Positions 1 through 64,000 of a DNA stretch of 64,000 bases are shown here, one piece after another. The notes beneath the pieces are model-generated. The model saw nothing but the letters and a program-made list of their open reading frames with translations. It was not told where the DNA came from and ran no database searches. The number at the start of each line of letters is the position of its first letter. The stretch's first letter is position 1. Source of the DNA: Alistipes sp. (GTDB lineage Bacteria > Bacteroidota > Bacteroidia > Bacteroidales > Rikenellaceae); the NCBI GenBank assembly GCA_017504485.1, contig JAFVRC010000015.1, positions 28,545 to 92,544 of the forward strand. Reading direction: 5' to 3'. The translations under genes and the position numbers were made by a program.

Positions 1-204
<204 letters not shown>

Positions 205-221
205 TTATTATAATAATCGGG

Positions 222-254
222 CAAATTTAGTAATTTTTAATCAAATCTCACAAA
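222..254 (-). promoter_or_regulatory. Predicted Bacteroidetes-type promoter for parA
   Basis: The reverse strand carries TAAATTTG at 229-222, matching TAnnTTTG, with TTTG at 254-251 about 21 bases upstream. The expected start near 216 leaves a leader of roughly 27 nt before the parA ATG. Confidence 0.55.
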
Positions 255-282
255 TGAAAGTGCAAATTTGGTACAAAATAGC

Positions 283-290
283 TATCTTTG
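283..290 (+). promoter_or_regulatory. Predicted -7 box for the CPBP protease/SDR pair
   Basis: TATCTTTG matches the phylum -7 consensus. No convincing -33 TTTG sits at 19-21 bases. Because this box lies downstream of the 5'-most in-frame start at 268, it argues for translation from 310 or 322. Confidence 0.5.
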
Positions 291-309
291 GCTCGCTGAA
301 ACTCGAAAA

Positions 310-1170
310 ATGGCAGGCTCGATGATAAAAAACGACAAACGCTTTCCCGTGGTAACGGATATTGTGGTGATGCTGCTCCTCTTCCTTTTGGTGCACGTTG
401 CGGTGGGTGCAGTGTTGCGTGCGCTGGGCTTTGTGGTGCCCGATGAGTTGCCCTACGACACGACCGACATAGAGCACTATATGGCGCAGCAGGTGGTGCG
501 CGGCGAGCGCATCGCGCTGCTCTATCCGCTATCAATGGGATTCTCTATCTTGGCTGTGTGGGCGTATATTCGCTTTCGCGGTGGTAGAGGCCTGAAAATA
601 AGGCACTCGGCCTCGGGATTCAACCCCAATATAATCCTTTCGGGAACGCTCTGGGTGCTCTCGGCGCAGGTGCTTCTTGAGCCTCTATCGGTGATGCTGT
701 CGGAGGGCGAAGGCAGCAGCGTGGGACGCGGCATCTGGGCCTGTGTTACGGCGCTGGTTGCGGCTCCGATTTTGGAGGAGCTGTTGTGCCGCGGCGTGGT
801 GTTGGAGAGTGTGCGCCGCAATTGGGGCTCGAAGGTGGCCGTGCTGGTCTCGGCACTCTTCTTCGGGTTGATACACGTCGAGCCGGCAACGATGGTTGTG
901 GCGATGGTCGTAGGTGTGATTCTCGGCGTACTATATCTGCGCACCTCGTCGCTCTACTCGGTAATCATCATACACTCGATAAACAATGCTGCGGCTCTTG
1001 CACTTATATATGTAGGGATGGGCGACGAGTCGCTCTACGAGGTTGCGGGTGGCGGCACGGCATACTACATAATTTACGCGGTGGCGGCTCTGCTTTTTGC
1101 GGTGCTGACGGCAGAGTCGATGCATCTCGTGTTTGTTCGACAACGAAGAGCTAAAAAACATAAAGGATAG
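310..1170 (+). CDS. CPBP family intramembrane metalloprotease
   Basis: A polytopic membrane protein with all three CPBP/Rce1-like signatures: EELLCR at residues 156-161 (EExxxR), FFGLIH ending in His189, and HSINN at 222-226 (HxxxN). These residues hold the catalytic metal in Abi/Rce1-type proteases. The length (286 aa) is normal. In-frame starts exist at 268, 310 and 322; 268 is rejected because the predicted promoter lies inside it, and 310 is preferred over 322 only weakly. It ends one base before the SDR gene, so the two are probably cotranscribed. The substrate is unknown; relatives cleave prenylated proteins, process peptides or confer bacteriocin immunity. Confidence 0.85.
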   Translation: MAGSMIKNDKRFPVVTDIVVMLLLFLLVHVAVGAVLRALGFVVPDELPYDTTDIEHYMAQQVVRGERIALLYPLSMGFSILAVWAYIRFRGGRGLKIRHSASGFNPNIILSGTLWVLSAQVLLEPLSVMLSEGEGSSVGRGIWACVTALVAAPILEELLCRGVVLESVRRNWGSKVAVLVSALFFGLIHVEPATMVVAMVVGVILGVLYLRTSSLYSVIIIHSINNAAALALIYVGMGDESLYEVAGGGTAYYIIYAVAALLFAVLTAESMHLVFVRQRRAKKHKG

Positions 1171-1171
1171 A

Positions 1172-2548
1172 ATGGCAAAGCGACGAGTGTTGCTCACGGG
1201 GGCAACGGGTGTTATGGGTACGGCAGGACTCAAAGAGTTGGTTGCCCGTGCAGATAGGTTTGACGTTACAGTGCTGGTGCGCGATACGGCCGTGAACCGC
1301 AAGAAGATGGCCCGCTACGGCAGCGCCGTACGCATCGTGTGGGGCGACCTTATGTGCTACGACGATGTGGCACGCGCGGTGGAGGGTGCAGACTATGTGC
1401 TCCATGTCGGCGGCATGGTGTCGCCGGCGGCCGATTACTATCCCGAGAAGACACTTGATGTGAATACGACTATTGCGGCCAACATTGTGAAAGCCGTTCT
1501 CGCACAGCCTAATAGCGAAGATATTCGCGTAGTATATATCGGCAGCGTGTCGCAGACGGGCAGCCGTATGTCGCCCCACCATTGGGGACGCACGGGCGAT
1601 CCTATTGCTCCGTCGAAGTTCGATAAATATGCCCTCTCGAAGTGCATCGCCGAGCGCATCATTGTCGAGTCGGGCATCAAACATTGGGTGAGCCTCCGTC
1701 AGTCGGGAATACTCTATCCCGCGCTGCTCAAGAAGATGGATCCGATAATGTTCCACGTTCCGATTCAGGGAGTGCTTGAGTGGGCGACGGTCGAGGATTC
1801 GGGCCGTCTGCTTGCGGCCGTCTGCGGTGATGATGTGCCCGAGAACTTCTGGAACAAATTTTACAACATAGGCAGTGGCGCCGAGTACCGCCTTACGAAC
1901 TACGACTTCGAGTGCCTATTGCTCGGGGCTATCAGCTGCCCTGCACCGGAGAAGATATTCGAGGCTTCGTGGTTTGCCACGCGCAACTTCCACGGGCAGT
2001 GGTACTTCGACTCGGATGCGCTCGACGATATACTGCATTTCCGTGCCAATACGCCGGTCAGGGAGTATTTCGCCTCGCTCTCGAAGCAGCTGCCGTGGTA
2101 CTACTCGCTTGCAAAGTTGGCCCCTGCGTGGCTGCTCAAGCCCGTTATGCGGCATATAGCTTCGGAGCGTCGCTTCGGTCCTCTCGGCTGGCTCAAATAC
2201 AACAACGAGGAGCGTATCCGTGCCTTCTTCGGCTCGCGCGAGGAGCAGCAGAATATCCCTTCGTGGGAGGTTATGCGCAACTTTACGCTCGCCGACCGCT
2301 ACCACGCTCTGCGCCTCGACCACGGCTACGACGAGAGCAAGCCTCTCTCGGAGCTCACGCTCGATGATATGCACGCCGTGGCAGCCTCGCGCGGTGGCGA
2401 GTGTCTCTCGTCGGCAATGATGGCGGGCGATATGGCCACCAAACTCGAGTGGCGTTGTGCGGCGTGCGGCACTCGCTTCGAGGCTTCACCTTCACTTATC
2501 CTACTCGGCGGCCATTGGTGTCCCGAGTGCCTCAATCGCTCGGTTTAA
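1172..2548 (+). CDS. NAD-dependent epimerase/dehydratase (extended SDR) with C-terminal zinc ribbon
   Basis: An extended short-chain dehydrogenase of 458 aa. The dinucleotide-binding loop TGATGVMG is at residues 8-15, and the catalytic Tyr153/Lys157 pair (YALSK) is in place. The Rossmann domain fills the first ~300 residues. Residues 429-453 form a compact CxxC...CxxC unit (CAACG and CPECL), as expected for a zinc ribbon, which most SDR enzymes lack. The start at 1172 follows the CPBP stop by one base; an upstream in-frame ATG at 1133 would overlap that gene and adds an atypical leader. The substrate cannot be read from sequence; sugar-nucleotide or steroid-like substrates are both possible. 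Confidence 0.82.
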   Translation: MAKRRVLLTGATGVMGTAGLKELVARADRFDVTVLVRDTAVNRKKMARYGSAVRIVWGDLMCYDDVARAVEGADYVLHVGGMVSPAADYYPEKTLDVNTTIAANIVKAVLAQPNSEDIRVVYIGSVSQTGSRMSPHHWGRTGDPIAPSKFDKYALSKCIAERIIVESGIKHWVSLRQSGILYPALLKKMDPIMFHVPIQGVLEWATVEDSGRLLAAVCGDDVPENFWNKFYNIGSGAEYRLTNYDFECLLLGAISCPAPEKIFEASWFATRNFHGQWYFDSDALDDILHFRANTPVREYFASLSKQLPWYYSLAKLAPAWLLKPVMRHIASERRFGPLGWLKYNNEERIRAFFGSREEQQNIPSWEVMRNFTLADRYHALRLDHGYDESKPLSELTLDDMHAVAASRGGECLSSAMMAGDMATKLEWRCAACGTRFEASPSLILLGGHWCPECLNRSV

Positions 2549-2609
2549 TCTTGTCGCCGGCCAATCGCAGAGACGGCAGACTCTTTTGGGCAATACTACA
2601 TGTTTTTGA

Positions 2610-2639
2610 AGGCTTCGTGATATACGGAGCCTCTTTTTT
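2610..2639 (+). terminator. Rho-independent terminator after the SDR gene
   Basis: Nine-base stem AGGCTTCGT/ACGGAGCCT (one G-U pair), loop GATAT, then CTTTTTT. Confidence 0.85.
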
Positions 2640-2675
2640 ATTCTTAATGTAGGCAATGCCCCCGGAAGAGTGTTG

Positions 2676-2703
2676 TTTGTTTCGAAAAAAGTGATTACAT
2701 TTG
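2676..2703 (+). promoter_or_regulatory. Predicted promoter with a long untranslated leader
   Basis: TTTG at 2676-2679, 16 bases, then TACATTTG at 2696-2703. The start would be near 2708, about 290 bases before the next confident gene at 2998. This 2549-2997 interval otherwise holds only the terminator and a doubtful short ORF, so the leader may have a regulatory role or encode a small protein. Confidence 0.5.
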
Positions 2704-2817
2704 CCGTGTCAATCGTGTGATTGGCAGACATTCGAAGGTGTTTTCGCACTGTCCGAAGTAGAAAATGTGGAAGTTTTCGATAACAGAAGGACAACGAACA
2801 GCACTCATCTCTTGTAT

Positions 2818-2991
2818 ATGCGTATGGCACGTCTTGTGCTTCGTATCGCTATACAGGTGTGGGGCATTGCAGTCGTTTATTTCTGTTTGGGTCTTTCCAC
2901 AACCTTCTACTTGATAGACGAATCTGACTCCACACTTTCTGTTTTTATAGCAATCCGTCGTATAGGGGTCAATATGGCGACAAAACTTTAA
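2818..2991 (+). CDS. Possible small hydrophobic protein (57 aa), doubtful
   Basis: An ATG at 2818 opens 57 codons ending six bases before the barrel gene at 2998. The product has one hydrophobic stretch of about 20 residues (residues ~6-26), compatible with a single membrane segment, followed by a polar tail. It lies in the otherwise unexplained leader behind the promoter at 2696. I recognise no family, and the reading frame may be chance. Conservation in related genomes would decide. Confidence 0.22.
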   Translation: MRMARLVLRIAIQVWGIAVVYFCLGLSTTFYLIDESDSTLSVFIAIRRIGVNMATKL

Positions 2992-2997
2992 GTTTCT

Positions 2998-3978
2998 ATG
3001 AAGAAATTTTTACTTATCGTGTGCGCTGTATTGGGCACTGTGCTCTATGCATCGGCGCAGCAGTTGGAGGATGTGCTCTACTTGAAGAACGGTTCGGTAG
3101 TGCGTGGCATCATCATGGAGCAGCAGCCAGGTAAGAGCATCAAGATTCAGACCTACGGTGGCAGTTCGTTTGTCTATCAGGTCTCCGAAATCGAGAAGAT
3201 TACCAAAGAACAGCCGCAGGTGCAGCAGGCCGCTCCGACCTATTATCAGCAGGCTCCCGTGCAGCGAGTAGCCCCTGTTCGTGCTCCGAAGCAGCGTCAG
3301 CCACTCGACTGGTCGATACGCTACCGTGGTGAGGTGAATGTTGGTTATGCCATTGCCGGTGCAAAGCACGATGTAGATTATGACTATACTTACAGCGACT
3401 CCGATGGCGACACTGAGGATGAAAGTGGCGTAGCAGCAAAGGATATGAAGACTGTCTTGTCGCGCCCGCTGTTCGAAACCGTTCACGGTGTTGAGATTGG
3501 TCCTTATCTCTTCGTAGGTGCAGGTCTTGGTCTCCAATATTTCTGCGGTAAAATGAAAGCCGCCGGCGAGTTCCTCGGAGGTGAAGAAATTAATGGAAAT
3601 ACTCGTTGGAATGCCTTGATGCTCCCTATCTTTGCCGATATCAAGTTGATGTATCCGGTGAATGACAAATTTACCCCATTTATCAACCTGGGACTTGGTG
3701 GTACCGTCGGACTTACATCCTCTCTTAATGACAAGCAGGAGAATTCCAACTCTGGCATTTCTGTATCGGCCAAATCTCGTGTAACCGGAGGCTTCTATTG
3801 CGACTTTGGCGCAGGTTTCCGCTACAAGGCTCTCAATTTCTCGCTCGGTATGATGCATCAAAAACTCTCTGTTGTCTATAAAGTTGATGCCGAGGGCGGA
3901 GGATACTCCCTTGAGCAGAAAGAGCGCTATTTTACCAAGTTTGCATCCTTCTATCTCAAGCTCGGTGTGAACTTCTAA
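2998..3978 (+). CDS. Exported outer-membrane beta-barrel protein with N-terminal KNGS domain
   Basis: A clear signal peptide ends at ASA-Q (residue 21). Residues ~22-66 (LEDVLYLKNGSVVRGIIMEQ... with IEKITKE) form a small domain seen in many Bacteroidetes exported proteins. A Pro/Gln-rich linker follows, and residues ~100-326 alternate polar and aromatic residues and finish in a typical barrel strand (YLKLGVNF). The second half resembles the porin/OmpA-like eight-strand barrels of the phylum. A D/E-rich stretch near residues 125-142 is probably an external loop. The function is unknown. The long 3' untranslated region ends in the strong terminator at 4172. Confidence 0.8.
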   Translation: MKKFLLIVCAVLGTVLYASAQQLEDVLYLKNGSVVRGIIMEQQPGKSIKIQTYGGSSFVYQVSEIEKITKEQPQVQQAAPTYYQQAPVQRVAPVRAPKQRQPLDWSIRYRGEVNVGYAIAGAKHDVDYDYTYSDSDGDTEDESGVAAKDMKTVLSRPLFETVHGVEIGPYLFVGAGLGLQYFCGKMKAAGEFLGGEEINGNTRWNALMLPIFADIKLMYPVNDKFTPFINLGLGGTVGLTSSLNDKQENSNSGISVSAKSRVTGGFYCDFGAGFRYKALNFSLGMMHQKLSVVYKVDAEGGGYSLEQKERYFTKFASFYLKLGVNF

Positions 3979-4000
3979 AATCCTAAAACATAAATATCTG

Positions 4001-4070
4001 TTAGGGGCCAAGGTCGGACAATAGGTTGAACAAACAAGAGGGAAGTGTATTGTAAGTTGTTCGACCCTAA
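4001..4070. repeat. Imperfect inverted repeats in 3' spacer
   Basis: GGTTGAACAA (4024-4033) can pair with TTGTTCGACC (4057-4066), and TTAGGG (4001-4006) with CCCTAA (4065-4070); the two pairings overlap and exclude each other at two bases. The CCCTAACCCCC end resembles the GGGGGTTAGGGGG tracts at the right end of the window. The remainder of 3979-4171 shows nothing else recognisable. Confidence 0.35.
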
Positions 4071-4171
4071 CCCCCTCTTTTGCCGCCATAGCGAGCTGTA
4101 TGCTGCCTTGTCAGCGAGCTCGGAAGATGGTCACATACGCCAAGTGGGCTATATCGCGTAAGACTGCAAAC

Positions 4172-4219
4172 AAGATGGGTGTGTTCAACGAGAGAGTTGA
4201 GCGCATCCATCTTTTTTTT
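4172..4219 (+). terminator. Strong Rho-independent terminator
   Basis: An 18-base stem (4172-4189 with 4196-4213) paired throughout with three G-U wobbles, loop GAGAGA, then eight T residues. Confidence 0.93.
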
Positions 4220-4262
4220 GTGGTGCAGTGCGTAAAAGAGCAATATTTTACGTAGTAAAGCG

Positions 4263-4291
4263 TTGTTATTCCGCGAAAAGTAGTATCTTTG
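4263..4291 (+). promoter_or_regulatory. Predicted promoter for the chaperone/LPS operon
   Basis: TTG at 4263-4265, 18 bases, then TATCTTTG at 4284-4291. The -7 box ends nine bases before the ATG at 4301, so the mRNA should have almost no 5' leader. Confidence 0.65.
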
Positions 4292-4300
4292 CAAGTTGAT

Positions 4301-5170
4301 ATGAAGCATTTGTTCGACATATTGCTCTGTGTGGCTATGATGGTCACAGTGTCGTGTGTGCCGCGTTTGGATGGTACGGGCGAGGATGCCGTGATTGCGC
4401 GTGTTGGCTCCAACTACTTGGAGGTTAGTGATTTGCGCAAGGTGCTGCCGCAGGGTATCACGGGCGCTGATAGCGCGAGCTATGCAGATGCATATGTCTC
4501 GAAGTGGATGGTTTCACAGCTGAAGCTCAACGAGGCCGAATCGCTATTCTCGTCATCGCAGGAGGACATCGACCGTATGGTTGAGGAGTACCGTCGCTCG
4601 CTCTTTATGCGCAAGATAGACCAGCACTACCTCGATGCCGAGCTTGACGAGAGCGTTACGGATGCCGAGATTGCGGCCTACTACAATGCCCACAAGGGAG
4701 ACTTCCGTGTGACGGGTCCGATGGTCAAGGGCACAATCGTGGTGGTCAGAGAAGACTATCGCCGCCGCGACCAACTCCTGAAGATGATGACCTCGAAGCG
4801 CGAGGAGCAACGGCAAGACTTCGAGCAACTGTGCCGCAAGAACAACTTCCAACTCGTGAAATATGAGGAGTGGGTCGATTTTGCCGAGTTTGTGAGCCAC
4901 CTGCCTCTGACGCGCTCGTCGCATCATGAAACGTTGCTCTCGAAGCGCGAGGTACAGCGCATACACGCCTCGAACAGCTACTACTGCTTTGTGATTACGG
5001 ATGCTCTGCGAGCGGGCGACACGATGCCGCTCTATATGGCTCGCGAGAACATACGACGTATATTGATTAACCGCCGCTGTGCCGACATTGTCCGTCGCCA
5101 CGAGGAGCAGCTCTTGCAGAGCGCACTCTCGAGTGGACACGCACGAACCTATGGCCGCGACGAAGAGTAA
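4301..5170 (+). CDS. PpiC/SurA-type periplasmic chaperone lipoprotein
   Basis: A lipoprotein signal with lipobox TVSC (Cys19) is followed by a SurA N-terminal-like helical region (AVIARVGSNYLEVSDLRKVLP) and a charged helical body. The parvulin catalytic core is not obvious, so this is probably a chaperone without isomerase activity. It is 289 aa and opens an operon with a second SurA-like gene 12 bases downstream, then LptA-like and lpxD genes, which fits folding of outer-membrane barrels in the periplasm. The start at 4301 is chosen over a TTG at 4289 because the latter falls in the -7 box. Family confidence is moderate to good. Confidence 0.75.
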   Translation: MKHLFDILLCVAMMVTVSCVPRLDGTGEDAVIARVGSNYLEVSDLRKVLPQGITGADSASYADAYVSKWMVSQLKLNEAESLFSSSQEDIDRMVEEYRRSLFMRKIDQHYLDAELDESVTDAEIAAYYNAHKGDFRVTGPMVKGTIVVVREDYRRRDQLLKMMTSKREEQRQDFEQLCRKNNFQLVKYEEWVDFAEFVSHLPLTRSSHHETLLSKREVQRIHASNSYYCFVITDALRAGDTMPLYMARENIRRILINRRCADIVRRHEEQLLQSALSSGHARTYGRDEE

Positions 5171-5182
5171 AACGGTGAGAAG

Positions 5183-6622
5183 ATGAAGACGAAAGGTTTG
5201 AAGATAGGATTGCTCGCAGTGCTGCTTGTCGGCACGACGGTGCTGCTTGTTGCGCAGCGACGTTTCGTGATGCTCGACAAGGTGGTTGCCGTGGTGGGCA
5301 ACTCGTCGATAAGTTATTCGGATGTGATGCAGCTCTCGCGACAGATTGCCGAGCAGCGCCGCAGTGAGGGCTACACCTCCGACCGCGATCCGCGTAACGA
5401 GGCTCTCGAGAATCTGCTCATGCAGAAACTCCTCTACAATCAGGGATTGCTCGACTCGGTGCAGATCAACAGCGGCGATGTGACTCGACGCGTCGAGGCG
5501 CAGGTGCAGTCGATGATTGAGGCCGAGGGGTCGGTGGCCGCGCTCGAGAAGAAGACACACATGGCGATATACCACATCCGCGATCTGCTGCGCCGGCAGT
5601 TCGAGGAGCAGGCCTATGCGCAGTCGATGCAGCAGACCGTCGTCTCGAAGACCAAGATTGTGCCGGGTGAGGTCGAGCGATACTATAAGGCAATCGACAA
5701 GGATAGCCTGCCGATTATCGCCGAGCAGTATGTCTATGCGCATATCACCAAGTTTCCGCGTAACATGGGGGATGCAAAGTTGCGAACGCGCGAGCGACTC
5801 CTCGAGATGCGTGAGCGCATTGTGACTGGCAAGACCAAGTTTGCGACGTTGGCGCGTATGTACTCGGTCGATGGCTCGGCCATCCATGGTGGTGAGCTCG
5901 ATCCTGCGCCGCTTGCCGGTTTTGTGAAGCCCTTTGCTGATGCTCTCGCTGAACTGAAGCCCGGGCAGGTGTCGGAGGTTGTCGAGTCGGAGTTCGGTTT
6001 TCACCTCATACAACTCATAAGCAAGAAGGGACAGCTCTACCACTGCCGCCATATCCTTCTGCGCCCGACATACGCGATGGAGGATCTTGTGGCACCGCTG
6101 CGCGAGCTCGATAGCCTTGCGGCCCTTATCCGCAAGGATTCGCTCACCTTCGAGAAGGCCGCCTTGGAGCACTCCGACGACAAGTACTCGAAGAACAATG
6201 GCGGTATCGTGACCAATCACGACCTATTGGAGCGTTACTCGGCCTTCGATGCCAACCTCACGGCGACGAAGTTCCTCAAAGAGGATTTCGGAGCGCGTGG
6301 TGGCAAGAGCATCGACGACTACAACGCCCTGCGCCGCCTTAAAGTAGGCGAGATATCATCGGCCTATCGTACGACCGACCCTGTGGGCAACGAGCTGTGC
6401 AAGGTGGTGAAGCTCGTGAAGATAATACCGCCGCACAACGCTTCGTTGGAGGAGGACTATCTGCGTATCGAGGCAATGGCTCTCAACGTGAAGCAAGAGC
6501 GCGAGTTTCAGGCGTGGCTCGACCGCAAGATAGCGACGATGTACGTCTATATCGACCCCGAGTTCCGCAGTGGCGACTTTACGAACAAGAGTTGGGTGAA
6601 ACATAGTCATAACCGTAAATAG
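5183..6622 (+). CDS. SurA-like peptidylprolyl isomerase/chaperone
   Basis: 479 aa with an N-terminal signal/anchor (residues ~7-25), then DKVVAVVGNSSISYSDV, the standard SurA N-terminal start. A parvulin domain spans ~178-285 with the typical end GQVSEVVESEFGFHLIQL, and a second, more diverged rotamase repeat begins at CRHILL (~292) and runs to ~415. SurA escorts unfolded barrel proteins to the BAM complex. The gene is 12 bases after the lipoprotein chaperone and 11 before the LptA-like gene, so the operon couples barrel folding with LPS transport. Which Bacteroidetes SurA paralogue it is cannot be decided here. Confidence 0.88.
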   Translation: MKTKGLKIGLLAVLLVGTTVLLVAQRRFVMLDKVVAVVGNSSISYSDVMQLSRQIAEQRRSEGYTSDRDPRNEALENLLMQKLLYNQGLLDSVQINSGDVTRRVEAQVQSMIEAEGSVAALEKKTHMAIYHIRDLLRRQFEEQAYAQSMQQTVVSKTKIVPGEVERYYKAIDKDSLPIIAEQYVYAHITKFPRNMGDAKLRTRERLLEMRERIVTGKTKFATLARMYSVDGSAIHGGELDPAPLAGFVKPFADALAELKPGQVSEVVESEFGFHLIQLISKKGQLYHCRHILLRPTYAMEDLVAPLRELDSLAALIRKDSLTFEKAALEHSDDKYSKNNGGIVTNHDLLERYSAFDANLTATKFLKEDFGARGGKSIDDYNALRRLKVGEISSAYRTTDPVGNELCKVVKLVKIIPPHNASLEEDYLRIEAMALNVKQEREFQAWLDRKIATMYVYIDPEFRSGDFTNKSWVKHSHNRK

Positions 6623-6633
6623 AGATTACTGCC

Positions 6634-9357
6634 GTGCGAAAAACTGCCCTCTCCATAACGGTCTGGTTGTCGGCTCTGGCGAGCATTGTCTTTGCCGGTA
6701 CGGCCGACTTGTCGGTGCCCCTCTTCTCGGAGCAGAGCCGCGAGCAGCAGTCGCTCTCGTCGGGCGGTTCGGGCAAGAGTGAGGACTACGTCGATATGAA
6801 ATCCGACGAGGGTTGGCAGATGGAGCACGGGGGCACGAAGATATTTGTCGTGCGTGGTAACTTTGCGGCCCACCATAATGGTGCGGTCATCACGGCCGAT
6901 AGCGCGGTGCGCTACTCGGAGAAGCGACTCGAGTGTTTCGGCAACGTCTTGATAAACAAGGGTACAACCTACATATACGGCGATCGTGCGGAGTACGATG
7001 GTGAGACCAATATTGCCCGCGTCTATGCCAATATCGTCAAGGTGCTGGATGGCGATGCGGTGCTCTATACCTACAACTTCCGCTTCAACACCAAGAGCAA
7101 TGTGGGGCGTTTCTCGGGAGGCGGTGTGGCCATCAGCGGTACGAATATGCTCGAATCGGAGCGCGGATACTACTATGGCGACCGCAAGCAACTGATAGGT
7201 GTCGAGCACGTGCAGATGCGCAATGACTCCTACGAGATGAAGGCCGACTCGGTGGTCTATGATACGGAGAGCGACTTTGCGCAGTTCTTCACCAATACGA
7301 ACATCTGGAATACGGGGCAGAACGAGTATCTATCGACCGACCGAGGTTCGTTTGACAAGCGACTCCAACTCTATACGCTCACGCGCAATGGCTACATCCT
7401 CACCGAGAAGCAGGAACTCTTCTGCGATACGCTCGACTATTACCGAGACAGAGGATATGTGCGTCTGAAGAATAATGTGCAGATTGACGACCGCGAGCAG
7501 AAGGTGCTTGCCTTTGGCGATTGGGCGGAGTATTGGAAGGAGCCGGGCAATGCGCTCCTTGCACGCCGCCCGTCGATTATCTCATACGATACATCGCAGG
7601 GTGACTCGCTCTTTATGCGTGCCGACTCGATGTTCCTCTACACGCACGATCCGGTCAAGGAGCGTATCGAGCAGGCGCGGAAAGATTCGTTGCAGAGGGT
7701 GGCGGATGCCGCGCGTGCCGACTCTCTCGCCAAGGCAACGGCCAAGGGTGATGCTGCGGCCGCTTCGAAGAGTGTGGCTGCCGAGAGTGCGTCCGACAAG
7801 GATGGCGGTGCGCAGCCGCGCGGCAAGATGAAGCCTAACAAGCGCGACAAGGGCCGTCGTGGCGATGTGCGCGGTGAGCGAGATGAGCGTAGCGAGGCTC
7901 TGCGCCGCCAGGCCGAGAGGGCTAATAGCGCGGTTAAGGGTGCGATAGCTTCGCAGGGCGAGTCTCCTATGGCCGTCAAGGGTGATATTAAGGCGCGTGG
8001 GCCTGTCGGAGATGCGCCAGCGGCGACACCACAAGGGGCTCCGATAGCCGCTCCGCAGCACGATACGGCGGCGGTGGCTGCTACGAAGGCAGATTCACTG
8101 AAGCGTGACTCGTTGATGCGTGATTCGTTGAAGCGTGACTCGTTGCAGCGAATGCTTGACACGATGACCAAGAAGGAGCTACGCGACTACCACCGTGCGG
8201 CAAAGAGGCGCGTGAGCGACTCGCTGAAGCAGATTAAGAAGGGTATTAGTGACTCGATAAAGGCTGTTAAGGCCGAGGCTCTGCGCATCAAGCTCGACTC
8301 GATAGGCGAGCTGCGACAGGCCAAGCGCACGGCTATCTATCGCAAGATGGAGATTGCCGACTCGATACGTCTGGCCAAGGAGCAGGAGCGTGCCGATGCC
8401 GCTCTGCGCCGTAAGTTGGCGCGTATGGAGAAGCGAGGTATATATATCGAGCCGGTAGGTGCTGTGGTGTGGCAGTCGGTGGATTCGTTGCTGATGGTCG
8501 AGAATCGTGGCGACTCGCTCTTTGAGCGACGACTCGACTCGTTGATTCTCATCTATTTCCCTCGCTTGGCCGAGGATAGTGTTGCGGCCGATACGACCAA
8601 GTCGGAGGCGATATACCGCATAGTGCGTGCATACCGTAACGTCAAGATATTCCGCAGCGACTTCCAAACGGTGTGCGACTCGCTGACGACCGACAGCCGC
8701 GACTCGATAATCAATATGTACATTAATCCGGTGATGTGGAACGGCGCGAGTCAGATATTCTCCGACGTGATGCACATATACACGCGCGATCGCGCTCTCG
8801 ATCGCGCTCTCTTCGAGGGAAAGCCCATGACCATCTCGCAACTCGATACGGCGCACTATAACCAAATCGCCGGCAAGGAGATGATATCGTTCTTCCGCAA
8901 CAACGAGATCTACCGCAACGATGTGAACGGCAACGTGCAGACCATATACTATATGCAGGAGGATAACTCGCCAGATATAACCCTTATGGCCTATATCGAG
9001 GCTGCCGATATGACCTCCTACATCAATGGGCAGCAGGTTGAGGGTATCACCTATCGTGGCAACCCGACATATACGTTCTATCCGATAGACAAGATTCCGG
9101 AGACGCAGCCTGTGCGCCTCGACGGATTCCGCTGGGAGGCCTCGCGCCGTCCGGCTCGTGATACGATATTTACCCGCACGATACGGCCATCGTTGCGCAC
9201 GGTCAAGGAGTCGCTGCGCCGCCCGGACTTCCCGATAAATCGCACGATGGAGCAGCGCAAGGCACGCCTTTTGAGACTTCACGCTTGGAGCGACCGCACG
9301 GATACGCTCTCGGCCGAGACACACGAGTGGCTCGAATCGCTCGCTACGCCATTCTAA
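6634..9357 (+). CDS. LptA/OstA-like LPS transport protein with large charged insert
   Basis: Starts with GTG and has a signal peptide ending near residue 22. Residues ~55-330 contain repeated beta strands of the OstA/LptA jelly-roll type (DSAVRYSEKRLECFGNVLINKGTTYIYGD is characteristic). Family members carry LPS across the periplasm. Residues ~345-600 are a low-complexity, highly charged segment rich in DSLKR repeats and probably coiled coil; residues ~600-907 return to ordered sequence. At 907 aa it is larger than the OstA-like proteins I know in this phylum, and the insert is the likely reason. It sits between a SurA-like gene and lpxD, consistent with LPS assembly. The role is inferred from the fold and neighbours. 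Confidence 0.8.
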   Translation: MRKTALSITVWLSALASIVFAGTADLSVPLFSEQSREQQSLSSGGSGKSEDYVDMKSDEGWQMEHGGTKIFVVRGNFAAHHNGAVITADSAVRYSEKRLECFGNVLINKGTTYIYGDRAEYDGETNIARVYANIVKVLDGDAVLYTYNFRFNTKSNVGRFSGGGVAISGTNMLESERGYYYGDRKQLIGVEHVQMRNDSYEMKADSVVYDTESDFAQFFTNTNIWNTGQNEYLSTDRGSFDKRLQLYTLTRNGYILTEKQELFCDTLDYYRDRGYVRLKNNVQIDDREQKVLAFGDWAEYWKEPGNALLARRPSIISYDTSQGDSLFMRADSMFLYTHDPVKERIEQARKDSLQRVADAARADSLAKATAKGDAAAASKSVAAESASDKDGGAQPRGKMKPNKRDKGRRGDVRGERDERSEALRRQAERANSAVKGAIASQGESPMAVKGDIKARGPVGDAPAATPQGAPIAAPQHDTAAVAATKADSLKRDSLMRDSLKRDSLQRMLDTMTKKELRDYHRAAKRRVSDSLKQIKKGISDSIKAVKAEALRIKLDSIGELRQAKRTAIYRKMEIADSIRLAKEQERADAALRRKLARMEKRGIYIEPVGAVVWQSVDSLLMVENRGDSLFERRLDSLILIYFPRLAEDSVAADTTKSEAIYRIVRAYRNVKIFRSDFQTVCDSLTTDSRDSIINMYINPVMWNGASQIFSDVMHIYTRDRALDRALFEGKPMTISQLDTAHYNQIAGKEMISFFRNNEIYRNDVNGNVQTIYYMQEDNSPDITLMAYIEAADMTSYINGQQVEGITYRGNPTYTFYPIDKIPETQPVRLDGFRWEASRRPARDTIFTRTIRPSLRTVKESLRRPDFPINRTMEQRKARLLRLHAWSDRTDTLSAETHEWLESLATPF
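8092..8151 (+). repeat. Four 15-bp tandem repeats inside the LptA-like gene
   Basis: Four units of the form GAYTCGTTGAAGCGT start at 8092, 8107, 8122 and 8137 and encode D-S-L-K/M/Q-R. They lie in the charged insert and are likely to vary in copy number. Confidence 0.85.
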
Positions 9358-9410
9358 ATGTCGCGACTATACTACAAGACAACCCAAACAATAATTAACC
9401 AATTGAAGAT

Positions 9411-10454
9411 ATGAAATTCACGGCAGAAATGATAGCAGCTCTCCTCGGTGGAGAGGTTGTTGGCAATAAGGAGGCGGCCGTACATACCGTCTCGTCGATT
9501 GAGGATGGCAAGGAGGGTTCACTCTCCTACCTCACGAATCCGAAGTATGAGCAGTTCGTATATACGACAGGCTGCTCGATAGTGCTTGTCAGCCGCGAGT
9601 TCGAGCCGAAGCAGGAGGTGGCCGCAACGCTTATCCGCGTGGAGAATGTAGGCGCATCGGTGTTGCAACTCTTGGAGATGTACAACGCCATGAAGCCGCA
9701 GAAGAGCGGCATCAGTCCCAAAGCCTCGATTTCGGAGAAGGCCACGGTGGGTGAGAAGTGCTATATCGGCGATTTCGCGGTAATCGAGGATGGTGCGGTA
9801 ATCGGCGATGGCGCGAAGATATATCCGCAGTGCTACGTCGGCGACGGTGTGAAGATTGGTGCGCAGACGAAGCTCTATGCCGGAGTGAAGATATATGAGG
9901 GGTGCGTCGTGGGCGAGCGTTGTATTATCCATGCCGGGGCGGTAATCGGAGCCGACGGCTTCGGTTTTGCACCTAACGCCTCGGGGGGCTTCGACAAGAT
10001 TCCGCAGCTCGGCAATGTGATTATCGAGGACGATGTGGAGATAGGTGCCAACACCTGCATCGACCGCGCAAAGACCGACTCGACAATCATTCGCCACGGA
10101 GTGAAGCTCGACAACCTTGTGCAGGTGGGCCACAATGTGCAGATTGGTGCCAATACCGTATCGTCGGCACAGATGGGTATTGCCGGCACGTCGAAGGTGG
10201 GCGAAAACTGCTTCCTGGCCGGTCAGGTGGGTATTGCCGACCACATAACGATTGGCGACCGCGTGAAGATTGGTGCGCAGTCGGGTATCGACCGCGATGT
10301 GCCAAACGACGAGGTGCGTATGGGTTCGCCGGCGCAGTCGGGCAAGGGTTTCTATCGCTCGTTTGCCGTCATCAAGAGTCTGCCGGAGCTGAATCGCAGG
10401 GTGGCGGCCTTGGAGCGTGTCGTAGAGAGTTTGAAGAGTAACGAAAACGAATAA
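9411..10454 (+). CDS. lpxD: UDP-3-O-(3-hydroxyacyl)glucosamine N-acyltransferase LpxD
   Basis: 347 aa, the usual LpxD length. An N-terminal uridine-binding domain (residues 1-100, ending VLQLLEMYN) is followed by long hexapeptide repeats ([20 protein letters not shown] onward, ~105-300) forming the left-handed beta-helix, with the catalytic-region motif [18 protein letters not shown] at ~168-185 and a C-terminal helical extension. LpxD adds the N-linked 3-hydroxyacyl chain in lipid A synthesis in the cytoplasm, with acyl-ACP as donor. It is 53 bases after the LptA-like gene and 9 before the next gene, in line with an envelope operon. No lpxC or lpxA is seen beside it. Confidence 0.96.
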
Positions 10455-10463
10455 AAAAGAGCT

Positions 10464-11531
10464 ATGAAAAAGATTTTCTTCGCAGCCGTGGCCCTCGTTG
10501 TGGCGGTCGGCTGCTCGTCGAACAAGAGTGTTGTGACGGCCGAGTTGCAGAATCTCGGCGATGCAAAGATGGTCTATCTCGCCGATATGTGGAATGGTCG
10601 CGAGATAATTGACTCGACGAAGGTCGAGAATGGCTGCTTCAGGTTTGAGCGCAAGGGTGAGCCTACCTTTGCTGCGGTAGTGGCCGATGGTCGTCCTGTA
10701 GCCTTCTTCTTTACGGAGGTAGGCGAGGTGCGTCTGTCGGGTGATTTGCTGCACAATCCGGCAATAGTGTCGGGTACGCCGGCAAATGAGGCTCTGGCTG
10801 CCTTTGCCGAGGAGTCGGGTCAGCTGCGCGAGAATTATAGTAACGCCGAGCTGGAGGAGGATATGATAGCCATCGAGAAGAGCTACAACCGCCTGATTGA
10901 CCAGACGACGGAGGCGAATGTCAATAATCTGCTGGGTGTCTATATGCTGCACCAGCGTTCCTATGAGTTGCCATCCTACGAGATGCTTGCCAAGATTGAG
11001 GCTCTGTCCGACGAGATGAAGGCACACAGCGTCGTTGTCAAGCTCAAGGAGTCGGCCGAGCGTAAGCGTAAGACCGAGCCGCAGGCCGAGGGTAGCGATT
11101 ATGTGCCTCACTATATCAACGTGGTACAGGCTGACACCTCGGGTGCCGAGGTGTCGCTCAGCTCGGTGGTCGATAATAAGAGCAACCGCTATGTGCTGCT
11201 CGACTTCTGGGCCTCGTGGTGTGGCCCTTGTATGCACGAGGTGCCGGTGCTGATTGAGGCTTACAACAACTACCACAAGCGAGGTTTCGAGATTTATGGT
11301 GTGTCGCTCGACACGAAGAAGGAGTCGTGGCTCACGACCGTCGAGCGTGCCAAGATGAAGTGGGTGAACGTATGCTCGTTGGAGGGCTTCGAGTGCAAGG
11401 CGGTCGAGGAGTATGCCGTTGAGGCTATCCCTACGAACTACCTTATCGACTGCGCTACGGGCGTTATTGTGGCCAAGAATCTGCGTGGTGAGCAGGTGGC
11501 CGAGAAGTTGCAGGAGTTGCTCGGCAAGTAG
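10464..11531 (+). CDS. Thioredoxin-fold lipoprotein (DUF4369 plus TlpA/AhpC-TSA domain)
   Basis: The lipoprotein signal ends at GCSSN (Cys17). Residues ~20-130 match the DUF4369-type N-terminal domain common in Bacteroidetes (AELQNLGDAKMVYLADMWNGREIIDSTKVENG). Residues ~225-355 form a TlpA-like thioredoxin domain with active site WCGPC at 252-256. Such proteins face the periplasm and reduce or rearrange disulfides. It lies 9 bases after lpxD and 6 before ruvC. The exact substrate is unknown; cytochrome maturation is less likely because no c-type cytochrome genes are visible here. Confidence 0.9.
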   Translation: MKKIFFAAVALVVAVGCSSNKSVVTAELQNLGDAKMVYLADMWNGREIIDSTKVENGCFRFERKGEPTFAAVVADGRPVAFFFTEVGEVRLSGDLLHNPAIVSGTPANEALAAFAEESGQLRENYSNAELEEDMIAIEKSYNRLIDQTTEANVNNLLGVYMLHQRSYELPSYEMLAKIEALSDEMKAHSVVVKLKESAERKRKTEPQAEGSDYVPHYINVVQADTSGAEVSLSSVVDNKSNRYVLLDFWASWCGPCMHEVPVLIEAYNNYHKRGFEIYGVSLDTKKESWLTTVERAKMKWVNVCSLEGFECKAVEEYAVEAIPTNYLIDCATGVIVAKNLRGEQVAEKLQELLGK

Positions 11532-11537
11532 CAGTAG

Positions 11538-12158
11538 ATGAACGCGAAGCACGACCAGATATACCGCATACTCGGCATCGACCCCGGCACCAACTATATG
11601 GGTTATGGTGTTTTGGAGGTCGAGGGGCGCACGTTGCGCTCGGTGGTGCTCGGCGAGATAGACCTGCATAAGATTGACAACCCCTACTCGAAGCTGCGCT
11701 ACATCTTCGACCGCGTGTGTATGCTTATCGAGGAGTTCGAGCCGCGTGAGGTGGCCCTCGAGTCGCCATTCTTCGGGCGCAATGTGCAGAGTATGTTGAA
11801 GCTCGGCCGTGCGCAGGGGGTAGCCATGGCTGCGGCATTGAGTCGCAACCGAGAGGTGTTCGAGTATGCCCCGTCGCGTATCAAGCAGTCGATTGCCGGC
11901 ATAGGCTCGGCCTCGAAAGAGCAGGTAGCGGGGGTGGTTATGCGTACCCTCAAAATCGAGGATAAACCCCGCAAGCTCGATGCTACGGATGGTATGGCTG
12001 TCGCGCTATGTCACTACTTTGCCTCCTCGTCGCCTATCAACGCTGCTCTCGGCACGGCTATGGTTAAGGGTCTTGGTGGCGACAAGCGTGCCAAGCGGTG
12101 CGGCACTACGTCGTGGGAGAGTTTCGTGCGAGAGAATGCCGATAGGGTAAAGGGTTAG
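11538..12158 (+). CDS. ruvC: Crossover junction endodeoxyribonuclease RuvC
   Basis: 206 aa. Begins its fold with ILGIDPGTNYMGYGVL containing the first catalytic Asp, has VALESPFF with the catalytic Glu, and a C-terminal KLDATDGMAVALCHY that supplies the last acidic residues. RuvC resolves Holliday junctions with RuvAB in the cytoplasm. A C-terminal tail of ~25 residues beyond the core is basic. It closes the rightward operon and is followed by a terminator shared with the converging rubrerythrin gene. No ruvA or ruvB lies nearby. Confidence 0.96.
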   Translation: MNAKHDQIYRILGIDPGTNYMGYGVLEVEGRTLRSVVLGEIDLHKIDNPYSKLRYIFDRVCMLIEEFEPREVALESPFFGRNVQSMLKLGRAQGVAMAAALSRNREVFEYAPSRIKQSIAGIGSASKEQVAGVVMRTLKIEDKPRKLDATDGMAVALCHYFASSSPINAALGTAMVKGLGGDKRAKRCGTTSWESFVRENADRVKG

Positions 12159-12183
12159 AGCCGTAGTGGAATTCCTAATAAGA

Positions 12184-12217
12184 AGGGCGTGTTCGGAGAT
12201 GAAGCCGAATACGCCCT
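12184..12217. terminator. Bidirectional terminator between ruvC and rubrerythrin
   Basis: A 13-base stem AGGGCGTGTTCGG/CCGAATACGCCCT with one G-U pair and an 8-base loop, between the two convergent stop codons. The T-tracts on both sides are short. Confidence 0.8.
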
Positions 12218-12226
12218 TTCGTGTCG

Positions 12227-12805
12227 TTAATAGTTCTCGCGTTTTGGCTCGAAGTAGGCCTGCGGATGCGAGCAGGTGGGGCAGATGCGCGGAGCCTCCT
12301 TCGCCTTGCAGACAAAGCCGCAGTTGCGACACTGCCACCACGTCTCCCCTTCGCGGCGGAAAAAGTTGCCGTCGGTGATGCGCGACAGCAGTTTAAGGTA
12401 ACGGTTTTCGTGCTCTACCTCGACGGTCGAGACCATACGGAAGGCGTTGGCCACCTCGGCAAACCCCTCCTCCTCGGCAATGGTGGCGAAGGTGGGGTAG
12501 AGGATATCCCACTCTTCGCGCTCGCCCTCGGCTGCCGCAAGCAGATTCTCCTCGGTAGTGCCTATGCGGCCGGCGGGGTATGTAGCCTCGCTAATCTCGG
12601 CCTTGCCACCCTCGAGGAGCTTGAAGAATACCTCGGCGTGCTCCTGCTCTTGTCCCGCCGTCTCGTCGAAGATGGCGGCAATCTGTTCGTAACCCTCCTT
12701 GCGTGCGCGTTTGGCAAAGAATGTGTAGCGGTTACGCGCCTGCGATTCGCCGGCAAAAGCCTTCAAGAGGTTTTGCTCGGTGCGTGTTCCTTTGATACTT
12801 TTCAT
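12227..12805 (-). CDS. rbr: Rubrerythrin
   Basis: 192 aa. The N-terminal ferritin-like di-iron domain (KSIKGTRTEQNLLKAFAGES, with two E...E/ExxH-type helices such as DETAGQEQEHAEVF) is followed by a C-terminal rubredoxin domain with CRNCG and CPTC at ~158-180. Rubrerythrin reduces hydrogen peroxide in anaerobes using electrons from rubredoxin or NAD(P)H oxidoreductases. It is alone on its strand, converging on ruvC and divergent from the YqaA-like gene. I see no clear TAnnTTTG box on its strand in the 115-bp spacer. Confidence 0.97.
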   Translation of the reverse strand: MKSIKGTRTEQNLLKAFAGESQARNRYTFFAKRARKEGYEQIAAIFDETAGQEQEHAEVFFKLLEGGKAEISEATYPAGRIGTTEENLLAAAEGEREEWDILYPTFATIAEEEGFAEVANAFRMVSTVEVEHENRYLKLLSRITDGNFFRREGETWWQCRNCGFVCKAKEAPRICPTCSHPQAYFEPKRENY

Positions 12806-12903
12806 TTTCGGAATTTTAGTAAACAGCAGTATCGTGCGGCAATATTTGTGCCATGCGAGGTGCTAAAAGCCGCGAGCGATGGGGCAAAATTGTAAAATTT
12901 GTA

Positions 12904-12911
12904 TATCTTTG
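12904..12911 (+). promoter_or_regulatory. Predicted -7 box for the YqaA-like/PNGase pair
   Basis: TATCTTTG ends nine bases before the ATG at 12921, implying an essentially leaderless transcript. The nearest upstream TTG is too close to serve as -33. Confidence 0.5.
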
Positions 12912-12920
12912 TGGTCGGAT

Positions 12921-13358
12921 ATGGATTGGTTGATGGAGCTCGGCTATTGGGGCCTCTTCGTAGGCTCGTTTCTGGCGGCGACGGTGGTGCCATTCAGTGC
13001 AGATGTGCTGATGGTCGGGATGTTGGTTGCCGGTGGCGAGATGTGGGTCGTCGTCGCTGTAGCCACGCTCGGCAACTTTATTGGAGGCCTGACCTCCTAT
13101 GCCATAGGCCGTGCAGGCCGTTGGGAGTGGATTGAGCGGCTTGGCGTGTCGCGTGAGCGGCTCGAGCGGCAGCAGGCAAATATACGCCGTTTTGGTGCCC
13201 CTATTGCTCTGCTCTCGTGGGTGCCGTTTGTTGGAGATGTCTTCGCCGTGGCTTTGGGCTTCTACCGTGTGCGCTTTGTGCCAATGGCCGTATATATGTT
13301 TATCGGCAAGTGTGCCCGCTTTGTGATGTGGGCCTTTATATATTACTACGTCAAATAG
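12921..13358 (+). CDS. YqaA-like VTT-domain (DedA-related) membrane protein
   Basis: 145 aa with hydrophobic segments at ~10-30, 40-65, 95-115 and 120-143. The middle contains GNFIGGLTSYAIGRAGRW and the later re-entrant-type RRFGAPIALLSWVPFVGDVF, the two glycine/proline-rich motifs of the VTT/SNARE-associated family of small YqaA-type proteins. DedA relatives act in lipid scrambling and envelope homeostasis, but the YqaA group is functionally unassigned. An in-frame start at 12879 is upstream of the promoter box and is rejected. The PNGase-like gene starts 8 bases after the stop, so the two share an mRNA. Confidence 0.82.
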   Translation: MDWLMELGYWGLFVGSFLAATVVPFSADVLMVGMLVAGGEMWVVVAVATLGNFIGGLTSYAIGRAGRWEWIERLGVSRERLERQQANIRRFGAPIALLSWVPFVGDVFAVALGFYRVRFVPMAVYMFIGKCARFVMWAFIYYYVK

Positions 13359-13366
13359 ATACGATT

Positions 13367-14479
13367 ATGAAGAGAACTACGATTTTGGCCCTTGTGGCTG
13401 TTTTGTCCTTTGCGGCCTGCACCACAAATCAGGGTGGAGCAGAGGCCGGAGCAACAGATGTTGTGGCGCAGATAACGCGTGAACCATTCTATACGGAGAA
13501 CCCCGAGAGCCGCACGCCGGCCGTTGCGGTGGCCTCCGAGGCACATCGACTCAGCTTCTTCGGCTGGGGCGAGCAGAACGACAAGCAGTTTGCAATGGAG
13601 CTGCCGAGCGACGTGTCGGGTATCGACCGCGTGCTGCTCGAGTACCGTATGGGTGCGTGGGGTGAGCGCCCGGGCGAGTGGGACAATACGACGATGCTCT
13701 TTGTCGAGGATAAGCTGACGGGCGAGCGATATGAGATTGCACGAGCCATATCTCCCTATGGCAATAGTTTTAGTAGCACATGGAGCAAGACCTTCTGGCT
13801 CGATGTGACGGAGTATCTGCCTATGCTCTCGGGAACAACGACCTTCTACCTCTACTATGGCGGTTGGGATGCTACCGATACGCGTGCGCATACGGCTACA
13901 TTTACATTCAACTACTACAAGGGCGAGCCACAGCGCAACGTCGTATTCACACACGAACTATACGACTCGAGCCGCGACGGTAACTCCGGCTATCGCGCGT
14001 GGGCATACGGCGTGAAGGGGCACGATATAGAGGATGTGTCGCGCCTCGGTGAGCGCACGGTGGAGGTGCCACAGACGGTGCAGTCGCTCGAGATGCGTGT
14101 TGCCATTACGGGTCACGGCCACGACCGAGGTAAGTTTGTCGAGCGCGGCAACTACTACACACGCAACGCGGCGGAGTTCGACGAGAATTTCTATGAGTTT
14201 GTGGTCAATGGCTCGCGCCAGAGCATCAAGGGCCATATCTTCTACGACAACTTTACTACCTACTATCAGTCGGGTACTTACATCTCTGACCGCGCGAATT
14301 GGGGCCCGGGCCTGCCGATAAATGTGCAGTATTGGAGCATCGCTCGTCCGGCAAATGGCTACGGCAAACTCACTCTCGACCTCGACCTCGAGGAGTTTAT
14401 CTCGACAATGTCGGAGCCTAATGCAGAGGGTGTGGCGCAGTATATCGTTCAGGTGAACCTCTTCGGATACGATAGGTAG
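13367..14479 (+). CDS. PNGase F-like peptide N-glycosidase lipoprotein
   Basis: 370 aa, lipoprotein signal ending SFAAC (Cys18). Residues ~45-195 resemble the N-terminal PNGase F domain, with GEWDN (Asp106 in the place of the catalytic Asp of PNGase F), YEIARAISPYG and a W...LDVTEYLPMLSGT segment. Residues ~200-370 resemble the C-terminal domain, with AITGHGHDRG and DRANWGPGLP. The family releases N-glycans from glycoproteins. Unlike Elizabethkingia PNGase F, the domains here lack the cysteines of the corresponding loops (GPG replaces CPG). The start is chosen at the signal peptide; upstream in-frame codons overlap the YqaA-like gene. Assignment rests on recalled motif similarity, not on an alignment. 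Confidence 0.7.
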   Translation: MKRTTILALVAVLSFAACTTNQGGAEAGATDVVAQITREPFYTENPESRTPAVAVASEAHRLSFFGWGEQNDKQFAMELPSDVSGIDRVLLEYRMGAWGERPGEWDNTTMLFVEDKLTGERYEIARAISPYGNSFSSTWSKTFWLDVTEYLPMLSGTTTFYLYYGGWDATDTRAHTATFTFNYYKGEPQRNVVFTHELYDSSRDGNSGYRAWAYGVKGHDIEDVSRLGERTVEVPQTVQSLEMRVAITGHGHDRGKFVERGNYYTRNAAEFDENFYEFVVNGSRQSIKGHIFYDNFTTYYQSGTYISDRANWGPGLPINVQYWSIARPANGYGKLTLDLDLEEFISTMSEPNAEGVAQYIVQVNLFGYDR

Positions 14480-14532
14480 GCAAAAAGAGGCCGTCTGACC
14501 AACCGGGGTATCTACGTTAATTTCTCTTGTTA

Positions 14533-14581
14533 TACAACTTCTAATAAAATGAGTGTGTCTAAAAACTTGTTAGACACACTC
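14533..14581 (+). terminator. Hairpin with conserved upstream tag after the PNGase-like gene
   Basis: Perfect 12-base stem GAGTGTGTCTAA/TTAGACACACTC (14551-14562 with 14570-14581), loop AAACTTG, preceded by TACAACTTCTAATAAA. The same tag and a closely related hairpin recur after the sialate O-acetylesterase gene at 50373-50420. The T-tract on this strand is weak. Confidence 0.65.
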
Positions 14582-14795
14582 CTCTCATTGTATGCTCGTC
14601 CTCCTCTATGAAGGTAAGTGTGAAGTTGTCTTCGTCAAGCACTCGGTTGCCTTCGTTATTATAGCGGGTGTAATGGTCTTTCAAATAGTTATAAATGTCA
14701 GTTGAAGCATTCAAGCACACCCTTAACTTATCAATGCTTACTGTGTAGTTATTCTTCTTCAAAGCTATGTCTTTTCTTGTAAATATAAGGTACAC
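14559..14795 (-). pseudogene. AT-rich gene remnant, 78 codons, family not certain
   Basis: A GTG-started reading frame of 78 codons whose last residues run into the hairpin at 14551-14581, so it appears cut off. The product (NNYTVSIDKLRVCLNAS, then NRVLDEDNFTLTFIEEDEH) looks like real protein sequence. It vaguely recalls the N-terminus of replication-initiator proteins of small Bacteroidetes plasmids and phages, but I would not name it. Base composition is much more AT-rich than the flanking genes, which suggests acquired DNA. It could also be an intact small protein. Confidence 0.4.
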
Positions 14796-14851
14796 CGCTA
14801 AAAAGTCAAGGGTATCAAGAGAAAAAGTGTTATCAAAGAACGGGTGTGGTC

Positions 14852-14888
14852 AAAAAATAACGGCGACCATCGAAAATGACCGCTGTTA
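14852..14888 (-). terminator. Terminator of the leftward barrel gene
   Basis: On the reverse strand TAACAGCGG...CGCCGTTA forms a stem with one mismatch and then TTTTTT. Confidence 0.7.
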
Positions 14889-14914
14889 CTGTTACCATAC
14901 AACTCAAAGGGTTA

Positions 14915-15586
14915 TTAGAATGAGTATCCAAGTTTGAGATTGAATACAAATCCATCATACTTTTTGTAGTGGGGATTTCCTTCTTCCGAAAGCATATGAG
15001 TTCCCTCTGCTGACTCCCAACTGCCCATACCCAAACCAAGGCTTACATTTACACATTGGTCTTTAACAGTGTGAATATCCAAACCGACACCGAAAAGTGC
15101 TATTGCAGCTGTCGAATGCGAGAACTCGGCACCAAGGTTTGTGTATACATACGAACTAACTCGGTTTGTGTTCATGTAGCATCTAACATCAGCCATAACA
15201 GGAACATATACCTTATCCTTGCGGTTGATTGAGTAGTTGTACATATCTTCAAGATAGCCACTTCGTGTGATAGTAAATGGAGTGGTAATATCAAGACCTA
15301 CAATACCACCCACATACCAACATTTTGTAAATCTGTAACCTGCAAGGTAGTGGAATCCGTGTTTTTGAGCCTTCATAATACCAACGGTAGAGAATGTGCG
15401 GAGGGAGTATTCTGCTCCTTGACGGAAACCGTGCATTGCATCTCGGAGCTCAGCCTTATAGAGTTCCTTTTGCTGTTTCTTATCGAGAATCGCTTGTGCA
15501 CGCTCCTCCTTTGTAGTTTGGCCATACACTGTTGACATAGTGCAAGACAAAAGCAATACTGCTAAAAATAAAGTAATCTTCTTCAT
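14915..15586 (-). CDS. Exported outer-membrane barrel-type protein, atypical composition
   Basis: 223 aa. The signal peptide ends near VYGQ (residue 23); a charged helical stretch (EERAQAILDKKQQKELYKAE) precedes ~170 residues of alternating strands rich in Gly, Tyr and Val, ending in FNLKLGYSF, the terminal aromatic pattern of barrels. Size fits an eight-strand barrel. Codon use is AT-rich compared with the other barrel gene at 2998, hinting at recent acquisition. No promoter box is evident directly upstream, so it may be transcribed by read-through from the palindromic RNA locus at 15641-15885. Function unknown. Confidence 0.7.
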   Translation of the reverse strand: MKKITLFLAVLLLSCTMSTVYGQTTKEERAQAILDKKQQKELYKAELRDAMHGFRQGAEYSLRTFSTVGIMKAQKHGFHYLAGYRFTKCWYVGGIVGLDITTPFTITRSGYLEDMYNYSINRKDKVYVPVMADVRCYMNTNRVSSYVYTNLGAEFSHSTAAIALFGVGLDIHTVKDQCVNVSLGLGMGSWESAEGTHMLSEEGNPHYKKYDGFVFNLKLGYSF

Positions 15587-15640
15587 ATTAAATCTAATTA
15601 GTGAATTGTAGATTAAGTGATGTAGTCCAATCCCAAATTG

Positions 15641-15885
15641 AGGACAGATAAAAAAAGCGTGGACTAAATTGCCGATATTGGATTCTGCGGTCTTGGACTA
15701 CCTCACACCCTAATATTGGAATAAAGCCCACGCTGAATATACAGCGTGAGCGTCAAACTTTATTCCATTGGGTGTGTTCAGAAAGTGTCCAAGTTTCAGA
15801 ATCCCGAAATATAAGCTAACGCTTTTATCTAATATGTCCTATAAGTCCTTTATTTCGCCATAGGCAATGTCTGTTTAATGATTAA
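15641..15885 (-). ncRNA. Candidate rod-shaped structured RNA, 6S-like
   Basis: The 200 bp from 15641 to 15840 form a nested palindrome around loop AATATA (15736-15741). Matching arms, inside out: CACGCTG 15729/15742, GGAATAAAG 15718/15758, CACACCC 15704/15770, CTTGGAC 15692/15787, GGATTCTG 15680/15797, ATATT 15675/15808, GCGT 15657/15819, AGAT 15646/15827, AGGAC 15641/15836. About 60 bases per arm pair, separated by small internal loops, as in 6S RNA. The leftward strand is favoured by a TATCTTTG box at 15898-15891 and a T7 run at its 3' end (15656-15650). Known: 6S RNA binds RNA polymerase and is about 200 nt. Inference: this is the Bacteroidales version. Alternatives are a palindromic mobile element or a riboregulator. 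Confidence 0.5.
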
Positions 15886-15890
15886 CCGTA

Positions 15891-15898
15891 CAAAGATA
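15891..15898 (-). promoter_or_regulatory. Predicted -7 box for the palindromic RNA
   Basis: Reverse-strand TATCTTTG, with expected start near 15885. No good -33 element is visible. The 5' end would add a small TTGCC/GGCGA hairpin ahead of the rod. Confidence 0.45.
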
Positions 15899-15991
15899 GT
15901 AATAATCATCTATTTCCGTAACTCTATGAATGAAAATGTTAATTCAGCCCTAACTATTTAGCCTCTACATCGGCGATAAATCGCTGGCCCT

Positions 15992-16022
15992 AACAACAAA
16001 CGCCACCCGATTGGGTGGCGTT
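15992..16022 (-). terminator. Terminator of tRNA-Thr
   Basis: Ten-base perfect stem AACGCCACCC/GGGTGGCGTT with a four-base loop, followed on the reverse strand by a T-rich run (TTTGTTGTT). Confidence 0.85.
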
Positions 16023-16046
16023 CTCAGTATTTGTTCTTTTTCTCAG

Positions 16047-16118
<72 letters not shown>

Positions 16119-16138
16119 ATTACTGCTTTTTCAGCGCA

Positions 16139-16169
16139 CAAAAGTAACACAAAAAATCGGTTCTGCAAA
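16139..16169 (-). promoter_or_regulatory. Promoter of tRNA-Thr
   Basis: Reverse-strand TTTG (16169-16166), 19 bases, TACTTTTG (16146-16139). Confidence 0.75.
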
Positions 16170-16225
16170 CTTTTTTGACAACAAAGTGACTTTTTGATTC
16201 AAAAGTGGCTGCAAAAAGTAGCTAC

Positions 16226-17122
16226 CTATTCGCCCGAAGCCGAGCGCAATGGCTCCTCGTCGGGCAGGCTGCGGTAGTGCTGACGAAAGGCGGCAGGCGT
16301 GGCGTGAAAGCGGCTCTTGAAGAGCTTGATGAAGTGCGAGATGTTCGAGAAGGCGCACTCGGCACCCACCTCCGAGATGGTCTTCGAGGTGGAGAGCAGC
16401 AGTATCTTCGCGCGGTTGAGCCGCTGGGCGATAAACCACTTGTGAGGAGGCGTGTCAAAGCGGCGGCGGAACTCCTTCTTGAAGGAGGTGAGCGAGCGAT
16501 TTGTCAGGCGTGCGAGCTCCTCAATCGAGATGTCGTTGAAGAGGTTGGCCTGTATGACCTGCGCAAACTGCTCGCCCGAGGTGTCGGCGCCATGCAGGAG
16601 TTTGCTGCGCAGGCAGCACTCCTCGCCTGAGAGTATAAGGTAGATAAGCTCGTTGAGCTTGATGCGCTGCCCTACGTCGTTGTGCTGAAAGCCGGTCTTG
16701 TGGAGCGAGCGATTTACACCCGTGAAGAAGTCGCTGACGGTGGTCGAAGCGGCCATGGCGACGAAGTTGCCGGTGCGGCAGATATCGCACGAGTGGCGCG
16801 AGGTGTAGGTCACGCCATACGATGAGTTGAGCCCGAGGATTATGCGTTGCAGGGCGGAGGGCGAGGCGTAGAACATAATCTGCTCGTAGGAGCCTGATGC
16901 GCCGATAGTGTTCTCCTCGTAGTGGTGTCCGGCCTCATAGATAAAGACCTCGCCCTCGTCGATGGTGGTGCAACGGTCGTCGCAATAGACAAATTTGCGA
17001 CCACGCACGACATATCCGATAGCCATACGCGACAGCGTGACGGAACGAATGCCGTTGTTCTTGTTCTCGGTGATTTTCACGACATCCGGGGTTGTCGGCT
17101 CTACGTTTGTAGCGTTTGTCAT
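16226..17122 (-). CDS. AraC family transcriptional regulator
   Basis: 298 aa. Residues ~30-180 form an AraC-type N-terminal sensing region, and ~200-290 hold the double helix-turn-helix (ISIEELARLTNRSLTSFKKEFRRRF, then the second helix pair ISEVGAECAFSNISHFIKLFKSRF), ending with the usual PAAFRQHYR. The protein binds DNA in the cytoplasm as an activator or repressor. It is divergent from the four-gene surface operon at 17708-24069 across 585 bp, which makes that operon its likeliest target, and it may also control itself. Its ligand is unknown. Confidence 0.93.
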   Translation of the reverse strand: MTNATNVEPTTPDVVKITENKNNGIRSVTLSRMAIGYVVRGRKFVYCDDRCTTIDEGEVFIYEAGHHYEENTIGASGSYEQIMFYASPSALQRIILGLNSSYGVTYTSRHSCDICRTGNFVAMAASTTVSDFFTGVNRSLHKTGFQHNDVGQRIKLNELIYLILSGEECCLRSKLLHGADTSGEQFAQVIQANLFNDISIEELARLTNRSLTSFKKEFRRRFDTPPHKWFIAQRLNRAKILLLSTSKTISEVGAECAFSNISHFIKLFKSRFHATPAAFRQHYRSLPDEEPLRSASGE

Positions 17123-17235
17123 AGAAAGGTTGTTTTTGTGCTTCTAAAGCGTGTTAAAATGTTCTGTTCGGTCCTCCGGAATGTTCCATTCGGACCAATG
17201 TATGTTGTTGTGTGTCAGGCGTTAAGCCCGTGATG

Positions 17236-17243
17236 CAAATATA
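17236..17243 (-). promoter_or_regulatory. Predicted -7 box for the AraC regulator
   Basis: Reverse-strand TATATTTG. The start near 17230 leaves a ~110-nt leader containing the hairpin at 17170-17196. Confidence 0.5.
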
Positions 17244-17668
17244 GTTTATATTCATCGAAAATAGGTCTGTTCTGTCCGAAAGCGATGTATATACGACTTA
17301 AAGTGCTGTCGGTCGTCTCGGAGTCGGTTCTCCTGCGAGCCATACCACTTAATAGAGCGCATGGGCACGTGCGCGCGCGAGGCAAAACGCATAAATATGT
17401 AACATGTATGCATATATTCCATATTTTGTAAGTGGCGTTTTGTGGTGGTAATTCTTTTGTATAGCCTATAGAATTTGATATTTGCAGGATATTGTGCGTT
17501 GTGTGTTGTGATTTGTAGTTAATTCGCGTTAAAAAGTTACGTTATGAAACCAAAGTGTGCGATATTTCGTTGTTCGATAAACGATAATGTAGTAGTAATT
17601 AACCCTTTGTAGAATATAAAAATTCAAAAAAAGTTGATGGAGGATGGAATATTTATAAATTTTTTTTG

Positions 17669-17676
17669 TATCTTGC
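17669..17676 (+). promoter_or_regulatory. Weak -7-like box for the surface operon
   Basis: TATCTTGC, one base short of TAnnTTTG, 31 bases before the ATG at 17708. A diverged box would suit a promoter needing an activator such as the neighbouring AraC protein; this is inference. Confidence 0.4.
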
Positions 17677-17707
17677 CAACGATTTAACCCAGTAAAACTC
17701 AAAAATT

Positions 17708-20653
17708 ATGAGAAAAATGTTTGTTAATGCGTTGGCAATCACTGCTTTGCTCTTTGCGTGTGCAGGTTTGTCTTCGTGCGTGAAGGATGCGACGGAGGCC
17801 GTTCCTTCATTGGAGGTTGGTACGCCGGTGGTTCACTCGGCGGCACAGGTGGATGTTCCTCTGCGAGTATCCGCTCTGTCTGAAATAGCATATCAGGTAT
17901 TGCCTGCTTCGGAGGAGGCTCCTGTAAATGCAACTGTTCTTTTCAAGAACGGAACGAAGGTTGGCGGTGGCACCTCGATTCTGCACCTCACGGGCCAGGA
18001 TGGTCTGCAGAAGGGCGTAGATTTCAAAGTGTATGTGGCTGCCTCTATTTCGGCTACAACGTACTTAAACGACGGCAAAATCTTCGAGGCTGCTTTCACG
18101 ACGCCTGATGCTTATGCCGAGGATGTTACGGTGTTGCAGGTTTCGTCGGAGGGCGCAAATGTCTATGTGCAGTTCCCGCAGGTTGTATGCGACAACTGCT
18201 CGCGCCTTAAGTGGGGTGTTGGTAATGTCGCTATGATGGCATTCAATGGTAACCCTCCTATGCCACGGGCTTTGCACACGAATGACAGCACGTATCCTGC
18301 AAGCTTGATTTCAGCCGATACGATGCTTACTATCGACCACTACCACGCTTATGCTCGTAAGGCCGACGGTTCGCTTCTCTACACCACTTGGGCCGGTTAC
18401 GACGAGAATGGTGGCTCGATTTGGCGTGAGTCCACTCCGGAGGAGATTGAGAACGGTGAGGGTTCGCTTACACAGTACTATGAGCCTGCTGCTCCGGGTG
18501 AGCCACTCGTACTGATGCTCTCGGAGGTATCTTATGCAGACTGCATCAACGTATTCCCTACTGAGGATTACGGTTGGGGTCCGGGTTGGTACAAGTACCC
18601 TTATGATATGGACGCTTACATGGCTGCTCTCTATGGCGGCGGTGGCTGGGGTCCACTCCAGATGCCTATGCCTGGTGGCGGTGGCGGCTCGGATGTTAAT
18701 GCCGACGACTATTGGGAGAAGAACGCTTGGTACAAGCGCGTAGAGTTCCAGACTGCTCCTCCACAGCCATTCGATGGTACGGTGAAGGTTGAGATTACGG
18801 ACGTTACCTGCGACAACGCTGTTATTACGCTTACTCCGGATAGCAAGACTACGGCTTATGTTGTAGGTCTCTTCGCCGATGTTGATGAGGAGTATGGTGG
18901 CGACTATCAGGGTCTGCTGAACCAGTACCTGAAGGGCAATGAGAACTATGTACAGTGGTTCTCGACTTCGGTTCTCGGTGGCTACATGGGCTTTATGCAG
19001 ATGGCCGCTTCGGAGGGTCCTGTTCAGATTCCACTCAACGAGTACTTCTACAAGCTCTATGCAGGTATGAAGTATCACGTTATCGTAACGGCTGTTGATG
19101 GTACGTTCAACGAGTGGGGTGAGCTTCAGGCTGACCTCTCGAAGCAGAACTTCCAGCACATCACCTTCAACTTGAAGAATTACTCGTTGCCGGAGCCAAA
19201 GGTTGTTGTTACGGGTCATGAGGCTTACTCGCCATACTACGTTAAGTTCAACGTGAAGAACCCTGACTACGCTTCGAACCCACTCAAGAAGGCTATCTTC
19301 GCTTGCAACTACTCGCGTGAGTTCAAGGAGTACCTCTCGTATGACTATACGTTGACCGACATCCTCTCGATGAACTCGTACGACGATAGATTCTTCTTCT
19401 CGGAGGATGACCTCAAGAAGATTAACTCGGCCGAGGGTCTCGACGTAGAGTTTGACTCGCGTGAGAACGCTACGACGATGCTGGCCGTTATGGGTTGGAA
19501 TGCCGAGGGTCGCGCAAGCAACCCTGACGCAGAGGGCTCGCAGGCTCTCGGTGAGGCCAAGTCGACGATTGTTCCTGCTACCGAGCGCGTAGAGTTCACG
19601 AAGCTGGCTAATGTTGCCGGTACTTGGACTGCAACGGCAAAGGTTGAGAAGTGGGGCTGGAGCGGCGTTACGGATACTCTCGATATGACTTCGACCGTTA
19701 CTATCGGTGACCTCGTAAGCCCGGATGCTCTTACGGAGGAGGATTACGCTCTCTTCGAGGAGTACGGTGTGACGAAGGAGCAGACCGACGCTTACTTCGC
19801 AGAGTTCAAGAAGCAGGAGGCTGCTTACAACACCTCGGTACGCGGTCAGAACCGTGTTCTCTGCCAGGGTTGGGACTTCAGCGCAACGAAGAGCTCGTAC
19901 TACAATGAGCTTGAGCTTGCTACGCCATGGGATCTCTTCGTAATGGAGGACTACAACGCATCGCTCGTCGATTACCTCTTCTACGACTTCGGTCCGAAGT
20001 GGTTCTTGCAGGAGGATGCCGAGGGTCGCGTATTCTTGCCTGTAAATATGTATCGTGTTCAGCCGCTGACGGCTTGGATGAGTGGCAAAAACTACTACCT
20101 CTGCGCTGCGGATCGTCACTCGACGTATGCATTTGCATATCCTACTACGCCTGATGGCTATTGGGATTCTACGGCCGACATTACGAGATGGCCAAACATT
20201 CCGGTAGAGGTTTCGGAGGATGGCAATACCATCACCATCAAGGGTGTGGCTGTGCAGGTAAGTGATGAAAATGGTGAAGTTGTTCAGGAGCTGAAGTTCT
20301 ATCCGAACATCATCTATGAGTCGTATGGCTCTCTGGAGTTCCTCAGCTCGAACGTTATCTCGGATGTTGTGCTGACGAGAAGCAATGGTGAGCAGTTGAA
20401 GACTTCGGCTACGAAGCTCAGCGCAATGCGCAAGCACGCTGTTGCTGCACAGCAGATGGTTAAGGCCAAGTCGATCAACGGCAAGGAGATCGAGGCCAAC
20501 CCTATTAAGCACGGTAGCCGCACGACGCTCGTTATGAAGAAGAAGCCGGCTGTCAAGAAGCTTGACGTTAAGCAGATGACGGGTGCCCAGATTGAGGCAA
20601 AGCGCGCCGAGTACATCAAGGCTAATATGGCCAAGAAGGGTGTTCGTAAGTAA
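17708..20653 (+). CDS. Large surface-type lipoprotein of unknown family
   Basis: 981 aa with a lipoprotein signal ending LSSC (Cys24). Several beta-rich modules follow, one of them fibronectin-III-like (VKVEITDVTCDNAVITLTPD, ~residue 355). A Gly-rich hinge (GGGGWGPLQMPMPGGGGGS) lies near residues 313-331. The last ~70 residues are strongly basic and Lys-rich. I do not recognise the family. Codon choice is uniform, as in highly expressed genes, unlike many neighbours. A strong terminator directly after the gene suggests it is made in excess over the three genes downstream. It is probably exposed on the cell surface and may bind a polymer or another cell's proteins, but no function can be claimed. 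Confidence 0.75.
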   Translation: MRKMFVNALAITALLFACAGLSSCVKDATEAVPSLEVGTPVVHSAAQVDVPLRVSALSEIAYQVLPASEEAPVNATVLFKNGTKVGGGTSILHLTGQDGLQKGVDFKVYVAASISATTYLNDGKIFEAAFTTPDAYAEDVTVLQVSSEGANVYVQFPQVVCDNCSRLKWGVGNVAMMAFNGNPPMPRALHTNDSTYPASLISADTMLTIDHYHAYARKADGSLLYTTWAGYDENGGSIWRESTPEEIENGEGSLTQYYEPAAPGEPLVLMLSEVSYADCINVFPTEDYGWGPGWYKYPYDMDAYMAALYGGGGWGPLQMPMPGGGGGSDVNADDYWEKNAWYKRVEFQTAPPQPFDGTVKVEITDVTCDNAVITLTPDSKTTAYVVGLFADVDEEYGGDYQGLLNQYLKGNENYVQWFSTSVLGGYMGFMQMAASEGPVQIPLNEYFYKLYAGMKYHVIVTAVDGTFNEWGELQADLSKQNFQHITFNLKNYSLPEPKVVVTGHEAYSPYYVKFNVKNPDYASNPLKKAIFACNYSREFKEYLSYDYTLTDILSMNSYDDRFFFSEDDLKKINSAEGLDVEFDSRENATTMLAVMGWNAEGRASNPDAEGSQALGEAKSTIVPATERVEFTKLANVAGTWTATAKVEKWGWSGVTDTLDMTSTVTIGDLVSPDALTEEDYALFEEYGVTKEQTDAYFAEFKKQEAAYNTSVRGQNRVLCQGWDFSATKSSYYNELELATPWDLFVMEDYNASLVDYLFYDFGPKWFLQEDAEGRVFLPVNMYRVQPLTAWMSGKNYYLCAADRHSTYAFAYPTTPDGYWDSTADITRWPNIPVEVSEDGNTITIKGVAVQVSDENGEVVQELKFYPNIIYESYGSLEFLSSNVISDVVLTRSNGEQLKTSATKLSAMRKHAVAAQQMVKAKSINGKEIEANPIKHGSRTTLVMKKKPAVKKLDVKQMTGAQIEAKRAEYIKANMAKKGVRK

Positions 20654-20670
20654 CATCCCAAATATGTTCC

Positions 20671-20718
20671 GCAACAAGGAGCCTTTCCGCAAGGAGGGCT
20701 CCTTGGTTGCGCTTTTTT
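20671..20718 (+). terminator. Internal terminator in the surface operon
   Basis: Stem GCAAC-AAGGAGCC with GGCTCCTT-GGTTGC around a 13-base loop, then CGCTTTTTTG. No separate promoter is evident before the next gene, so partial read-through is likely. Confidence 0.8.
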
Positions 20719-20774
20719 GAGCAAAGTGGATGTTGCGCGTGTAACATCTTAATTATAAGAGAACTTAATAGTTT

Positions 20775-21275
20775 ATGAAAAAACTTTTTAGCCTGCTATG
20801 CCTCGTTGTGGCCGCCTCGGTTGCAACGGCTCAGCAGTTACCCGATGTGAAGGTCGAGAATGCGCAGGGCAAGATTGTGTCGGTGCGCTCGATTGCTAAC
20901 GGGAAACCGATGATTATCTCCTATTGGTCGATTGCCTGCAAACCTTGTATCCAGGAACTCAACGCCATAAACGATGCGTTGGCCGAGTGGCGCGAGGAGG
21001 CTGACCTCGAAGTGGTAGCCGTCTCGACGGATGATGCCCGCTTGAAGGCCACAGCCAAGGCTATTGCCACCTCGCGCGGTTGGGAGTTTATCTGCCTCTT
21101 CGATGAGAATCAGGAACTCAAGCGCGCGATGAATGTCTCGCTCACGCCGCAGTCGTTTGTGGTCGATGGCGAGGGTAATATCATCTTCTCGCACTCGGGA
21201 TATACGCCGGGCAGCGAGCAACTTCTCTTCGACAAAATTGTCGAGTTGAAGAAGGGGGCAAAAAAGAAGAAGTAG
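20775..21275 (+). CDS. Periplasmic thioredoxin-fold protein (TlpA-like)
   Basis: 166 aa. A signal peptide ends at TAQ (residue ~20); the rest is one thioredoxin/TlpA domain with redox motif CKPC in SYWSIACKPCIQEL at ~50-65, a later cis-Pro region (LTPQSFVVDGEGNI) and a Lys-rich tail. Such proteins carry out disulfide exchange in the periplasm. It is followed 6 bases later by a barrel-type gene. A second protein of the operon (22945) carries CGHC, so the operon contains two thiol-active proteins. Confidence 0.9.
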   Translation: MKKLFSLLCLVVAASVATAQQLPDVKVENAQGKIVSVRSIANGKPMIISYWSIACKPCIQELNAINDALAEWREEADLEVVAVSTDDARLKATAKAIATSRGWEFICLFDENQELKRAMNVSLTPQSFVVDGEGNIIFSHSGYTPGSEQLLFDKIVELKKGAKKKK

Positions 21276-21281
21276 CAGACG

Positions 21282-22910
21282 ATGAAACGAATAGTTATAC
21301 TCTGTGCGGCTCTCTGTGCCGTCGTGAGCCTCTCGGCTCAGAAGGTCGTGGGCAAGGGGCAGGTGTCGGGTAGCTTCGAGTCCTCGTCGGTATATTATAC
21401 GCCCGACAAGACTGTCGAGCGCCCTGACGACCGCTTCGGCTCGAACAACTACCTGAAGGTCGATTATGCGAATGGCCGCTTCTCGGCGGGTGTGCAGCTC
21501 AACGCCTTCCTCCCTGCGCTGGTGGGCTACGAGAACTTGGCCGATGGCTATAAGTTCTACCTCGCCTCGAAGTATGTGCAGTGGAAGGATCGCAACTTCG
21601 AGATTCTCGTCGGCGACATCTTCGACCAGTTCGGTAGCGGACTTGTGTTCCGCTCGTATGAGGATCGTCAGCTCGGCGTGAATAACTCGGTGGAGGGTGT
21701 GCGTGCCGCCTACAACTTCGGCCGCTACGTCTCGGTGCGCGGCCTCTATGGTCGTCCGCGCCTCAATACCGACTACTCGAAGACGTGGGTGCGCGGTGCC
21801 GACCTTGTGGTGTCGCTCGCCGATATTATGGATGCACCGGCCGTGAACTTCACGTTGGAGGGTAGCTATGTGAACCGCTATCAGAACCTCAATCAGGCGC
21901 CGGAGTGGATGCAGGAGGTCGATCCTTCGACTATCGACCCCGAGACGGGCGAGGGACTCAACTACTTGCAGATGGAGGGCATATCGCCAAACCTGAATAT
22001 GTACTCGGGCCGTGTGAATTTCGGCTGGCAGGGCCTTACAGTGTCGGGCGAGTATGTGCATAAGAGCAAGGACTTCTTCTCGACGGGTGCCACGAAGGGT
22101 TGGGCCGCCATCGCAGAGTTGGGATACAACTACAAGACCTTCAGCGTGATGGCCACGTTCCGTGCGCTCGACCACATGGCTACGCCTATCAACCAATTTA
22201 TGAACGACTCGCGCTATGCCATCGCTAACTCGATAAACTACATTCCGGCCCTAACGCGCCAATATACCTATATGTTGGCCAACCTCAATCCGTATCAGGT
22301 GATAGCTACGGGCGAGATGGGCGGTCAGGTGGATCTCTGCTACTCGTATCGCAGCAAGGAGAACCGCTATCGCTATTGGAACTTCCACGCCAACTTCTCG
22401 ACCTTCTACTCGCTCAAGCCTTTCGAGAGCAAGAAACGCTCGCTCTTCTGGCGCGACGTGAATGTAGATGTCGAGCGTCAGTGGAACAAGAAGTGGAAGT
22501 CGCTCATCTTGTACTCCTATCAAAACAATATGGAGCACGAGGCGCACGTTTTTGTAGGCGATGTGACGCACAAGTTCACGCGCAAGATGTCGTTGCGCTT
22601 CGAGTTGCAGTATCTGCTCTCGGGCGACGAGCGTAGCGAGTGGACAGCCAGCCATAGTGAGGGCGACTGGGTTGCCGGTCTCGTGGAGTTCAACATCGCA
22701 CCGCAGTGGAGCATATATGCGCAAGATATGTATAATATAGGTATGACCAAGCGACACTACTACAATGGCGGATTCAGCTATACGCACAACCGCACGCGCG
22801 TGCAACTCAGCTACGGCCGCAACCGCGCAGGATATATCTGCTCGGGTGGTGTGTGCCGCTACTCGCCGGCATATACGGGTGTGAATCTGATGCTTACATC
22901 CTCGTTCTAA
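21282..22910 (+). CDS. Outer-membrane beta-barrel protein, DUF6029-like
   Basis: 542 aa with a signal peptide ending at SAQ. Nearly the whole mature chain is alternating beta strands with Tyr/Phe girdles (for example FEILVGDIFDQFGSGLVFRS at ~105-125), and it ends in VNLMLTSSF. The size would suit a barrel of 16-20 strands. It resembles a group of Bacteroidetes outer-membrane proteins filed as DUF6029; the number is from memory and should be checked. Its function is unknown. The position between a TlpA-like protein and an Omp28-type lipoprotein suggests they work as one envelope unit. Confidence 0.75.
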   Translation: MKRIVILCAALCAVVSLSAQKVVGKGQVSGSFESSSVYYTPDKTVERPDDRFGSNNYLKVDYANGRFSAGVQLNAFLPALVGYENLADGYKFYLASKYVQWKDRNFEILVGDIFDQFGSGLVFRSYEDRQLGVNNSVEGVRAAYNFGRYVSVRGLYGRPRLNTDYSKTWVRGADLVVSLADIMDAPAVNFTLEGSYVNRYQNLNQAPEWMQEVDPSTIDPETGEGLNYLQMEGISPNLNMYSGRVNFGWQGLTVSGEYVHKSKDFFSTGATKGWAAIAELGYNYKTFSVMATFRALDHMATPINQFMNDSRYAIANSINYIPALTRQYTYMLANLNPYQVIATGEMGGQVDLCYSYRSKENRYRYWNFHANFSTFYSLKPFESKKRSLFWRDVNVDVERQWNKKWKSLILYSYQNNMEHEAHVFVGDVTHKFTRKMSLRFELQYLLSGDERSEWTASHSEGDWVAGLVEFNIAPQWSIYAQDMYNIGMTKRHYYNGGFSYTHNRTRVQLSYGRNRAGYICSGGVCRYSPAYTGVNLMLTSSF

Positions 22911-22944
22911 CGAATCATTCAACTCAAAAACAATAAGAAAAATT

Positions 22945-24069
22945 ATGAAAACACTCAAAACATTTGCAATCCTCTGCCTCGCAGCCCTCTTCTGCGGCGC
23001 GTGCGCAACGGATGACAACGACGCCACGACGGATTCGGGCCTGGTGTTGAGCTTCTCGCCTTCGACCATCTATGACAACGGTGAGGTCTATGCAGAGGCA
23101 ACGCTCAAGTACAATGGTGCTATTGTCAATTACAGCGACTACACGCTCTACGATGCTGTGACCGACAAACCTGTAGCGCTCGAAAACAATCGCTTCAGCT
23201 CGACCAAGAAGGGTACCTACACCTTCTGGGCTGGGTATGGCACGCTCCAATCGAATGTGGCCAAGGTGACGGTGATTGCCACGCCGCCAAAGGCTCCGGA
23301 GGCTCCGGAGGATGACGACCCTGCGAACACCAACTTCAAGCGTCGCGTGCTGCTCACGCAGTTCACGGGTACGGCTTGTGGCCACTGCCCTAAGATGATG
23401 AATGCACTCTATCTTGTGAATCAGCAGATTGGCGACGATATTGTGCTCACGGCAGCTCACCTCTTTACCGAGGATGATCCGATGTACCTCACTAACGCTC
23501 CTTCGCTCGACAACTCGCTGGGTGTGAACAGCTATCCGGACATTGTGGCTGATTTGAAGAAGAATACGGGCGATACATACGCTACTTCGAATTATGTTAC
23601 GAGCTTGGTAAACAACGCCTTCTCGCGCGTAGATGTAAAGGGTGGCATTGCGGCTAATGTAGAATACCACGAGGATAAGGGCTTTATCACCGCTACGCTG
23701 CTTATCAAGGCCAAGGAGACGGCCGAGTTCCGTGTGGCCGCTTGGCTCTTGGAGGATAATATCGCTGCAGGCCAGGCCAACAGTGGTTATACGCCTGTTG
23801 ACGGTGTGAACTTCGGTATTCACAACAACGTAGTTCGCAAGATTGAGGGCAAGCAGTCGAATATGGACTATACAGGCCTCTCGCTCGGCGAGATTAAGGC
23901 CGGCGAGACCAAGACGCAGGAGTTCGCATTCGAGTTGCTCGATGATTACAACCGCGATAACCTCCGTGTCGTATTCTTCATCTCGACCAAGGAGGGCAAT
24001 AATTGGTATGTGAACAACGCAAGGGCTACGGCCAAGAGCGGCGAGTTCGGCTTCGAGTATCTCGACTAA
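22945..24069 (+). CDS. Omp28-related lipoprotein with thioredoxin-like CGHC motif
   Basis: 374 aa. Lipoprotein signal ending CGAC (Cys20). An Ig-like region (~25-110) leads through a Pro-rich linker (PPKAPEAPED) to an Omp28-type domain starting VLLTQFTGTACGHCPKMMNAL at ~133. The CGHC has the spacing of a redox-active thioredoxin motif. A C-terminal beta region follows (to 374). Omp28-family lipoproteins are outer-membrane associated in Porphyromonas and relatives. It closes the operon, followed by a strong terminator. The task could be thiol exchange on surface proteins or metal handling; neither is shown. Confidence 0.85.
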   Translation: MKTLKTFAILCLAALFCGACATDDNDATTDSGLVLSFSPSTIYDNGEVYAEATLKYNGAIVNYSDYTLYDAVTDKPVALENNRFSSTKKGTYTFWAGYGTLQSNVAKVTVIATPPKAPEAPEDDDPANTNFKRRVLLTQFTGTACGHCPKMMNALYLVNQQIGDDIVLTAAHLFTEDDPMYLTNAPSLDNSLGVNSYPDIVADLKKNTGDTYATSNYVTSLVNNAFSRVDVKGGIAANVEYHEDKGFITATLLIKAKETAEFRVAAWLLEDNIAAGQANSGYTPVDGVNFGIHNNVVRKIEGKQSNMDYTGLSLGEIKAGETKTQEFAFELLDDYNRDNLRVVFFISTKEGNNWYVNNARATAKSGEFGFEYLD

Positions 24070-24091
24070 AGGGACTCATTGCCTAAAAAAT

Positions 24092-24126
24092 ATAGAGGGA
24101 CTGCCCCAAGCGGGCGGTCCCTCTAT
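24092..24126. terminator. Bidirectional terminator between Omp28-like and galM genes
   Basis: A 15-base stem (24092-24106 with 24112-24126, one T-G pair) around CAAGC, between convergent genes. Confidence 0.85.
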
Positions 24127-24150
24127 GTCTATTGTTGCACAGTGCACGCA

Positions 24151-25209
24151 CTACCACGTTCCGAGCTCGTAGATGATATGCTCGTCGTAGCGCTCGCCCT
24201 TGTGGAGTATGATGTTCTGGAACTGCGGGAAGTTCACCGCATCGACAAAGGCCTGGCACTCCATCGCGACACCTGCGTAGTTGCAATATGTGGAGCCCGA
24301 CTTGGTCGTAGGGCAGCCTATCGAGAGTTTGTTGCCCGTGTAGAGCATCACGCCGCGCTGCGTGGTGAATAGGCGCAGACAGCGGTGCGACTTGTGGTCG
24401 CGCAGCTCGCCTACCTCTTGCAACTTGCCTGCGCGGTAGTTGTCGAGCGGATAATAGACACCATAGCCCCCCTTGGTGCGCATATTCTGAAACTCGGAGT
24501 CTATATCGTCGCCGAAGCGTCGCCACGCGGTGCGGAAGTCCTGCGGCGTGTTGAGGATGTCGATGATGCGGCCCGTAGGAACGTGGTGCAGATTGAGCTC
24601 CTCGGCTGTCGAGCAGTTGAGGCGCAACTCGTGGTCGAGAATCGTGCCACTCGCCTCGCCCGAGAGGTTCCAATAGGCATGGTTGGTCATCATCAGAGGA
24701 GTGGTGCCATCGCTCTGGCCTATGAAGCGCAGATGCAGGCGGTTGTCGTCGTCGAAGGTGTAGTGCACCTCGACATCAACGGCATTCGGGTAGCCCTGGT
24801 CGCCATCCGGTGAGTGGAGCGAGAAGATGACAGACTCGCCCTCGATGCGTGAACCCCACGCGAGGTTGGCATAGCCTTTCGAGCCGCCGTGCAGGTGGTT
24901 GGGGGCGTTGTTGATTTCGAGGTTGTATGCCTTGCCCTCGACGGTCATACGCCCCTCGGTTATGCGGTTGGCAACGCGGCCTATGCACTTGCCGCAGGCG
25001 GCGTTGTCGCCAATGTAGCTCTCGCCGTCGCGGTAGCCGAGCAGCACATCGTCGATATGCCCCTCGCGATCGGCCGTGCGCACGGCGACCATTGCTGCGC
25101 CGATATTCGTTACATCAACGCTGCTGCCGAGGTTGTTGCAGAGCCTAAATCGCAGAATCTCTTTGCCTTCGGGGGTATAGCCCCAATGCTCTTTCGTGAT
25201 AGTTGCCAT
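24151..25209 (-). CDS. galM: Aldose 1-epimerase (mutarotase)
   Basis: 352 aa. Family motifs include GRVANRITEGRM, NHLHGGSKGYANLAW with one active-site His, TNHAYWNLSG with the second His, and a C-terminal GVAMECQAFVDAVN carrying the catalytic Glu. It interconverts alpha and beta anomers of galactose, glucose or related sugars in the cytoplasm. It follows the GntR-type regulator by 32 bases on the same strand, and the divergent MFS/isomerase/kinase operon uses free sugars, so all likely serve one pathway. Signal peptide absent. Confidence 0.95.
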   Translation of the reverse strand: MATITKEHWGYTPEGKEILRFRLCNNLGSSVDVTNIGAAMVAVRTADREGHIDDVLLGYRDGESYIGDNAACGKCIGRVANRITEGRMTVEGKAYNLEINNAPNHLHGGSKGYANLAWGSRIEGESVIFSLHSPDGDQGYPNAVDVEVHYTFDDDNRLHLRFIGQSDGTTPLMMTNHAYWNLSGEASGTILDHELRLNCSTAEELNLHHVPTGRIIDILNTPQDFRTAWRRFGDDIDSEFQNMRTKGGYGVYYPLDNYRAGKLQEVGELRDHKSHRCLRLFTTQRGVMLYTGNKLSIGCPTTKSGSTYCNYAGVAMECQAFVDAVNFPQFQNIILHKGERYDEHIIYELGTW

Positions 25210-25241
25210 AGGTCGTATTTAATGGTGTTTGAGAGGCGTGC

Positions 25242-26279
25242 TTAGAATGTCGCGCGACGGATTATGCGGCTGTCGCACTTGACCTTGCACAGGCGGTGCG
25301 ACAAGATCATCTGTGCGGCCTTGGCTCCCATCTGCGTAAAGTCGGTAGAGAGGGTGGTGAGGCCGTTGAGAATAATCTCGCTGATGTAGGACTCATTGTA
25401 GGAGATGATGCCTATATCCTTGCCAACTTCGAGGTTGGCTGTGCGTGCGAGGCGTATCATATCGACCAACTCGAGGCCCAGCTGACCGGTGATGACAAGG
25501 TAGACCTGACCTCGATGAATAATCTCGCTCGACACCTCGTTGTGATACTCGGCCGTAAGACCATACTCGCGACACAATCGCTCGACACTCTCGATAATAA
25601 TGCTGCCATAGAGGCTGGTCGGTGGGGCTACAACGTGCAGACTGTCGTAGCACTTGAGTTCGTCGATACAGCCGCGCAGACACTCGTAGGAGTCGGTCGC
25701 CTGATCTTGATAGACCACGCCATAGTTGCCCTGCAACATTCGAGGCCAATGGTCGGCGATGATGAGTTTACGGTTAGGGATGCGCTTCAAGGCCTTCAGG
25801 GCACGGTGCTGAATGGAACTGTCCAGCGGGAAGTGCGGCGTGACGATATAGTAGTCGTAGTCGTCGAGCACCTTGTCGATAAACTCCTCGAAGAGGTCGA
25901 TATTCTGGCTGTAGAGGTTGATGGTTATGTCGGCCGTATTGTTCATCTCGGCGACGAAAGCGTCGTAGAACACCTGCTTGTAGAGGCTCAACTTGTCGAG
26001 CAACATGAAGACTTTCATGCGTCGCTCGGGCGCCTTCTGCGAGACGAAGAAGCCCTTGCCCTGCATCGAGTCGATAAGTCCGCGGTCGCGCAGTATGGCA
26101 TAGACTTTCTTGACGGTCTCCTTCGATATGTTCAACTCCTGCGACAGCTCGTTCATCGAAGGGAGGCACTGTCCCGGTTTGTAGGTCTGTTCGTTGATGG
26201 CCGTCTCGACTTGGGCGAGCAGCTGCTTGTAGATAGGCACGCTGCGCTCGGTGTCGATGTCGAAAATATATTGGTTCAT
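25242..26279 (-). CDS. GntR-type regulator with LacI-like sugar-binding domain
   Basis: 345 aa. Residues ~10-80 are a GntR winged helix (VPIYKQLLAQVETAINEQTYKPG, then LPSMNELSQELNISKETVKKVYAILRDRGLI). Residues ~85-340 resemble a periplasmic-binding-protein/LacI sugar domain (IGIISYNESYISEI). This architecture is common for carbohydrate regulators in Bacteroidetes. It is divergent from the MFS operon and upstream of galM, so it most likely senses the sugar or sugar phosphate of that pathway. Promoters for both directions overlap in the 284-bp spacer, which also holds repeated GTGTTGTG/GTGTGGTG sequences as candidate operators. Confidence 0.9.
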   Translation of the reverse strand: MNQYIFDIDTERSVPIYKQLLAQVETAINEQTYKPGQCLPSMNELSQELNISKETVKKVYAILRDRGLIDSMQGKGFFVSQKAPERRMKVFMLLDKLSLYKQVFYDAFVAEMNNTADITINLYSQNIDLFEEFIDKVLDDYDYYIVTPHFPLDSSIQHRALKALKRIPNRKLIIADHWPRMLQGNYGVVYQDQATDSYECLRGCIDELKCYDSLHVVAPPTSLYGSIIIESVERLCREYGLTAEYHNEVSSEIIHRGQVYLVITGQLGLELVDMIRLARTANLEVGKDIGIISYNESYISEIILNGLTTLSTDFTQMGAKAAQMILSHRLCKVKCDSRIIRRATF

Positions 26280-26325
26280 GACTAAAAAAGTTTGTATTAT
26301 AATGCGGAATTATGAAATTTATTTT

Positions 26326-26430
26326 GTATATTTGCACCACACTGCACAACACTGTGAGCTTAAAAGTGCAGTTTCAACTTGTGTAAAGTGTGGTGCGATA
26401 ATGTTACGCTGTGTTGTGTCGCAAATATAC
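26326..26430. promoter_or_regulatory. Face-to-face promoters with shared repeat operators
   Basis: Rightward TATATTTG (26327-26334) and leftward TATATTTG (26429-26422) point at each other inside perfect 10-base inverted ends GTATATTTGC/GCAAATATAC. Between them GCACCACACT (26334-26343) faces AGTGTGGTGC (26387-26396), and CACAACAC (26345-26352) faces GTGTTGTG (26411-26418). The two mRNAs would overlap for about 75 nt at their 5' ends. The repeats are the natural candidates for binding sites of the GntR-type protein. Confidence 0.6.
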
Positions 26431-26563
26431 GAAAAAGTTTGTAAAGCGCGAACTTTTTGCACGAGAATGTGGCAAATGTGGGTTTTTTACTGTTGTATTG
26501 AAGGTGGAGCATAGGTGCGAAGAGACCAAGTAAAACATATATAATCTAACTTAAAAGACAGAG

Positions 26564-27841
26564 ATGGAAACTACTGTTACAAAGAAGAAATTCCTCCCTT
26601 CGAAGTGGGAGGTGACGGCCCTGATTTGGATTGCATACTTCCTGAATCAGGCGGATCGTCAGGTGTTCAATGTGGTGTTGCCGCAGATTCGCGACGGTCT
26701 CGGACTTACCGATAGCGATATGGGACTTATTGCGACGGCCTTCAACCTCTTCTATGCGGTGCTCGTGCCGCTCGGAGGTATCATCGGCGACCGTTATAGC
26801 CGCAAATGGATTTTGACGCTCTGTATCCTCTTCTGGAGCGTTGCCACGATGTTTACGGGTTGGGCAACGGGCCTCATCTCGCTCATCATCCTGCGCTCGG
26901 TGGCTACGGGTGGCGGCGAGGCGCTCTTCGGCCCTAACTACAACGCCCTGCTCTCGGAGTACCACACTAAGACGCGCTCGACGGCAATGTCTATCGTGCA
27001 GACAGCCTACTATATCGGCATTATCGCCAGCGGCTTCCTCGCCGGTAAGATTGCCGATGAGATGGGTTGGCAGTATGCGTTCATCATCTTCGGTGCTATC
27101 GGTGTTTTACATGCATTTATCATGATGTGGCGTCTCAGGGATAAGCGTGATGTGAAGGCCGAGCGTGCCGCAAAGGGCAAGTCGAACCTTATTCGCGACT
27201 TGGTGGATGGCTTTACGATTATCTTCCGCACGCCGACGGCTGCAACCGTTACAATCGGCTTCGCGGGCCTTATCTTCGTGCTGACGGGCTATCTGACGTG
27301 GATGCCTACCTACTTGCAGGAGGCTCCGTTCAACATGTCGTCAGGCGATGCAGGGTTCCACTCGATGTTCTACACGCACTTCGCCGCATTCTTTGGCGTG
27401 CTGCTGGCGGGTAAGCTCTCGGACTATGTGGGCGGCCTCGGCAAGCCTGCACTGCGCACCGCAATGCAGGGCCTCGGTCTGTTGGTTGCCGCACCTTGCC
27501 TCTACTATATGGGTCACTCGACATCGCTGGTGGTTGTCTTTGGCGCGTTGGCTATCTTCGGCTTTGCGCGTGCATTCTTCGATGCAAATACCTATGTGGT
27601 GCTCTACGACGTTATCCCATCGAAGTTCCACTCGTCGGCCTCGGGCGTGATGATTATGATTGGCTTCGGTACGGGTGCCTTGGCACCATACATCCTCGGC
27701 CTTATCAAGGAGGCTTCGGGCTTGTCGCTCGGCTTCACTATTCTGGCCGCAATATGGGTTGTATGTGGTCTGATTATGATTCTTGGAGGCAACCATTTCT
27801 ATAAACGTGACATCTTAAAACTTCAACAAAATGAAAAATAG
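26564..27841 (+). CDS. MFS transporter, anion:cation symporter-like (hexuronate/sugar type)
   Basis: 425 aa with 12 predicted membrane helices. The loop between helices 2 and 3 has the MFS signature GDRYSRKW (~72-79), and the first helix region DRQVFNVVLPQI matches the ACS group that includes ExuT- and sialate-type carriers. It imports a sugar or sugar acid by ion symport across the inner membrane. It heads an operon with an isomerase, a ManA-like protein and a ROK kinase, and its stop overlaps the isomerase start by 11 bases. A 220-nt leader precedes it from the 26327 promoter. Substrate not identifiable from sequence. Confidence 0.88.
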   Translation: METTVTKKKFLPSKWEVTALIWIAYFLNQADRQVFNVVLPQIRDGLGLTDSDMGLIATAFNLFYAVLVPLGGIIGDRYSRKWILTLCILFWSVATMFTGWATGLISLIILRSVATGGGEALFGPNYNALLSEYHTKTRSTAMSIVQTAYYIGIIASGFLAGKIADEMGWQYAFIIFGAIGVLHAFIMMWRLRDKRDVKAERAAKGKSNLIRDLVDGFTIIFRTPTAATVTIGFAGLIFVLTGYLTWMPTYLQEAPFNMSSGDAGFHSMFYTHFAAFFGVLLAGKLSDYVGGLGKPALRTAMQGLGLLVAAPCLYYMGHSTSLVVVFGALAIFGFARAFFDANTYVVLYDVIPSKFHSSASGVMIMIGFGTGALAPYILGLIKEASGLSLGFTILAAIWVVCGLIMILGGNHFYKRDILKLQQNEK

Positions 27842-29276
27842 TGAAAAGACAAGAAGGGCGAAGGCTGGCTTGCTGCTCATCGCTTCGCCTCGTTTCAAGG
27901 ATCTCGGCGTAGGTTGCGAGCACGGCACCTATGGCGAGCGTAAGGAGATTGCAATTAAGGATATTCAGGAGCGTCTTTCGTTCCTCGACCTCTCGTTCCC
28001 TGGTATCGTCTATACCCGTGAGGATGCCGAGAAGGCGATGTCGCTCTTCTACAACGAGAAGGTCGATTTCGTCATCGCCGAGTTCCTCTCGTGGTCCGAG
28101 GATTTCGCATGGATTCGCTTCCTGCGCGATATGCCGGAGATTCCGATGATATTCGCCAACGTGGCCAAGGAGAAGATGGCCTTCTACGACACGCTCGAGG
28201 AGGATGACTTTATTGAATACCTCTGCTCGGGTACGCTTGTGGGCTCGCTCGAGGCCAGTGGCTCGGTGCAGCGTGTGCCACGCAAGAATGTGAAGGTAGT
28301 GATGGGTTCGCGCGACGAGGTGAACGAGCAGATTAAGAAGTTTGCAGCTGCCGCTCGCGTGCGTGCTATCATGCGACAATCGACGCTCGGTCTGTTGGCC
28401 GCCTACAACGAGGCTATGTGGTCCACATATATGGATCCGTATGATATGTTCACGAAACTCGGCCTCGAGATTCGCTTCCTCGCATACTCGGACTACGGCA
28501 ATGCCATCGAGGCTATTCCGGCCGAGGAACTCAAGGGCTACTGCGACGAGCTGACGACGCGCTACAAGATGATGGACGACGTGGCTTACGACAAGTTCGA
28601 GGCCTCGGTAGCCGCATCTATCGGCTTGAAGGATATGGCCAAGGAGTGGGATGTCGATGTTATGGTATTCAATGATATTGATACGGCGATGTTCCGCCTC
28701 GTAGGTCTGCGTGCCGGCTTCTATCACCCTTGGTTCAACGAGAACAGCTCGGTGCTCGTGCCAGAGGCCGATATGGGAGCAGGTGTTATGACCTATATAT
28801 TGAAGCTCCTCTCGGGTAAGCACGTCAACTTTATCGAGCCATTCCACATCGAGAATGAGTTCGGCACCTTCGCCGGAGGTCACGCCGGTCCGAATGACCA
28901 CAACGACCCTGCATGGGAGCAAAACGTGGTTATCGCTCGCGACGTGCGCTTTGCGAAGAGCAAGTGGAAGCATGCAGGTGCTCCGTTTGCTTGGTACCGC
29001 ATCTCGCCGGGTATGAAGACCATGGCGCAGCTCGTCGAGTGCGACGGCCGCTACAAGATGGTCTGCACGATGGTCGAGTCGCTACCGGGCGAGCATATCC
29101 TTGCTACCTATTCGCACACCATCTTCCGCCCTGTGGTACCTGTGAAGCACCTCTTCGAGGAGATTTTGAAGGTGGGCACAACGCAGCACTTCGCCGTGGT
29201 TGATGGCGACTACCGCGCCGAACTTGCACTCTTGTGCGAAATGATGGGCATCGAGTATCACGAGATTATGGAGTAA
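27831..29276 (+). CDS. L-fucose/L-arabinose isomerase family protein
   Basis: 481 aa, cytoplasmic. The three-part fold of FucI/AraA enzymes is suggested by an N-terminal Rossmann-like region (GLLLIASPRFKDLG), a central region with EADMGAGVMTYILKLLSG, and a C-terminal THTIFRPVVPVKHLFEEILKVGTTQHFAVVDGDY, close to the arabinose/fucose isomerase end that brings a metal-binding His near the active site. Such enzymes convert aldoses to ketoses with Mn2+. It is shorter than FucI (~590) and close to AraA (~500). Its start overlaps the MFS gene by 11 bases. The sugar is undetermined. Confidence 0.82.
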   Translation: MKNSEKTRRAKAGLLLIASPRFKDLGVGCEHGTYGERKEIAIKDIQERLSFLDLSFPGIVYTREDAEKAMSLFYNEKVDFVIAEFLSWSEDFAWIRFLRDMPEIPMIFANVAKEKMAFYDTLEEDDFIEYLCSGTLVGSLEASGSVQRVPRKNVKVVMGSRDEVNEQIKKFAAAARVRAIMRQSTLGLLAAYNEAMWSTYMDPYDMFTKLGLEIRFLAYSDYGNAIEAIPAEELKGYCDELTTRYKMMDDVAYDKFEASVAASIGLKDMAKEWDVDVMVFNDIDTAMFRLVGLRAGFYHPWFNENSSVLVPEADMGAGVMTYILKLLSGKHVNFIEPFHIENEFGTFAGGHAGPNDHNDPAWEQNVVIARDVRFAKSKWKHAGAPFAWYRISPGMKTMAQLVECDGRYKMVCTMVESLPGEHILATYSHTIFRPVVPVKHLFEEILKVGTTQHFAVVDGDYRAELALLCEMMGIEYHEIME

Positions 29277-29322
29277 TAAGAGAGATAACCCAAAGTATAA
29301 CATTAAAATCAAAAAAAGAGTT

Positions 29323-31182
29323 ATGAGTTTTATGTATAACCCGTACCCGTTTGACGACCCACGCGCCGTCAATCGTCCGGTACTCAACGCAACAACAAAG
29401 GCGGCCGTAACGGTCGGAACCCTCAAAGCAGCTGTGCGCCTCGCCACCGAGTTGGCTGCGCAGTTGGCTGCCGAGCCGCAGAAGAACATCGTTCTCGGTT
29501 GGGAAGGCTACACGACTGCCGATTTCTCGAAGCTGTTGAACCTCTTGACGCAGCAGCTCCGCCTGCGCGGTGTGGAGACCGAGCATTACGACTTCGCACA
29601 GGTCCTCAAGAGCGAGGAGGAGATCAATGCGATGATTGACCCGCAGCTCGAGTGGGATAAGAAGAAGGACCCTACGTTGCTCTATGGTCGCATCTACCAC
29701 GGTGGCTACAAGGGCGTACTCGACGCTGCGAAACTCGAGGGTTTCAAGGCGCAGGTTGCCGCGTGGAAGGCTCCGGCCGAGAAGGGTAAGGTAGTTGTCG
29801 TATATGGCGCAGGTGTTCTTGTTGAGGAGCTCCGCTCGCTCTACGACTCGAAGTTCTACTTCGACGTTACGCCGAAGGAGTCTATCCTGCGTATCCGCCG
29901 CGGCGCATACATCAACCTCGGTCAGTCGAAGCCGCAGCCTACGAACCAGATTATCCGCCGCTGCTACTACTTCGACTTCGAGATGGCCGTTACGTTGCGT
30001 GGTCAGCTCCTCTCGAAGCGCGAGATTGATTGGTATGTAGGTAACGACAACCTCGACGCTATGCAGCTCATGCCTGTTGAGGCTCTGAACGACATCCTCG
30101 AGACGATGGTTAAGTACCCATTCCGTTGTAAGCCTGTATATTTGGAGGGCGTATGGGGCGGTTCGTATGTGAAGAACCTGCGTAAGCTTCCGAAGGAGAT
30201 GCGTAACTGCGCTTGGGTGTTCGACCTTATCCCTATGGAGGTAAGTATCGTTATTGAGGCCGATGGCGAGAAGCTCGAGTTCCCATTCAACTCGTTCGTG
30301 CAGCACGATGGCGTAGCTATGTGCGGTGCCGAGTCGGTTAAGAAGTTCGGTCTTTACTTCCCTGTACGTTTCAACTACGACGATACATATCATTCGACAG
30401 GTAACATGTCCATCCAGTGCCACTCGGGTGCCGAGTACAACAAGGAGAACTTCGACGAGCTCGGCCGCCAGGACGAGAGCTACTACGTTGTGGTTACGGG
30501 CCACGGTGCCAAGACCTTCATCGGCTTCAACGATGATGCCGACAAGGAGCAGTTCATTAAGGATATCAAGCTCGCCGACACGGAGTACAAGGAGGTTGAT
30601 TATATGAAGTATGTGAATTACGAGGAGTCAAAGCCGGGCTTGCAGGTTATGCTCCCTGCAGGAACGATTCACTCGTCGGGCCGCAACCAGGTTATCCTCG
30701 AGATTGGTAGCTTGACCATTGGTTCGTACACCTATAAGCTCTACGACTATCTGCGTCCGGACCTCGATGGCAAGCCACGTCCAATCCACACATGGCATGG
30801 TGAGCGCGTGCTCGACTTCAGCCGTCGCACGAGCGCAATCCATGGCACTATCGTTCACGAGCCACGCCTCGTGCGCAAGGGTGACAAGTGGGCCGAGTAT
30901 ATCGTAGGTGAGTGCGAGGAGCTCTACTTCTCGCTGCGCCGCTTGGAGTTCGAGACGACTATCGAGGATAACACCAACGGCAAGTTCGTGGTGCTCACGC
31001 TCGTTGATGGCGACAAGATTCGCATCCGCTCGAAGGCCAATCCGGAGTACTACTTCGATGCCGAGTTTATGGATATGACGGTCGTACCGGCTGCTATGGG
31101 CGACTTCGTTATCGAGAACCTCGGTGCAGAGCCTATCTGTGTTCACAAGACTACCCTCAAGGAGGGCTTCGAGAATGAATAA
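29323..31182 (+). CDS. Class I mannose-6-phosphate isomerase-like cupin protein
   Basis: 619 aa. The C-terminal part (~340-560) has cupin features of class I phosphomannose isomerases: QCHSGAEYNKENF with a metal-binding His/Glu, GHGAKTFIGF, and LPAGTIHSSGRNQVILEIGS with the His of the second metal motif. The first ~300 residues are an additional region (AGVLVEELRSLYD...) I cannot place, which makes it about 200 residues longer than ordinary ManA. It may isomerise a sugar or sugar phosphate made by the neighbouring isomerase and kinase. The ROK kinase start overlaps its stop by 8 bases. The codon use is strongly biased, suggesting high expression. Confidence 0.78.
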   Translation: MSFMYNPYPFDDPRAVNRPVLNATTKAAVTVGTLKAAVRLATELAAQLAAEPQKNIVLGWEGYTTADFSKLLNLLTQQLRLRGVETEHYDFAQVLKSEEEINAMIDPQLEWDKKKDPTLLYGRIYHGGYKGVLDAAKLEGFKAQVAAWKAPAEKGKVVVVYGAGVLVEELRSLYDSKFYFDVTPKESILRIRRGAYINLGQSKPQPTNQIIRRCYYFDFEMAVTLRGQLLSKREIDWYVGNDNLDAMQLMPVEALNDILETMVKYPFRCKPVYLEGVWGGSYVKNLRKLPKEMRNCAWVFDLIPMEVSIVIEADGEKLEFPFNSFVQHDGVAMCGAESVKKFGLYFPVRFNYDDTYHSTGNMSIQCHSGAEYNKENFDELGRQDESYYVVVTGHGAKTFIGFNDDADKEQFIKDIKLADTEYKEVDYMKYVNYEESKPGLQVMLPAGTIHSSGRNQVILEIGSLTIGSYTYKLYDYLRPDLDGKPRPIHTWHGERVLDFSRRTSAIHGTIVHEPRLVRKGDKWAEYIVGECEELYFSLRRLEFETTIEDNTNGKFVVLTLVDGDKIRIRSKANPEYYFDAEFMDMTVVPAAMGDFVIENLGAEPICVHKTTLKEGFENE

Positions 31183-32086
31183 CAAGGGCTTTCTCCTGCT
31201 GGATGTAGGTGGCACATTCGTTAAATCGGTGGTAGCAACTTTCGAAGGGGAGTTGCTACCTAACACCGAGACTTCGGTGCCGATTAACTCGGATGGCACT
31301 CGAGAGGAGATAGAGCAGTCGTTTGCGACGGTCGTAGCCAACGGTAAGACCATAGCCGAGTATAACGGCTATGTGTTGGCCGGTGTGGGTGTTGCCTTCC
31401 CTGGCCCGTTTGACTACAATACGGGTGTGTCGTATATGACGCACAAGTTTGCGGCCTTGGAGAAAGTGTCGGTCAAGGAGTTGTTCCATGGCTTTCCGGA
31501 GATTGGTGCCGATATGCCGGTTGTCTTTATGCACGACGTTACGGCGGCAGTGCTCGGCGAGATGCGCTTCGGCGCGGCGCAGGGCTACAAGAATATCGCC
31601 GTGGTGACACTTGGCACGGGACTTGGTTTCTCGCATACGGTGGATGGCGAGATTCAGTACTCGCCGCTTGGTTCACCTGCAGTGCCAATCTATAATCGCC
31701 CGTATCGCGATGGTGTCTTGGAGGACTACGCCTCGAAGCGTGGTTTTTTGCGCTCCTATGCCGAGGTGCGTGGTGAGGAGAACCCTGCAAACCTTACGGT
31801 GGCAATGATTGGAGGTATGTGCGGCGAGGGTGATGAGAAGGCCCTTGCGTCGTTCCGCAATGTGGGTAATATTCTGGCCGAGGAGCTTAAACCGCTACTC
31901 GAGGAGTATAATATCGAGTGTCTGCTCTTCGGAGGTCAAATCTCGCGCTCGTTTGCCTATTTCGAGCCGGCCATTGCATACCTCAAGGAGGAGCTTCCAC
32001 AACTGAAGCATATATCGCCTATGCAGAACCTTTCGACAGCCGCTCCGCTAGGTCTGTTGAGCCGTCTGCGCGAGCAGCTGACATAG
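31175..32086 (+). CDS. ROK family sugar kinase
   Basis: 303 aa. N-terminal ATP-binding motif LLDVGGTFVKS and the second phosphate motif VTLGTGLGFSHTVDGEI at ~145-160 identify the ROK family. The usual CxCGxxGC zinc motif is not present (the region reads PLGSPAVPIYN), as in some ROK kinases. It should phosphorylate a hexose or related sugar with ATP in the cytoplasm. The start at 31175 overlaps the previous stop (ATGAATAA); an earlier in-frame start at 31124 lies deep in that gene. It closes the operon, which ends in the hairpin at 32102. Confidence 0.85.
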   Translation: MNNKGFLLLDVGGTFVKSVVATFEGELLPNTETSVPINSDGTREEIEQSFATVVANGKTIAEYNGYVLAGVGVAFPGPFDYNTGVSYMTHKFAALEKVSVKELFHGFPEIGADMPVVFMHDVTAAVLGEMRFGAAQGYKNIAVVTLGTGLGFSHTVDGEIQYSPLGSPAVPIYNRPYRDGVLEDYASKRGFLRSYAEVRGEENPANLTVAMIGGMCGEGDEKALASFRNVGNILAEELKPLLEEYNIECLLFGGQISRSFAYFEPAIAYLKEELPQLKHISPMQNLSTAAPLGLLSRLREQLT

Positions 32087-32101
32087 AGCCATACTCATAC
32101 A

Positions 32102-32138
32102 ACGAGAGGCCTGTCCGATGAATCGGCAGGCCTCTCGT
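32102..32138. terminator. Bidirectional terminator between ROK kinase and glutamine synthetase
   Basis: Long stem ACGAGAGGCCTG...CAGGCCTCTCGT with an inner CCGA/TCGG extension, between convergent genes. T-tracts are weak. Confidence 0.8.
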
Positions 32139-32156
32139 CGTGTTGTGCTGCGGGCA

Positions 32157-33659
32157 TTATCCGCAGTGGAAGTAGCGATGCACAAGGGCGAGCATCTGCT
32201 CGCGGTTGTCGCCAATATCGCTACGCAATGTGCGGTCGTCGTAGGAGCTGAGACGTTTGATTATGCCGTCAATCATCGCAGGGCTGAATACGTTGTACTG
32301 CTCGAAAACAGCACGCTGGCTTGCCAAACAGTCGGCCGAGGCAGCGCAACTGTCAGGCAGCTGTCGCAGAGCATTCAGACGGTCGGCATTCTCCTTCTGG
32401 TGGATATTGACATTAACATAGGTGCGCTCGGCAACCTCCAAGGCATCCTCCATCTCGAAACCGTGACGGCACGCTACGGCAAGGCCTGCAATGAGCTGAT
32501 AGATGTCGGCCGAGCCATCCGGCGAGCGCATCTCGACGGTCTGCTTCTGCGTGGTGTCGTAGTGACTCTCTGCTTCGAGAGGGTTGGCCTTGCGGCACAT
32601 ATCGCTCTTGGCAGCCCAGCCCAGAGGTACTCGCACGAGCACCGAGCGGTTGCGGTCGCCCCAGCAGATGTTGGTGGGAGCCTCCTGGTGTGGCACCAGG
32701 CGGAAGTAGGATGTAGGGTTTGTATTGCCGAAGGCGGTAATCGAAGGGGCAAGCTCCATCATTCCGGCAATGGCACGGCGAGCTGTTGTCGAGAGGGTGT
32801 TGCCGTCGAGCATCTGGTTGACACCATCCTTGACAACACGCATGTGAATGTGGAGACCGGAGCCGGCCTTGCCGGCCGTAATCTTCGGTGCGAAGGTTAC
32901 GTCGTAGCCGTAGCGGTAGGCGAGGTTGCGGATTATCCACTTGGCGATAACGAGCTGGTCAGCCGCCAGCTCTGCGGCAACGGGTAGGAACTCTATCTCG
33001 TTCTGCTCGTAGATATTGCCGTCGAGCGTGAAGTTGCCAACCTCGGAGTGGCCATACTTTATGTTGCCACTCGCCTGCGCGATGTAGGACATACACTGCG
33101 TGCGGAACTCGTTGAACTTGGCATAGGGTGCCGACTCGTGATAGCCCTTCTGGTCGGTCGCAGGGAAGAGCCCCTCGTCGGGCGCAATGACATAGTACTC
33201 CAACTCGCCCATCGCCTGAAAATCCATGCCCGTAACCTCGTGGAAGGCACGACAGGCCTTCTTCAGCGTATTCTCGGGCGAACTTTCGAGAGGTTCGCCA
33301 TCCTTGTTGAAGAAGGTGCAGAGCATCGAGAGTGTCGGCAATTCGGCAAATGGGTCGAGGAAGGCCGTCGAGAAGCGTGGTAGAACGTAGAGGTCGCTGC
33401 TCCCCGCCTCGATGAATGGGAAGAGACTCGAGCCATCGACACGCTCGCCACAGCTGAGAATCTCATCGAGATAGGCCTCGTTGTTGATTACGAAATTTAA
33501 TGTTTTGAGACGGCCGTCACCTGCCGGATACATAAAATTGACCATTTCGACACCGCACTCCTTGATGTAACGCACGATGTCGGCCTTGGTAAATTCACGA
33601 CTCGGCTTCTTGAGATAGGCCACCACCCGATTAGGGCATAACTCCAACTTCTTGTTCAT
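32157..33659 (-). CDS. glnA: Glutamine synthetase
   Basis: 500 aa. Key motifs are MGELEYYVIA (first metal Glu region), AGSGLHIHM (ammonia/ATP His region), and NPTSYFRLVPHQEAPTNICW with GDRNRSVLVRVP, the glutamate and ATP sites. It forms glutamine from glutamate, ammonia and ATP in the cytoplasm. The length and sequence match the ~500-residue GS of Bacteroidetes rather than the ~470-residue adenylylated GlnA of Proteobacteria, and I see no adenylylation motif. It is the last gene of a leftward set, 27 bases behind a nuclease gene, an unusual place for a nitrogen-assimilation gene. Confidence 0.93.
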   Translation of the reverse strand: MNKKLELCPNRVVAYLKKPSREFTKADIVRYIKECGVEMVNFMYPAGDGRLKTLNFVINNEAYLDEILSCGERVDGSSLFPFIEAGSSDLYVLPRFSTAFLDPFAELPTLSMLCTFFNKDGEPLESSPENTLKKACRAFHEVTGMDFQAMGELEYYVIAPDEGLFPATDQKGYHESAPYAKFNEFRTQCMSYIAQASGNIKYGHSEVGNFTLDGNIYEQNEIEFLPVAAELAADQLVIAKWIIRNLAYRYGYDVTFAPKITAGKAGSGLHIHMRVVKDGVNQMLDGNTLSTTARRAIAGMMELAPSITAFGNTNPTSYFRLVPHQEAPTNICWGDRNRSVLVRVPLGWAAKSDMCRKANPLEAESHYDTTQKQTVEMRSPDGSADIYQLIAGLAVACRHGFEMEDALEVAERTYVNVNIHQKENADRLNALRQLPDSCAASADCLASQRAVFEQYNVFSPAMIDGIIKRLSSYDDRTLRSDIGDNREQMLALVHRYFHCG

Positions 33660-33686
33660 ATTGCTTTGCTTGGTTTTCGTGTGATA

Positions 33687-34505
33687 CTACTTGAAGAGGC
33701 TGTTGAGCAGAGCTGCGAGGCGATAGCCTGCGCGCTGAATTTGCTCCTCGGCGTGTACGATATCGCGGTTGGACATGTCGCGCGTGATGTTGGTGCCCGG
33801 CTTGTTGGCGACCGTGTAGCGCGAACGGCGTGCAGTATCCTCGGCCCAAGTGTAGATGTCGCCCTCCATGAGTTCGGCACGTTGCTTCTTGTCGCATATG
33901 TCGAGAAGCGAGGCAATCTCCTGATAGCCCCACTGGTGGAAGAGTTTCAACAGCAGACCATCCCAATATGCGTGGTAGCTGACCTCTTGGCCGCGGAACA
34001 CAATCTTGTAGCCTCCCGACGTAGGCTCGTCGGTGTAGCGCACATGCTTCGGGCAGTGGATGTCACCCACAATATGTACCATGAAGGCGAGCGATACGAT
34101 GCGTGCCGAGTCGCTCATCTCGCGGTGATTCTTCGAGAAATCGTCGATGACGGCTGCAATTCGGCCCGTGCAGTTCTTTACATACTCGGTGCCGCGACGC
34201 TCTCCGTGGTAGAGCGAACCATCGGTATTGGCCTGGAAAGAGTGGCCCCATACTGTTACGCGAGGACCATTCGACGGCTCGAAACCGAGGTCGATGAGGA
34301 TATGCTGGCGGTAGTCGTCAGGGTAGGAGGCGTAATAGATGATTGATTTGCCGTGGAGGTACTCGCTAATCTGTTTCTTGGCCTTTGGCGTGAGATGGTT
34401 CTCGGCAATCTTGGCGATAGCGGCGTGTCCGAGACGTCCCCAACCAAACGATGTGCCCGTAAGGAGCAGGGTTGCTGCAACGAGCAGCAGTGTAAATCGT
34501 TTCAT
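33687..34505 (-). CDS. Exported S1/P1-type nuclease
   Basis: 272 aa with a signal peptide cut just before the obligatory N-terminal Trp (GWGRLGHAAIAKIAENHL; His of HxxxxxIAE is a zinc ligand). The second zinc motif MVHIVGDIHCPKHV (HxxGDxHxP) is at ~135-148, and an LPxLH-like later His is plausible. S1/P1 nucleases cut single-stranded DNA and RNA and remove 3' phosphates; exported forms scavenge phosphate and nucleosides. It lies between GH109 (25-base gap) and glutamine synthetase (27-base gap). Confidence 0.93.
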   Translation of the reverse strand: MKRFTLLLVAATLLLTGTSFGWGRLGHAAIAKIAENHLTPKAKKQISEYLHGKSIIYYASYPDDYRQHILIDLGFEPSNGPRVTVWGHSFQANTDGSLYHGERRGTEYVKNCTGRIAAVIDDFSKNHREMSDSARIVSLAFMVHIVGDIHCPKHVRYTDEPTSGGYKIVFRGQEVSYHAYWDGLLLKLFHQWGYQEIASLLDICDKKQRAELMEGDIYTWAEDTARRSRYTVANKPGTNITRDMSNRDIVHAEEQIQRAGYRLAALLNSLFK

Positions 34506-34530
34506 TGTTATTGTTTTTGTTTGGTTAATA

Positions 34531-35931
34531 TTACTCTTTCATTGCGTGACGGTAGCCGTTCACTCTGTTCCATGCGCCGCGTGTGAAGTCAGGCACCGCA
34601 ACCGGTGCCGAGCCGTGTTGCAGCGAGAGGGCGCTCAATGGTGCAGGACAGCTCCACTCGGCCAGGTCATAAACGTCCATATCGAGAGGCAGGCCGTGGC
34701 GCAGACAATAGACCAGGCGGTAGTCCATGATGTAATCCATGCCGCCGTGACCACCCACCTTCTTGGCCATCGAACCTACCTCTTTGAGGATAGGGTGCTC
34801 GTACTCTTCGAGGAGTGCATCGCGCTCCTCATCGGACATAAACGGATGTGCGCGGAGACTTACAGGGCTAACACCTTCGGGTACCTCATTGCCGATGCGT
34901 AATGCCTCAACGGGGTACTTCACGGCATAGCCGTTAGTGCCTACAAGCGCATAGTCGCGCGAATAAGGACGCGGCGTTACGATGTTGTGGTGCAGCTGTA
35001 TGACCTTGCCATGCTCGGTGCGGATGAGGGTGGTTGTCTGGTCGCCATTCTGGAAGTCGTTGAGCCTTTCGCCGTGTGCCGAGGCGTAGATGTCGGGGCC
35101 CATAACAGCCTTTGTGTCCATCGCTACTAAGGTCTTTAGGCGGTCGCCGCGGTGAATGTTCAGCGCGAGGCATAACGGGCCAAGGCCGTGTGTAGGGTAG
35201 GCATCACCGCGGAAGTTGCGCAGGTGGTCGATGCGCCATGTGCGGTCGGGACGACGCATCGAGTGGTCGAGACTATGGATATAGGCACCCTCGGTGTGCA
35301 GTATCTCGCCGAAGAGTCCCTGTTGCGCCATGTTGAGTGTTGTGAGTTCGAAGAAGTCGTAGATGCAGTTCTCGAGCATCATGCAGTGGCGGCGCGTGCG
35401 CTCCGAGGTGTCGATAAGTTGCCACAGCTCCTCCATTGTGAAGGCTGCCGGAACCTCTACGGCGACGTGCTTGCCGCACTCCATGGCATAGAGCGACATC
35501 TCGACATGCCAGGCCCACGGCGTAGCGACATATACAAGGTCGATATCGTCACGCTCGCACAACTTGCGCCAAGCATCTTCCGAGCCGGTGTACTCTGCGG
35601 CGCGCGGTCGGCCTGCCTTGTCGAGATATCCCTGCGCCTTGTCGATACGCTCCTGATTGAGGTCGCAGAGCGCAACAATCTTTGTACCGTCAATCTGTGA
35701 CCAACGCTTCGGGCCGCCTATGCCGCGCGAGCCGAGGCCAATGAAGCCTACACGCACGGTATCCATCGGCTCGGCGGCAAAGCCGAGCATATCCTGCTGA
35801 CCTGCCGGACGTGCCGGAGTGTCGCAAACAATCGTGCAGCCGATGATCTTGTACGGCTTGTGCTCGCAGCACGATGTGCAGAGCACAAAAACTGCAGTAA
35901 GAAATGTTAGAATGAGAGTGATTTTTTTCAT
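34531..35931 (-). CDS. GH109 alpha-N-acetylgalactosaminidase-type lipoprotein
   Basis: 466 aa from the chosen start. The signal ends at LCTSC (lipoprotein). Residues ~55-180 form a Gfo/Idh/MocA NAD-binding Rossmann fold (VRVGFIGLGSRGIGG), and the C-terminal part holds GGHGGMDYIMDYRLVYCL and the DMDVYDLAEWSC segment typical of glycoside hydrolase family 109. GH109 enzymes use NAD+ in a redox elimination mechanism to remove alpha-GalNAc, for example from blood-group A glycans or mucin. An upstream in-frame start at 35961 overlaps the antiporter gene and is rejected. Location is the envelope. Confidence 0.92.
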   Translation of the reverse strand: MKKITLILTFLTAVFVLCTSCCEHKPYKIIGCTIVCDTPARPAGQQDMLGFAAEPMDTVRVGFIGLGSRGIGGPKRWSQIDGTKIVALCDLNQERIDKAQGYLDKAGRPRAAEYTGSEDAWRKLCERDDIDLVYVATPWAWHVEMSLYAMECGKHVAVEVPAAFTMEELWQLIDTSERTRRHCMMLENCIYDFFELTTLNMAQQGLFGEILHTEGAYIHSLDHSMRRPDRTWRIDHLRNFRGDAYPTHGLGPLCLALNIHRGDRLKTLVAMDTKAVMGPDIYASAHGERLNDFQNGDQTTTLIRTEHGKVIQLHHNIVTPRPYSRDYALVGTNGYAVKYPVEALRIGNEVPEGVSPVSLRAHPFMSDEERDALLEEYEHPILKEVGSMAKKVGGHGGMDYIMDYRLVYCLRHGLPLDMDVYDLAEWSCPAPLSALSLQHGSAPVAVPDFTRGAWNRVNGYRHAMKE

Positions 35932-35950
35932 GTTTCTAGCTCTTATGAGG

Positions 35951-37120
35951 TTAATGATCATACTCCTTTAGCGCGAGGCGCTTAACTACCACGACAAAGC
36001 CTATCGTGAGGATAAGGTTGAGCACCAAGGTCAGTACCGAGATGAGCAGTACGGGGCCTCCGATATTGTAGCCAAGGGCTATGAAGATGACTCCGGCACC
36101 CACTTCACCGCGCGTGAACATACCAATCGAAAGAGCCAGACGCTCGCGGAGCGAGTGGTTGTGGTAGAAGAGCATTGGCACGAGTTTGCCGACATTCGAG
36201 AGTATCGACACGACGAGAACATGCAGTGCGATAACGCCCCACGATGGCATCTCGATTGTGGACATAACACCTGCGTAGGATGCACCTACGCCCTTCGACA
36301 CGATAGCCGGCATGCTCATGCCCACGAAGAGCATAAAGAGCAGCGATATGGTGGTTGTCGCACGCTCCTGCTGCGGAGTGTCGATGTGTCGATTCTTGAT
36401 GACCATGCCGAGCACGAAGGCCGGAAGCAACACCTCGAGGTGTATGGCCGAGTCGATGCCCCAGAGATGCTTGGAGCCGTGATAGACGGCAATGGTTGCA
36501 CCATAGACGATAATGGCATAGAGCAGTACGGCCTTCCAATCCTGACGGATGTCGAAGGACGACATCTTGCGCCATCCGAAGACAAGCAGAGCCACGACAA
36601 CGAGCAGTATAACGCCCATCTGCCAACGCATACCTATCATAGCCACCTGCAAAGGAATCATCAGCAGTATGGTGTCCAAGTCGTCGAATATGGCCAGCAC
36701 CTGAATCTTGCGATATATCCAACTCTTCTGTAACCCCAGGGCGGCCAACATGGCGAAGAGGATGCCGGCCGAGGTGGGTGCGGCGAAGCGGCTCAATAGT
36801 AGTGTTTCGCGCCACGCTTCGCCATTGTCCCACTGCTCCATAGGCAGCAGTACGAAGATATAGTAGGCGGCGATAAGCAGCCACGGAGCTGCCGCGCTCG
36901 CCATGGCAACGAGGTAATCTACGGCGTAGGGCTTGAGATTCGACCTATCGACCTCAAATTCACGGCCTACGTTAATCATTATGAAAGCAAGGCAGATACC
37001 CAACAATAGCATTACCACTTCGCGGAGGGTGCCGTATGACTCGCCCATCTCCATCGGCAACCACTGCGATAGGATGAGTCCGAGCATCAGCATCATCGAA
37101 AACGAAAGAACTTTTCTCAT
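35951..37120 (-). CDS. CPA2-type cation:proton antiporter
   Basis: 389 aa, about 11-12 membrane helices. AIFDDLDTILLM at ~140-152 contains the paired acidic residues of CPA2 ion-binding sites, and GMFTRGEVGAGVIFIALGYNIG near the C-terminus matches the Kef/NapA-type helix. It should exchange Na+ or K+ for protons at the inner membrane. There is no C-terminal RCK/TrkA domain. It heads the leftward set antiporter-GH109-nuclease-GS, with 19 bases to the next start. Confidence 0.88.
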   Translation of the reverse strand: MRKVLSFSMMLMLGLILSQWLPMEMGESYGTLREVVMLLLGICLAFIMINVGREFEVDRSNLKPYAVDYLVAMASAAAPWLLIAAYYIFVLLPMEQWDNGEAWRETLLLSRFAAPTSAGILFAMLAALGLQKSWIYRKIQVLAIFDDLDTILLMIPLQVAMIGMRWQMGVILLVVVALLVFGWRKMSSFDIRQDWKAVLLYAIIVYGATIAVYHGSKHLWGIDSAIHLEVLLPAFVLGMVIKNRHIDTPQQERATTTISLLFMLFVGMSMPAIVSKGVGASYAGVMSTIEMPSWGVIALHVLVVSILSNVGKLVPMLFYHNHSLRERLALSIGMFTRGEVGAGVIFIALGYNIGGPVLLISVLTLVLNLILTIGFVVVVKRLALKEYDH

Positions 37121-37167
37121 ATCTTTATTAGGTCAGCCCGCCTCGCACACGCGAAGGCGGTAAAGCA

Positions 37168-37198
37168 CAAAGTTACGAAAAAAAGTCGTTTTTGCAAA
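37168..37198 (-). promoter_or_regulatory. Promoter of the antiporter set
   Basis: Reverse-strand TTTG (37198-37195), 19 bases, TAACTTTG (37175-37168); expected start near 37162. Confidence 0.78.
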
Positions 37199-37301
37199 TG
37201 TCGCGGTCGCCACATAGCGAAGATATGGTGATTATCGACGGAAATAGGGGGTTCGCAGCACTATATCGAGTGCATTATTTTATTTTTTCGTAAATTTTAC
37301 A

Positions 37302-37309
37302 TACCTTTG
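37302..37309 (+). promoter_or_regulatory. Promoter -7 box of the methionine operon
   Basis: TACCTTTG. The expected start near 37315 leaves a ~200-nt leader that begins with the Met/Cys-rich short ORF at 37333. The -33 region is T-rich without a clear TTTG. Confidence 0.65.
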
Positions 37310-37332
37310 TGATTGCAAACTTATCGAGAGAA

Positions 37333-37407
37333 ATGAAGTCGATGCAAAATATCACGATCGGGGCCGCTCGTCAGATGTGTGGCGATATGATGCGAATGTG
37401 CCGGTAG
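37333..37407 (+). CDS. Met/Cys-rich leader peptide ORF (24 codons)
   Basis: The first ATG of the predicted transcript, with GAGAG just upstream, opens 24 codons and stops at TAG 37405-37407. Six codons are Met and two are Cys, and the peptide ends MCGDMMRMCR, so four Met and both Cys fall in the last ten codons. It lies 106 bases before metY, the first of three methionine-synthesis genes. Known: leader peptides rich in the end-product amino acid (TrpL, HisL) sense charged tRNA by ribosome stalling. Inference: this one senses Met and possibly Cys supply. A stem GATA...TATC plus GTGCC/GGCAC covers the Met-rich codons. No oligo-T terminator follows, so the mechanism may be Rho-linked or translational. 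Confidence 0.6.
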   Translation: MKSMQNITIGAARQMCGDMMRMCR

Positions 37408-37415
37408 GCACTATC
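37384..37415 (+). promoter_or_regulatory. Hairpin over the end of the leader ORF
   Basis: GTGCC (37398-37402) pairs with GGCAC (37407-37411) around GGTA, and GATA (37384-37387) with TATC (37412-37415). It overlaps the Met-rich codons and the stop, so a ribosome paused there would open it. Confidence 0.45.
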
Positions 37416-37513
37416 TATCACTGTGGCTGTTACGCACTGCCCAACCCTCGAACAACACTCCCCCTCAAGTCAAATAATAATACTAATTCGATACACAATA
37501 AACTTTTCATACG

Positions 37514-38797
37514 ATGGAAGGTAAAAAATTACGTTTTGAGACTTTGCAGATACATGGCGGCTACTCGACCGACCATACACTGTCGCGCGGCTTGGCAATC
37601 TATCCAACCGCGGCCTATCACTTCAAGACTTGCGAGTATGCGGCCAACCTCTTCGAGTTGAGCGAGCCCGGAAATATATATACGCGTATCCACAACCCGA
37701 CCACGGCCAACTACGAGAATCGTGTGGCAGCACTCTACGGAGGGGTCGGTGCATTGGCCACCTCGTCGGGTATGTCGGCCATACTGCTCACGGTTACGGC
37801 TCTCGCGAAGGCGGGCGACAATATCGTAACTTCGCCATTTGTCTATGGCGGCACGCACAATCAATTCACTATCTCGCTGCGTAACCTCGGAGTCGAGGTG
37901 CGCTTCGCCAAGGATGCTGCGCCGGAGAGTATCGAGACTCTGATTGACGAGAATACACGCTTCGTATTCGTCGAGTCGATGTCCAATCCGGGATGTGTCG
38001 TTGCCGACATCGAGGCGTTGGCCAAGGTTGCACACTCGCATCAAATGCCACTCGTCGTGGATAACACCTTTGGTGCTTGCGGATACCTCTGCAATCCGTT
38101 GGAGTGGGGTGCGGATATCATCTGCGACTCGGCAACCAAGTGGATAAATGGCCACGGTACGGCCATGGGCGGTATTATCGTTGATGGCGGCACATTCGAT
38201 TGGGGCAATGGTCGTTATCCCGAGATTGACGGGCCGTCGGAGGGGTATCACGGCTTGAATCTGTGGCAGACATTCGGCCATCAGGCGTTTATCGTGAAGT
38301 GCCGTGTTGATGGGTTGCGCGACTTTGGCTGCTGCCCTTCGCCATTCGATACCTACCTGATGATGCTCGGCCTCGAAACCCTCTCGTTGCGCGTGCGCCA
38401 CGAGGCGGAGGCCACGGCGAAGCTGGCAGAGTTTTTCCGTGCGAACAAGTGCGTCAAGGCGGTGAGCTATGTAGGTTTTGAGGACGATCCGAACTATGCG
38501 CTGGCTCAAAAATACTTCCGCAAGGGTGCGGCGTGTGTTATCTCGGTGGAGCTGAAGGGTACGTTGGAGAGCACCGTGCGCTTTGTCGAAGGGTTGAAGT
38601 TGGTGGCAAATATGACGATGATTGGCGACTCGATAACCGTGGTTACACATCCGGCATCGACCACCCACAAGCAGCTCAGCGACGAGGCGATGGTCAAGGC
38701 CGGTATCGCGCCAACCTTGCTGCGCATCTCGGCGGGCTTGGAGGCCGTAGAGGATATTATCGAGGATTTTGAGCAGGCGTTTGCCAACATTCAATAA
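37514..38797 (+). CDS. metY: O-acetylhomoserine sulfhydrylase (Cys/Met metabolism PLP enzyme)
   Basis: 427 aa. KLRFETLQIHGGYSTDHT at the N-terminus and NIYTRIHNPTTANYENRVAALYGG are typical of O-acetylhomoserine aminocarboxypropyltransferases; the PLP Lys is in SATKWINGHGTAMGG at ~210-224. It makes homocysteine from O-acetylhomoserine and sulfide in the cytoplasm. It is followed by metX and hom, which provide its substrate, so the operon runs from homoserine formation to homocysteine. A leader ORF rich in Met codons precedes it. A cystathionine gamma-synthase role is less likely given the length and the metX neighbour. Confidence 0.95.
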   Translation: MEGKKLRFETLQIHGGYSTDHTLSRGLAIYPTAAYHFKTCEYAANLFELSEPGNIYTRIHNPTTANYENRVAALYGGVGALATSSGMSAILLTVTALAKAGDNIVTSPFVYGGTHNQFTISLRNLGVEVRFAKDAAPESIETLIDENTRFVFVESMSNPGCVVADIEALAKVAHSHQMPLVVDNTFGACGYLCNPLEWGADIICDSATKWINGHGTAMGGIIVDGGTFDWGNGRYPEIDGPSEGYHGLNLWQTFGHQAFIVKCRVDGLRDFGCCPSPFDTYLMMLGLETLSLRVRHEAEATAKLAEFFRANKCVKAVSYVGFEDDPNYALAQKYFRKGAACVISVELKGTLESTVRFVEGLKLVANMTMIGDSITVVTHPASTTHKQLSDEAMVKAGIAPTLLRISAGLEAVEDIIEDFEQAFANIQ

Positions 38798-38856
38798 ATT
38801 GTAGAACTAAAAATTAGCGGATGGCTAACGGCCAATGGCTGATAGCCGAAAATAAA

Positions 38857-39876
38857 ATGGCTAAATACTTTCACGATACAACCCCGTTGCATCTCGAATC
38901 GGGCGAGGTGTTGAGCGAGCTGACCATCGCCTACGATACCTACGGCGAGCGCAACGCCGATGACTCGAACATTATCTGGGTGTGCCACGCGCTGACCGCC
39001 TCGTCGGATGTCGAGTCGTGGTGGCCCGAGATGATTGGTAAGGGCCGGTTGCTCGATTCGTCGCGCTACTTCATTATCTGCGCCAACTTCCTCTCGTCGC
39101 ACTACGGTACGACGGGCCCCCTTTCGGTAAATCCGGCTACGGGCGAGAAGTGGTATGGCGACTTCCCGCTCGTCACGGTGCGCGATATGGCGGTGTGCCA
39201 CCAGCGACTGGCCGATCATCTCGGCATCAAACGTGTGAAGCTGCTTATCGGCAGCTCGATTGGCGGCTTTCAGTGTTTGGAGTGGTCACTGATGAACACC
39301 GAGCTGGCAGAGAATCTGGTATTGATAGCTACGGGAGCGACTACGACACCTTGGATTTCGGCCTTCAACGAGTCGCAGCGATGGATTTTGGAGAACGACT
39401 CGACCTTTGGCGAGCGACGTGATGATGCGGGCGAGCAGGGTATGGCTATTGCACGAAGCGTGGCGTTGTTAAGCTATCGCGGAGGCCCCGCCTACTGCCT
39501 TACGCAGCAGGATAACGAGGAGTTGAAGGGCAACTTGTTCAAGCGCAGAGTTCATTCGTACCAGCGTTATCAGGGCGAGAAGCTGCGCCGCCGATTTAAT
39601 GCCTACTCCTACTATCGCGTGTCGCAGGCGGTCGATTCGCACGACATAGGCCGTGGCCGCGGCGGTGTGGAGGCAGCGTTGGCTACGATTAAGAGTCGCA
39701 CGTTTGTGGTCGGCATCACGAGCGACATCCTCTTCACGGAGGTCGAAAATCGCTACCTGGCCGACAATATCAAGGGTGCGCACTATCATCTTATCGATTC
39801 GTCGTTTGGCCACGACGGATTTTTGGTAGAGGCCGAGTCGCTCAACAGACTTATTTTGGAATTTATAAACAATTAG
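38857..39876 (+). CDS. metX: Homoserine O-acetyltransferase
   Basis: 339 aa from the ATG at 38857. An alpha/beta hydrolase fold with nucleophile elbow LLIGSSIGGFQCLEW (Ser of GSSIGG), the MetX hallmark SHYGTTGPLSVNPATG near 85-102, and a C-terminal SSFGHDGFLVE supplying the catalytic His. It acetylates homoserine with acetyl-CoA, giving the MetY substrate. The upstream in-frame ATG at 38821 would add 12 residues encoded by a GGCTAACGGCC/GGCTGATAGCC-type repeat and is judged non-coding. It sits between metY and hom. Confidence 0.93.
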   Translation: MAKYFHDTTPLHLESGEVLSELTIAYDTYGERNADDSNIIWVCHALTASSDVESWWPEMIGKGRLLDSSRYFIICANFLSSHYGTTGPLSVNPATGEKWYGDFPLVTVRDMAVCHQRLADHLGIKRVKLLIGSSIGGFQCLEWSLMNTELAENLVLIATGATTTPWISAFNESQRWILENDSTFGERRDDAGEQGMAIARSVALLSYRGGPAYCLTQQDNEELKGNLFKRRVHSYQRYQGEKLRRRFNAYSYYRVSQAVDSHDIGRGRGGVEAALATIKSRTFVVGITSDILFTEVENRYLADNIKGAHYHLIDSSFGHDGFLVEAESLNRLILEFINN

Positions 39877-39883
39877 ATATAAG

Positions 39884-41074
39884 ATGGGAACAAAACAACT
39901 TACAATCGGAATGTTCGGTTTCGGCAATGTGGGGCGAGGTCTCTACGATGTGCTGAACACTATCTCCTCGAAGGAGGCGAGCATTAAGCGTATCTGCGTG
40001 CGCGACATAACAAAGGAGCGCGGTGTGGAGGCTGACTTTACGGACAGAGCCGATGATATCTTTGAGGACAAGGATATCAATCTTATCGTCGAGCTTATCG
40101 ACGATGCCGAAGCTGCATACCACATCGTCAAGCGAGCCTTGGAGAGCGGCCACTCGGTCGTGTCGGGCAACAAGAAGATGCTGGCACACCACATGCCCGA
40201 GCTTATCGAGTTGCAGCAGAAGCACAATGTGGCATTGCTCTACGACGCTTCGGCCTGCGGTAGTATTCCGGTAATTCGCAACCTCGAGGAGTACTACGAC
40301 AACGATCTGCTCGTCTCGGTGAAGGGTATCCTGAATGGCTCGTCGAACTTTATCTTGTCGAAGATTTTCAACGAGAACTACTCCTACGACGTGGCACTTC
40401 GACGTGCGCAGGAGTTGGGCTTTGCGGAGAGTGACCCGACGCTCGATATCGGTGGATGGGATTCGCTCTTCAAGCTAATTATCATCACGGTGCATGCCTT
40501 TGGCTGCTATGTGGCTCCGGAGAAGATATTTACCTACGGCATCTCCTCGATGAACGACGATGATATCCGCTTCGCAAACGAGAAGAAGCGCCGCTATAAG
40601 TTGGTGGCTCATGTCGAGAAACTCGAGAGCGGCAAGATAATCATGAGCGTAATGCCGCAACTTATCTCGCGAGACAAGTATATCTACTCGGTAGAGGATG
40701 AGTTCAATGGTGTGGTTATCAAGGGTAAGTTCTACGACAAGCAGTTTATGTTCGGTCGTGGTGCGGGTGGCCACCCGACTGGCTCGGCCGTGTTGAGCGA
40801 TATTATGGCCTGCTTCTACAACTACCGCTACGAGTATAAGCGTATGATTGGCCGCACGCCGGTAGAGTACACCGATGATGTGTTGGTGCGCGTGTATCTG
40901 CGCTACTCGAATACGGAGGATAGAGCATTGTTCGACTTTGCGAGCATCGAGGAGCAGTACATCAGCGATAAGTATCAATATGTCGTAGGTCATATCTCGC
41001 TGGCTAACCTTCACAAAATCAGTGCACAGATACGCGAGCGCGACCTCTTCGTTGCAGCCTATCCGACCAAGTAG
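39884..41074 (+). CDS. hom: Homoserine dehydrogenase
   Basis: 396 aa. N-terminal NAD(P) fold IGMFGFGNVGRGLYDVL, then the substrate-binding LLYDASACGSIPVIR, KGILNGSSNFILSKI and the catalytic stretch AQELGFAESDPTLDIGGWD. It reduces aspartate semialdehyde to homoserine. There is no fused aspartokinase and no clear C-terminal ACT domain, so feedback control by threonine may differ from ThrA-type enzymes. It is 7 bases after metX and ends in a strong terminator. Placing hom with metX/metY ties it to methionine rather than threonine supply. Confidence 0.95.
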   Translation: MGTKQLTIGMFGFGNVGRGLYDVLNTISSKEASIKRICVRDITKERGVEADFTDRADDIFEDKDINLIVELIDDAEAAYHIVKRALESGHSVVSGNKKMLAHHMPELIELQQKHNVALLYDASACGSIPVIRNLEEYYDNDLLVSVKGILNGSSNFILSKIFNENYSYDVALRRAQELGFAESDPTLDIGGWDSLFKLIIITVHAFGCYVAPEKIFTYGISSMNDDDIRFANEKKRRYKLVAHVEKLESGKIIMSVMPQLISRDKYIYSVEDEFNGVVIKGKFYDKQFMFGRGAGGHPTGSAVLSDIMACFYNYRYEYKRMIGRTPVEYTDDVLVRVYLRYSNTEDRALFDFASIEEQYISDKYQYVVGHISLANLHKISAQIRERDLFVAAYPTK

Positions 41075-41097
41075 TGTCGCTCGTGCGCCAACACTGC

Positions 41098-41155
41098 AAC
41101 AAGAGCCCCTTTTCCGGAATATTTTTTGAAAAGTGGGCTCTTGTTTCAATTTTTT
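41098..41155 (+). terminator. Terminator of the methionine operon
   Basis: Eleven-base perfect stem AACAAGAGCCC/GGGCTCTTGTT with an inner TTTTC/GAAAA pairing, followed by a T6 run. Confidence 0.9.
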
Positions 41156-41157
41156 GT

Positions 41158-41165
41158 TAAATTTG
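41158..41165 (+). promoter_or_regulatory. Predicted -7 box of the hydrolase/LuxE/LicD/GT operon
   Basis: TAAATTTG ends four bases before the ATG at 41170, so the transcript should begin at or next to the start codon. Confidence 0.55.
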
Positions 41166-41169
41166 TAGT

Positions 41170-41982
41170 ATGGTTGAGAAATTTATACTTGCGGGCGATA
41201 CGGCCCTGCATGTCTGTGACTCGGAGGTGGGTGAGCAGACAATCCTGCTGTTGCACGGCTATCTCGAGAGTATGTTGGTGTGGGATGACTTTGCCGCACT
41301 GCTCTACAAATCGGCGCGTGTCATCACGGTGGATTTGCCCGGTCACGGCATATCGGAGGTGAAGGGTGAGGTGCATACGATGGAGTATCTGGCCGATACG
41401 CTCTCGGCTGCGCTTGTGAAGCTCGGCGTGGAGCAGGCCTACGTCGTGGGGCACTCGATGGGCGGATATGTTGCTCTGGCCTTTGCCGAGCGGCACCCCG
41501 AGCAGCTCGCCGGTATTGTTCTGCTCAGCTCGACACCGAATGCCGACACCGAGGAGAAGGCCGCCAATCGCAAGCGTGAGATAGCTCTTGTCAAGTCGGG
41601 CAAGAAGGAACTCTTGGCGCATACGGCCCCTGCGGCGGGCTTTGCCGAACAGAATCGTCGTCGCTGCGCAAGCTATATCGAGGAGCTGGAGCAGATGGTA
41701 TTCCTCGCTGAGGACGCCGGCATAGTGGCGTTGCTGGGCGGTATGATTTGTCGTGCCGACCGCAACGATATGTTGCGTCGGTTGGATAAGCCGCAGCTCT
41801 TTATTCTCGGTCGTAAGGATGAGTATATTAGTGAGGCAGCGGCCGAGAAGATGGTGGCCAACCATCCGCAAGCCAAGGTGGTGTGGCTCGATAACTCCGG
41901 GCATATGGGCTTTATAGAGCAGCCGCAGGAGTGCGCCGAGGCAATTCTCGACTTTGCAGGCTGTGGTGCACAAGTCAAATAG
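41170..41982 (+). CDS. Alpha/beta-fold hydrolase
   Basis: 270 aa, no signal peptide. The oxyanion segment [16 protein letters not shown] at ~24-38, nucleophile elbow [12 protein letters not shown] (Ser in GHSMGG) at ~93-104, acid residue region [12 protein letters not shown] and final His in [11 protein letters not shown] give a complete catalytic triad. The overall pattern is of BioH/MenH/esterase-like cytoplasmic enzymes. It leads an operon with a LuxE-like acyl-activating protein, LicD and a glycosyltransferase, so it might release or transfer acyl groups in envelope glycan synthesis. The specific substrate is unknown. Confidence 0.88.
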
Positions 41983-41992
41983 AGGATGCGCA

Positions 41993-42958
41993 ATGGTGGA
42001 CTACGACGATATATTCGGGGCTGCGAGTGCCGATCGACTCGACGAGGTGACGCTCGAGGTGTTCTATATGCAGGCCGAGCGATGTGCCCCCTATGCCGAG
42101 TATCTGCGATTGATAGGCGTTGAGCCGAGAGAGATACGTCGGGTGGAGGATATACCTATGTTGCCCATCGAACTCTTCAAGACACACGACGTATATTCGG
42201 CCGTCGAGCCTCCGCAGGTGGTATTTACGTCGAGTGCAACGACCGGGATGACACCCTCGCGTCACCCCGTTGCCGACCTTGTGCTCTATGAGCGTTGCTT
42301 CACGGAGAGCTTTCGCCGATTCTATGGCGAGCCCGCGGAGTGGAGCATCTATGGACTGCTGCCGTCGTACCTCGAGCGTCAAGGCTCGTCGCTCGTCTAT
42401 ATGGTCGATAGGTTGATTGCGACGAGTGGTCGAGGAGGCTTCTATCTCGATAACTACCAAAAGTTGCTCGACGATATGAGGCGCGACGAGCACCCGAAGA
42501 TTCTGCTTGGCGTGACCTATGCGCTACTCGACCTTGCCGAGCAGTATGCTCCGCGGTTGGAGGGCACGGTGGTGATGGAGACCGGCGGAATGAAGGGGCG
42601 GCGGCGCGAACTGCCGAAGAGTGAACTGCACGAGGTGCTGTGCCGTGCCTTTGGCGTGGAGCAGATAGCCTCGGAGTATGGTATGGCGGAGCTTATGTCG
42701 CAGGCATACTCGAAGGGTGACGGAGTATTCTTCGCCCCTCCGTGGATGCGTGTCTTGGTACGCGATATAAACAACCCGTTCAGCCGTCTGGCGGATGGGC
42801 GGCGCGGTGCGATTGATATTATAGACCTTGGCAATATCCACTCTTGCTCGTTTATCGCGACGCAGGATGTAGGCATGCGCTATGCCGACGGCTCGTTCCG
42901 TATCGAGGGGCGTGTGAGCAAGAGCGATATAAGGGGTTGTAATCTGCTGGTTCAATAA
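41993..42958 (+). CDS. LuxE-like acyl-protein synthetase family protein
   Basis: 321 aa. The phosphate-binding-like loop FTSSATTGMTPSRH at ~78-91 and later ETGGMKGRRRELPKSELH and SEYGMAELMSQAY match the LuxE/acyl-protein synthetase group, related to AMP-forming phenylacetate-CoA ligases. LuxE activates fatty acids with ATP; the Bacteroidetes homologues are not characterised. The start is the second Met (41993), 10 bases after the hydrolase stop; an earlier in-frame ATG overlaps that gene. The neighbours LicD and GT2 suggest decoration of a surface glycan, perhaps with acyl or amino-acyl groups. Confidence 0.82.
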   Translation: MVDYDDIFGAASADRLDEVTLEVFYMQAERCAPYAEYLRLIGVEPREIRRVEDIPMLPIELFKTHDVYSAVEPPQVVFTSSATTGMTPSRHPVADLVLYERCFTESFRRFYGEPAEWSIYGLLPSYLERQGSSLVYMVDRLIATSGRGGFYLDNYQKLLDDMRRDEHPKILLGVTYALLDLAEQYAPRLEGTVVMETGGMKGRRRELPKSELHEVLCRAFGVEQIASEYGMAELMSQAYSKGDGVFFAPPWMRVLVRDINNPFSRLADGRRGAIDIIDLGNIHSCSFIATQDVGMRYADGSFRIEGRVSKSDIRGCNLLVQ

Positions 42959-42970
42959 TAAAATGTGGCT

Positions 42971-43819
42971 ATGAGGTACGACAAGGGGGATTTAAGGCGT
43001 CTGCACGAAGTGCTGTACGAGATTTTGGGTGAGGTGGTGCGCGTATGCGAGGAGTGCAGTATCCCATACTTCATTCAGGGAGGCTCGGCCATAGGAGCCC
43101 TCTACGATAAGGGTATTGTGCCGTGGGACGACGATATCGATGTGGGTATGACGCGCGAAAACTATGAGCGTTTTCTGCGCGAGGCACCTGCGCATCTCAA
43201 GCCCGAATACTTCCTCGAATGGTTCGGCACCGAGGCCTCTACGCCGTTCTACTTTGCGAAGGTCAAGAAGAACAATACGCTCTTTGTCGAGCAGATATGG
43301 CGCGATATGGATATACACCACGGAATATTTGTCGATATATTCCCTTACGACCGTATTCCCGACAATGCCCTCTGCGAGCGGCTGCACCGCTTTGGCGCAA
43401 AGTTTTGGATAAACTGCTTTATGGGCAAGCAGGTGTGGCTGTGGCGGCACTGTGGCCACTGCGGCATAGAGAAGCCTCTCCCGAAGTCGTGGGTGGGATG
43501 TGCGGCGATACGCCTTGTGTGCGCCCTCTTCTCGCGCAAAACCATATATCGACTGATGAATATGCACCTCGCACTCTACAACAAATGCAACACTTCGCGT
43601 GTGAATATCGTGCGTATGCCGAAGGATCAGATTGCGCGAAGCGACATCGAAAATCCGGTGCGTATGCCGTTTGGTCCGCTGACGGTATGGGCTCCGCGGC
43701 ACATCGAGGATTATCTGCGCCACCACTATCCTAATCTGCGCCCTGTGTTGCCGGAGGAGGAGCAGGTAAACCACGCGCCATATTGTCTAATGTTCGATAC
43801 CACGCAGAGTGACCAATAG
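42971..43819 (+). CDS. LicD family phosphotransferase
   Basis: 282 aa from ATG 42971 (a GTG six bases earlier is possible). IPYFIQGGSAIGALYDKGIVPWDDDIDVGM at ~30-60 is the LicD nucleotidyltransferase-fold motif with the paired Asp residues, and HGIFVDIFPYD follows at ~118-128. LicD proteins transfer phosphocholine or other phospho-groups to LPS, teichoic acid or capsule; some relatives in Bacteroidetes act in capsule loci. It is 2 bases before the GT2 gene and likely acts with it. The donor cannot be inferred; no choline uptake or CTP-transferase gene lies nearby. Confidence 0.93.
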   Translation: MRYDKGDLRRLHEVLYEILGEVVRVCEECSIPYFIQGGSAIGALYDKGIVPWDDDIDVGMTRENYERFLREAPAHLKPEYFLEWFGTEASTPFYFAKVKKNNTLFVEQIWRDMDIHHGIFVDIFPYDRIPDNALCERLHRFGAKFWINCFMGKQVWLWRHCGHCGIEKPLPKSWVGCAAIRLVCALFSRKTIYRLMNMHLALYNKCNTSRVNIVRMPKDQIARSDIENPVRMPFGPLTVWAPRHIEDYLRHHYPNLRPVLPEEEQVNHAPYCLMFDTTQSDQ

Positions 43820-43821
43820 TT

Positions 43822-44898
43822 ATGCAGAAACGCCTGTCAATCATCGTGCCTACCTACAATATGGAGGCCTACCTCGAGAGGTGTGTGGAGTCGGTGCTCC
43901 GCACGCCGTCGTTGGCCGCCGTGGAGGTGGTGATAGTCAATGACGGAAGTCGCGATAGCTCGCTGCGTATAGCCCGTGAACTCTCCGACCGCTACACCTC
44001 GACCGTGCGCGTAATCGACAAGCCGAATGGGAACTATGGCTCGACGATAAATGCGGCACTGCCCGTGGTGCGGGGCGAGTATGTGAAGATTCTCGATGCC
44101 GACGATATGTTCGACGGAGGCAGCCTTGTCGAGTTGCTTGATGTGTTGAAGCGTCTTAGCGGTGTGGATATGGTTGTTACGCCCTATATCGAGGAGGGGC
44201 GACATTCGAGGCGGCGTGTCGATTACAACATCTACGCACGCAAAATATACGACTACGGGAAGGTGTATGAGGCCGAGCAGGTATTTGCCGATGGGGCGAT
44301 ACGCTTCTTTGCCATGCATGGCGTGACATATCGTACAGAGATGCTGCGCGAGATGCATTATAGGCAGAGCGAAGGCATATCCTATACCGATCAGGAGTGG
44401 GTGTTCTATCCCTTATTCGGCGTGCGTACCATAGCCTTTGCCGACGTGCCGCTCTATATCTACAATGTGGCGCGTGAGGGGCAGACGATGGATAGTAGGG
44501 TGCAGATGCGCCAAATATCGCAGCTTGTGCAGCTTACCGAGCATATCGCTCGCTACTATGTAGCGGCCGAGGGGGGCGTGTTGCAACCGTCACGCAGAGA
44601 TTTTCTGCGCGAGATTGTTGCGGGGCGCATGCGTGTTCTATATCGAAAATATCTGCTCGAAATGCCGCATGATACATTTCTATCGTCGGACTTTGCGGCC
44701 GTGGATGCACGGATGATGCAGCTCGCACACCTTTGCGGTATAGAGAGTCTGCGAGTGCCCGTGAATAATCTTCTAAAGGTCGATTTGCTCGACTATTGGC
44801 GTATGCACGGCCGCCGTTACAGCCCATTTGTGTTGTCGTTTCTGCGTACGGCCGACAAGGCTATGCAGTGGCTTCACGCCCTGCTCTTCCGCCGTTAG
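43822..44898 (+). CDS. Family 2 glycosyltransferase
   Basis: 358 aa. Starts with the GT-A fold hallmark LSIIVPTYNMEAYLERCVESVL, then VVIVNDGSRDSS and the sugar-nucleotide/metal motif KILDADDMF at ~93-101. The C-terminal third is basic and helical and could sit at the membrane face. It should add a sugar to a surface polysaccharide or lipid. It ends two bases before the converging queA stop, with no terminator between. Partner genes: LuxE-like and LicD. Confidence 0.93.
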   Translation: MQKRLSIIVPTYNMEAYLERCVESVLRTPSLAAVEVVIVNDGSRDSSLRIARELSDRYTSTVRVIDKPNGNYGSTINAALPVVRGEYVKILDADDMFDGGSLVELLDVLKRLSGVDMVVTPYIEEGRHSRRRVDYNIYARKIYDYGKVYEAEQVFADGAIRFFAMHGVTYRTEMLREMHYRQSEGISYTDQEWVFYPLFGVRTIAFADVPLYIYNVAREGQTMDSRVQMRQISQLVQLTEHIARYYVAAEGGVLQPSRRDFLREIVAGRMRVLYRKYLLEMPHDTFLSSDFAAVDARMMQLAHLCGIESLRVPVNNLLKVDLLDYWRMHGRRYSPFVLSFLRTADKAMQWLHALLFRR

Positions 44899-44900
44899 GA

Positions 44901-46109
44901 CTATCGAATAAGAATCGACGAGTCGCCGTAGGAGAGGAAGCGGAAGTCGTGCGACAGCGCATAGTCGTAGATGCGGTGCCAATCCTCGCCAACATAGGCC
45001 GAAACTAGCAACAGCAGTGTTGATTTCGGCTGGTGGAAGTTGGTAACTATGTTGCGGACAATGCGGTAGGTATAGTCGAGTGGTGTAATCATTATCTGTG
45101 TTGCAGCGTCGAGTCTTTCAAGCCTGTTGTGCTGCATATAATCGATGAGCGTATCGAGAGCCTCCGCGCCATCAAATGTTTGAGGAATGTCGTACAACTC
45201 CCACTGACCTATGGTGCGCTCGGTGTGCGGCTTGCCCTCCTCGTGGATGCGCCAAGCGAGTGCCGTGAGAGATTCGAGGGTGCGTACCGATGTGGTGCCG
45301 ACGGCAATAATGCGGCCTATCGAGCGGCGTAGTTGTAAGAGCGTTGTAAGGCGTATGTCGAAGTGCTCGGTATGCATGGCGTGGTCGGCGGCATTCTCGT
45401 CCTTGACCGGCAGAAAGGTGCCTGCGCCGACATGGAGTGTCACCTCGCCAAAGTCAAAGCCGCGGCGACGTAACGAGTCGATAAGTTCTTCGGTGAAGTG
45501 CAGACCTGCGGTTGGAGCGGCGACCGACCCCTCGAAGCGCGAATAGACGGTCTGGTAGCGCGTATTGTCGATATCCTCGCTCTCGCGGTTGAGGTATGGC
45601 GGTATGGGTATGCGCCCCAACGTCTCGAGCAGTTCGCCGAAGCTCAGCGGCGCGTCCCACACGAAGCGCACGATATGCTCGCGTGTACCTCGCTCGGCGA
45701 TGTAGGCCTGTAGGTGGTAGTCCTGCCCCTCGTGGTCGAAAGAGATCTCGACAGCACCCTCCTTCCACTTCTTCAGATTGCCGACAATGCAGGACCAAGA
45801 TGCCTCGCCTCGCGCGGCAAAGGCCCGCTCGTAGTCGGCCGGAGCGTGCGGCTCGAGGCAGAAAACCTCGATGCGTGCGCCCGATGGCTTGTGCATCACG
45901 AGGCGAGCGCGTACCACGCGCGTATTGTTGAATACGAAGAGTGAGCCCTCGGGGGCGATATCGCCGATGTCGGAGAAATGACGCTCCGAGATGTCGCCGC
46001 CGCGCCAAACGAGCAACTTCGAGGCATCGCGCTGTGCGAGCGGAAATTTGGCAATACGCTCGTCGGGGAGCGGATAGTCGTAGTCGTTGATGAGAATGTG
46101 TCGTTCCAT
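44901..46109 (-). CDS. queA: tRNA preQ1(34) S-adenosylmethionine ribosyltransferase-isomerase
   Basis: 402 aa. IAKFPLAQRDASKLLVW at the N-terminus, FVFNNTRVVRARL (~58-70), AAPTAGLHFTEELIDSL (~185-200) and the C-terminal NFHQPKSTLLLLVSAYVGEDWHRIY are diagnostic for QueA. It transfers the ribosyl moiety of SAM to preQ1 in tRNA, the next-to-last step of queuosine formation. The length is above the ~350 of E. coli QueA, due to a longer middle section also common in Bacteroidetes. A -7 box eight bases before the ATG suggests a leaderless mRNA. Confidence 0.95.
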   Translation of the reverse strand: MERHILINDYDYPLPDERIAKFPLAQRDASKLLVWRGGDISERHFSDIGDIAPEGSLFVFNNTRVVRARLVMHKPSGARIEVFCLEPHAPADYERAFAARGEASWSCIVGNLKKWKEGAVEISFDHEGQDYHLQAYIAERGTREHIVRFVWDAPLSFGELLETLGRIPIPPYLNRESEDIDNTRYQTVYSRFEGSVAAPTAGLHFTEELIDSLRRRGFDFGEVTLHVGAGTFLPVKDENAADHAMHTEHFDIRLTTLLQLRRSIGRIIAVGTTSVRTLESLTALAWRIHEEGKPHTERTIGQWELYDIPQTFDGAEALDTLIDYMQHNRLERLDAATQIMITPLDYTYRIVRNIVTNFHQPKSTLLLLVSAYVGEDWHRIYDYALSHDFRFLSYGDSSILIR

Positions 46110-46117
46110 ATCGAGTG

Positions 46118-46125
46118 CAAATATA
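46118..46125 (-). promoter_or_regulatory. Predicted -7 box of queA
   Basis: Reverse-strand TATATTTG, eight bases before the queA ATG. Confidence 0.55.
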
Positions 46126-46250
46126 CGAACTTATCGAAAAAAACAGGAAGACTTCGATTAATATATCATAAACCGAGTGCTAAAAATCGCAGTTGTAGGC
46201 TCTTGCCGATTAAATTGAGGTGCCTTGTGATGCGCTAATCAAATTATTTA

Positions 46251-46258
46251 TATATTTG
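46251..46258 (+). promoter_or_regulatory. Predicted -7 box of the DUF4954 gene
   Basis: TATATTTG, with TTG at 46225-46227 23 bases upstream. The leader to the ATG at 46327 is ~60 nt. Confidence 0.55.
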
Positions 46259-46326
46259 CAAACATAAAACGGTTGTTCGAATGTTGATTACAGTTTGGCA
46301 ACCTTATGATTTAATCGACTGTCTAT

Positions 46327-48318
46327 ATGGATTACAGGTATCTAACCGATGAGGAGATTGGGGTGTTGCAATCGCAGCAATGTCGTGCCGAAGATTGGAA
46401 TACGGTGATGGTTCATCCGGATTTTTCTCCGGAATATCTGCACAATGTGCGCTTCTCGGGCGAGGTGCGTTTGGGTGTCTTCTCTCGCTCCTTTGTTCGC
46501 GAGGGTGGCATCAATATGCATTCGGGTATTCGTAATGCGGCGCTCCACAATGTCGAGGTTGGGGATAATTGTCTTATCGAGAATATCAATAACTACATAG
46601 CAAACTACAAGATAGGCTCTCGAACCATAATTGACAACTGCGACCTTATAGTCGTAGATGGCAAATCGAGTTTCGGAAACGGCATTGAGGTCGCCGTGTT
46701 GAACGAGATGGGTGGCCGTGAGGTGGTTATCACCGATAAACTCTCGGCCCACACGGCCTACATAATGGCTCTCTATCGCCATCGAACACAGCTCATTAAA
46801 CGACTACGCGATATAGCACTCTATTATAGCGAGAAGCACGCTTCGGATAGAGGCACGATTGGTTCGAATGTCACCATATCGAATTCGGGTGTTATAAGGA
46901 GTGTGCGTATAGGCGATAGTTGTCGCATCGAGGGTGTAAATCTGCTGTCGAATGGCAGTATCAATAGTAATAGCGAGGCTTCTGTCTATGTCGGGCATGG
47001 TGTTATATGTAGCGACTTTATAATATCGAGTGGATCCAAGGTTGATAGCGGAGCGACGTTGAGTCGTTGCTTTGTTGGACAGGCCTGCGAGCTTGGCCAC
47101 AACTACTCGGCATCGGACTCGCTCTTTTTCAGTAACTGCCAAGGGGAAAATGGTGAGGCGTGTGCAATTTTCGCAGGCCCATATACCGTTACGCACCATA
47201 AATCGACGCTCCTTATTGCCGGAATGTTCTCGTTTATGAATGCCGGCTCCGGCTCGAACCAGAGCAATCATATGTATAAGCTGGGGCCTATTCATCAAGG
47301 CACCTTGGAGCGAGGAGCCAAGACCACATCGAACTCCTATATCTTATGGCCTTCGCGTGTAGGGGCATTCTCGTTGGTTATGGGACGCCATATCAATAAC
47401 TCCGACACGACAAATCTGCCATTCTCCTACCTTATTGAGCAGAATAATACGACACACTTGGTGCCGGGTGTTAATCTCCGCTCGGTGGGTACTATTCGCG
47501 ATGTGCAGAAGTGGCCGAAGCGAGATCGTCGTACCGACTCAAATAGGCTGGACCTCATCAACTATAACCACCTAAGCCCATTTACGGTACAGAAGATGAT
47601 GTGCGGTCTTGGAATTCTTAAAGATTTGCAGCATGCAAGCGGAGAACTCTCCGATACCTACTCGTTCCATAGCACGAAGATCAAGAACTCCTCGTTGCGC
47701 AACGGAATACGCTTCTATACTGTCGGCATACATAAGTTTATGGGCAACTCCATTATCAAGCGGTTGGAGGGGCTGCGATTCTCTTCGGACGAGGATATAT
47801 GCCGCCGACTTGTTCCGGACACCGAGATAGGTAAGGGCGAATGGGCAGATGTGTCAGGCCTTATTGCGCCAAAGAGCGAGATTGAGAAGTTGATGGACGC
47901 CATCGAGAGCGGCAGAATCTCCCGTTTGAAGGAGATAAATGCAGAGTGGGAACGTATGTACAGAAACTACTACACCTATGAGTGGAGTTGGGTGTATGAG
48001 CATATCGAGGAGTTTTATGGCAAAGATCCTGCAAAGCTCTCGGCTGCCGATGTTATAGAGATTGTGGAGCAGTGGCGCGAATCGGTGGTGTGGCTCGATA
48101 AGATGATATATGAAGATGCTCGCAAGGAGTTTTCGTTGGCCTCGCGTACGGGATTTGGTGCAGATGGCTCACGCGAGGTTAAGGATAGCGACTTCGAGCA
48201 GGTGCGAGGCGTGTTCGAGAGCAGCCCGTTTGTCTGTGCTACGCTGAGGCATATAGAGGAAAAAACGGCTCTCGGGCAGGAGCTGATAGACCGATTGGCG
48301 CCGCTTGTATGTGGTTAA
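46327..48318 (+). CDS. DUF4954 family protein (left-handed beta-helix)
   Basis: 663 aa without signal peptide. Hexapeptide-like turns occupy ~70-300 (VEVGDNCLIENINNYIANYKIG, then RIGDSCRIEGVNLLSNGSIN and SGSKVDSGATLSRCFVG), as in LpxA-type acyl- or nucleotidyltransferases. This combination with the helical C-terminal third (~480-650) is that of Bacteroidetes DUF4954 proteins. A catalytic His is possible in GHNYSASDS or THHKS, but no reaction is known. The gene stands alone with its own promoter. It might modify a sugar or a nucleotide-activated sugar. Confidence 0.82.
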   Translation: MDYRYLTDEEIGVLQSQQCRAEDWNTVMVHPDFSPEYLHNVRFSGEVRLGVFSRSFVREGGINMHSGIRNAALHNVEVGDNCLIENINNYIANYKIGSRTIIDNCDLIVVDGKSSFGNGIEVAVLNEMGGREVVITDKLSAHTAYIMALYRHRTQLIKRLRDIALYYSEKHASDRGTIGSNVTISNSGVIRSVRIGDSCRIEGVNLLSNGSINSNSEASVYVGHGVICSDFIISSGSKVDSGATLSRCFVGQACELGHNYSASDSLFFSNCQGENGEACAIFAGPYTVTHHKSTLLIAGMFSFMNAGSGSNQSNHMYKLGPIHQGTLERGAKTTSNSYILWPSRVGAFSLVMGRHINNSDTTNLPFSYLIEQNNTTHLVPGVNLRSVGTIRDVQKWPKRDRRTDSNRLDLINYNHLSPFTVQKMMCGLGILKDLQHASGELSDTYSFHSTKIKNSSLRNGIRFYTVGIHKFMGNSIIKRLEGLRFSSDEDICRRLVPDTEIGKGEWADVSGLIAPKSEIEKLMDAIESGRISRLKEINAEWERMYRNYYTYEWSWVYEHIEEFYGKDPAKLSAADVIEIVEQWRESVVWLDKMIYEDARKEFSLASRTGFGADGSREVKDSDFEQVRGVFESSPFVCATLRHIEEKTALGQELIDRLAPLVCG

Positions 48319-48373
48319 TCTCGCGAATCTTAAAGCAAAAGAGTGCGCATTTGTGATATATTAATTGAGATAG

Positions 48374-48405
48374 TTGTGTCGTTTTACGAAAAATTATTAT
48401 CTTTG
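48374..48405 (+). promoter_or_regulatory. Promoter of the sialate O-acetylesterase gene
   Basis: TTG (48374-48376), 21 bases, TATCTTTG (48398-48405); ~42-nt leader. It lies within an upstream extension of the reading frame, so the ATG at 48452 is preferred. Confidence 0.65.
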
Positions 48406-48451
48406 CTTCTTGAGACGAGTGACTATTCACTTTTTAATAACTTATACTACT

Positions 48452-50362
48452 ATGAAAAAACTGAGATTTATCGTGCTCGCAGTGGTGGCAATGCTCATCT
48501 CTGCAGCGACCGTTGTGGCTCAGGAGAAGCCACAGGGATTGAAGTTGCCGTCGGTAGTTGGTAGCGACATGGTGCTCCAACACTCCTCGACAGTAAACAT
48601 CTGGGGCTGGGCAAAGCCAAAGGCCAAGGTGAAGATTCAGCCAAGCTGGGTGGAGAGCAAGAAGCCTCTGCAGGTGAAGGCTGACGAGAATGGTTTCTGG
48701 AAGGTGGAGGTGCAGACTTTGGCTGCCGGCTATACGCCTTACACGATTACCATCAAGGCAGGTAAGGAGACCAAGGAACTTACGAACATCGTTTTCGGTG
48801 AGGTATGGCTCTGCTCGGGTCAGTCCAATATGGAGTGGCCTGTACGCAAAACCCCGGATATGCGTGGTGATTTGAAGAAGAAGATGAACACCAACATCCG
48901 CCTCTACTGCACGGGCCGTATCTCGGCTACCACGCCGCAGGATGATGTGCCTGTACAGGCAAAGCATACGCCTCATTGGGCAGTCTGCAACGCTAAGGAC
49001 CTGGCTACCTTCTCGGCCGTAGCTTACGGCTTCGGTAAGGAGCTTCAGGAGGCTTTGGATGTGCCGGTAGGTCTTATCGACGCTTCGTATGGCGGTACGC
49101 CTGTCGAGGGTTGGATTGGCGTGGAGGCTCGCAACGCTAACGAGAAGCTCGCTGCCGTTTGCGCAAAATCGAAGAACAAAAAGTGGAAGAGCAAGCTCTC
49201 GGCTCTTCACAACGCCAACATCTATCCTATTCGCCACACGACTATCGCCGGTACAATCTGGTATCAGGGTTGCTCGAATGTTAAGTATGGCGGCTATGCA
49301 ACTATGCTCAACGGCCTTATCAACTCGTGGCGTACGGAGTTCCGTAACCCGACGATGCCTTTCTATATTGTTGAGATTGTTCCTCACACCTACGCAGGTA
49401 TCCGCGGAGCCTTCATCCGTGAAGCTCAGGCTCGCGTAGCGGCTCGCCAGAAGAACTGCGAGATCGTTATCACCAACGACCAGAACTGCGTTCCGGGCGA
49501 TATCCACCCACCGTTGAAGAAGGATGTGTCGCACCGCCTCGCACAGTGCGCTCTCGGCGGTCACTACCACAAGACGACGGCCGAGTTCCGCTCGCCGGCT
49601 TATAAGTCGATGGTTGTTGAGGGTGACGCTATCCGCGTATATTTCAAGAACGTTCCTACGACGCTCGTGAAGAAGGGTGAGGGCCGCATCAACGGCTTCC
49701 AGCTCGGCGTTAAGGATCCTAACGATCCGAAGGGTAAGAAGCTTATCTTCTCGCTTGCCGAGGCAACGATTGAGGGTAACACGATTCTCGTGAAGGCCGA
49801 AGGTGTGACGGCTCCTGTGGCTGTTCGCTACTGCTTCAACGAGGATATGGGTAACGTATTCTCGGCCGAGGGTCTGCCGCTCGGTGCTTTCCGTAGCGAC
49901 CGCGCTAACACTTCGCTCAGCGCACGTCCATATATCGAGACTCCTAACGCAATCGCCGTTAAGGTTGAGGGCGAGGGCTATGAGAAGGGTACCTTCGGTC
50001 AGGATGCTCCGCTGTGGAGCGAGCTGTGGGCCTTGAGCGAGGTTCGCCCAACCGAGTTCGATGGTTTAGAGTTCCTCGTAAGCCAGGATGCAGGCAAGGG
50101 TAAGGCAGGTCGTCCATGCCGTGTAACCGCCCTTGAGGATGGTAAGCTCTATGTGTTGACGGCAATTGCTCCTGCGATCCGCAAGAGCCCATGGCGTGTG
50201 CTCACTTCGACCTACACATTCCCTTATGCTGTGAAGACCAAGAAGAAGGGTGTTGCGTTCTACATCGTAGAGCGTCCGGTGAAGGCCGGTGAGACTATCG
50301 ACCTCCCGAAGACCAAGAGCCGCTGGGGATATTCGGTACTCGCAAAGAGCATTGAGTATTAG
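48452..50362 (+). CDS. Sialate O-acetylesterase
   Basis: 636 aa. The signal peptide ends at VVAQ (residue ~24). An N-terminal Ig-like region (LPSVVGSDMVLQHSSTVNIWGWA) precedes the SGNH-type esterase core with LCSGQSNMEWPV (catalytic Ser in GQSNME, ~128), TIWYQGCSNVKYG, and NQNCVPGDIHPPLK with the catalytic Asp/His pair (~350). A C-terminal beta domain follows. The enzyme removes O-acetyl groups from sialic acids, opening them to sialidases such as that at 61244. Strong codon bias suggests high expression. It is a single-gene unit ended by the tagged hairpin at 50391. Confidence 0.93.
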   Translation: MKKLRFIVLAVVAMLISAATVVAQEKPQGLKLPSVVGSDMVLQHSSTVNIWGWAKPKAKVKIQPSWVESKKPLQVKADENGFWKVEVQTLAAGYTPYTITIKAGKETKELTNIVFGEVWLCSGQSNMEWPVRKTPDMRGDLKKKMNTNIRLYCTGRISATTPQDDVPVQAKHTPHWAVCNAKDLATFSAVAYGFGKELQEALDVPVGLIDASYGGTPVEGWIGVEARNANEKLAAVCAKSKNKKWKSKLSALHNANIYPIRHTTIAGTIWYQGCSNVKYGGYATMLNGLINSWRTEFRNPTMPFYIVEIVPHTYAGIRGAFIREAQARVAARQKNCEIVITNDQNCVPGDIHPPLKKDVSHRLAQCALGGHYHKTTAEFRSPAYKSMVVEGDAIRVYFKNVPTTLVKKGEGRINGFQLGVKDPNDPKGKKLIFSLAEATIEGNTILVKAEGVTAPVAVRYCFNEDMGNVFSAEGLPLGAFRSDRANTSLSARPYIETPNAIAVKVEGEGYEKGTFGQDAPLWSELWALSEVRPTEFDGLEFLVSQDAGKGKAGRPCRVTALEDGKLYVLTAIAPAIRKSPWRVLTSTYTFPYAVKTKKKGVAFYIVERPVKAGETIDLPKTKSRWGYSVLAKSIEY

Positions 50363-50372
50363 TATGTTGTAA

Positions 50373-50420
50373 TACAACTTCTAACAAAGCAAGAGTGTGT
50401 TCATCATTGAGCACACTCTT
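50373..50420 (+). terminator. Terminator with conserved tag after the esterase gene
   Basis: TACAACTTCTAACAAA (50373-50388) followed by the 13-base stem AAGAGTGTGTTCA/TGAGCACACTCTT (loop TCAT) and GTTCTTGTTG. Tag and stem resemble those at 14533-14581. Confidence 0.85.
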
Positions 50421-50443
50421 GTTCTTGTTGTATGGCAGACTCT

Positions 50444-50785
50444 TTATTTGGCTTGAGCCAATGCCTTTCGCCCCGCCTCGGCCATCAAGCCCCGCTGTTC
50501 GAGGTCGGAGCAGCGGCACTTGTTGAGTTCGGTCCAGTGGCTGCCTCGGCGACGTGGTGAAAGCCGTTGCGCCAAGTGACCGTTGGGCAGGCGTTTAATA
50601 GTGGAGTCTATCCACCCGAAGCACAATGCCTCCTCGACAACCTCGATATAGGGGATAACACTCTTTGGAGGCTGCTTGCTGCGCGATGTAATCACCCAGC
50701 AGACGCGCTCTGTGTTGTGGTTCTCTGCGAGCCATTGCCTCAACTCGCCCCTCGTGCTGAAGTGTAACAGATTCTCGACCTTCAT
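50444..50785 (-). CDS. YdeI/OmpD-associated family protein, short
   Basis: 113 aa. EVVEEALCFGWIDSTIKRLP at ~48-68 and LAQRLSPRRRGSHWTELNKCR at ~72-92 are the core motifs of the YdeI family; the protein then stops after GLMAEAGRKALAQAK, where relatives of ~190 aa continue with a second helical part. It may therefore be a natural short form or a C-terminally truncated gene. Members are cytoplasmic and have been linked to peptide resistance in enterobacteria, without a known reaction. It is downstream of the flavin reductase gene (7-base gap), on the same strand. Confidence 0.8.
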   Translation of the reverse strand: MKVENLLHFSTRGELRQWLAENHNTERVCWVITSRSKQPPKSVIPYIEVVEEALCFGWIDSTIKRLPNGHLAQRLSPRRRGSHWTELNKCRCSDLEQRGLMAEAGRKALAQAK

Positions 50786-50792
50786 TATACTA

Positions 50793-51350
50793 CTATCTCA
50801 GTTTCTTGCCATCGGCAAAGGCACAGCCGACAACTTCACCGAGTGCGATATAGTGGTGGTTAATCGGGTCGTAGGTTATAGGGTGCAATTTGCGGTAGTC
50901 AATCTTGCCGTCGGTGAGAATCGACTCGTCGGCACTCACATTCACAATGCGACCTATGAGGTGGTTGCTCTCCTTGTCGTACGACACCATTTCACACTCC
51001 AAGGTCATAGGCAACTCTGCGATAATCGGTGCATTTACCACCTCCGAGCGCACTGCCGTAAAGCCCGCTTTTGCAAATTTTTCAGGCTCTCTGTTGCCCG
51101 ATACAATGCCGACATAGTCGCATGCCATGAGCCGCTCTACGGTCGCCATACTCGCGGTAAACGCCTTTGTTGCGAGGATGTTTTTCGTGGTTTTATGCCC
51201 CTCTGCGATGCAAATACCGATATGGTTGTCGGTAAAAATTCCACCCCACGCAGCATTCATGGCATTCGCTCTCCCCTGCTCATCATACGCCGCCACAATC
51301 AGCACCGGCATTGGATAGAGCCAACTTTTGCCTCCAAAATTTTTACGCAT
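50793..51350 (-). CDS. Flavin reductase-like FMN-binding protein
   Basis: 185 aa. The FMN-binding split-barrel pattern is visible: YPMPVLIVAAYDEQGRANAMNAAWGG at the N-terminus (flavin-contact loop), then TASMATVERLMACDYVGIVSG and ECEMVSYDKESNHLIGRIVNV. Such proteins reduce free flavin with NAD(P)H or carry a bound FMN in anaerobic redox reactions. It is placed with the YdeI-like gene as a two-gene unit. No clear TAnnTTTG box is seen in the 140-bp spacer to pncB. Confidence 0.88.
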   Translation of the reverse strand: MRKNFGGKSWLYPMPVLIVAAYDEQGRANAMNAAWGGIFTDNHIGICIAEGHKTTKNILATKAFTASMATVERLMACDYVGIVSGNREPEKFAKAGFTAVRSEVVNAPIIAELPMTLECEMVSYDKESNHLIGRIVNVSADESILTDGKIDYRKLHPITYDPINHHYIALGEVVGCAFADGKKLR

Positions 51351-51491
51351 AACTTATTGTGTTTGATCTTTCTTCGTTGCTCCAAGATTTTTGCCAAAAC
51401 AATAATACTCTTTGCAAAATCACAACAGCAGTAGTGCATTTAGCTTATTTTACCAATATTATGATTTATTTATCAAAATATCTTTATCTCC

Positions 51492-52676
51492 TCACTCTAT
51501 GCCCAGCTGGTATTTGTAGTTGGCGATATCGGCGGCAGTGCCGATGGCTTTGCCCGGAACGTCGCTCAATTTTACACATCCATAAATCGGTTGTCGCTCG
51601 TTGATACGGCACTCCTTCAACTTCATTACGATATTCATAGGCTTGATGCCCGGAATGTCGCAGGTGAGGTTTGTGCCGATGCCGAATGTCACCTTGATGC
51701 GCCCTGCGAAGTACTCTTTGATGTCGGCGGCTGCCGTGAAGTCGAGGCCGTCCGAAAAGACGATGGTCTTGCTCAACGGATCGATGCCATACGACTTGTA
51801 CTTCTCGATAATCCTATCGCCGAATGCCTTCGGGTCGCCGCTATCGTGGCGCACACCGTCGTACAGCTTCGCGAGCTTCATCGAGAAGTTGCGCAGGAAG
51901 GTATCGACCGTGTAGGTGTCGGTGAGTACCGTGCCGAGATTACCGTCGTAGACATCCACCCAACGCTCCATAACCTCGTAATTGGCCTCTTTGGGGGTGT
52001 GTACGGCCGCCTGAAACATAAAGCACTCGTGCGCCATAGTGCCGATAGGTCGAAGGTTGTACTTCATGGCCAGAGCGACGGTCGAGGTGCCCGTAAAGGT
52101 TGGGCAGTGCTCCTTCATATACTCGATGACTATCTCCTCGGCGTGCGTGTTGAAGCGGCGGCGCATACCGAAATCGGCAAAGTAGAGGTTGTGCTTGGCG
52201 GCGATGGCTACCTTCTGCGCCATGAGCGGTGTCATCGCCTCGGCAAGTTCCTCGCGCGTTTGGTAGCCGTTGCCGATATGGCGGTGGTGGAGCTCCGACA
52301 CGATGGCGAGAATAGGAATCTCGTAGAATGTGACTTTATACATCGCATCGGCCACCTCGATATGCAGGTGGTGCTCTTCGTCGAGCCATACGTTTATCTT
52401 CTCGGGCTCGAAACGGAATTGGCAGAGCCACTCCCAAAAGCAACGGGGGATGTAGTGGATGGTGCGTACCGCCCACTCGAACTCCGACTGTTGCAGCGAG
52501 AGCGTGGCGAGCGTGGCGAGCTCTGCCCGCAGCGCCTCGACAAATGCCTCGCTGTACTCGGTGTTGTTGCGGTCGTGGAAGGTGAAGGATCCCCACGCAT
52601 TGGGGTAGTGCACCTGATAGTAGTAGGACATCGAAAACTTGTAGAGGTCGTTTTCGAGAATCGAGCGAATTACCAT
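51492..52676 (-). CDS. pncB: Nicotinate phosphoribosyltransferase
   Basis: 394 aa, the usual length. LENDLYKFSMSYYYQVHYP at the N-terminus, AGT-like FTGTSTVALAMKYNLRPIGTMAHE with the catalytic His, DGVRHDSGDPKAFGDRII at ~282-300 (phosphoribosyl site), and FGIGTNLTCDIP near the C-terminus are diagnostic. It forms nicotinate mononucleotide from nicotinate and PRPP with ATP, the entry of the NAD salvage pathway. It has its own promoter (52708-52738) and stands as a single gene. Confidence 0.96.
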   Translation of the reverse strand: MVIRSILENDLYKFSMSYYYQVHYPNAWGSFTFHDRNNTEYSEAFVEALRAELATLATLSLQQSEFEWAVRTIHYIPRCFWEWLCQFRFEPEKINVWLDEEHHLHIEVADAMYKVTFYEIPILAIVSELHHRHIGNGYQTREELAEAMTPLMAQKVAIAAKHNLYFADFGMRRRFNTHAEEIVIEYMKEHCPTFTGTSTVALAMKYNLRPIGTMAHECFMFQAAVHTPKEANYEVMERWVDVYDGNLGTVLTDTYTVDTFLRNFSMKLAKLYDGVRHDSGDPKAFGDRIIEKYKSYGIDPLSKTIVFSDGLDFTAAADIKEYFAGRIKVTFGIGTNLTCDIPGIKPMNIVMKLKECRINERQPIYGCVKLSDVPGKAIGTAADIANYKYQLGIE

Positions 52677-52707
52677 AGCCGAGATGTATGTAGAGTTGAA
52701 CTTAATA

Positions 52708-52738
52708 CAAAGGTAACGAAAATTTTCGAAGTCGCAAG
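52708..52738 (-). promoter_or_regulatory. Promoter of pncB
   Basis: Reverse-strand CTTG (52738-52735), 19 bases, TACCTTTG (52715-52708). Confidence 0.65.
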
Positions 52739-52859
52739 TCGCCCCTTCTTCAAAAAATAGAGTAGAGAGGTTGCTCGATATAACACTTTTTGGCAGTCTG
52801 TATTCTGTCGAAATGCAAGAATAAATTGTATTTTACATTTTACCGTGCGGAAGACGGGT

Positions 52860-52894
52860 GTAAAAACAAAAAAACGACTGATGAAATCAGTCGT
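52860..52894 (-). terminator. Terminator of the tRNA-Asn/tRNA-Val unit
   Basis: Perfect 9-base stem ACGACTGAT/ATCAGTCGT, loop of three, followed on the reverse strand by T7-G-T5. Confidence 0.92.
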
Positions 52895-52909
52895 CGGTCT
52901 AATCATTTG

Positions 52910-52984
52910 TGGGAGCTGAGGGATTCGAACCCCCGACCCTCTGCTTGTAAGGCAGATGCTCTAAACCAGCTGAGCTAAGCTCCC
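52910..52984 (-). tRNA. tRNA-Val(TAC)
   Basis: 75 nt. Acceptor GGGAGCT/AGCTCCC, discriminator A, D-loop AGCTCAGCTGGTTTAGAGC, anticodon loop CTTACAA (TAC), T-loop GTTCGAATC. CCA not encoded. Confidence 0.97.
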
Positions 52985-53113
52985 TTTTCAAAAATGGCTC
53001 GGGACTGCATTTGTCGAATCTTCAAGGTGGACAGCTATCCACACCAGTCGCTCCTTTACTCGTGGCCGCTTTCGGCAACCGTCGTATCGAAACTTTGCAA
53101 CCCTCGCGCAATA

Positions 53114-53189
53114 GCGCCTGAACAAGGACTTGAACCTAGGACCCCATGATTAACAGTCATGTGCTCTAACCAACTGAGCTATTCAGGCG
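53114..53189 (-). tRNA. tRNA-Asn(GTT)
   Basis: 76 nt. Acceptor CGCCTGA/TCAGGCG, anticodon stem CATGA/TCATG around CTGTTAA (GTT), T-loop GTTCAAGTC. It lies 129 bases upstream of tRNA-Val on the same strand, probably in one transcript. The spacer between the two shows nothing recognisable. Confidence 0.96.
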
Positions 53190-53232
53190 TTTTTTAGAAC
53201 CTGTGCAAGCCGTATCACCGGTTTTGCGACTG

Positions 53233-53263
53233 CAAATATACGGCTATTTTTTATTCTTCCAAA
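53233..53263 (-). promoter_or_regulatory. Promoter of the tRNA-Asn/tRNA-Val unit
   Basis: Reverse-strand TTTG (53263-53260), 19 bases, TATATTTG (53240-53233). AGCCGTAT (53208-53215) and ATACGGCT (53238-53245) form an inverted repeat across the start region. Confidence 0.75.
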
Positions 53264-53337
53264 ACTTTTGCGAAAAAAAAGTTAAAAAAGATAAAAAAAA
53301 TGCTCGTAACACCCCGATTAATGGGGAAAGCAGGGGG

Positions 53338-53937
53338 CTATCTGTTCACTCCTACATCGTCGATAAGGGCGTTTATGCGGCGGCGGAGGCGTGTGACAAT
53401 AGGAACCCAGATGATGGATAGGGCGATAAGCGAGGCAATGCTTACGCCGCGCACCACACCGTCGAATACGTCCTGTATCTGGTAGCCTGTGGTGGCGAGA
53501 GAGAGCAACGAGAAGCCGATAACCATTAGCGAGAAGAGAATCAAAAGACGGCAAACCATCCGTATCGAGAAGCTGTACACCTTGTTCAGGCGGCGTAGCT
53601 TGGTGTAGGCCTCATCCTTCACATCGAAAGGACCGTCGGAGGCTCGGCGTTGCAGGTATATCCAGTCGTTATAGTCGCCGACTACGCGGATGTTGCACTC
53701 GGTGAGGAAGTTGTAGTAGCTCTCCTTCACTTCGTCGGAGGCGTTGCGCTCGACCATATCGAGCTTGTAGATATACTCGCCCGGCACACCGCGCTTGAAG
53801 GTGAAGCGCACGCCACCCTGCACGCGCACGAAGTTCCACCCTGCGGCGGCCATATCGTTGAGCCACTGCTCCTCCTTGTCGTAGTCGGCGATGTTGAAGA
53901 ATCGCCATACTCGCTTGTACTCCTTGTTGCTCTGCAT
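53338..53937 (-). CDS. DUF2812 domain membrane protein
   Basis: 199 aa. The N-terminal ~110 residues match DUF2812 (RFFNIADYDKEEQWLNDMAAAGWNFVRV with FKRGVPGEYIYKLDM), and two hydrophobic segments follow at ~127-148 and ~165-185, so it is an inner-membrane protein. DUF2812 genes are regularly paired with PadR regulators, as here (22-base gap). The function of the family is unknown; envelope stress or drug sensing is often suspected from this pairing. Confidence 0.88.
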   Translation of the reverse strand: MQSNKEYKRVWRFFNIADYDKEEQWLNDMAAAGWNFVRVQGGVRFTFKRGVPGEYIYKLDMVERNASDEVKESYYNFLTECNIRVVGDYNDWIYLQRRASDGPFDVKDEAYTKLRRLNKVYSFSIRMVCRLLILFSLMVIGFSLLSLATTGYQIQDVFDGVVRGVSIASLIALSIIWVPIVTRLRRRINALIDDVGVNR

Positions 53938-53959
53938 AGTTTTCGTTATTTTACGATTA

Positions 53960-54271
53960 TCACTTCAAAATCTGTTCCCCATTTGCGACAAGTTCCGCAA
54001 GTCGCATATACTCGGCCTGCAACACCTCGCGACCGAGAGGAGTTATCTGGTACTCCTTCTTGCGGCTCTCGGTGTCGAAGGCGTGTTGTATAATCCATTG
54101 CTTGTCGAGCAGTGAAGAGAGTGCTCCGTAGAGCGTGCCGGCCGAGATGAGTAAACGGCCGTTGCTAATCTCGGCAATGCGCTGCATAATGCCGTAGCCG
54201 TGCATGGGCTCGGTAAGCACAAGCAGGATGTAATATACCGCCTCGGTGAGGGCGCAGTTGCTTCTGTTCAT
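53960..54271 (-). CDS. PadR family transcriptional regulator
   Basis: 103 aa. A winged helix: LTEAVYYILLVLTEPMHGYGIMQRIAE, then the family motif SAGTLYGALSSLLDKQWI and the wing ESRKKEYQITPLGREVL, ending in a short helix. This is the compact PadR-s2 type that binds palindromic operators as a dimer. It is the first gene of a PadR-DUF2812 pair and has a clear operator/promoter arrangement (54293-54360) for autorepression. Confidence 0.95.
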   Translation of the reverse strand: MNRSNCALTEAVYYILLVLTEPMHGYGIMQRIAEISNGRLLISAGTLYGALSSLLDKQWIIQHAFDTESRKKEYQITPLGREVLQAEYMRLAELVANGEQILK

Positions 54272-54292
54272 ATCACTAATATTTGGGTAGTG

Positions 54293-54326
54293 TATATCGT
54301 TAGTCGTTATATCGGCTGTCGATATA
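54293..54326. promoter_or_regulatory. Likely PadR operator
   Basis: Perfect palindrome TATATCG-GCTGT-CGATATA (54308-54326) and a further TATATCG half-site at 54293-54299. It covers the predicted transcription start of the PadR gene. Confidence 0.7.
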
Positions 54327-54329
54327 GTG

Positions 54330-54360
54330 CAAATGTACGACTATTTTTCAATCTTCCAAA
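54330..54360 (-). promoter_or_regulatory. Promoter of padR/DUF2812
   Basis: Reverse-strand TTTG (54360-54357), 19 bases, TACATTTG (54337-54330), start near 54325 inside the palindrome. Confidence 0.78.
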
Positions 54361-54379
54361 ATTTTTGCAAAAAAAGTTA

Positions 54380-54387
54380 TACCTTTG
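54380..54387 (+). promoter_or_regulatory. Predicted -7 box of the DUF1573 gene
   Basis: TACCTTTG, 20 bases before the ATG at 54408; the upstream TTTG is only 12 bases away. Confidence 0.5.
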
Positions 54388-54407
54388 TGGTTGTTTGCCA
54401 CGAGGTG

Positions 54408-55493
54408 ATGAGATACATCGCATACATATCTATATATATAGCTCTCGCTCTATGTTCGGCGGTGGCCGCAGGGCGCGACGTGCTGCAGCTCGATAATGCG
54501 GTGTTTGACTTTGGCACGATAGCCGAGGAGGCGGGAGTGGTGCAGCACGTTGTGCGTGTTCGGAACATATCGGAAAACCCTGTGGTGATTGTTGCGGTGG
54601 TAGCGTCGTGTGGATGTACAACGGCCGACTTCGCGCGTAAGCCCATAAAAGCGGGCGAGGAGAGCAATATTGTAGTGCGCTTCTCGCCACTCAATCAGGC
54701 GGGGCGGGTGTTTCGCCGCCTCGTGGTGCGCACCTCGGAGGGGGCGTTGGAGCAGATGATAACGGTGCAGGGTGTTGTGACACCGCGCCCGAAGAGCATC
54801 GAGGAGCAGTTTCCGATAGCGTTGGGTGCAGGCGTGCGTATAGATGCCAATGCCCACTCATTCGGATATGTTGAGCACGGCAAACCCATATACAGCACCT
54901 TCGAAATAGTCAATACGTCGAGGCGGACAGTGGCTATCGGGCTAATCCCTTCGGTGAGCAGTCGCAGCCTCGATATACGCGCTCCGCAGAGTGTGGCGGC
55001 AGGGGAGCGTGCCACAATAGAGTTCGGCTACCGGCTGCCCGAGAAGTGTAGTATATACGGAACACTCAAAGATGTAGTAGAGGTGTACGTTGATGGGAAC
55101 AAATCGGATATTCCGCTGATTATAAACGCAATAGCTATTGATTCGCGCGATTTGTTTACAGATATCGAGGAGCCAAAGGGGGAATTGTCCGATAATTTTA
55201 TTAAATTTGAGCGCGTTTTTGCCTCTGCAAAGGGGGCAGTTCGCCGCGTAACGATATGCAACAAGGGCGCTTCGCCACTTGTAATTCGCCGTGTGGAGAG
55301 CGAGGGAGGCTTCTTCGAGTCCGCGCTGTCGGGCGACAAGGTGCTCCGCACGGGCGAGTGCCGCGAGTGTGTGGTGCGACTCGCGCCTCCGAGTGATATG
55401 CTCGGTGCCGTGAGCGGAAGGTTGAAGATTGTGACCAACGACCCGCGGCGGCCTATGTTGAGTATCCGCGTTACGGCTATTATAGAGAGATAA
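54408..55493 (+). CDS. DUF1573 domain exported protein
   Basis: 361 aa. Signal peptide ending at AVAA (residue ~22). DUF1573 modules with Ig/ASH-like strands begin with FDFGTIAEEAGVVQHVVRVRNISENPVVI and include the family mark VASCGCTTADFA (Cys-Gly-Cys) at ~62-74; a second, less clear repeat covers ~150-260, and a third module lies near the end. DUF1573 proteins are exported and probably structural. An upstream in-frame start at 54327 lies over the promoter and is rejected. It precedes nfnA by 13 bases and might be cotranscribed. Confidence 0.9.
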   Translation: MRYIAYISIYIALALCSAVAAGRDVLQLDNAVFDFGTIAEEAGVVQHVVRVRNISENPVVIVAVVASCGCTTADFARKPIKAGEESNIVVRFSPLNQAGRVFRRLVVRTSEGALEQMITVQGVVTPRPKSIEEQFPIALGAGVRIDANAHSFGYVEHGKPIYSTFEIVNTSRRTVAIGLIPSVSSRSLDIRAPQSVAAGERATIEFGYRLPEKCSIYGTLKDVVEVYVDGNKSDIPLIINAIAIDSRDLFTDIEEPKGELSDNFIKFERVFASAKGAVRRVTICNKGASPLVIRRVESEGGFFESALSGDKVLRTGECRECVVRLAPPSDMLGAVSGRLKIVTNDPRRPMLSIRVTAIIER

Positions 55494-55506
55494 ACCAATT
55501 AAAGCT

Positions 55507-56364
55507 ATGTTTGAGATAGTAGAGAAGAGGGAACTTGCCGCAGGCATATACCTCACACGAGTAAAGGCTCCGCGCATTGCGCACTCGGCGCAGCCCGGAC
55601 AGTTTGTAATTGTGCGTGCCGACGAGAAGGGCGAGCGCACACCGCTCACCATCGCCGACTACGACGATGCGGAGGGTACCGTGACACTTGTAACGCAGGC
55701 CATAGGCGTCTCGACGCGTAAGATTACGGCCAAAGGCGTGGGCGATTCGCTAGCCGATGTGGCAGGGCCTCTCGGCCGCCCGTCGGACTTCGTGAATGAG
55801 CCACTCGAAGAGCTGCGCAAGAGACATCTTGTGTTTGTCGGCGGAGGCGTGGGCACGGCTCCCGTATATCCGCAGGTTAAGTGGCTGGCCGAGCGAGGTG
55901 TCGAGGTGGATGTCATCGTGGGTGCCAAGAGCAAGGATATGCTTATCTACAAGGAGGAGATGGCCAAGGTGGCCACGAACCTCTATATCGCTACCGACGA
56001 CGGTTCGGAGGGCTTCCACGGCCTTGTAACCGCACTGCTCGAAAATCTAGTTACGGAGCAGGGCAAGCACTACGACGGCGTGGTGGCTATAGGCCCGATG
56101 ATTATGATGAAGTTCGTAACGCTGACGGCCAAGAAACTCGAGTTGCCATGCACCGTATCGCTCAATGCACTGATGGTCGATGGTACAGGAATGTGTGGCG
56201 CGTGCCGCGTGACGATTGCCGGTAAGACGAAGTTTACATGCGTGGATGGTCCGGAGTTCAACGCCTATGACGTCGATTTCGACGAGGCGATGCGCCGCCA
56301 AGCGATGTACCGTGCGCAGGAGCAGCATGCCAATGAGCACGCACACAAGTGCAACTGCTTCTAA
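55507..56364 (+). CDS. nfnA: NfnA: ferredoxin-NADP reductase-type FAD/2Fe-2S subunit
   Basis: 285 aa. An FAD-binding barrel (LTRVKAPRIAHSAQPGQFVIVRADEKGERTPLTIADYD, ~15-53), an NAD-binding fold (VFVGGGVGTAPVYPQVKWL, ~112-130), and a C-terminal 2Fe-2S motif (DGTGMCGACRVTIAGKTKFTCVDGPEF, ~222-248). It corresponds to the small subunit of NADH-dependent ferredoxin:NADP oxidoreductase and to SudB/PyrK-like proteins. With the GltA-like NfnB at 58590 it would bifurcate electrons between NADH, NADPH and ferredoxin in the cytoplasm. One lipoprotein gene separates the two subunits. Confidence 0.87.
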   Translation: MFEIVEKRELAAGIYLTRVKAPRIAHSAQPGQFVIVRADEKGERTPLTIADYDDAEGTVTLVTQAIGVSTRKITAKGVGDSLADVAGPLGRPSDFVNEPLEELRKRHLVFVGGGVGTAPVYPQVKWLAERGVEVDVIVGAKSKDMLIYKEEMAKVATNLYIATDDGSEGFHGLVTALLENLVTEQGKHYDGVVAIGPMIMMKFVTLTAKKLELPCTVSLNALMVDGTGMCGACRVTIAGKTKFTCVDGPEFNAYDVDFDEAMRRQAMYRAQEQHANEHAHKCNCF

Positions 56365-56403
56365 TAGGCAACATGATTTAACTACAATCTAAACAATAAA
56401 GCT

Positions 56404-58575
56404 ATGAAGAAGAGCCTTTGCCTCCTACTCTCTATCGCTATTGCCACACTCGCGGCAGCGTGCACATCACTGCCACTCGCGGAGCATATCGACCATAATG
56501 CCGAGTGGGAGATGGTTATCGAATCATTAGACGACTCATGTAAGCGCGTAACCATCAAGAGTTCGGAGGTAGCAGCACCGACGTGCGAGGGCCATACCCT
56601 GCACTATGAGAATCTCGGCGGCCGCGATATCGACCTTACGATAACTTATGCAGCCTCGAAGACGTGCGAGGGTGGTATGGAGATTATACCGACCATCGAG
56701 AATAACGAGAAGGGGTGGATGGTGCAGTCATTCGAGACTCCGTCGCTCACCGCTCTGAAGGCCAATGTCGATGATGCGTTCCTCGTTCCTATCGGCACGG
56801 GCTTCCGTATTCCTATCAAGAATACGTTGGAGCTCTACGAGAAGGTAAAGAACACGGAGGATCCGAATACACTCTTCAAGAGGAAGGATAAGTGGAGATG
56901 GTGTCAGGAGCAGAGCCGCTTCTGCCTCTCGGTAGCCTATCCGAGTGAGCAATGCACGATGCAATGGGTTGCCTTGCAGGGCAAGAAGGGGGGTATCTAC
57001 TTCGCCAGCCACGACAACCGCTTCTCCTATAAGTACATAAATATCGCCTTTGACCCACAGACCCTCGACACGCAAATACGTTTCCGCTATATGTTGGAGT
57101 GCTTCCCCGGCGAGAGGGTAGAGGTGGCACCTACGGTATGCAAGCCTTACGAGGGCGAGTGGTACGCCTGCGCCGACACCTACCGCAAGTGGTTCTTGGC
57201 ACATCGCTCCATCATCGAGCGCCCCGAGTGGATTAAGAGCAGCCGCGGCTGGCTGCTGGCAATCCTCAAGCAGCAGAACGACGAAATTATCGTACCTTAC
57301 GAGGAGATTGGCGGGCTATTGGCCGATGCAGCCGAGGAGCGCGGTATCGACATCCTCGGTCTGTTTGGTCGCGGCATAGGTGGTCACGATCGCTTCTATC
57401 CCGACTACCGTCCTGACCCGAAGATGGGTGGCGAGAAGGCCTTGAAGAAGGGTATTGCCGAGGCGAAGGCAAAGGGTAAGCGCGTGGTGCTCTATACCAA
57501 TGGTCAGCTGCTCGATATGAACGAGACACCGCAATATTGGCCTGATACGGGCCGTATCATCAGTGTCCGCCTGAATGATGGCAAGCTTTGGCAGCAGACC
57601 TACCACAAGTACGACAGCGCACCAGCCCGTCACTTCGGCCTTGCGTGTCACAGCTGCGCAACGTGGCGCGAGAAGATGCTCTATCTGGCCAAGGATGCCA
57701 ATGATCTGGGCGCTGACGGCATACTCTACGACCAGCTGGCTGTCTCTAAGCCGACATATTGCTACCACCCCGACCACGGCCACCGCGTACCGAAGATTGT
57801 CTATGAGGCCGACCGTCTCGACAATATGGCGTATGTTCAACGCGAGATGACGAAGATAAATCCGGAGTTTGTGATTATGACCGAGGGCTTGGCCGACTAT
57901 GAACTCAACACCGTAGGCATGTTCCACGGCTACTGCAAAGGCTCTATCGTGCCGCAGAAACATATCATGCGCGAGCGATTTGATGACAAGGGTGTTGTGC
58001 AGTACTTTACCGAGATGTTTCACTACACCTTCCCCGAGAATGTGGTGACAATTCGTATGACTTCGCCGTCGAACAGTCGCTTCAGTATGAACTACAATCT
58101 CTCATTCGGCTTCCGCAACGAACTGGAGTTGCGCTATGCGGCCGACCGTGAGTACCTCAAGCACAAGAAGGTGCCGAAGATTGAAGACTATGTGAATGTA
58201 CGCACCGTATCGTCGGTTAAAATCATTCGAGAGATGGAGGAGACAGGCGATCCTGCAGCATCCGTGAAGTACTACAAGCAGACGCTCGATTTCCAGCAGG
58301 AGCATGCCGAGTTGCTCAAGCATGGCCGATACCTCGCCGGCAATGGCGTGCAGTTCGAGGCCTCGTCGCAATATGCGATGGCAAATGCGTGGGCCACGCA
58401 GGATGGCAAGAGACTCGGTGTATTGGTTTGGAATCTCTCCGACGAGGAGGTGGCATACGATGTGGCATACAAAGGCTTCAAGGCTACGGCCGTCTATGCA
58501 CCCGACATGGAGAGTGTGAAGTTTGGTGATAAGCTCGGAGCACAGAGCCTACACCTCGTAATATTTGAGAAGTAA
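56404..58575 (+). CDS. Glycosidase-like lipoprotein (DUF6259-like)
   Basis: 723 aa. Lipoprotein signal ending AAAC (Cys20). Residues ~25-250 are beta-rich (galactose-mutarotase-like), ~270-560 look like a TIM barrel with LGLFGRGIGGHDRFYPDYRPDP, VVLYTNGQLLDMN and LGADGILYDQLA (candidate acidic residue), and a C-terminal beta domain finishes the chain. This resembles glycoside hydrolase-type DUF6259 proteins; the number is from memory. The target sugar is unknown. It sits between nfnA and nfnB on the same strand with gaps of 39 and 14 bases, a surprising place for an outer-membrane enzyme. Confidence 0.7.
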   Translation: MKKSLCLLLSIAIATLAAACTSLPLAEHIDHNAEWEMVIESLDDSCKRVTIKSSEVAAPTCEGHTLHYENLGGRDIDLTITYAASKTCEGGMEIIPTIENNEKGWMVQSFETPSLTALKANVDDAFLVPIGTGFRIPIKNTLELYEKVKNTEDPNTLFKRKDKWRWCQEQSRFCLSVAYPSEQCTMQWVALQGKKGGIYFASHDNRFSYKYINIAFDPQTLDTQIRFRYMLECFPGERVEVAPTVCKPYEGEWYACADTYRKWFLAHRSIIERPEWIKSSRGWLLAILKQQNDEIIVPYEEIGGLLADAAEERGIDILGLFGRGIGGHDRFYPDYRPDPKMGGEKALKKGIAEAKAKGKRVVLYTNGQLLDMNETPQYWPDTGRIISVRLNDGKLWQQTYHKYDSAPARHFGLACHSCATWREKMLYLAKDANDLGADGILYDQLAVSKPTYCYHPDHGHRVPKIVYEADRLDNMAYVQREMTKINPEFVIMTEGLADYELNTVGMFHGYCKGSIVPQKHIMRERFDDKGVVQYFTEMFHYTFPENVVTIRMTSPSNSRFSMNYNLSFGFRNELELRYAADREYLKHKKVPKIEDYVNVRTVSSVKIIREMEETGDPAASVKYYKQTLDFQQEHAELLKHGRYLAGNGVQFEASSQYAMANAWATQDGKRLGVLVWNLSDEEVAYDVAYKGFKATAVYAPDMESVKFGDKLGAQSLHLVIFEK

Positions 58576-58589
58576 TATCAATTTGTAAT

Positions 58590-59978
58590 ATGGCAAACAA
58601 AATACCTCGTGTCGCAGTACGCGAACAAGACCCGAAACTCCGTGCCACCAACTTCGAGGAGGTGTGCTACGGCTACAACGAAGAGGAGGCGCAGCTCGAA
58701 GCATCGCGCTGCCTGAACTGCAAGAATCCGCGTTGCGTAGCAGCATGTCCCGTGGGTATCAACATTCCCGCTTTTATCGAGCGACTGACCAAGGGCGATA
58801 ATGCCGGAGCTGCGGCCGTCATAGCCAAAGATTCGTCGCTGCCGAGTATCTGCGGCCGCGTGTGCCCGCAGGAGAGCCAATGTGAGGGCTCGTGCATACT
58901 CGGCATCAAGGGTGAGCCGGTAGCCATCGGCAAGCTCGAGCGATATGTGGGAGATTGGCACTTGGAGCACCCTGAGAGCGAGCTGTTGCAGGCGAAGGAG
59001 AGTGCTCACCGCGTGGCCGTTGTGGGTAGTGGCCCGTCGGGCCTCGCCTGTGCCAGTGATCTTGCGAAGATGGGCTACGATGTTACGGTCTTTGAGGCTC
59101 TGCACGAGCTGGGCGGAGTGCTGGTCTATGGCATTCCGGAATTCCGTCTGCCGAAGCAGAAGATTGTGGCCCGCGAGATTGAGAAGGTGTGCCGTCTGGG
59201 TGTGAAGTTCGAGACCGACGTGGTCGTGGGCCGCACGATAACGGTCGATGCACTGCTCGACGAGGAGGGCTTCGAGGCGGTATTTATCGGCTCGGGAGCC
59301 GGACTCCCACGCTTTATGGGTATCGAGGGTGAGAATCTCAACGGTGTGCTCTCGGCTAACGAATTTTTGACGCGAGCCAACCTGATGCACGCCTACGACG
59401 AGGAGTATGACACGCCGATATATGTAGGCCGCCGCGTGGTGGTGGTCGGCGGAGGCAACGTGGCGATGGATGCAGTGCGCACAGCCAAGCGTTTAGGTGC
59501 CGATGCACACATCGTCTATCGCCGCAGTGAGAAGGAGTTGCCTGCGCGTGTCGAGGAGGTGCATCACGCCAAGGAGGAGGGTATAGAGTTCCGTATGCTC
59601 ACCAACCCTACGCGCATCCTCGGTGATGAGAAGGGCTGGGTACGCGCCATTAACTGCGTGCAGATGGAGCTTGGCGAGCCCGACGATAGCGGCCGCCGCT
59701 CGCCGGTGGAGGTTGCCGGTTCGGACTTCGAGTTGGAGTGCGACGTAGTGATTATGGCCCTTGGAACATCGCCAAATCCGCTTATCGCCTCGACAACCGA
59801 TGCACTCGATACGACACGCCGCGGCTGTATTGTGGCTGACGACGAGGGCCGCACATCGCGAGAGGGAATATTCGCAGGTGGTGATGCGGTGACGGGTGCT
59901 GCGACGGTAATCCTCGCCATGGGTGCTGGTCGCAAGGCTGCCGCAGCCATTGACGAGTATATTAAGAGTAAGCAATAG
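58590..59978 (+). CDS. nfnB: NfnB/GltA-type NADPH-dependent oxidoreductase
   Basis: 462 aa. An N-terminal 4Fe-4S domain (ASRCLNCKNPRCVAACPVGI, ~44-64, and SICGRVCPQESQCEGSCILG, ~87-106) is followed by a first FAD motif VAVVGSGPSGLACASDL (~138-155), PKQKIVAREI, and an NADPH fold VVVVGGGNVAMDAVRTAKRLGA (~279-300), with GGDAVTGAATVILAMGAGR at the C-terminus. It equals the small subunit of glutamate synthase in form, but no large gltB subunit is near; pairing with nfnA 2.2 kb upstream makes NfnB the better name. Confidence 0.88.
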   Translation: MANKIPRVAVREQDPKLRATNFEEVCYGYNEEEAQLEASRCLNCKNPRCVAACPVGINIPAFIERLTKGDNAGAAAVIAKDSSLPSICGRVCPQESQCEGSCILGIKGEPVAIGKLERYVGDWHLEHPESELLQAKESAHRVAVVGSGPSGLACASDLAKMGYDVTVFEALHELGGVLVYGIPEFRLPKQKIVAREIEKVCRLGVKFETDVVVGRTITVDALLDEEGFEAVFIGSGAGLPRFMGIEGENLNGVLSANEFLTRANLMHAYDEEYDTPIYVGRRVVVVGGGNVAMDAVRTAKRLGADAHIVYRRSEKELPARVEEVHHAKEEGIEFRMLTNPTRILGDEKGWVRAINCVQMELGEPDDSGRRSPVEVAGSDFELECDVVIMALGTSPNPLIASTTDALDTTRRGCIVADDEGRTSREGIFAGGDAVTGAATVILAMGAGRKAAAAIDEYIKSKQ

Positions 59979-59998
59979 ACGACCTAAAAATATTAGAC

Positions 59999-61159
59999 AT
60001 GAAAAGATTATTTCTTACTATCGCGCTGCTCACAGCCTCGCTCTCGGCGTGGGCACTGACTCCTAACAAGGTGGTATTTCCGGATATCGAGGGTTACAAG
60101 ACGCTCAAGGGCGATTTTCACATCCACACCGTATTCTCGGATGCAAGCGTATGGCCTGCAACACGCGTAACGGAGGCTATTTGGGAGGGTCTCGACGTGA
60201 TTGCCATCACCGAGCATATCGACACGCGCCATCAGAAGTTGCGCAAGGAGGGTCTCTTTACCGATAAGTGCGACCGCGACTGCTCGTATCGAATTGCAGC
60301 CAAGGCGGCCAAGCGCACCGACCTGATTGTCATCCAAGGTGGCGAGATTACTCGCGAGATGTCGCCGGGCCACTTCAACTTTATCTTCGTCAAGGATAAT
60401 GACGAGATTTGCCGCAAGGCCGAGCTCTTCAACGACTCGCACCCGAAGGCTGCCGAGGAGGCTCTCAAGGAGGCGCAGGCGCAGGGAGGCTTTGCCTTTT
60501 GGAATCACCCGCAGTGGAACAAGCACGCACCAAACGAGACCAAGTGGTACAAGGAGCATACGAAGTTCCTCAAGGCCGGCCTTTTCAACGGTATCGAGGT
60601 CTATAACATGGAGTATTGCCCCGAGGCACACGACTGGGCATTGAAGTACAACCTGACGATGTTCGGCAACTCGGATGCTCACGAGCCATTCTTCTCGCTC
60701 ATCGACTATCAGAATGGCGGACATCGCCCTTTGACGCTCGTCTTTGCCAAGGAGCGCAGCGAGAAGGGTGTGCGCGAGGCCCTCGACGACCGCCGCACGG
60801 TGGTATTTGCCGAGAAGAACATCTATGGCCGCGAGGATTGGGTGCGCAAGCTCTACGAGGCAAGCGTAAAGATTAAGAATGTGCGTTGGACCGAGAAGCG
60901 CGTGTATGTAACCATCGAGAACCTCTCGAGCGTGCCGGTACGTTTTGCCAAGGCCCCGGGCGCCGAGCAGTGGAGTTATCAGCGTGAAGCAGAGTTGCCA
61001 CCGCTCTCAACAGCCACGGTGGTCATCGCGGCCCTGCAAAAGGACCACAAATATCAGCCTATCACGGCTGACGAGGTGCAGATGAATCTCTTTGTCGAGA
61101 ATTTCCACATAGGAGCACACAAGCCTCTCGAGGTTAAGTACACCTTCAAACGCAAGTAA
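59999..61159 (+). CDS. PHP-domain phosphodiesterase (Sb-PDE family)
   Basis: 386 aa. Signal peptide ending at AWA (~20). The PHP metal motifs are DFHIHTVFSDAS (HxH, ~40-51), AITEHIDTR (~72-80), FWNHPQWN and FGNSDAHE (~220-228). Family members hydrolyse phosphodiesters; this group is named after a Sphingobium phosphodiesterase. Location is periplasmic or extracellular, so it may release phosphate from lipids or nucleic acids. A C-terminal beta region (~290-386) extends the barrel. It is 20 bases after nfnB and ends in a strong terminator. Confidence 0.87.
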   Translation: MKRLFLTIALLTASLSAWALTPNKVVFPDIEGYKTLKGDFHIHTVFSDASVWPATRVTEAIWEGLDVIAITEHIDTRHQKLRKEGLFTDKCDRDCSYRIAAKAAKRTDLIVIQGGEITREMSPGHFNFIFVKDNDEICRKAELFNDSHPKAAEEALKEAQAQGGFAFWNHPQWNKHAPNETKWYKEHTKFLKAGLFNGIEVYNMEYCPEAHDWALKYNLTMFGNSDAHEPFFSLIDYQNGGHRPLTLVFAKERSEKGVREALDDRRTVVFAEKNIYGREDWVRKLYEASVKIKNVRWTEKRVYVTIENLSSVPVRFAKAPGAEQWSYQREAELPPLSTATVVIAALQKDHKYQPITADEVQMNLFVENFHIGAHKPLEVKYTFKRK

Positions 61160-61186
61160 CGCACTACGAGAGTGCGATACATAAAG

Positions 61187-61229
61187 AGTTCGGGGCTGCC
61201 TCGTAGTGAGGCAGCCCCGAAACTTTTTG
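61187..61229. terminator. Terminator between the phosphodiesterase and sialidase genes
   Basis: GTTCGGGGCTGCCTC pairs with GAGGCAGCCCCGAAAC around GTAGT, followed by CTTTTTG; genes on both sides converge here. Confidence 0.92.
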
Positions 61230-61243
61230 TGCGCGGACGGCTG

Positions 61244-63316
61244 TTAGTTCGCTATGCGGCAATCGACATATACGGGCAGGTGGTCCGAACCCCACACACC
61301 GTCGTAGTCCTTGATGATAAGTTCCCAATTGCTGATGCGAATTGAGTTCGGTGTAACGAAGATGTGGTCGATATGTTGTCCATCGATCGGTAGGCTCTCG
61401 GCCGGCTTATAGTGCGTGCAGGAGCGATACTGCTTATTGGTCGTGCGGTCGGCGAGGGTCATTGCATCCTTCAGGTATGGTGACCCGTGCAGAATGCGAT
61501 AGGCAAGGCTGTTCTGCGGCGAGTTGTAGTCGGCTGTGACGAAGGTTGGCGCACCCTTCGATATGCGTCGAATCATGTCGAGGATGATGTGCGAGGCATT
61601 CAGTCTCGCCTCTTTGCCTCGGTGGTCGTAGTGGCCGTTGAAGATGAAGAACTCCTTGCCTGTGCGTTTGTCGCGGAACTTTGCCCACGTGAAGAGACGG
61701 GCCGAGTGCGCGCCATAGCCACGCTTGGCCGCCTTGTCAGATAGCCAAATGGTGGCGTGGTCGAGCAACTCCAATCGCTCACGGCGGTAGAAGATAGGGT
61801 TGAAGTGACGCGTGGTGTTCCGGTCGTCGCCCGATATGTTCGAGCCTATCCAATCGTACTCGTCACCAATATGTTTCATCAAATCGTTAATTTGAGGTAG
61901 CCACGGCTCTTGTGCGCCGAAGATGTCGAAGCGGTACTCCTTGATGACGGCGGCTGCAGCTTCGATGCGCGGTGGCCAAGGAGACCTCTTGCCCGGGTAT
62001 TGAATGTTGTAGGTGGCCAGACGCAAATCCTCCGATGCCCAATCGGTCTTCGGAGCTGTTATCTGCCGGAGCTCTGCCTCCACACGCTCCTTGGCCTTAC
62101 CGGCCGTGAGCACCGTGCGGGCATTATCGGTCACATGTTTGCTATCCTCCTTGGAGAGGGCAAAGTCGGCCTTCGAGGTGGTGTATAGGCGATTTACGCA
62201 TAACCCCTCTGGGTCGCTGTGCGTGACGATATATATCGTGCCATCCTTGCCCTCGGTCACGACAGGATTGATGGTAGAGGCTCCGGTGGAGAGCTGAATA
62301 TTGCCGTACCAATTCTCGCCGTTATCGTCAGAGAGGTAGGCGTACATGCCCGTAGGTCGCCAAAAGAGTGTCTGCTTGATGTGGCCGTTGCGTACCATGA
62401 GTAGCGAGCCGTTCGAAAGACGGTGTATTGCAAAATTCTGGTCTGGGGCTAATACGAACTTCTCCGGCTCGCTCCACTCCTTGCCGTTTGCCGAGGTCGC
62501 GGTGTAGAGCGATGTGGTGCCCGATACGCGCAGCACCATCTGCACCTCGTTGTTGTCGTTGATGAAGAGCTGTGGATTGTTATATCGTCCGGCTACCCAC
62601 TCGTCGGCAGGCTGTACGCAACCGAGGTGTGCGCGCCACGAAGTACCCTTATTGCTCGAGATATAGACTCCTGCGCCACGCTTTGAGTCGATGTCGTGCT
62701 GCTTGTCTGCGTATGGAGAGACGAAGCGTGGACGATTCCACTTGTTGGCGATAAACGGAGTCTTGTCGTAGCTCATAACCTCCCTGCCCCACAGTGCCAC
62801 GGGGAGAAACCACTTGCCGGCCTTGTTTACCACAGGGCGGCCTGTCGGGATGCCTACGCCGAGGTACTTCGGCGCGTTCCATACGGGCTGCTTGGCGTTA
62901 GGATTACTGCAGCACATGGCCCACATTGCGCCGCGACCGTCGTAGTAGCCGTCGAACACCGAGTAGAAGAGCCATAAATCGCCCTTTGGCGACCTCCATA
63001 ATATGCCGTTACGCACGGCGCGCTTCTCGGCCCGCGCGTCGAGCACGAGATTCTGCTCCACCCACGACTTGCCCTGCGTGTCGCTATATGCGAGTGTCAG
63101 GAAGCCATCTGCATTGTCACCTCCGCATAGCACCGAGGCCCATAGACGACCCTTACCAGTAACTTCGAGGGCGGTAATCTGTGTGTAGTCGAGTGCGCTG
63201 GATGCATACTTCGCCTCATTTGTCAGCGACTTGGGCTCAACCGAGAGTGGTGCCTCTTTTGCGCCGGCAACAGCAATGGCGAGGAGTGATACCATGAGTA
63301 ACAGAGTCTTCTTCAT
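61244..63316 (-). CDS. Sialidase-type propeller fused to an endonuclease/exonuclease/phosphatase domain
   Basis: 690 aa. Signal peptide to AVAGA (~19). Residues ~25-410 read as a BNR/sialidase-like propeller with Asp-box repeats (SDTQGKSW, SSNKGTSW, SDDNGENW). Residues ~425-690 are a complete EEP domain: LATYNIQY, GAQEPW (catalytic Glu), NGHYDHRG, TADYN and WGSDHLPVYVD (catalytic Asp/His). The propeller may bind or cleave glycans (the Arg triad of true sialidases is not certain); the second domain would cut phosphodiesters or nucleic acid. No frame break exists between the two. It converges on the phosphodiesterase gene. Confidence 0.85.
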   Translation of the reverse strand: MKKTLLLMVSLLAIAVAGAKEAPLSVEPKSLTNEAKYASSALDYTQITALEVTGKGRLWASVLCGGDNADGFLTLAYSDTQGKSWVEQNLVLDARAEKRAVRNGILWRSPKGDLWLFYSVFDGYYDGRGAMWAMCCSNPNAKQPVWNAPKYLGVGIPTGRPVVNKAGKWFLPVALWGREVMSYDKTPFIANKWNRPRFVSPYADKQHDIDSKRGAGVYISSNKGTSWRAHLGCVQPADEWVAGRYNNPQLFINDNNEVQMVLRVSGTTSLYTATSANGKEWSEPEKFVLAPDQNFAIHRLSNGSLLMVRNGHIKQTLFWRPTGMYAYLSDDNGENWYGNIQLSTGASTINPVVTEGKDGTIYIVTHSDPEGLCVNRLYTTSKADFALSKEDSKHVTDNARTVLTAGKAKERVEAELRQITAPKTDWASEDLRLATYNIQYPGKRSPWPPRIEAAAAVIKEYRFDIFGAQEPWLPQINDLMKHIGDEYDWIGSNISGDDRNTTRHFNPIFYRRERLELLDHATIWLSDKAAKRGYGAHSARLFTWAKFRDKRTGKEFFIFNGHYDHRGKEARLNASHIILDMIRRISKGAPTFVTADYNSPQNSLAYRILHGSPYLKDAMTLADRTTNKQYRSCTHYKPAESLPIDGQHIDHIFVTPNSIRISNWELIIKDYDGVWGSDHLPVYVDCRIAN

Positions 63317-63361
63317 ACAATCTTCTTTTTGGATAAACTTGGTAGTGTTGAAACATTACTA

Positions 63362-63369
63362 CAAATGTA
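63362..63369 (-). promoter_or_regulatory. Predicted -7 box of the sialidase-EEP gene
   Basis: Reverse-strand TACATTTG, 45 bases before the ATG; no clear -33 TTTG. The remaining spacer to 63603 holds only the tRNA-Gly promoter. Confidence 0.5.
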
Positions 63370-63527
63370 ATATTTTTTTTGTAATATTTGTATGCGAACA
63401 CTGTTTTTTTCGTTGGCGGACGGTGTCACCTCGGCCGAGCCGAAGGCTATACGCCCCTCCTGCACCCCTCCTGCGCTCTGTGTTTGGGCCGCAAAAGCAA
63501 TAATTTTTAATTTTTTTTCGATTTTTC

Positions 63528-63558
63528 TTGCACAGTAATTTTTTTTGCTCTATATTTG
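63528..63558 (+). promoter_or_regulatory. Promoter of tRNA-Gly
   Basis: TTG (63528-63530), 20 bases, TATATTTG (63551-63558). Confidence 0.7.
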
Positions 63559-63603
63559 CACTCGCAAAACGACGATAAGTCCATTGCAAGGTTCAAGACA
63601 AAT

Positions 63604-63679
63604 GCGGAAATAGCTCAGTTGGTAGAGCACAACCTTGCCAAGGTTGGGGTCGCGAGTTCGAGTCTCGTTTTCCGCTCCA
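63604..63679 (+). tRNA. tRNA-Gly(GCC)
   Basis: Acceptor GCGGAAA/TTTCCGC, D-loop TAGCTCAGTTGGTAGAGC, anticodon stem CAACC/GGTTG around TTGCCAA (GCC), T-loop GTTCGAGTC, discriminator T and an encoded CCA (63677-63679). Confidence 0.97.
63658..63677 (+). repeat. tRNA-Gly 3' end, left copy of a 20-bp direct repeat
   Basis: TCGAGTCTCGTTTTCCGCTC, the T-arm and acceptor end of tRNA-Gly, recurs exactly at 63885-63904. Such copies are the usual footprint of integration at a tRNA 3' end. Confidence 0.85.
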
Positions 63680-63687
63680 AAAGCCAG

Positions 63688-63717
63688 AAAAGGTCGAGAT
63701 GTTTTCTCGACCTTTTT
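63688..63717 (+). terminator. Terminator of tRNA-Gly
   Basis: Twelve-base stem AAAAGGTCGAGA/TCTCGACCTTTT with loop TGTTT and a T-tract. Confidence 0.9.
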
Positions 63718-63884
63718 CTTTTCTGCCTTTTGGGATATGTTACCTATCCCCCAAACCCCCTTTCTGTAAAGGGGGCTTATGGAGCGAAAAACGAGACTTG
63801 CCACGAGCGACCCCAATTGCCCCCTCTCAGGGGGTTAGGGGGTGTAGATATAGTTCGCGAGAAATGCCCACGAACATCGTGGGC

Positions 63885-63904
63885 TCGAGTCTCGTTTTCC
63901 GCTC
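63885..63904 (+). repeat. tRNA-Gly 3' end, right copy of the direct repeat
   Basis: Exact duplicate of 63658-63677, 227 bases downstream, preceded by a perfect 8-base hairpin instead of the rest of the tRNA. Confidence 0.85.
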
Positions 63905-63912
63905 AAACGAAG

Positions 63913-63942
63913 AAAAGCAGTCCAAACGGGCTGCTTTTTTCG
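63913..63942 (+). terminator. Terminator after the second tRNA-end copy
   Basis: Eleven-base stem AAAAGCAGTCC/GGGCTGCTTTT (one T-G pair), loop AAAC, then further T residues. Confidence 0.85.
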
Positions 63943-64000
63943 TTTGACACGATGGCCCGCACGAGCGACCCCACGCACCCCCTGTCAGGGGGTTAGGGGG

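Follow-up and report, generated by a model that had tools for sequence, protein, structure and literature searches.

A methionine-codon leader ORF upstream of metY-metX-hom in Alistipes and its terminator- and SAM-I-linked relatives in Bacteroidales

The metY-metX-hom operon of an Alistipes species is preceded by a short, Met-rich open reading frame (ORF) which, judged from comparison of relatives, is probably part of a ribosome-mediated methionine sensor, itself probably descended from a device that combined a riboswitch with a leader ORF. Comparison across genomes brings out a conserved reading frame, Met codons kept in that frame, a covarying hairpin (P2), linkage to metY and, in sister species, a form of the leader with terminator and antiterminator. 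In the sequences sampled, methionine control in Bacteroidales often includes a Met-codon leader. The window, by which we mean the whole stretch of DNA that was analysed, is 64,000 nt long (contig JAFVRC010000015.1 of assembly GCA_017504485.1, positions 28,545 to 92,544 of the forward strand); coordinates are those of the window and all features described are on its + strand.

The leader ORF (MKSMQNITIGAARQMCGDMMRMCR, then the stop) occupies 37333–37407, with its ATG at 37333 and TAG at 37405–37407. Six of its 24 codons are Met (the start counted) and two are Cys, and it ends MCGDMMRMCR. A preliminary description of the window had pointed to this Met- and Cys-rich ORF, directly 5′ of metY-metX-hom, and to a GAGAG 5′ of its ATG, and both are borne out. 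A −7 promoter box of the Bacteroidetes type (TACCTTTG, 37302–37309) was read from the sequence as a match to TAnnTTTG, the sigmaA consensus given in the text of PMC9723704. The first gene of the operon, metY (O-acetylhomoserine sulfhydrylase, 37514–38797), scores above the cut-off of TIGR01326 (547.1 bits, cut-off 495.1), as does hom (homoserine dehydrogenase, 39884–41074) for NF004976 (303.1 bits, cut-off 205); the gene between them, metX (38821–39876), is homoserine O-acetyltransferase-like and matches TIGR01392 with E = 1.4e-97 and 326.9 bits, below the cut-off of 500. Farther 3′ of the met genes (41954–44898) are ORFs whose weak similarities, none reaching an NCBIfam cut-off, are to a LuxE-like ligase, a cholinephosphotransferase and a glycosyltransferase.

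The 3′ end of the leader (AUGCGAAUGUGCCGNUAGGCAC) encodes MRMCR and the stop, and can form a hairpin that contains the stop codon. It belongs to a near-invariant block (ATGCGAATGTGCCGGTAGGCAC, 37390–37411), near-invariant as judged by a genus search that permitted three mismatches, which encodes MRMCR and the stop and continues with GCAC. The predicted hairpin, P1 (GTGCC-GGTA-GGCAC, 37398–37411), has the stop codon in its loop and at the start of its 3′ arm. A hairpin covering the Met codons had been described before; the hairpin is present, but of the Met codons it reaches just the third base of the last one, from which it runs through Cys, Arg and the stop; the other Met codons lie outside it. 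A second hairpin, P2 (GGCTGT-TACGC-ACTGCC, 37425–37441), is supported by covariation and has the loop consensus UACGY with a closing pair; in this species it includes one T-T mismatch. The TCGAG at 37324–37328, ahead of the leader start, could also pair with CTCGA after P2 (37447–37451); at this possible long-range helix, seen in close relatives only, those relatives have GTTCGAG and CTCGAAC. Dinucleotide shuffling of 37310–37513 yielded an ORF with at least eight Met and Cys codons in 52 of 20,000 shuffles; the leader ORF by itself is thus no more than suggestive, and it is the comparison with relatives that decides.

Matches to metY were found in 56 of 61 genomes of the genus (its own included), and 50 upstream regions were read. 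An ORF ending in MRMCR and a stop is present in 25 of these (MRMCL in one), an ORF ending RRV or CRV in three, and neither in 22, of which 14 have another gene within about 90 nt ahead of metY and eight do not, as read from the sequences. The leader is not universal within the genus. It seems to have been lost in a close relative (L004, genome G047), where no leader was found before a metY that is 95% identical to that of the window and has a TAnnTTTG-like box just upstream. Of the 25 genus leaders, 24 (all but L007) have a TAnnTTTG box in the 170 nt that precede the block. Over the 60 nt before the block, these 25 leaders have ATG 79, 4 and 0 times in the three frames, that of the leader given first, and stop codons 0, 33 and 23 times.

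The 25 leaders had been found partly by their Met content, and the frame test was therefore redone on loci taken from a nucleotide pattern alone. The genome contigs of 84,980 species were scanned with a 20-position pattern at the leader 3′ end (ATGCGAATGTGCCGNTAGGC), giving 77 stretches that are exact matches by construction; they come mostly from Alistipes and other Rikenellaceae assemblies, and also from Tidjanibacter, Avirikenella, one Muribaculaceae and three Prevotella. A metY start follows within 400 nt in 74 of the 77, and no metY was found on the DNA examined for the remaining three. Among the 76 unique loci, the frame counts over 60 nt are 209:12:0 for ATG and 5:95:71 for stops; an in-frame ATG falls within the 30 nt before the block in 73 loci and is missing there in three. 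With Prevotella set aside, Met makes up 207 of the 1480 codons upstream of the block (74 loci). Such counts are those expected of a Met-rich ORF that is translated and free to drift at its other residues, and they strongly support the central claim of the preliminary description, a Met-codon leader peptide before a methionine operon. The comparison of relatives is a test of the kind that it had proposed: Met codons are kept in frame, and their number upstream of the block varies (1 to 6 within 60 nt in the 25 genus leaders). Its emphasis on Cys holds inside the MRMCR block, where Cys is conserved, but upstream Cys codons have no clear frame preference in the window's form, and Cys was not retained as a second sensed amino acid.

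The three Prevotella loci (P. brunnea, L176; P. ihumii, L194; P. corporis, L211) have a near-identical element with the minimal leader MMRMCR. The metY genes of the first two are 67–68% identical to that of the window, about as close as Tidjanibacter's, and no metY was found on the P. corporis DNA examined; given the near-identical element and this degree of metY similarity, horizontal transfer into Prevotella is possible. Across the order, a MRMCR-stop pattern, which also accepts TGG as stop, matched in 20 of 393 genomes (its own included). We regard these matches as mostly due to chance, since a covariance model of the element, run under stricter filters on 294 genomes of the order, found only its own genome and one weak match (E = 0.019).

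Sister species carry the leader in another form. A pattern of leader stop, antiterminator arm and terminator occurs in 15 of 151 genus genomes, none of them among the 57 that have the MRMCR block. Peptides of this form, for example MNTARRYDRVSEMLHQNMMMVMCMCNRFRRV, precede metY. The set holds 16 leaders, one of which (L299) is unreadable; in all 15 readable ones (14 from the genus and L074 from another family) the last Met lies eight codons before the stop, and in the 13 unique leaders ATG is distributed 78:1:0 by frame. When the arm over the stop was omitted, the terminator folded in 13 of 13 unique sequences; when the fragment ended ahead of the terminator 3′ arm, the antiterminator formed, with GCCGG paired to CCGGC, again in 13 of 13. 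Folded entirely free, three keep the antiterminator and ten the terminator. In these predictions the sister form has the geometry of a textbook attenuator, with mutually exclusive antiterminator and intrinsic terminator before metY.

In other families of the order, comparable leaders stand behind SAM-I riboswitches (RF00162). The window has no SAM-I match, and neither has any of the 61 genus genomes under stricter filters; 38 of 128 genomes of the order have 42 matches. A SAM-I core pattern is present in 18 of 120 metY upstream regions, all from the order-level set, in which 19 of 89 loci lack a usable metY start, and none from the genus. A crude regular expression served to collect the 18, and the display filter applied (at least three Met and Cys) hid none of these loci; 13 of them coincide with RF00162 matches. 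Starting from the riboswitch, 30 of the 42 matches were examined, and 27 have a readable core: 18 lead into a Met-ended leader (12 of these are metY loci already counted) and nine do not. In 24 SAM-linked leaders, the last eight positions hold 46 Met among 192 residues and the rest of the peptides 11 among 589, the start not counted; the final 21 nt contain ATG 41:0:0 by frame. The first gene is metY in 18 of the 24; in the other six it encodes an amino-acid kinase, read as aspartate kinase (L276, L277, L290), an alpha/beta hydrolase, read as metX (L282), or a homocysteine S-methyltransferase domain protein, read as metH (L289, L291). The leader ATG mostly lies 40–54 nt after the SAM-I core and the metH-like genes of L271 and L281 start at +43 and +40, and these similar distances suggest that the riboswitch gates translation. 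A general hairpin at the stop codon of SAM-linked leaders, striking by eye, failed its control: the mean z was −0.52 in stop-centred 44-nt windows, −0.49 at 60 nt upstream, −0.54 at 60 nt downstream and −0.01 at 90 nt downstream.

One locus joins the two kinds of element. In a Candidatus Avirikenella (L173), a SAM-I riboswitch (1636–1731 of that locus, 60.5 bits) is followed by an MRMCR leader before metY, and this arrangement is possibly a bridge between the riboswitch-linked and stand-alone forms. In other orders of the class, 42 SAM-I loci with 39 readable cores gave a Met-ended short ORF that is clear in two (L357, L379) and possible in three (L366, L368, L372); with Met-ended ORFs so rare there, the device seems to belong mainly to Bacteroidales. 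Three SAM-I loci of another order (L362, L366, L368) have short ORFs that resemble one another (MK.ES.LY.GYE.LN.IFEEN...) and start about 80 nt beyond the core, perhaps another kind of leader or a small protein. At L267, L268, L269 and L274, SAM-I precedes genes resembling cystathionine-synthase-type PLP enzymes (Pfam was checked for L267 only). A T-run follows the riboswitch closely in L267 and L268, so that the output of this riboswitch may differ with the gene that it precedes.

Between the leader and metY, the window has a C-rich, G-poor stretch (37441–37513; 23 C and 4 G in 73 nt) that may suit Rho loading. In 23 other upstream regions of the window, taken as control, the mean fraction of C is 0.207 and that of G 0.215; in the clade, between leader stop and metY, they are 0.201 and 0.139, a moderate C bias, and C exceeds G in 55 of 75 unique clade regions versus 9 of 23 control regions. 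Our own scan found no intrinsic terminator with a U-tract between leader stop and metY in the window and a terminator-like sequence in 1 of 75 unique regions of its lineage, and no conserved alternative pairing that would link ribosome position to metY was found in that lineage. With no intrinsic terminator found before metY, the window's leader is not a textbook copy of TrpL. Of the TrpL/HisL layout put forward in the preliminary description, the short ORF behind a promoter and the in-frame Met enrichment stand, but the terminator and antiterminator were not found in the window's lineage and are predicted in the sister species. Many loci among L007–L040 have an extra hairpin of varied sequence between P2 and metY, tens of nucleotides before metY and without a U-tract, possibly a pause site or an operator, or else due to chance.

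That no terminator was found in the window's lineage also fits a variant of the sensor, compatible with it, in which the leader ribosome or P1 and P2 alter access to the metY start rather than transcription. The spacing of SAM-I from leader and metH-like starts in other families, suggestive of translational gating, points the same way, as do 12 of 25 minimum-energy folds in which at least three of the first eight bases of the block pair with the metY start region. Shuffled metY starts gave 8.1 of 25, however, so that this pairing is not clearly above chance and is not claimed, and the sister form has an intrinsic terminator; we consider a translational output rather unlikely.

The block is conserved beyond what codon counting needs. 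With up to three mismatches permitted, the genus search found it in 59 places in 57 of 151 genomes, 54 of them exact. Among the remaining five, GGCAC is replaced by GGCGC in two, which puts a G-U pair in P1, and the first ATG by CAG in one; the last two carry three differences each, one of them lacking an open leader frame and the other reading past MRMCR with no stop there. The CAG variant (L412) has a leader ending MSQRMCR and a metY-like frame downstream. This search gives a less biased view of the block than the 77 exact-match loci and is blind to insertions such as that in L025 (G022). In it, TAG and the third positions of the CGA and TGC codons almost never change; the third base of CGN, which lies in the P1 loop, varies freely among the 76 unique pattern loci (T 47, A 17, C 8 and G 4). 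The 5′ arm of P1 is coding (AUG UGC CGN). Its invariance in the alignment used for covariation (A1) is largely due to the construction of the search pattern, and the three-mismatch genus search, where a compensatory double change would count as two mismatches, found none in P1; the two U-G pairs are the only changes inside P1 in real leaders. P1 is without compensatory support of its own. Because it is fixed while P2 covaries, we read P1 as being under double constraint, from codons and from pairing.

Such conservation might instead reflect arrest by the nascent peptide, much as tryptophan induces arrest of TnaC. The C-terminal MRMCR would act in the exit tunnel, and a ribosome stalled at UAG, possibly through Met or SAM, would control metY in place of codon starvation. 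An MRMCR that is nearly invariant while upstream residues drift fits this, and so does the lack of compensatory double changes in P1 against many in P2, as expected if P1 residues and pairing are both fixed. The variants MRMCL (L025) and SQRMCR (L412) nevertheless occur, other ends are seen in the sister form and in other families (for example RRV, PRMR or MRMQ), and neither the invariant third base of CGA nor the in-frame Met enrichment upstream of the block is explained by a peptide acting in the tunnel. Arrest as the basis of control is, on this evidence, improbable.

The statistics on P2 come from A1, an alignment of 50 of the 77 pattern loci. Left out of it were near-duplicates, those whose P2 is atypical (L166, L170, L173, L210, L215 and L219 among them) and a few more, so that the figures describe typical members. 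All six pairs of P2 have changed on both sides, and 90.2% of its cells are paired. Counted over the whole structure, both sides have changed in 66 cells compared with 21.1 in shuffles, and 94.4% of cells pair compared with at most 50.8% when the structure is slid along the alignment. The number of pairs with change on both sides (six) was reached by 39 of 500 shuffles, and the other whole-structure measures by 0 to 3. A hairpin with a 7-nt loop was obtained for 70 of 78 unique sequences, with U, A, C, G and Y of the consensus at 59, 65, 55, 68 and 64, in a search that gave a bonus to the consensus loop and that in at least one case (L007) picked a different hairpin. Run on the 61 genus genomes, the covariance model of the element yields 26 copies in 25 of them, one in each except G055, which has two.

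These properties could also be those of an RNA element alone, riboswitch-like or bound by a protein, in which P1, P2 and the block are what matters and the ORF is incidental. The exact block at 54 of 59 places despite three permitted mismatches, the conserved UACGY loop and the covariation of P2 would all follow, and the P2 loop could form a pseudoknot with GCG of AUGCGA (93.3% of A1 cells fit, one side being fixed by the search pattern). The bias of ATG and stop codons between frames upstream of the block runs counter to an incidental ORF. No Rfam 15 family matched the leader at gathering score within 37200–37560, where the sole match at relaxed thresholds was a human lncRNA family (12.5 bits, threshold 70). 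We judge a purely RNA-based element very improbable. That a chance Met-rich ORF without function is at work, as the moderate rarity of the ORF in shuffled sequence might allow, can be set aside as next to impossible in view of the frame test, the linkage to metY, the crowding of Met at the ends of SAM-linked leaders and the conservation of the block.

For the ribosome-mediated methionine sensor, we infer that the ORF is translated in the cell, that it responds to Met-tRNA and that an output step couples this response to the operon. Lying just after the promoter, the leader ORF would be translated while the RNA is being made, with Met codons up to its stop. Scarcity of charged Met-tRNA would slow or stall the ribosome at AUG-CGA-AUG or within the Met-rich stretch, and an ample supply would let it read on to UAG, open P1 and be released. 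The position of the ribosome would decide which among P1, P2 and the RNA that follows is exposed, and hence whether metY-metX-hom is expressed. Rho-dependent termination in the C-rich stretch is the output that we favour for the window's lineage, because no intrinsic terminator was found there. Points that weigh against the sensor are the 22 of 50 genus metY regions with neither form, the close relative L004 without the leader, the modest size of the C bias in the clade, the three pattern loci lacking an in-frame ATG near the block, the very strong conservation of the block, and the failure to find a terminator or conserved alternative pairing that would couple ribosome position to metY.

The relatives look like steps in the evolution of such a sensor: riboswitch with leader, riboswitch with MRMCR leader (L173), leader with terminator, and leader without terminator. 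They could be accounted for by a two-input device of Bacteroidales in which SAM-I gates a Met-ended leader ORF, so that SAM and charged Met-tRNA would be read together. Loss of the riboswitch in Rikenellaceae would have left a stand-alone sensor of Met-tRNA in two forms: the textbook terminator attenuator and, in the window's lineage, the form with near-invariant block, stop-codon hairpin and covarying UACGY hairpin and no intrinsic terminator. We put this scheme forward tentatively, as one that is plausible and open to real doubt.

Bacterial methionine synthesis is controlled mostly by repressors, SAM riboswitches or T-boxes, and a Met-codon leader, above all behind SAM-I, would be a different solution in abundant gut bacteria. 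Among known attenuators, the polycysteine short ORFs of mycobacteria are leaderless, respond to Cys and precede a sulfur-metabolism operon. They resemble the Met leader in being rich in codons for a sulfur amino acid before an operon of sulfur metabolism, and differ from it in amino acid, in being leaderless and in phylum; we know of no link between them and SAM-I. In the literature searched (most subscription papers and all bioRxiv preprints lay outside its coverage), no description was found of a Met leader peptide in Bacteroidetes or of a two-input device made of SAM-I and a Met-ended leader. Within the same phylum, clues for leader-peptide attenuation before amino-acid operons are given for Flavobacterium psychrophilum in PMC9723704, the main text of which does not contain the word methionine, and attenuation as such has therefore already been suggested for the phylum. 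For Bacteroides thetaiotaomicron, the text of PMC7366714 describes short ORFs in long 5′ UTRs and names no Met leader among them; here too leader-peptide attenuation is suggested by the authors. A riboswitch combined with a translated short ORF before a methionine gene, as in the SAM-I-linked leaders, is described in the text of PMC11260477 for Mycobacterium tuberculosis, where B12 riboswitches with translated uORFs precede metE and ppe2 and Rho is discussed as a possible output. The ligand there is B12, MetE is suppressed by its uORF, which is contained in the aptamer, and that text does not describe the uORFs as sensors of Met codons. The SAM-I riboswitch itself shares the pathway with the Alistipes leader and stands upstream of comparable leader ORFs in other Bacteroidales families. 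In the TrpL and HisL attenuators, a short ORF between promoter and first gene has codons of its own pathway near its end and its stop inside a hairpin. The window's leader resembles them in the position of the ORF, the Met codons near its end and the stop in a hairpin, to which the sister species add antiterminator and terminator; it differs from them in Met as the presumed sensed amino acid, in the near-invariant 3′ block of the window's lineage, where no terminator was found, and, in other families, in the SAM-I riboswitch upstream.
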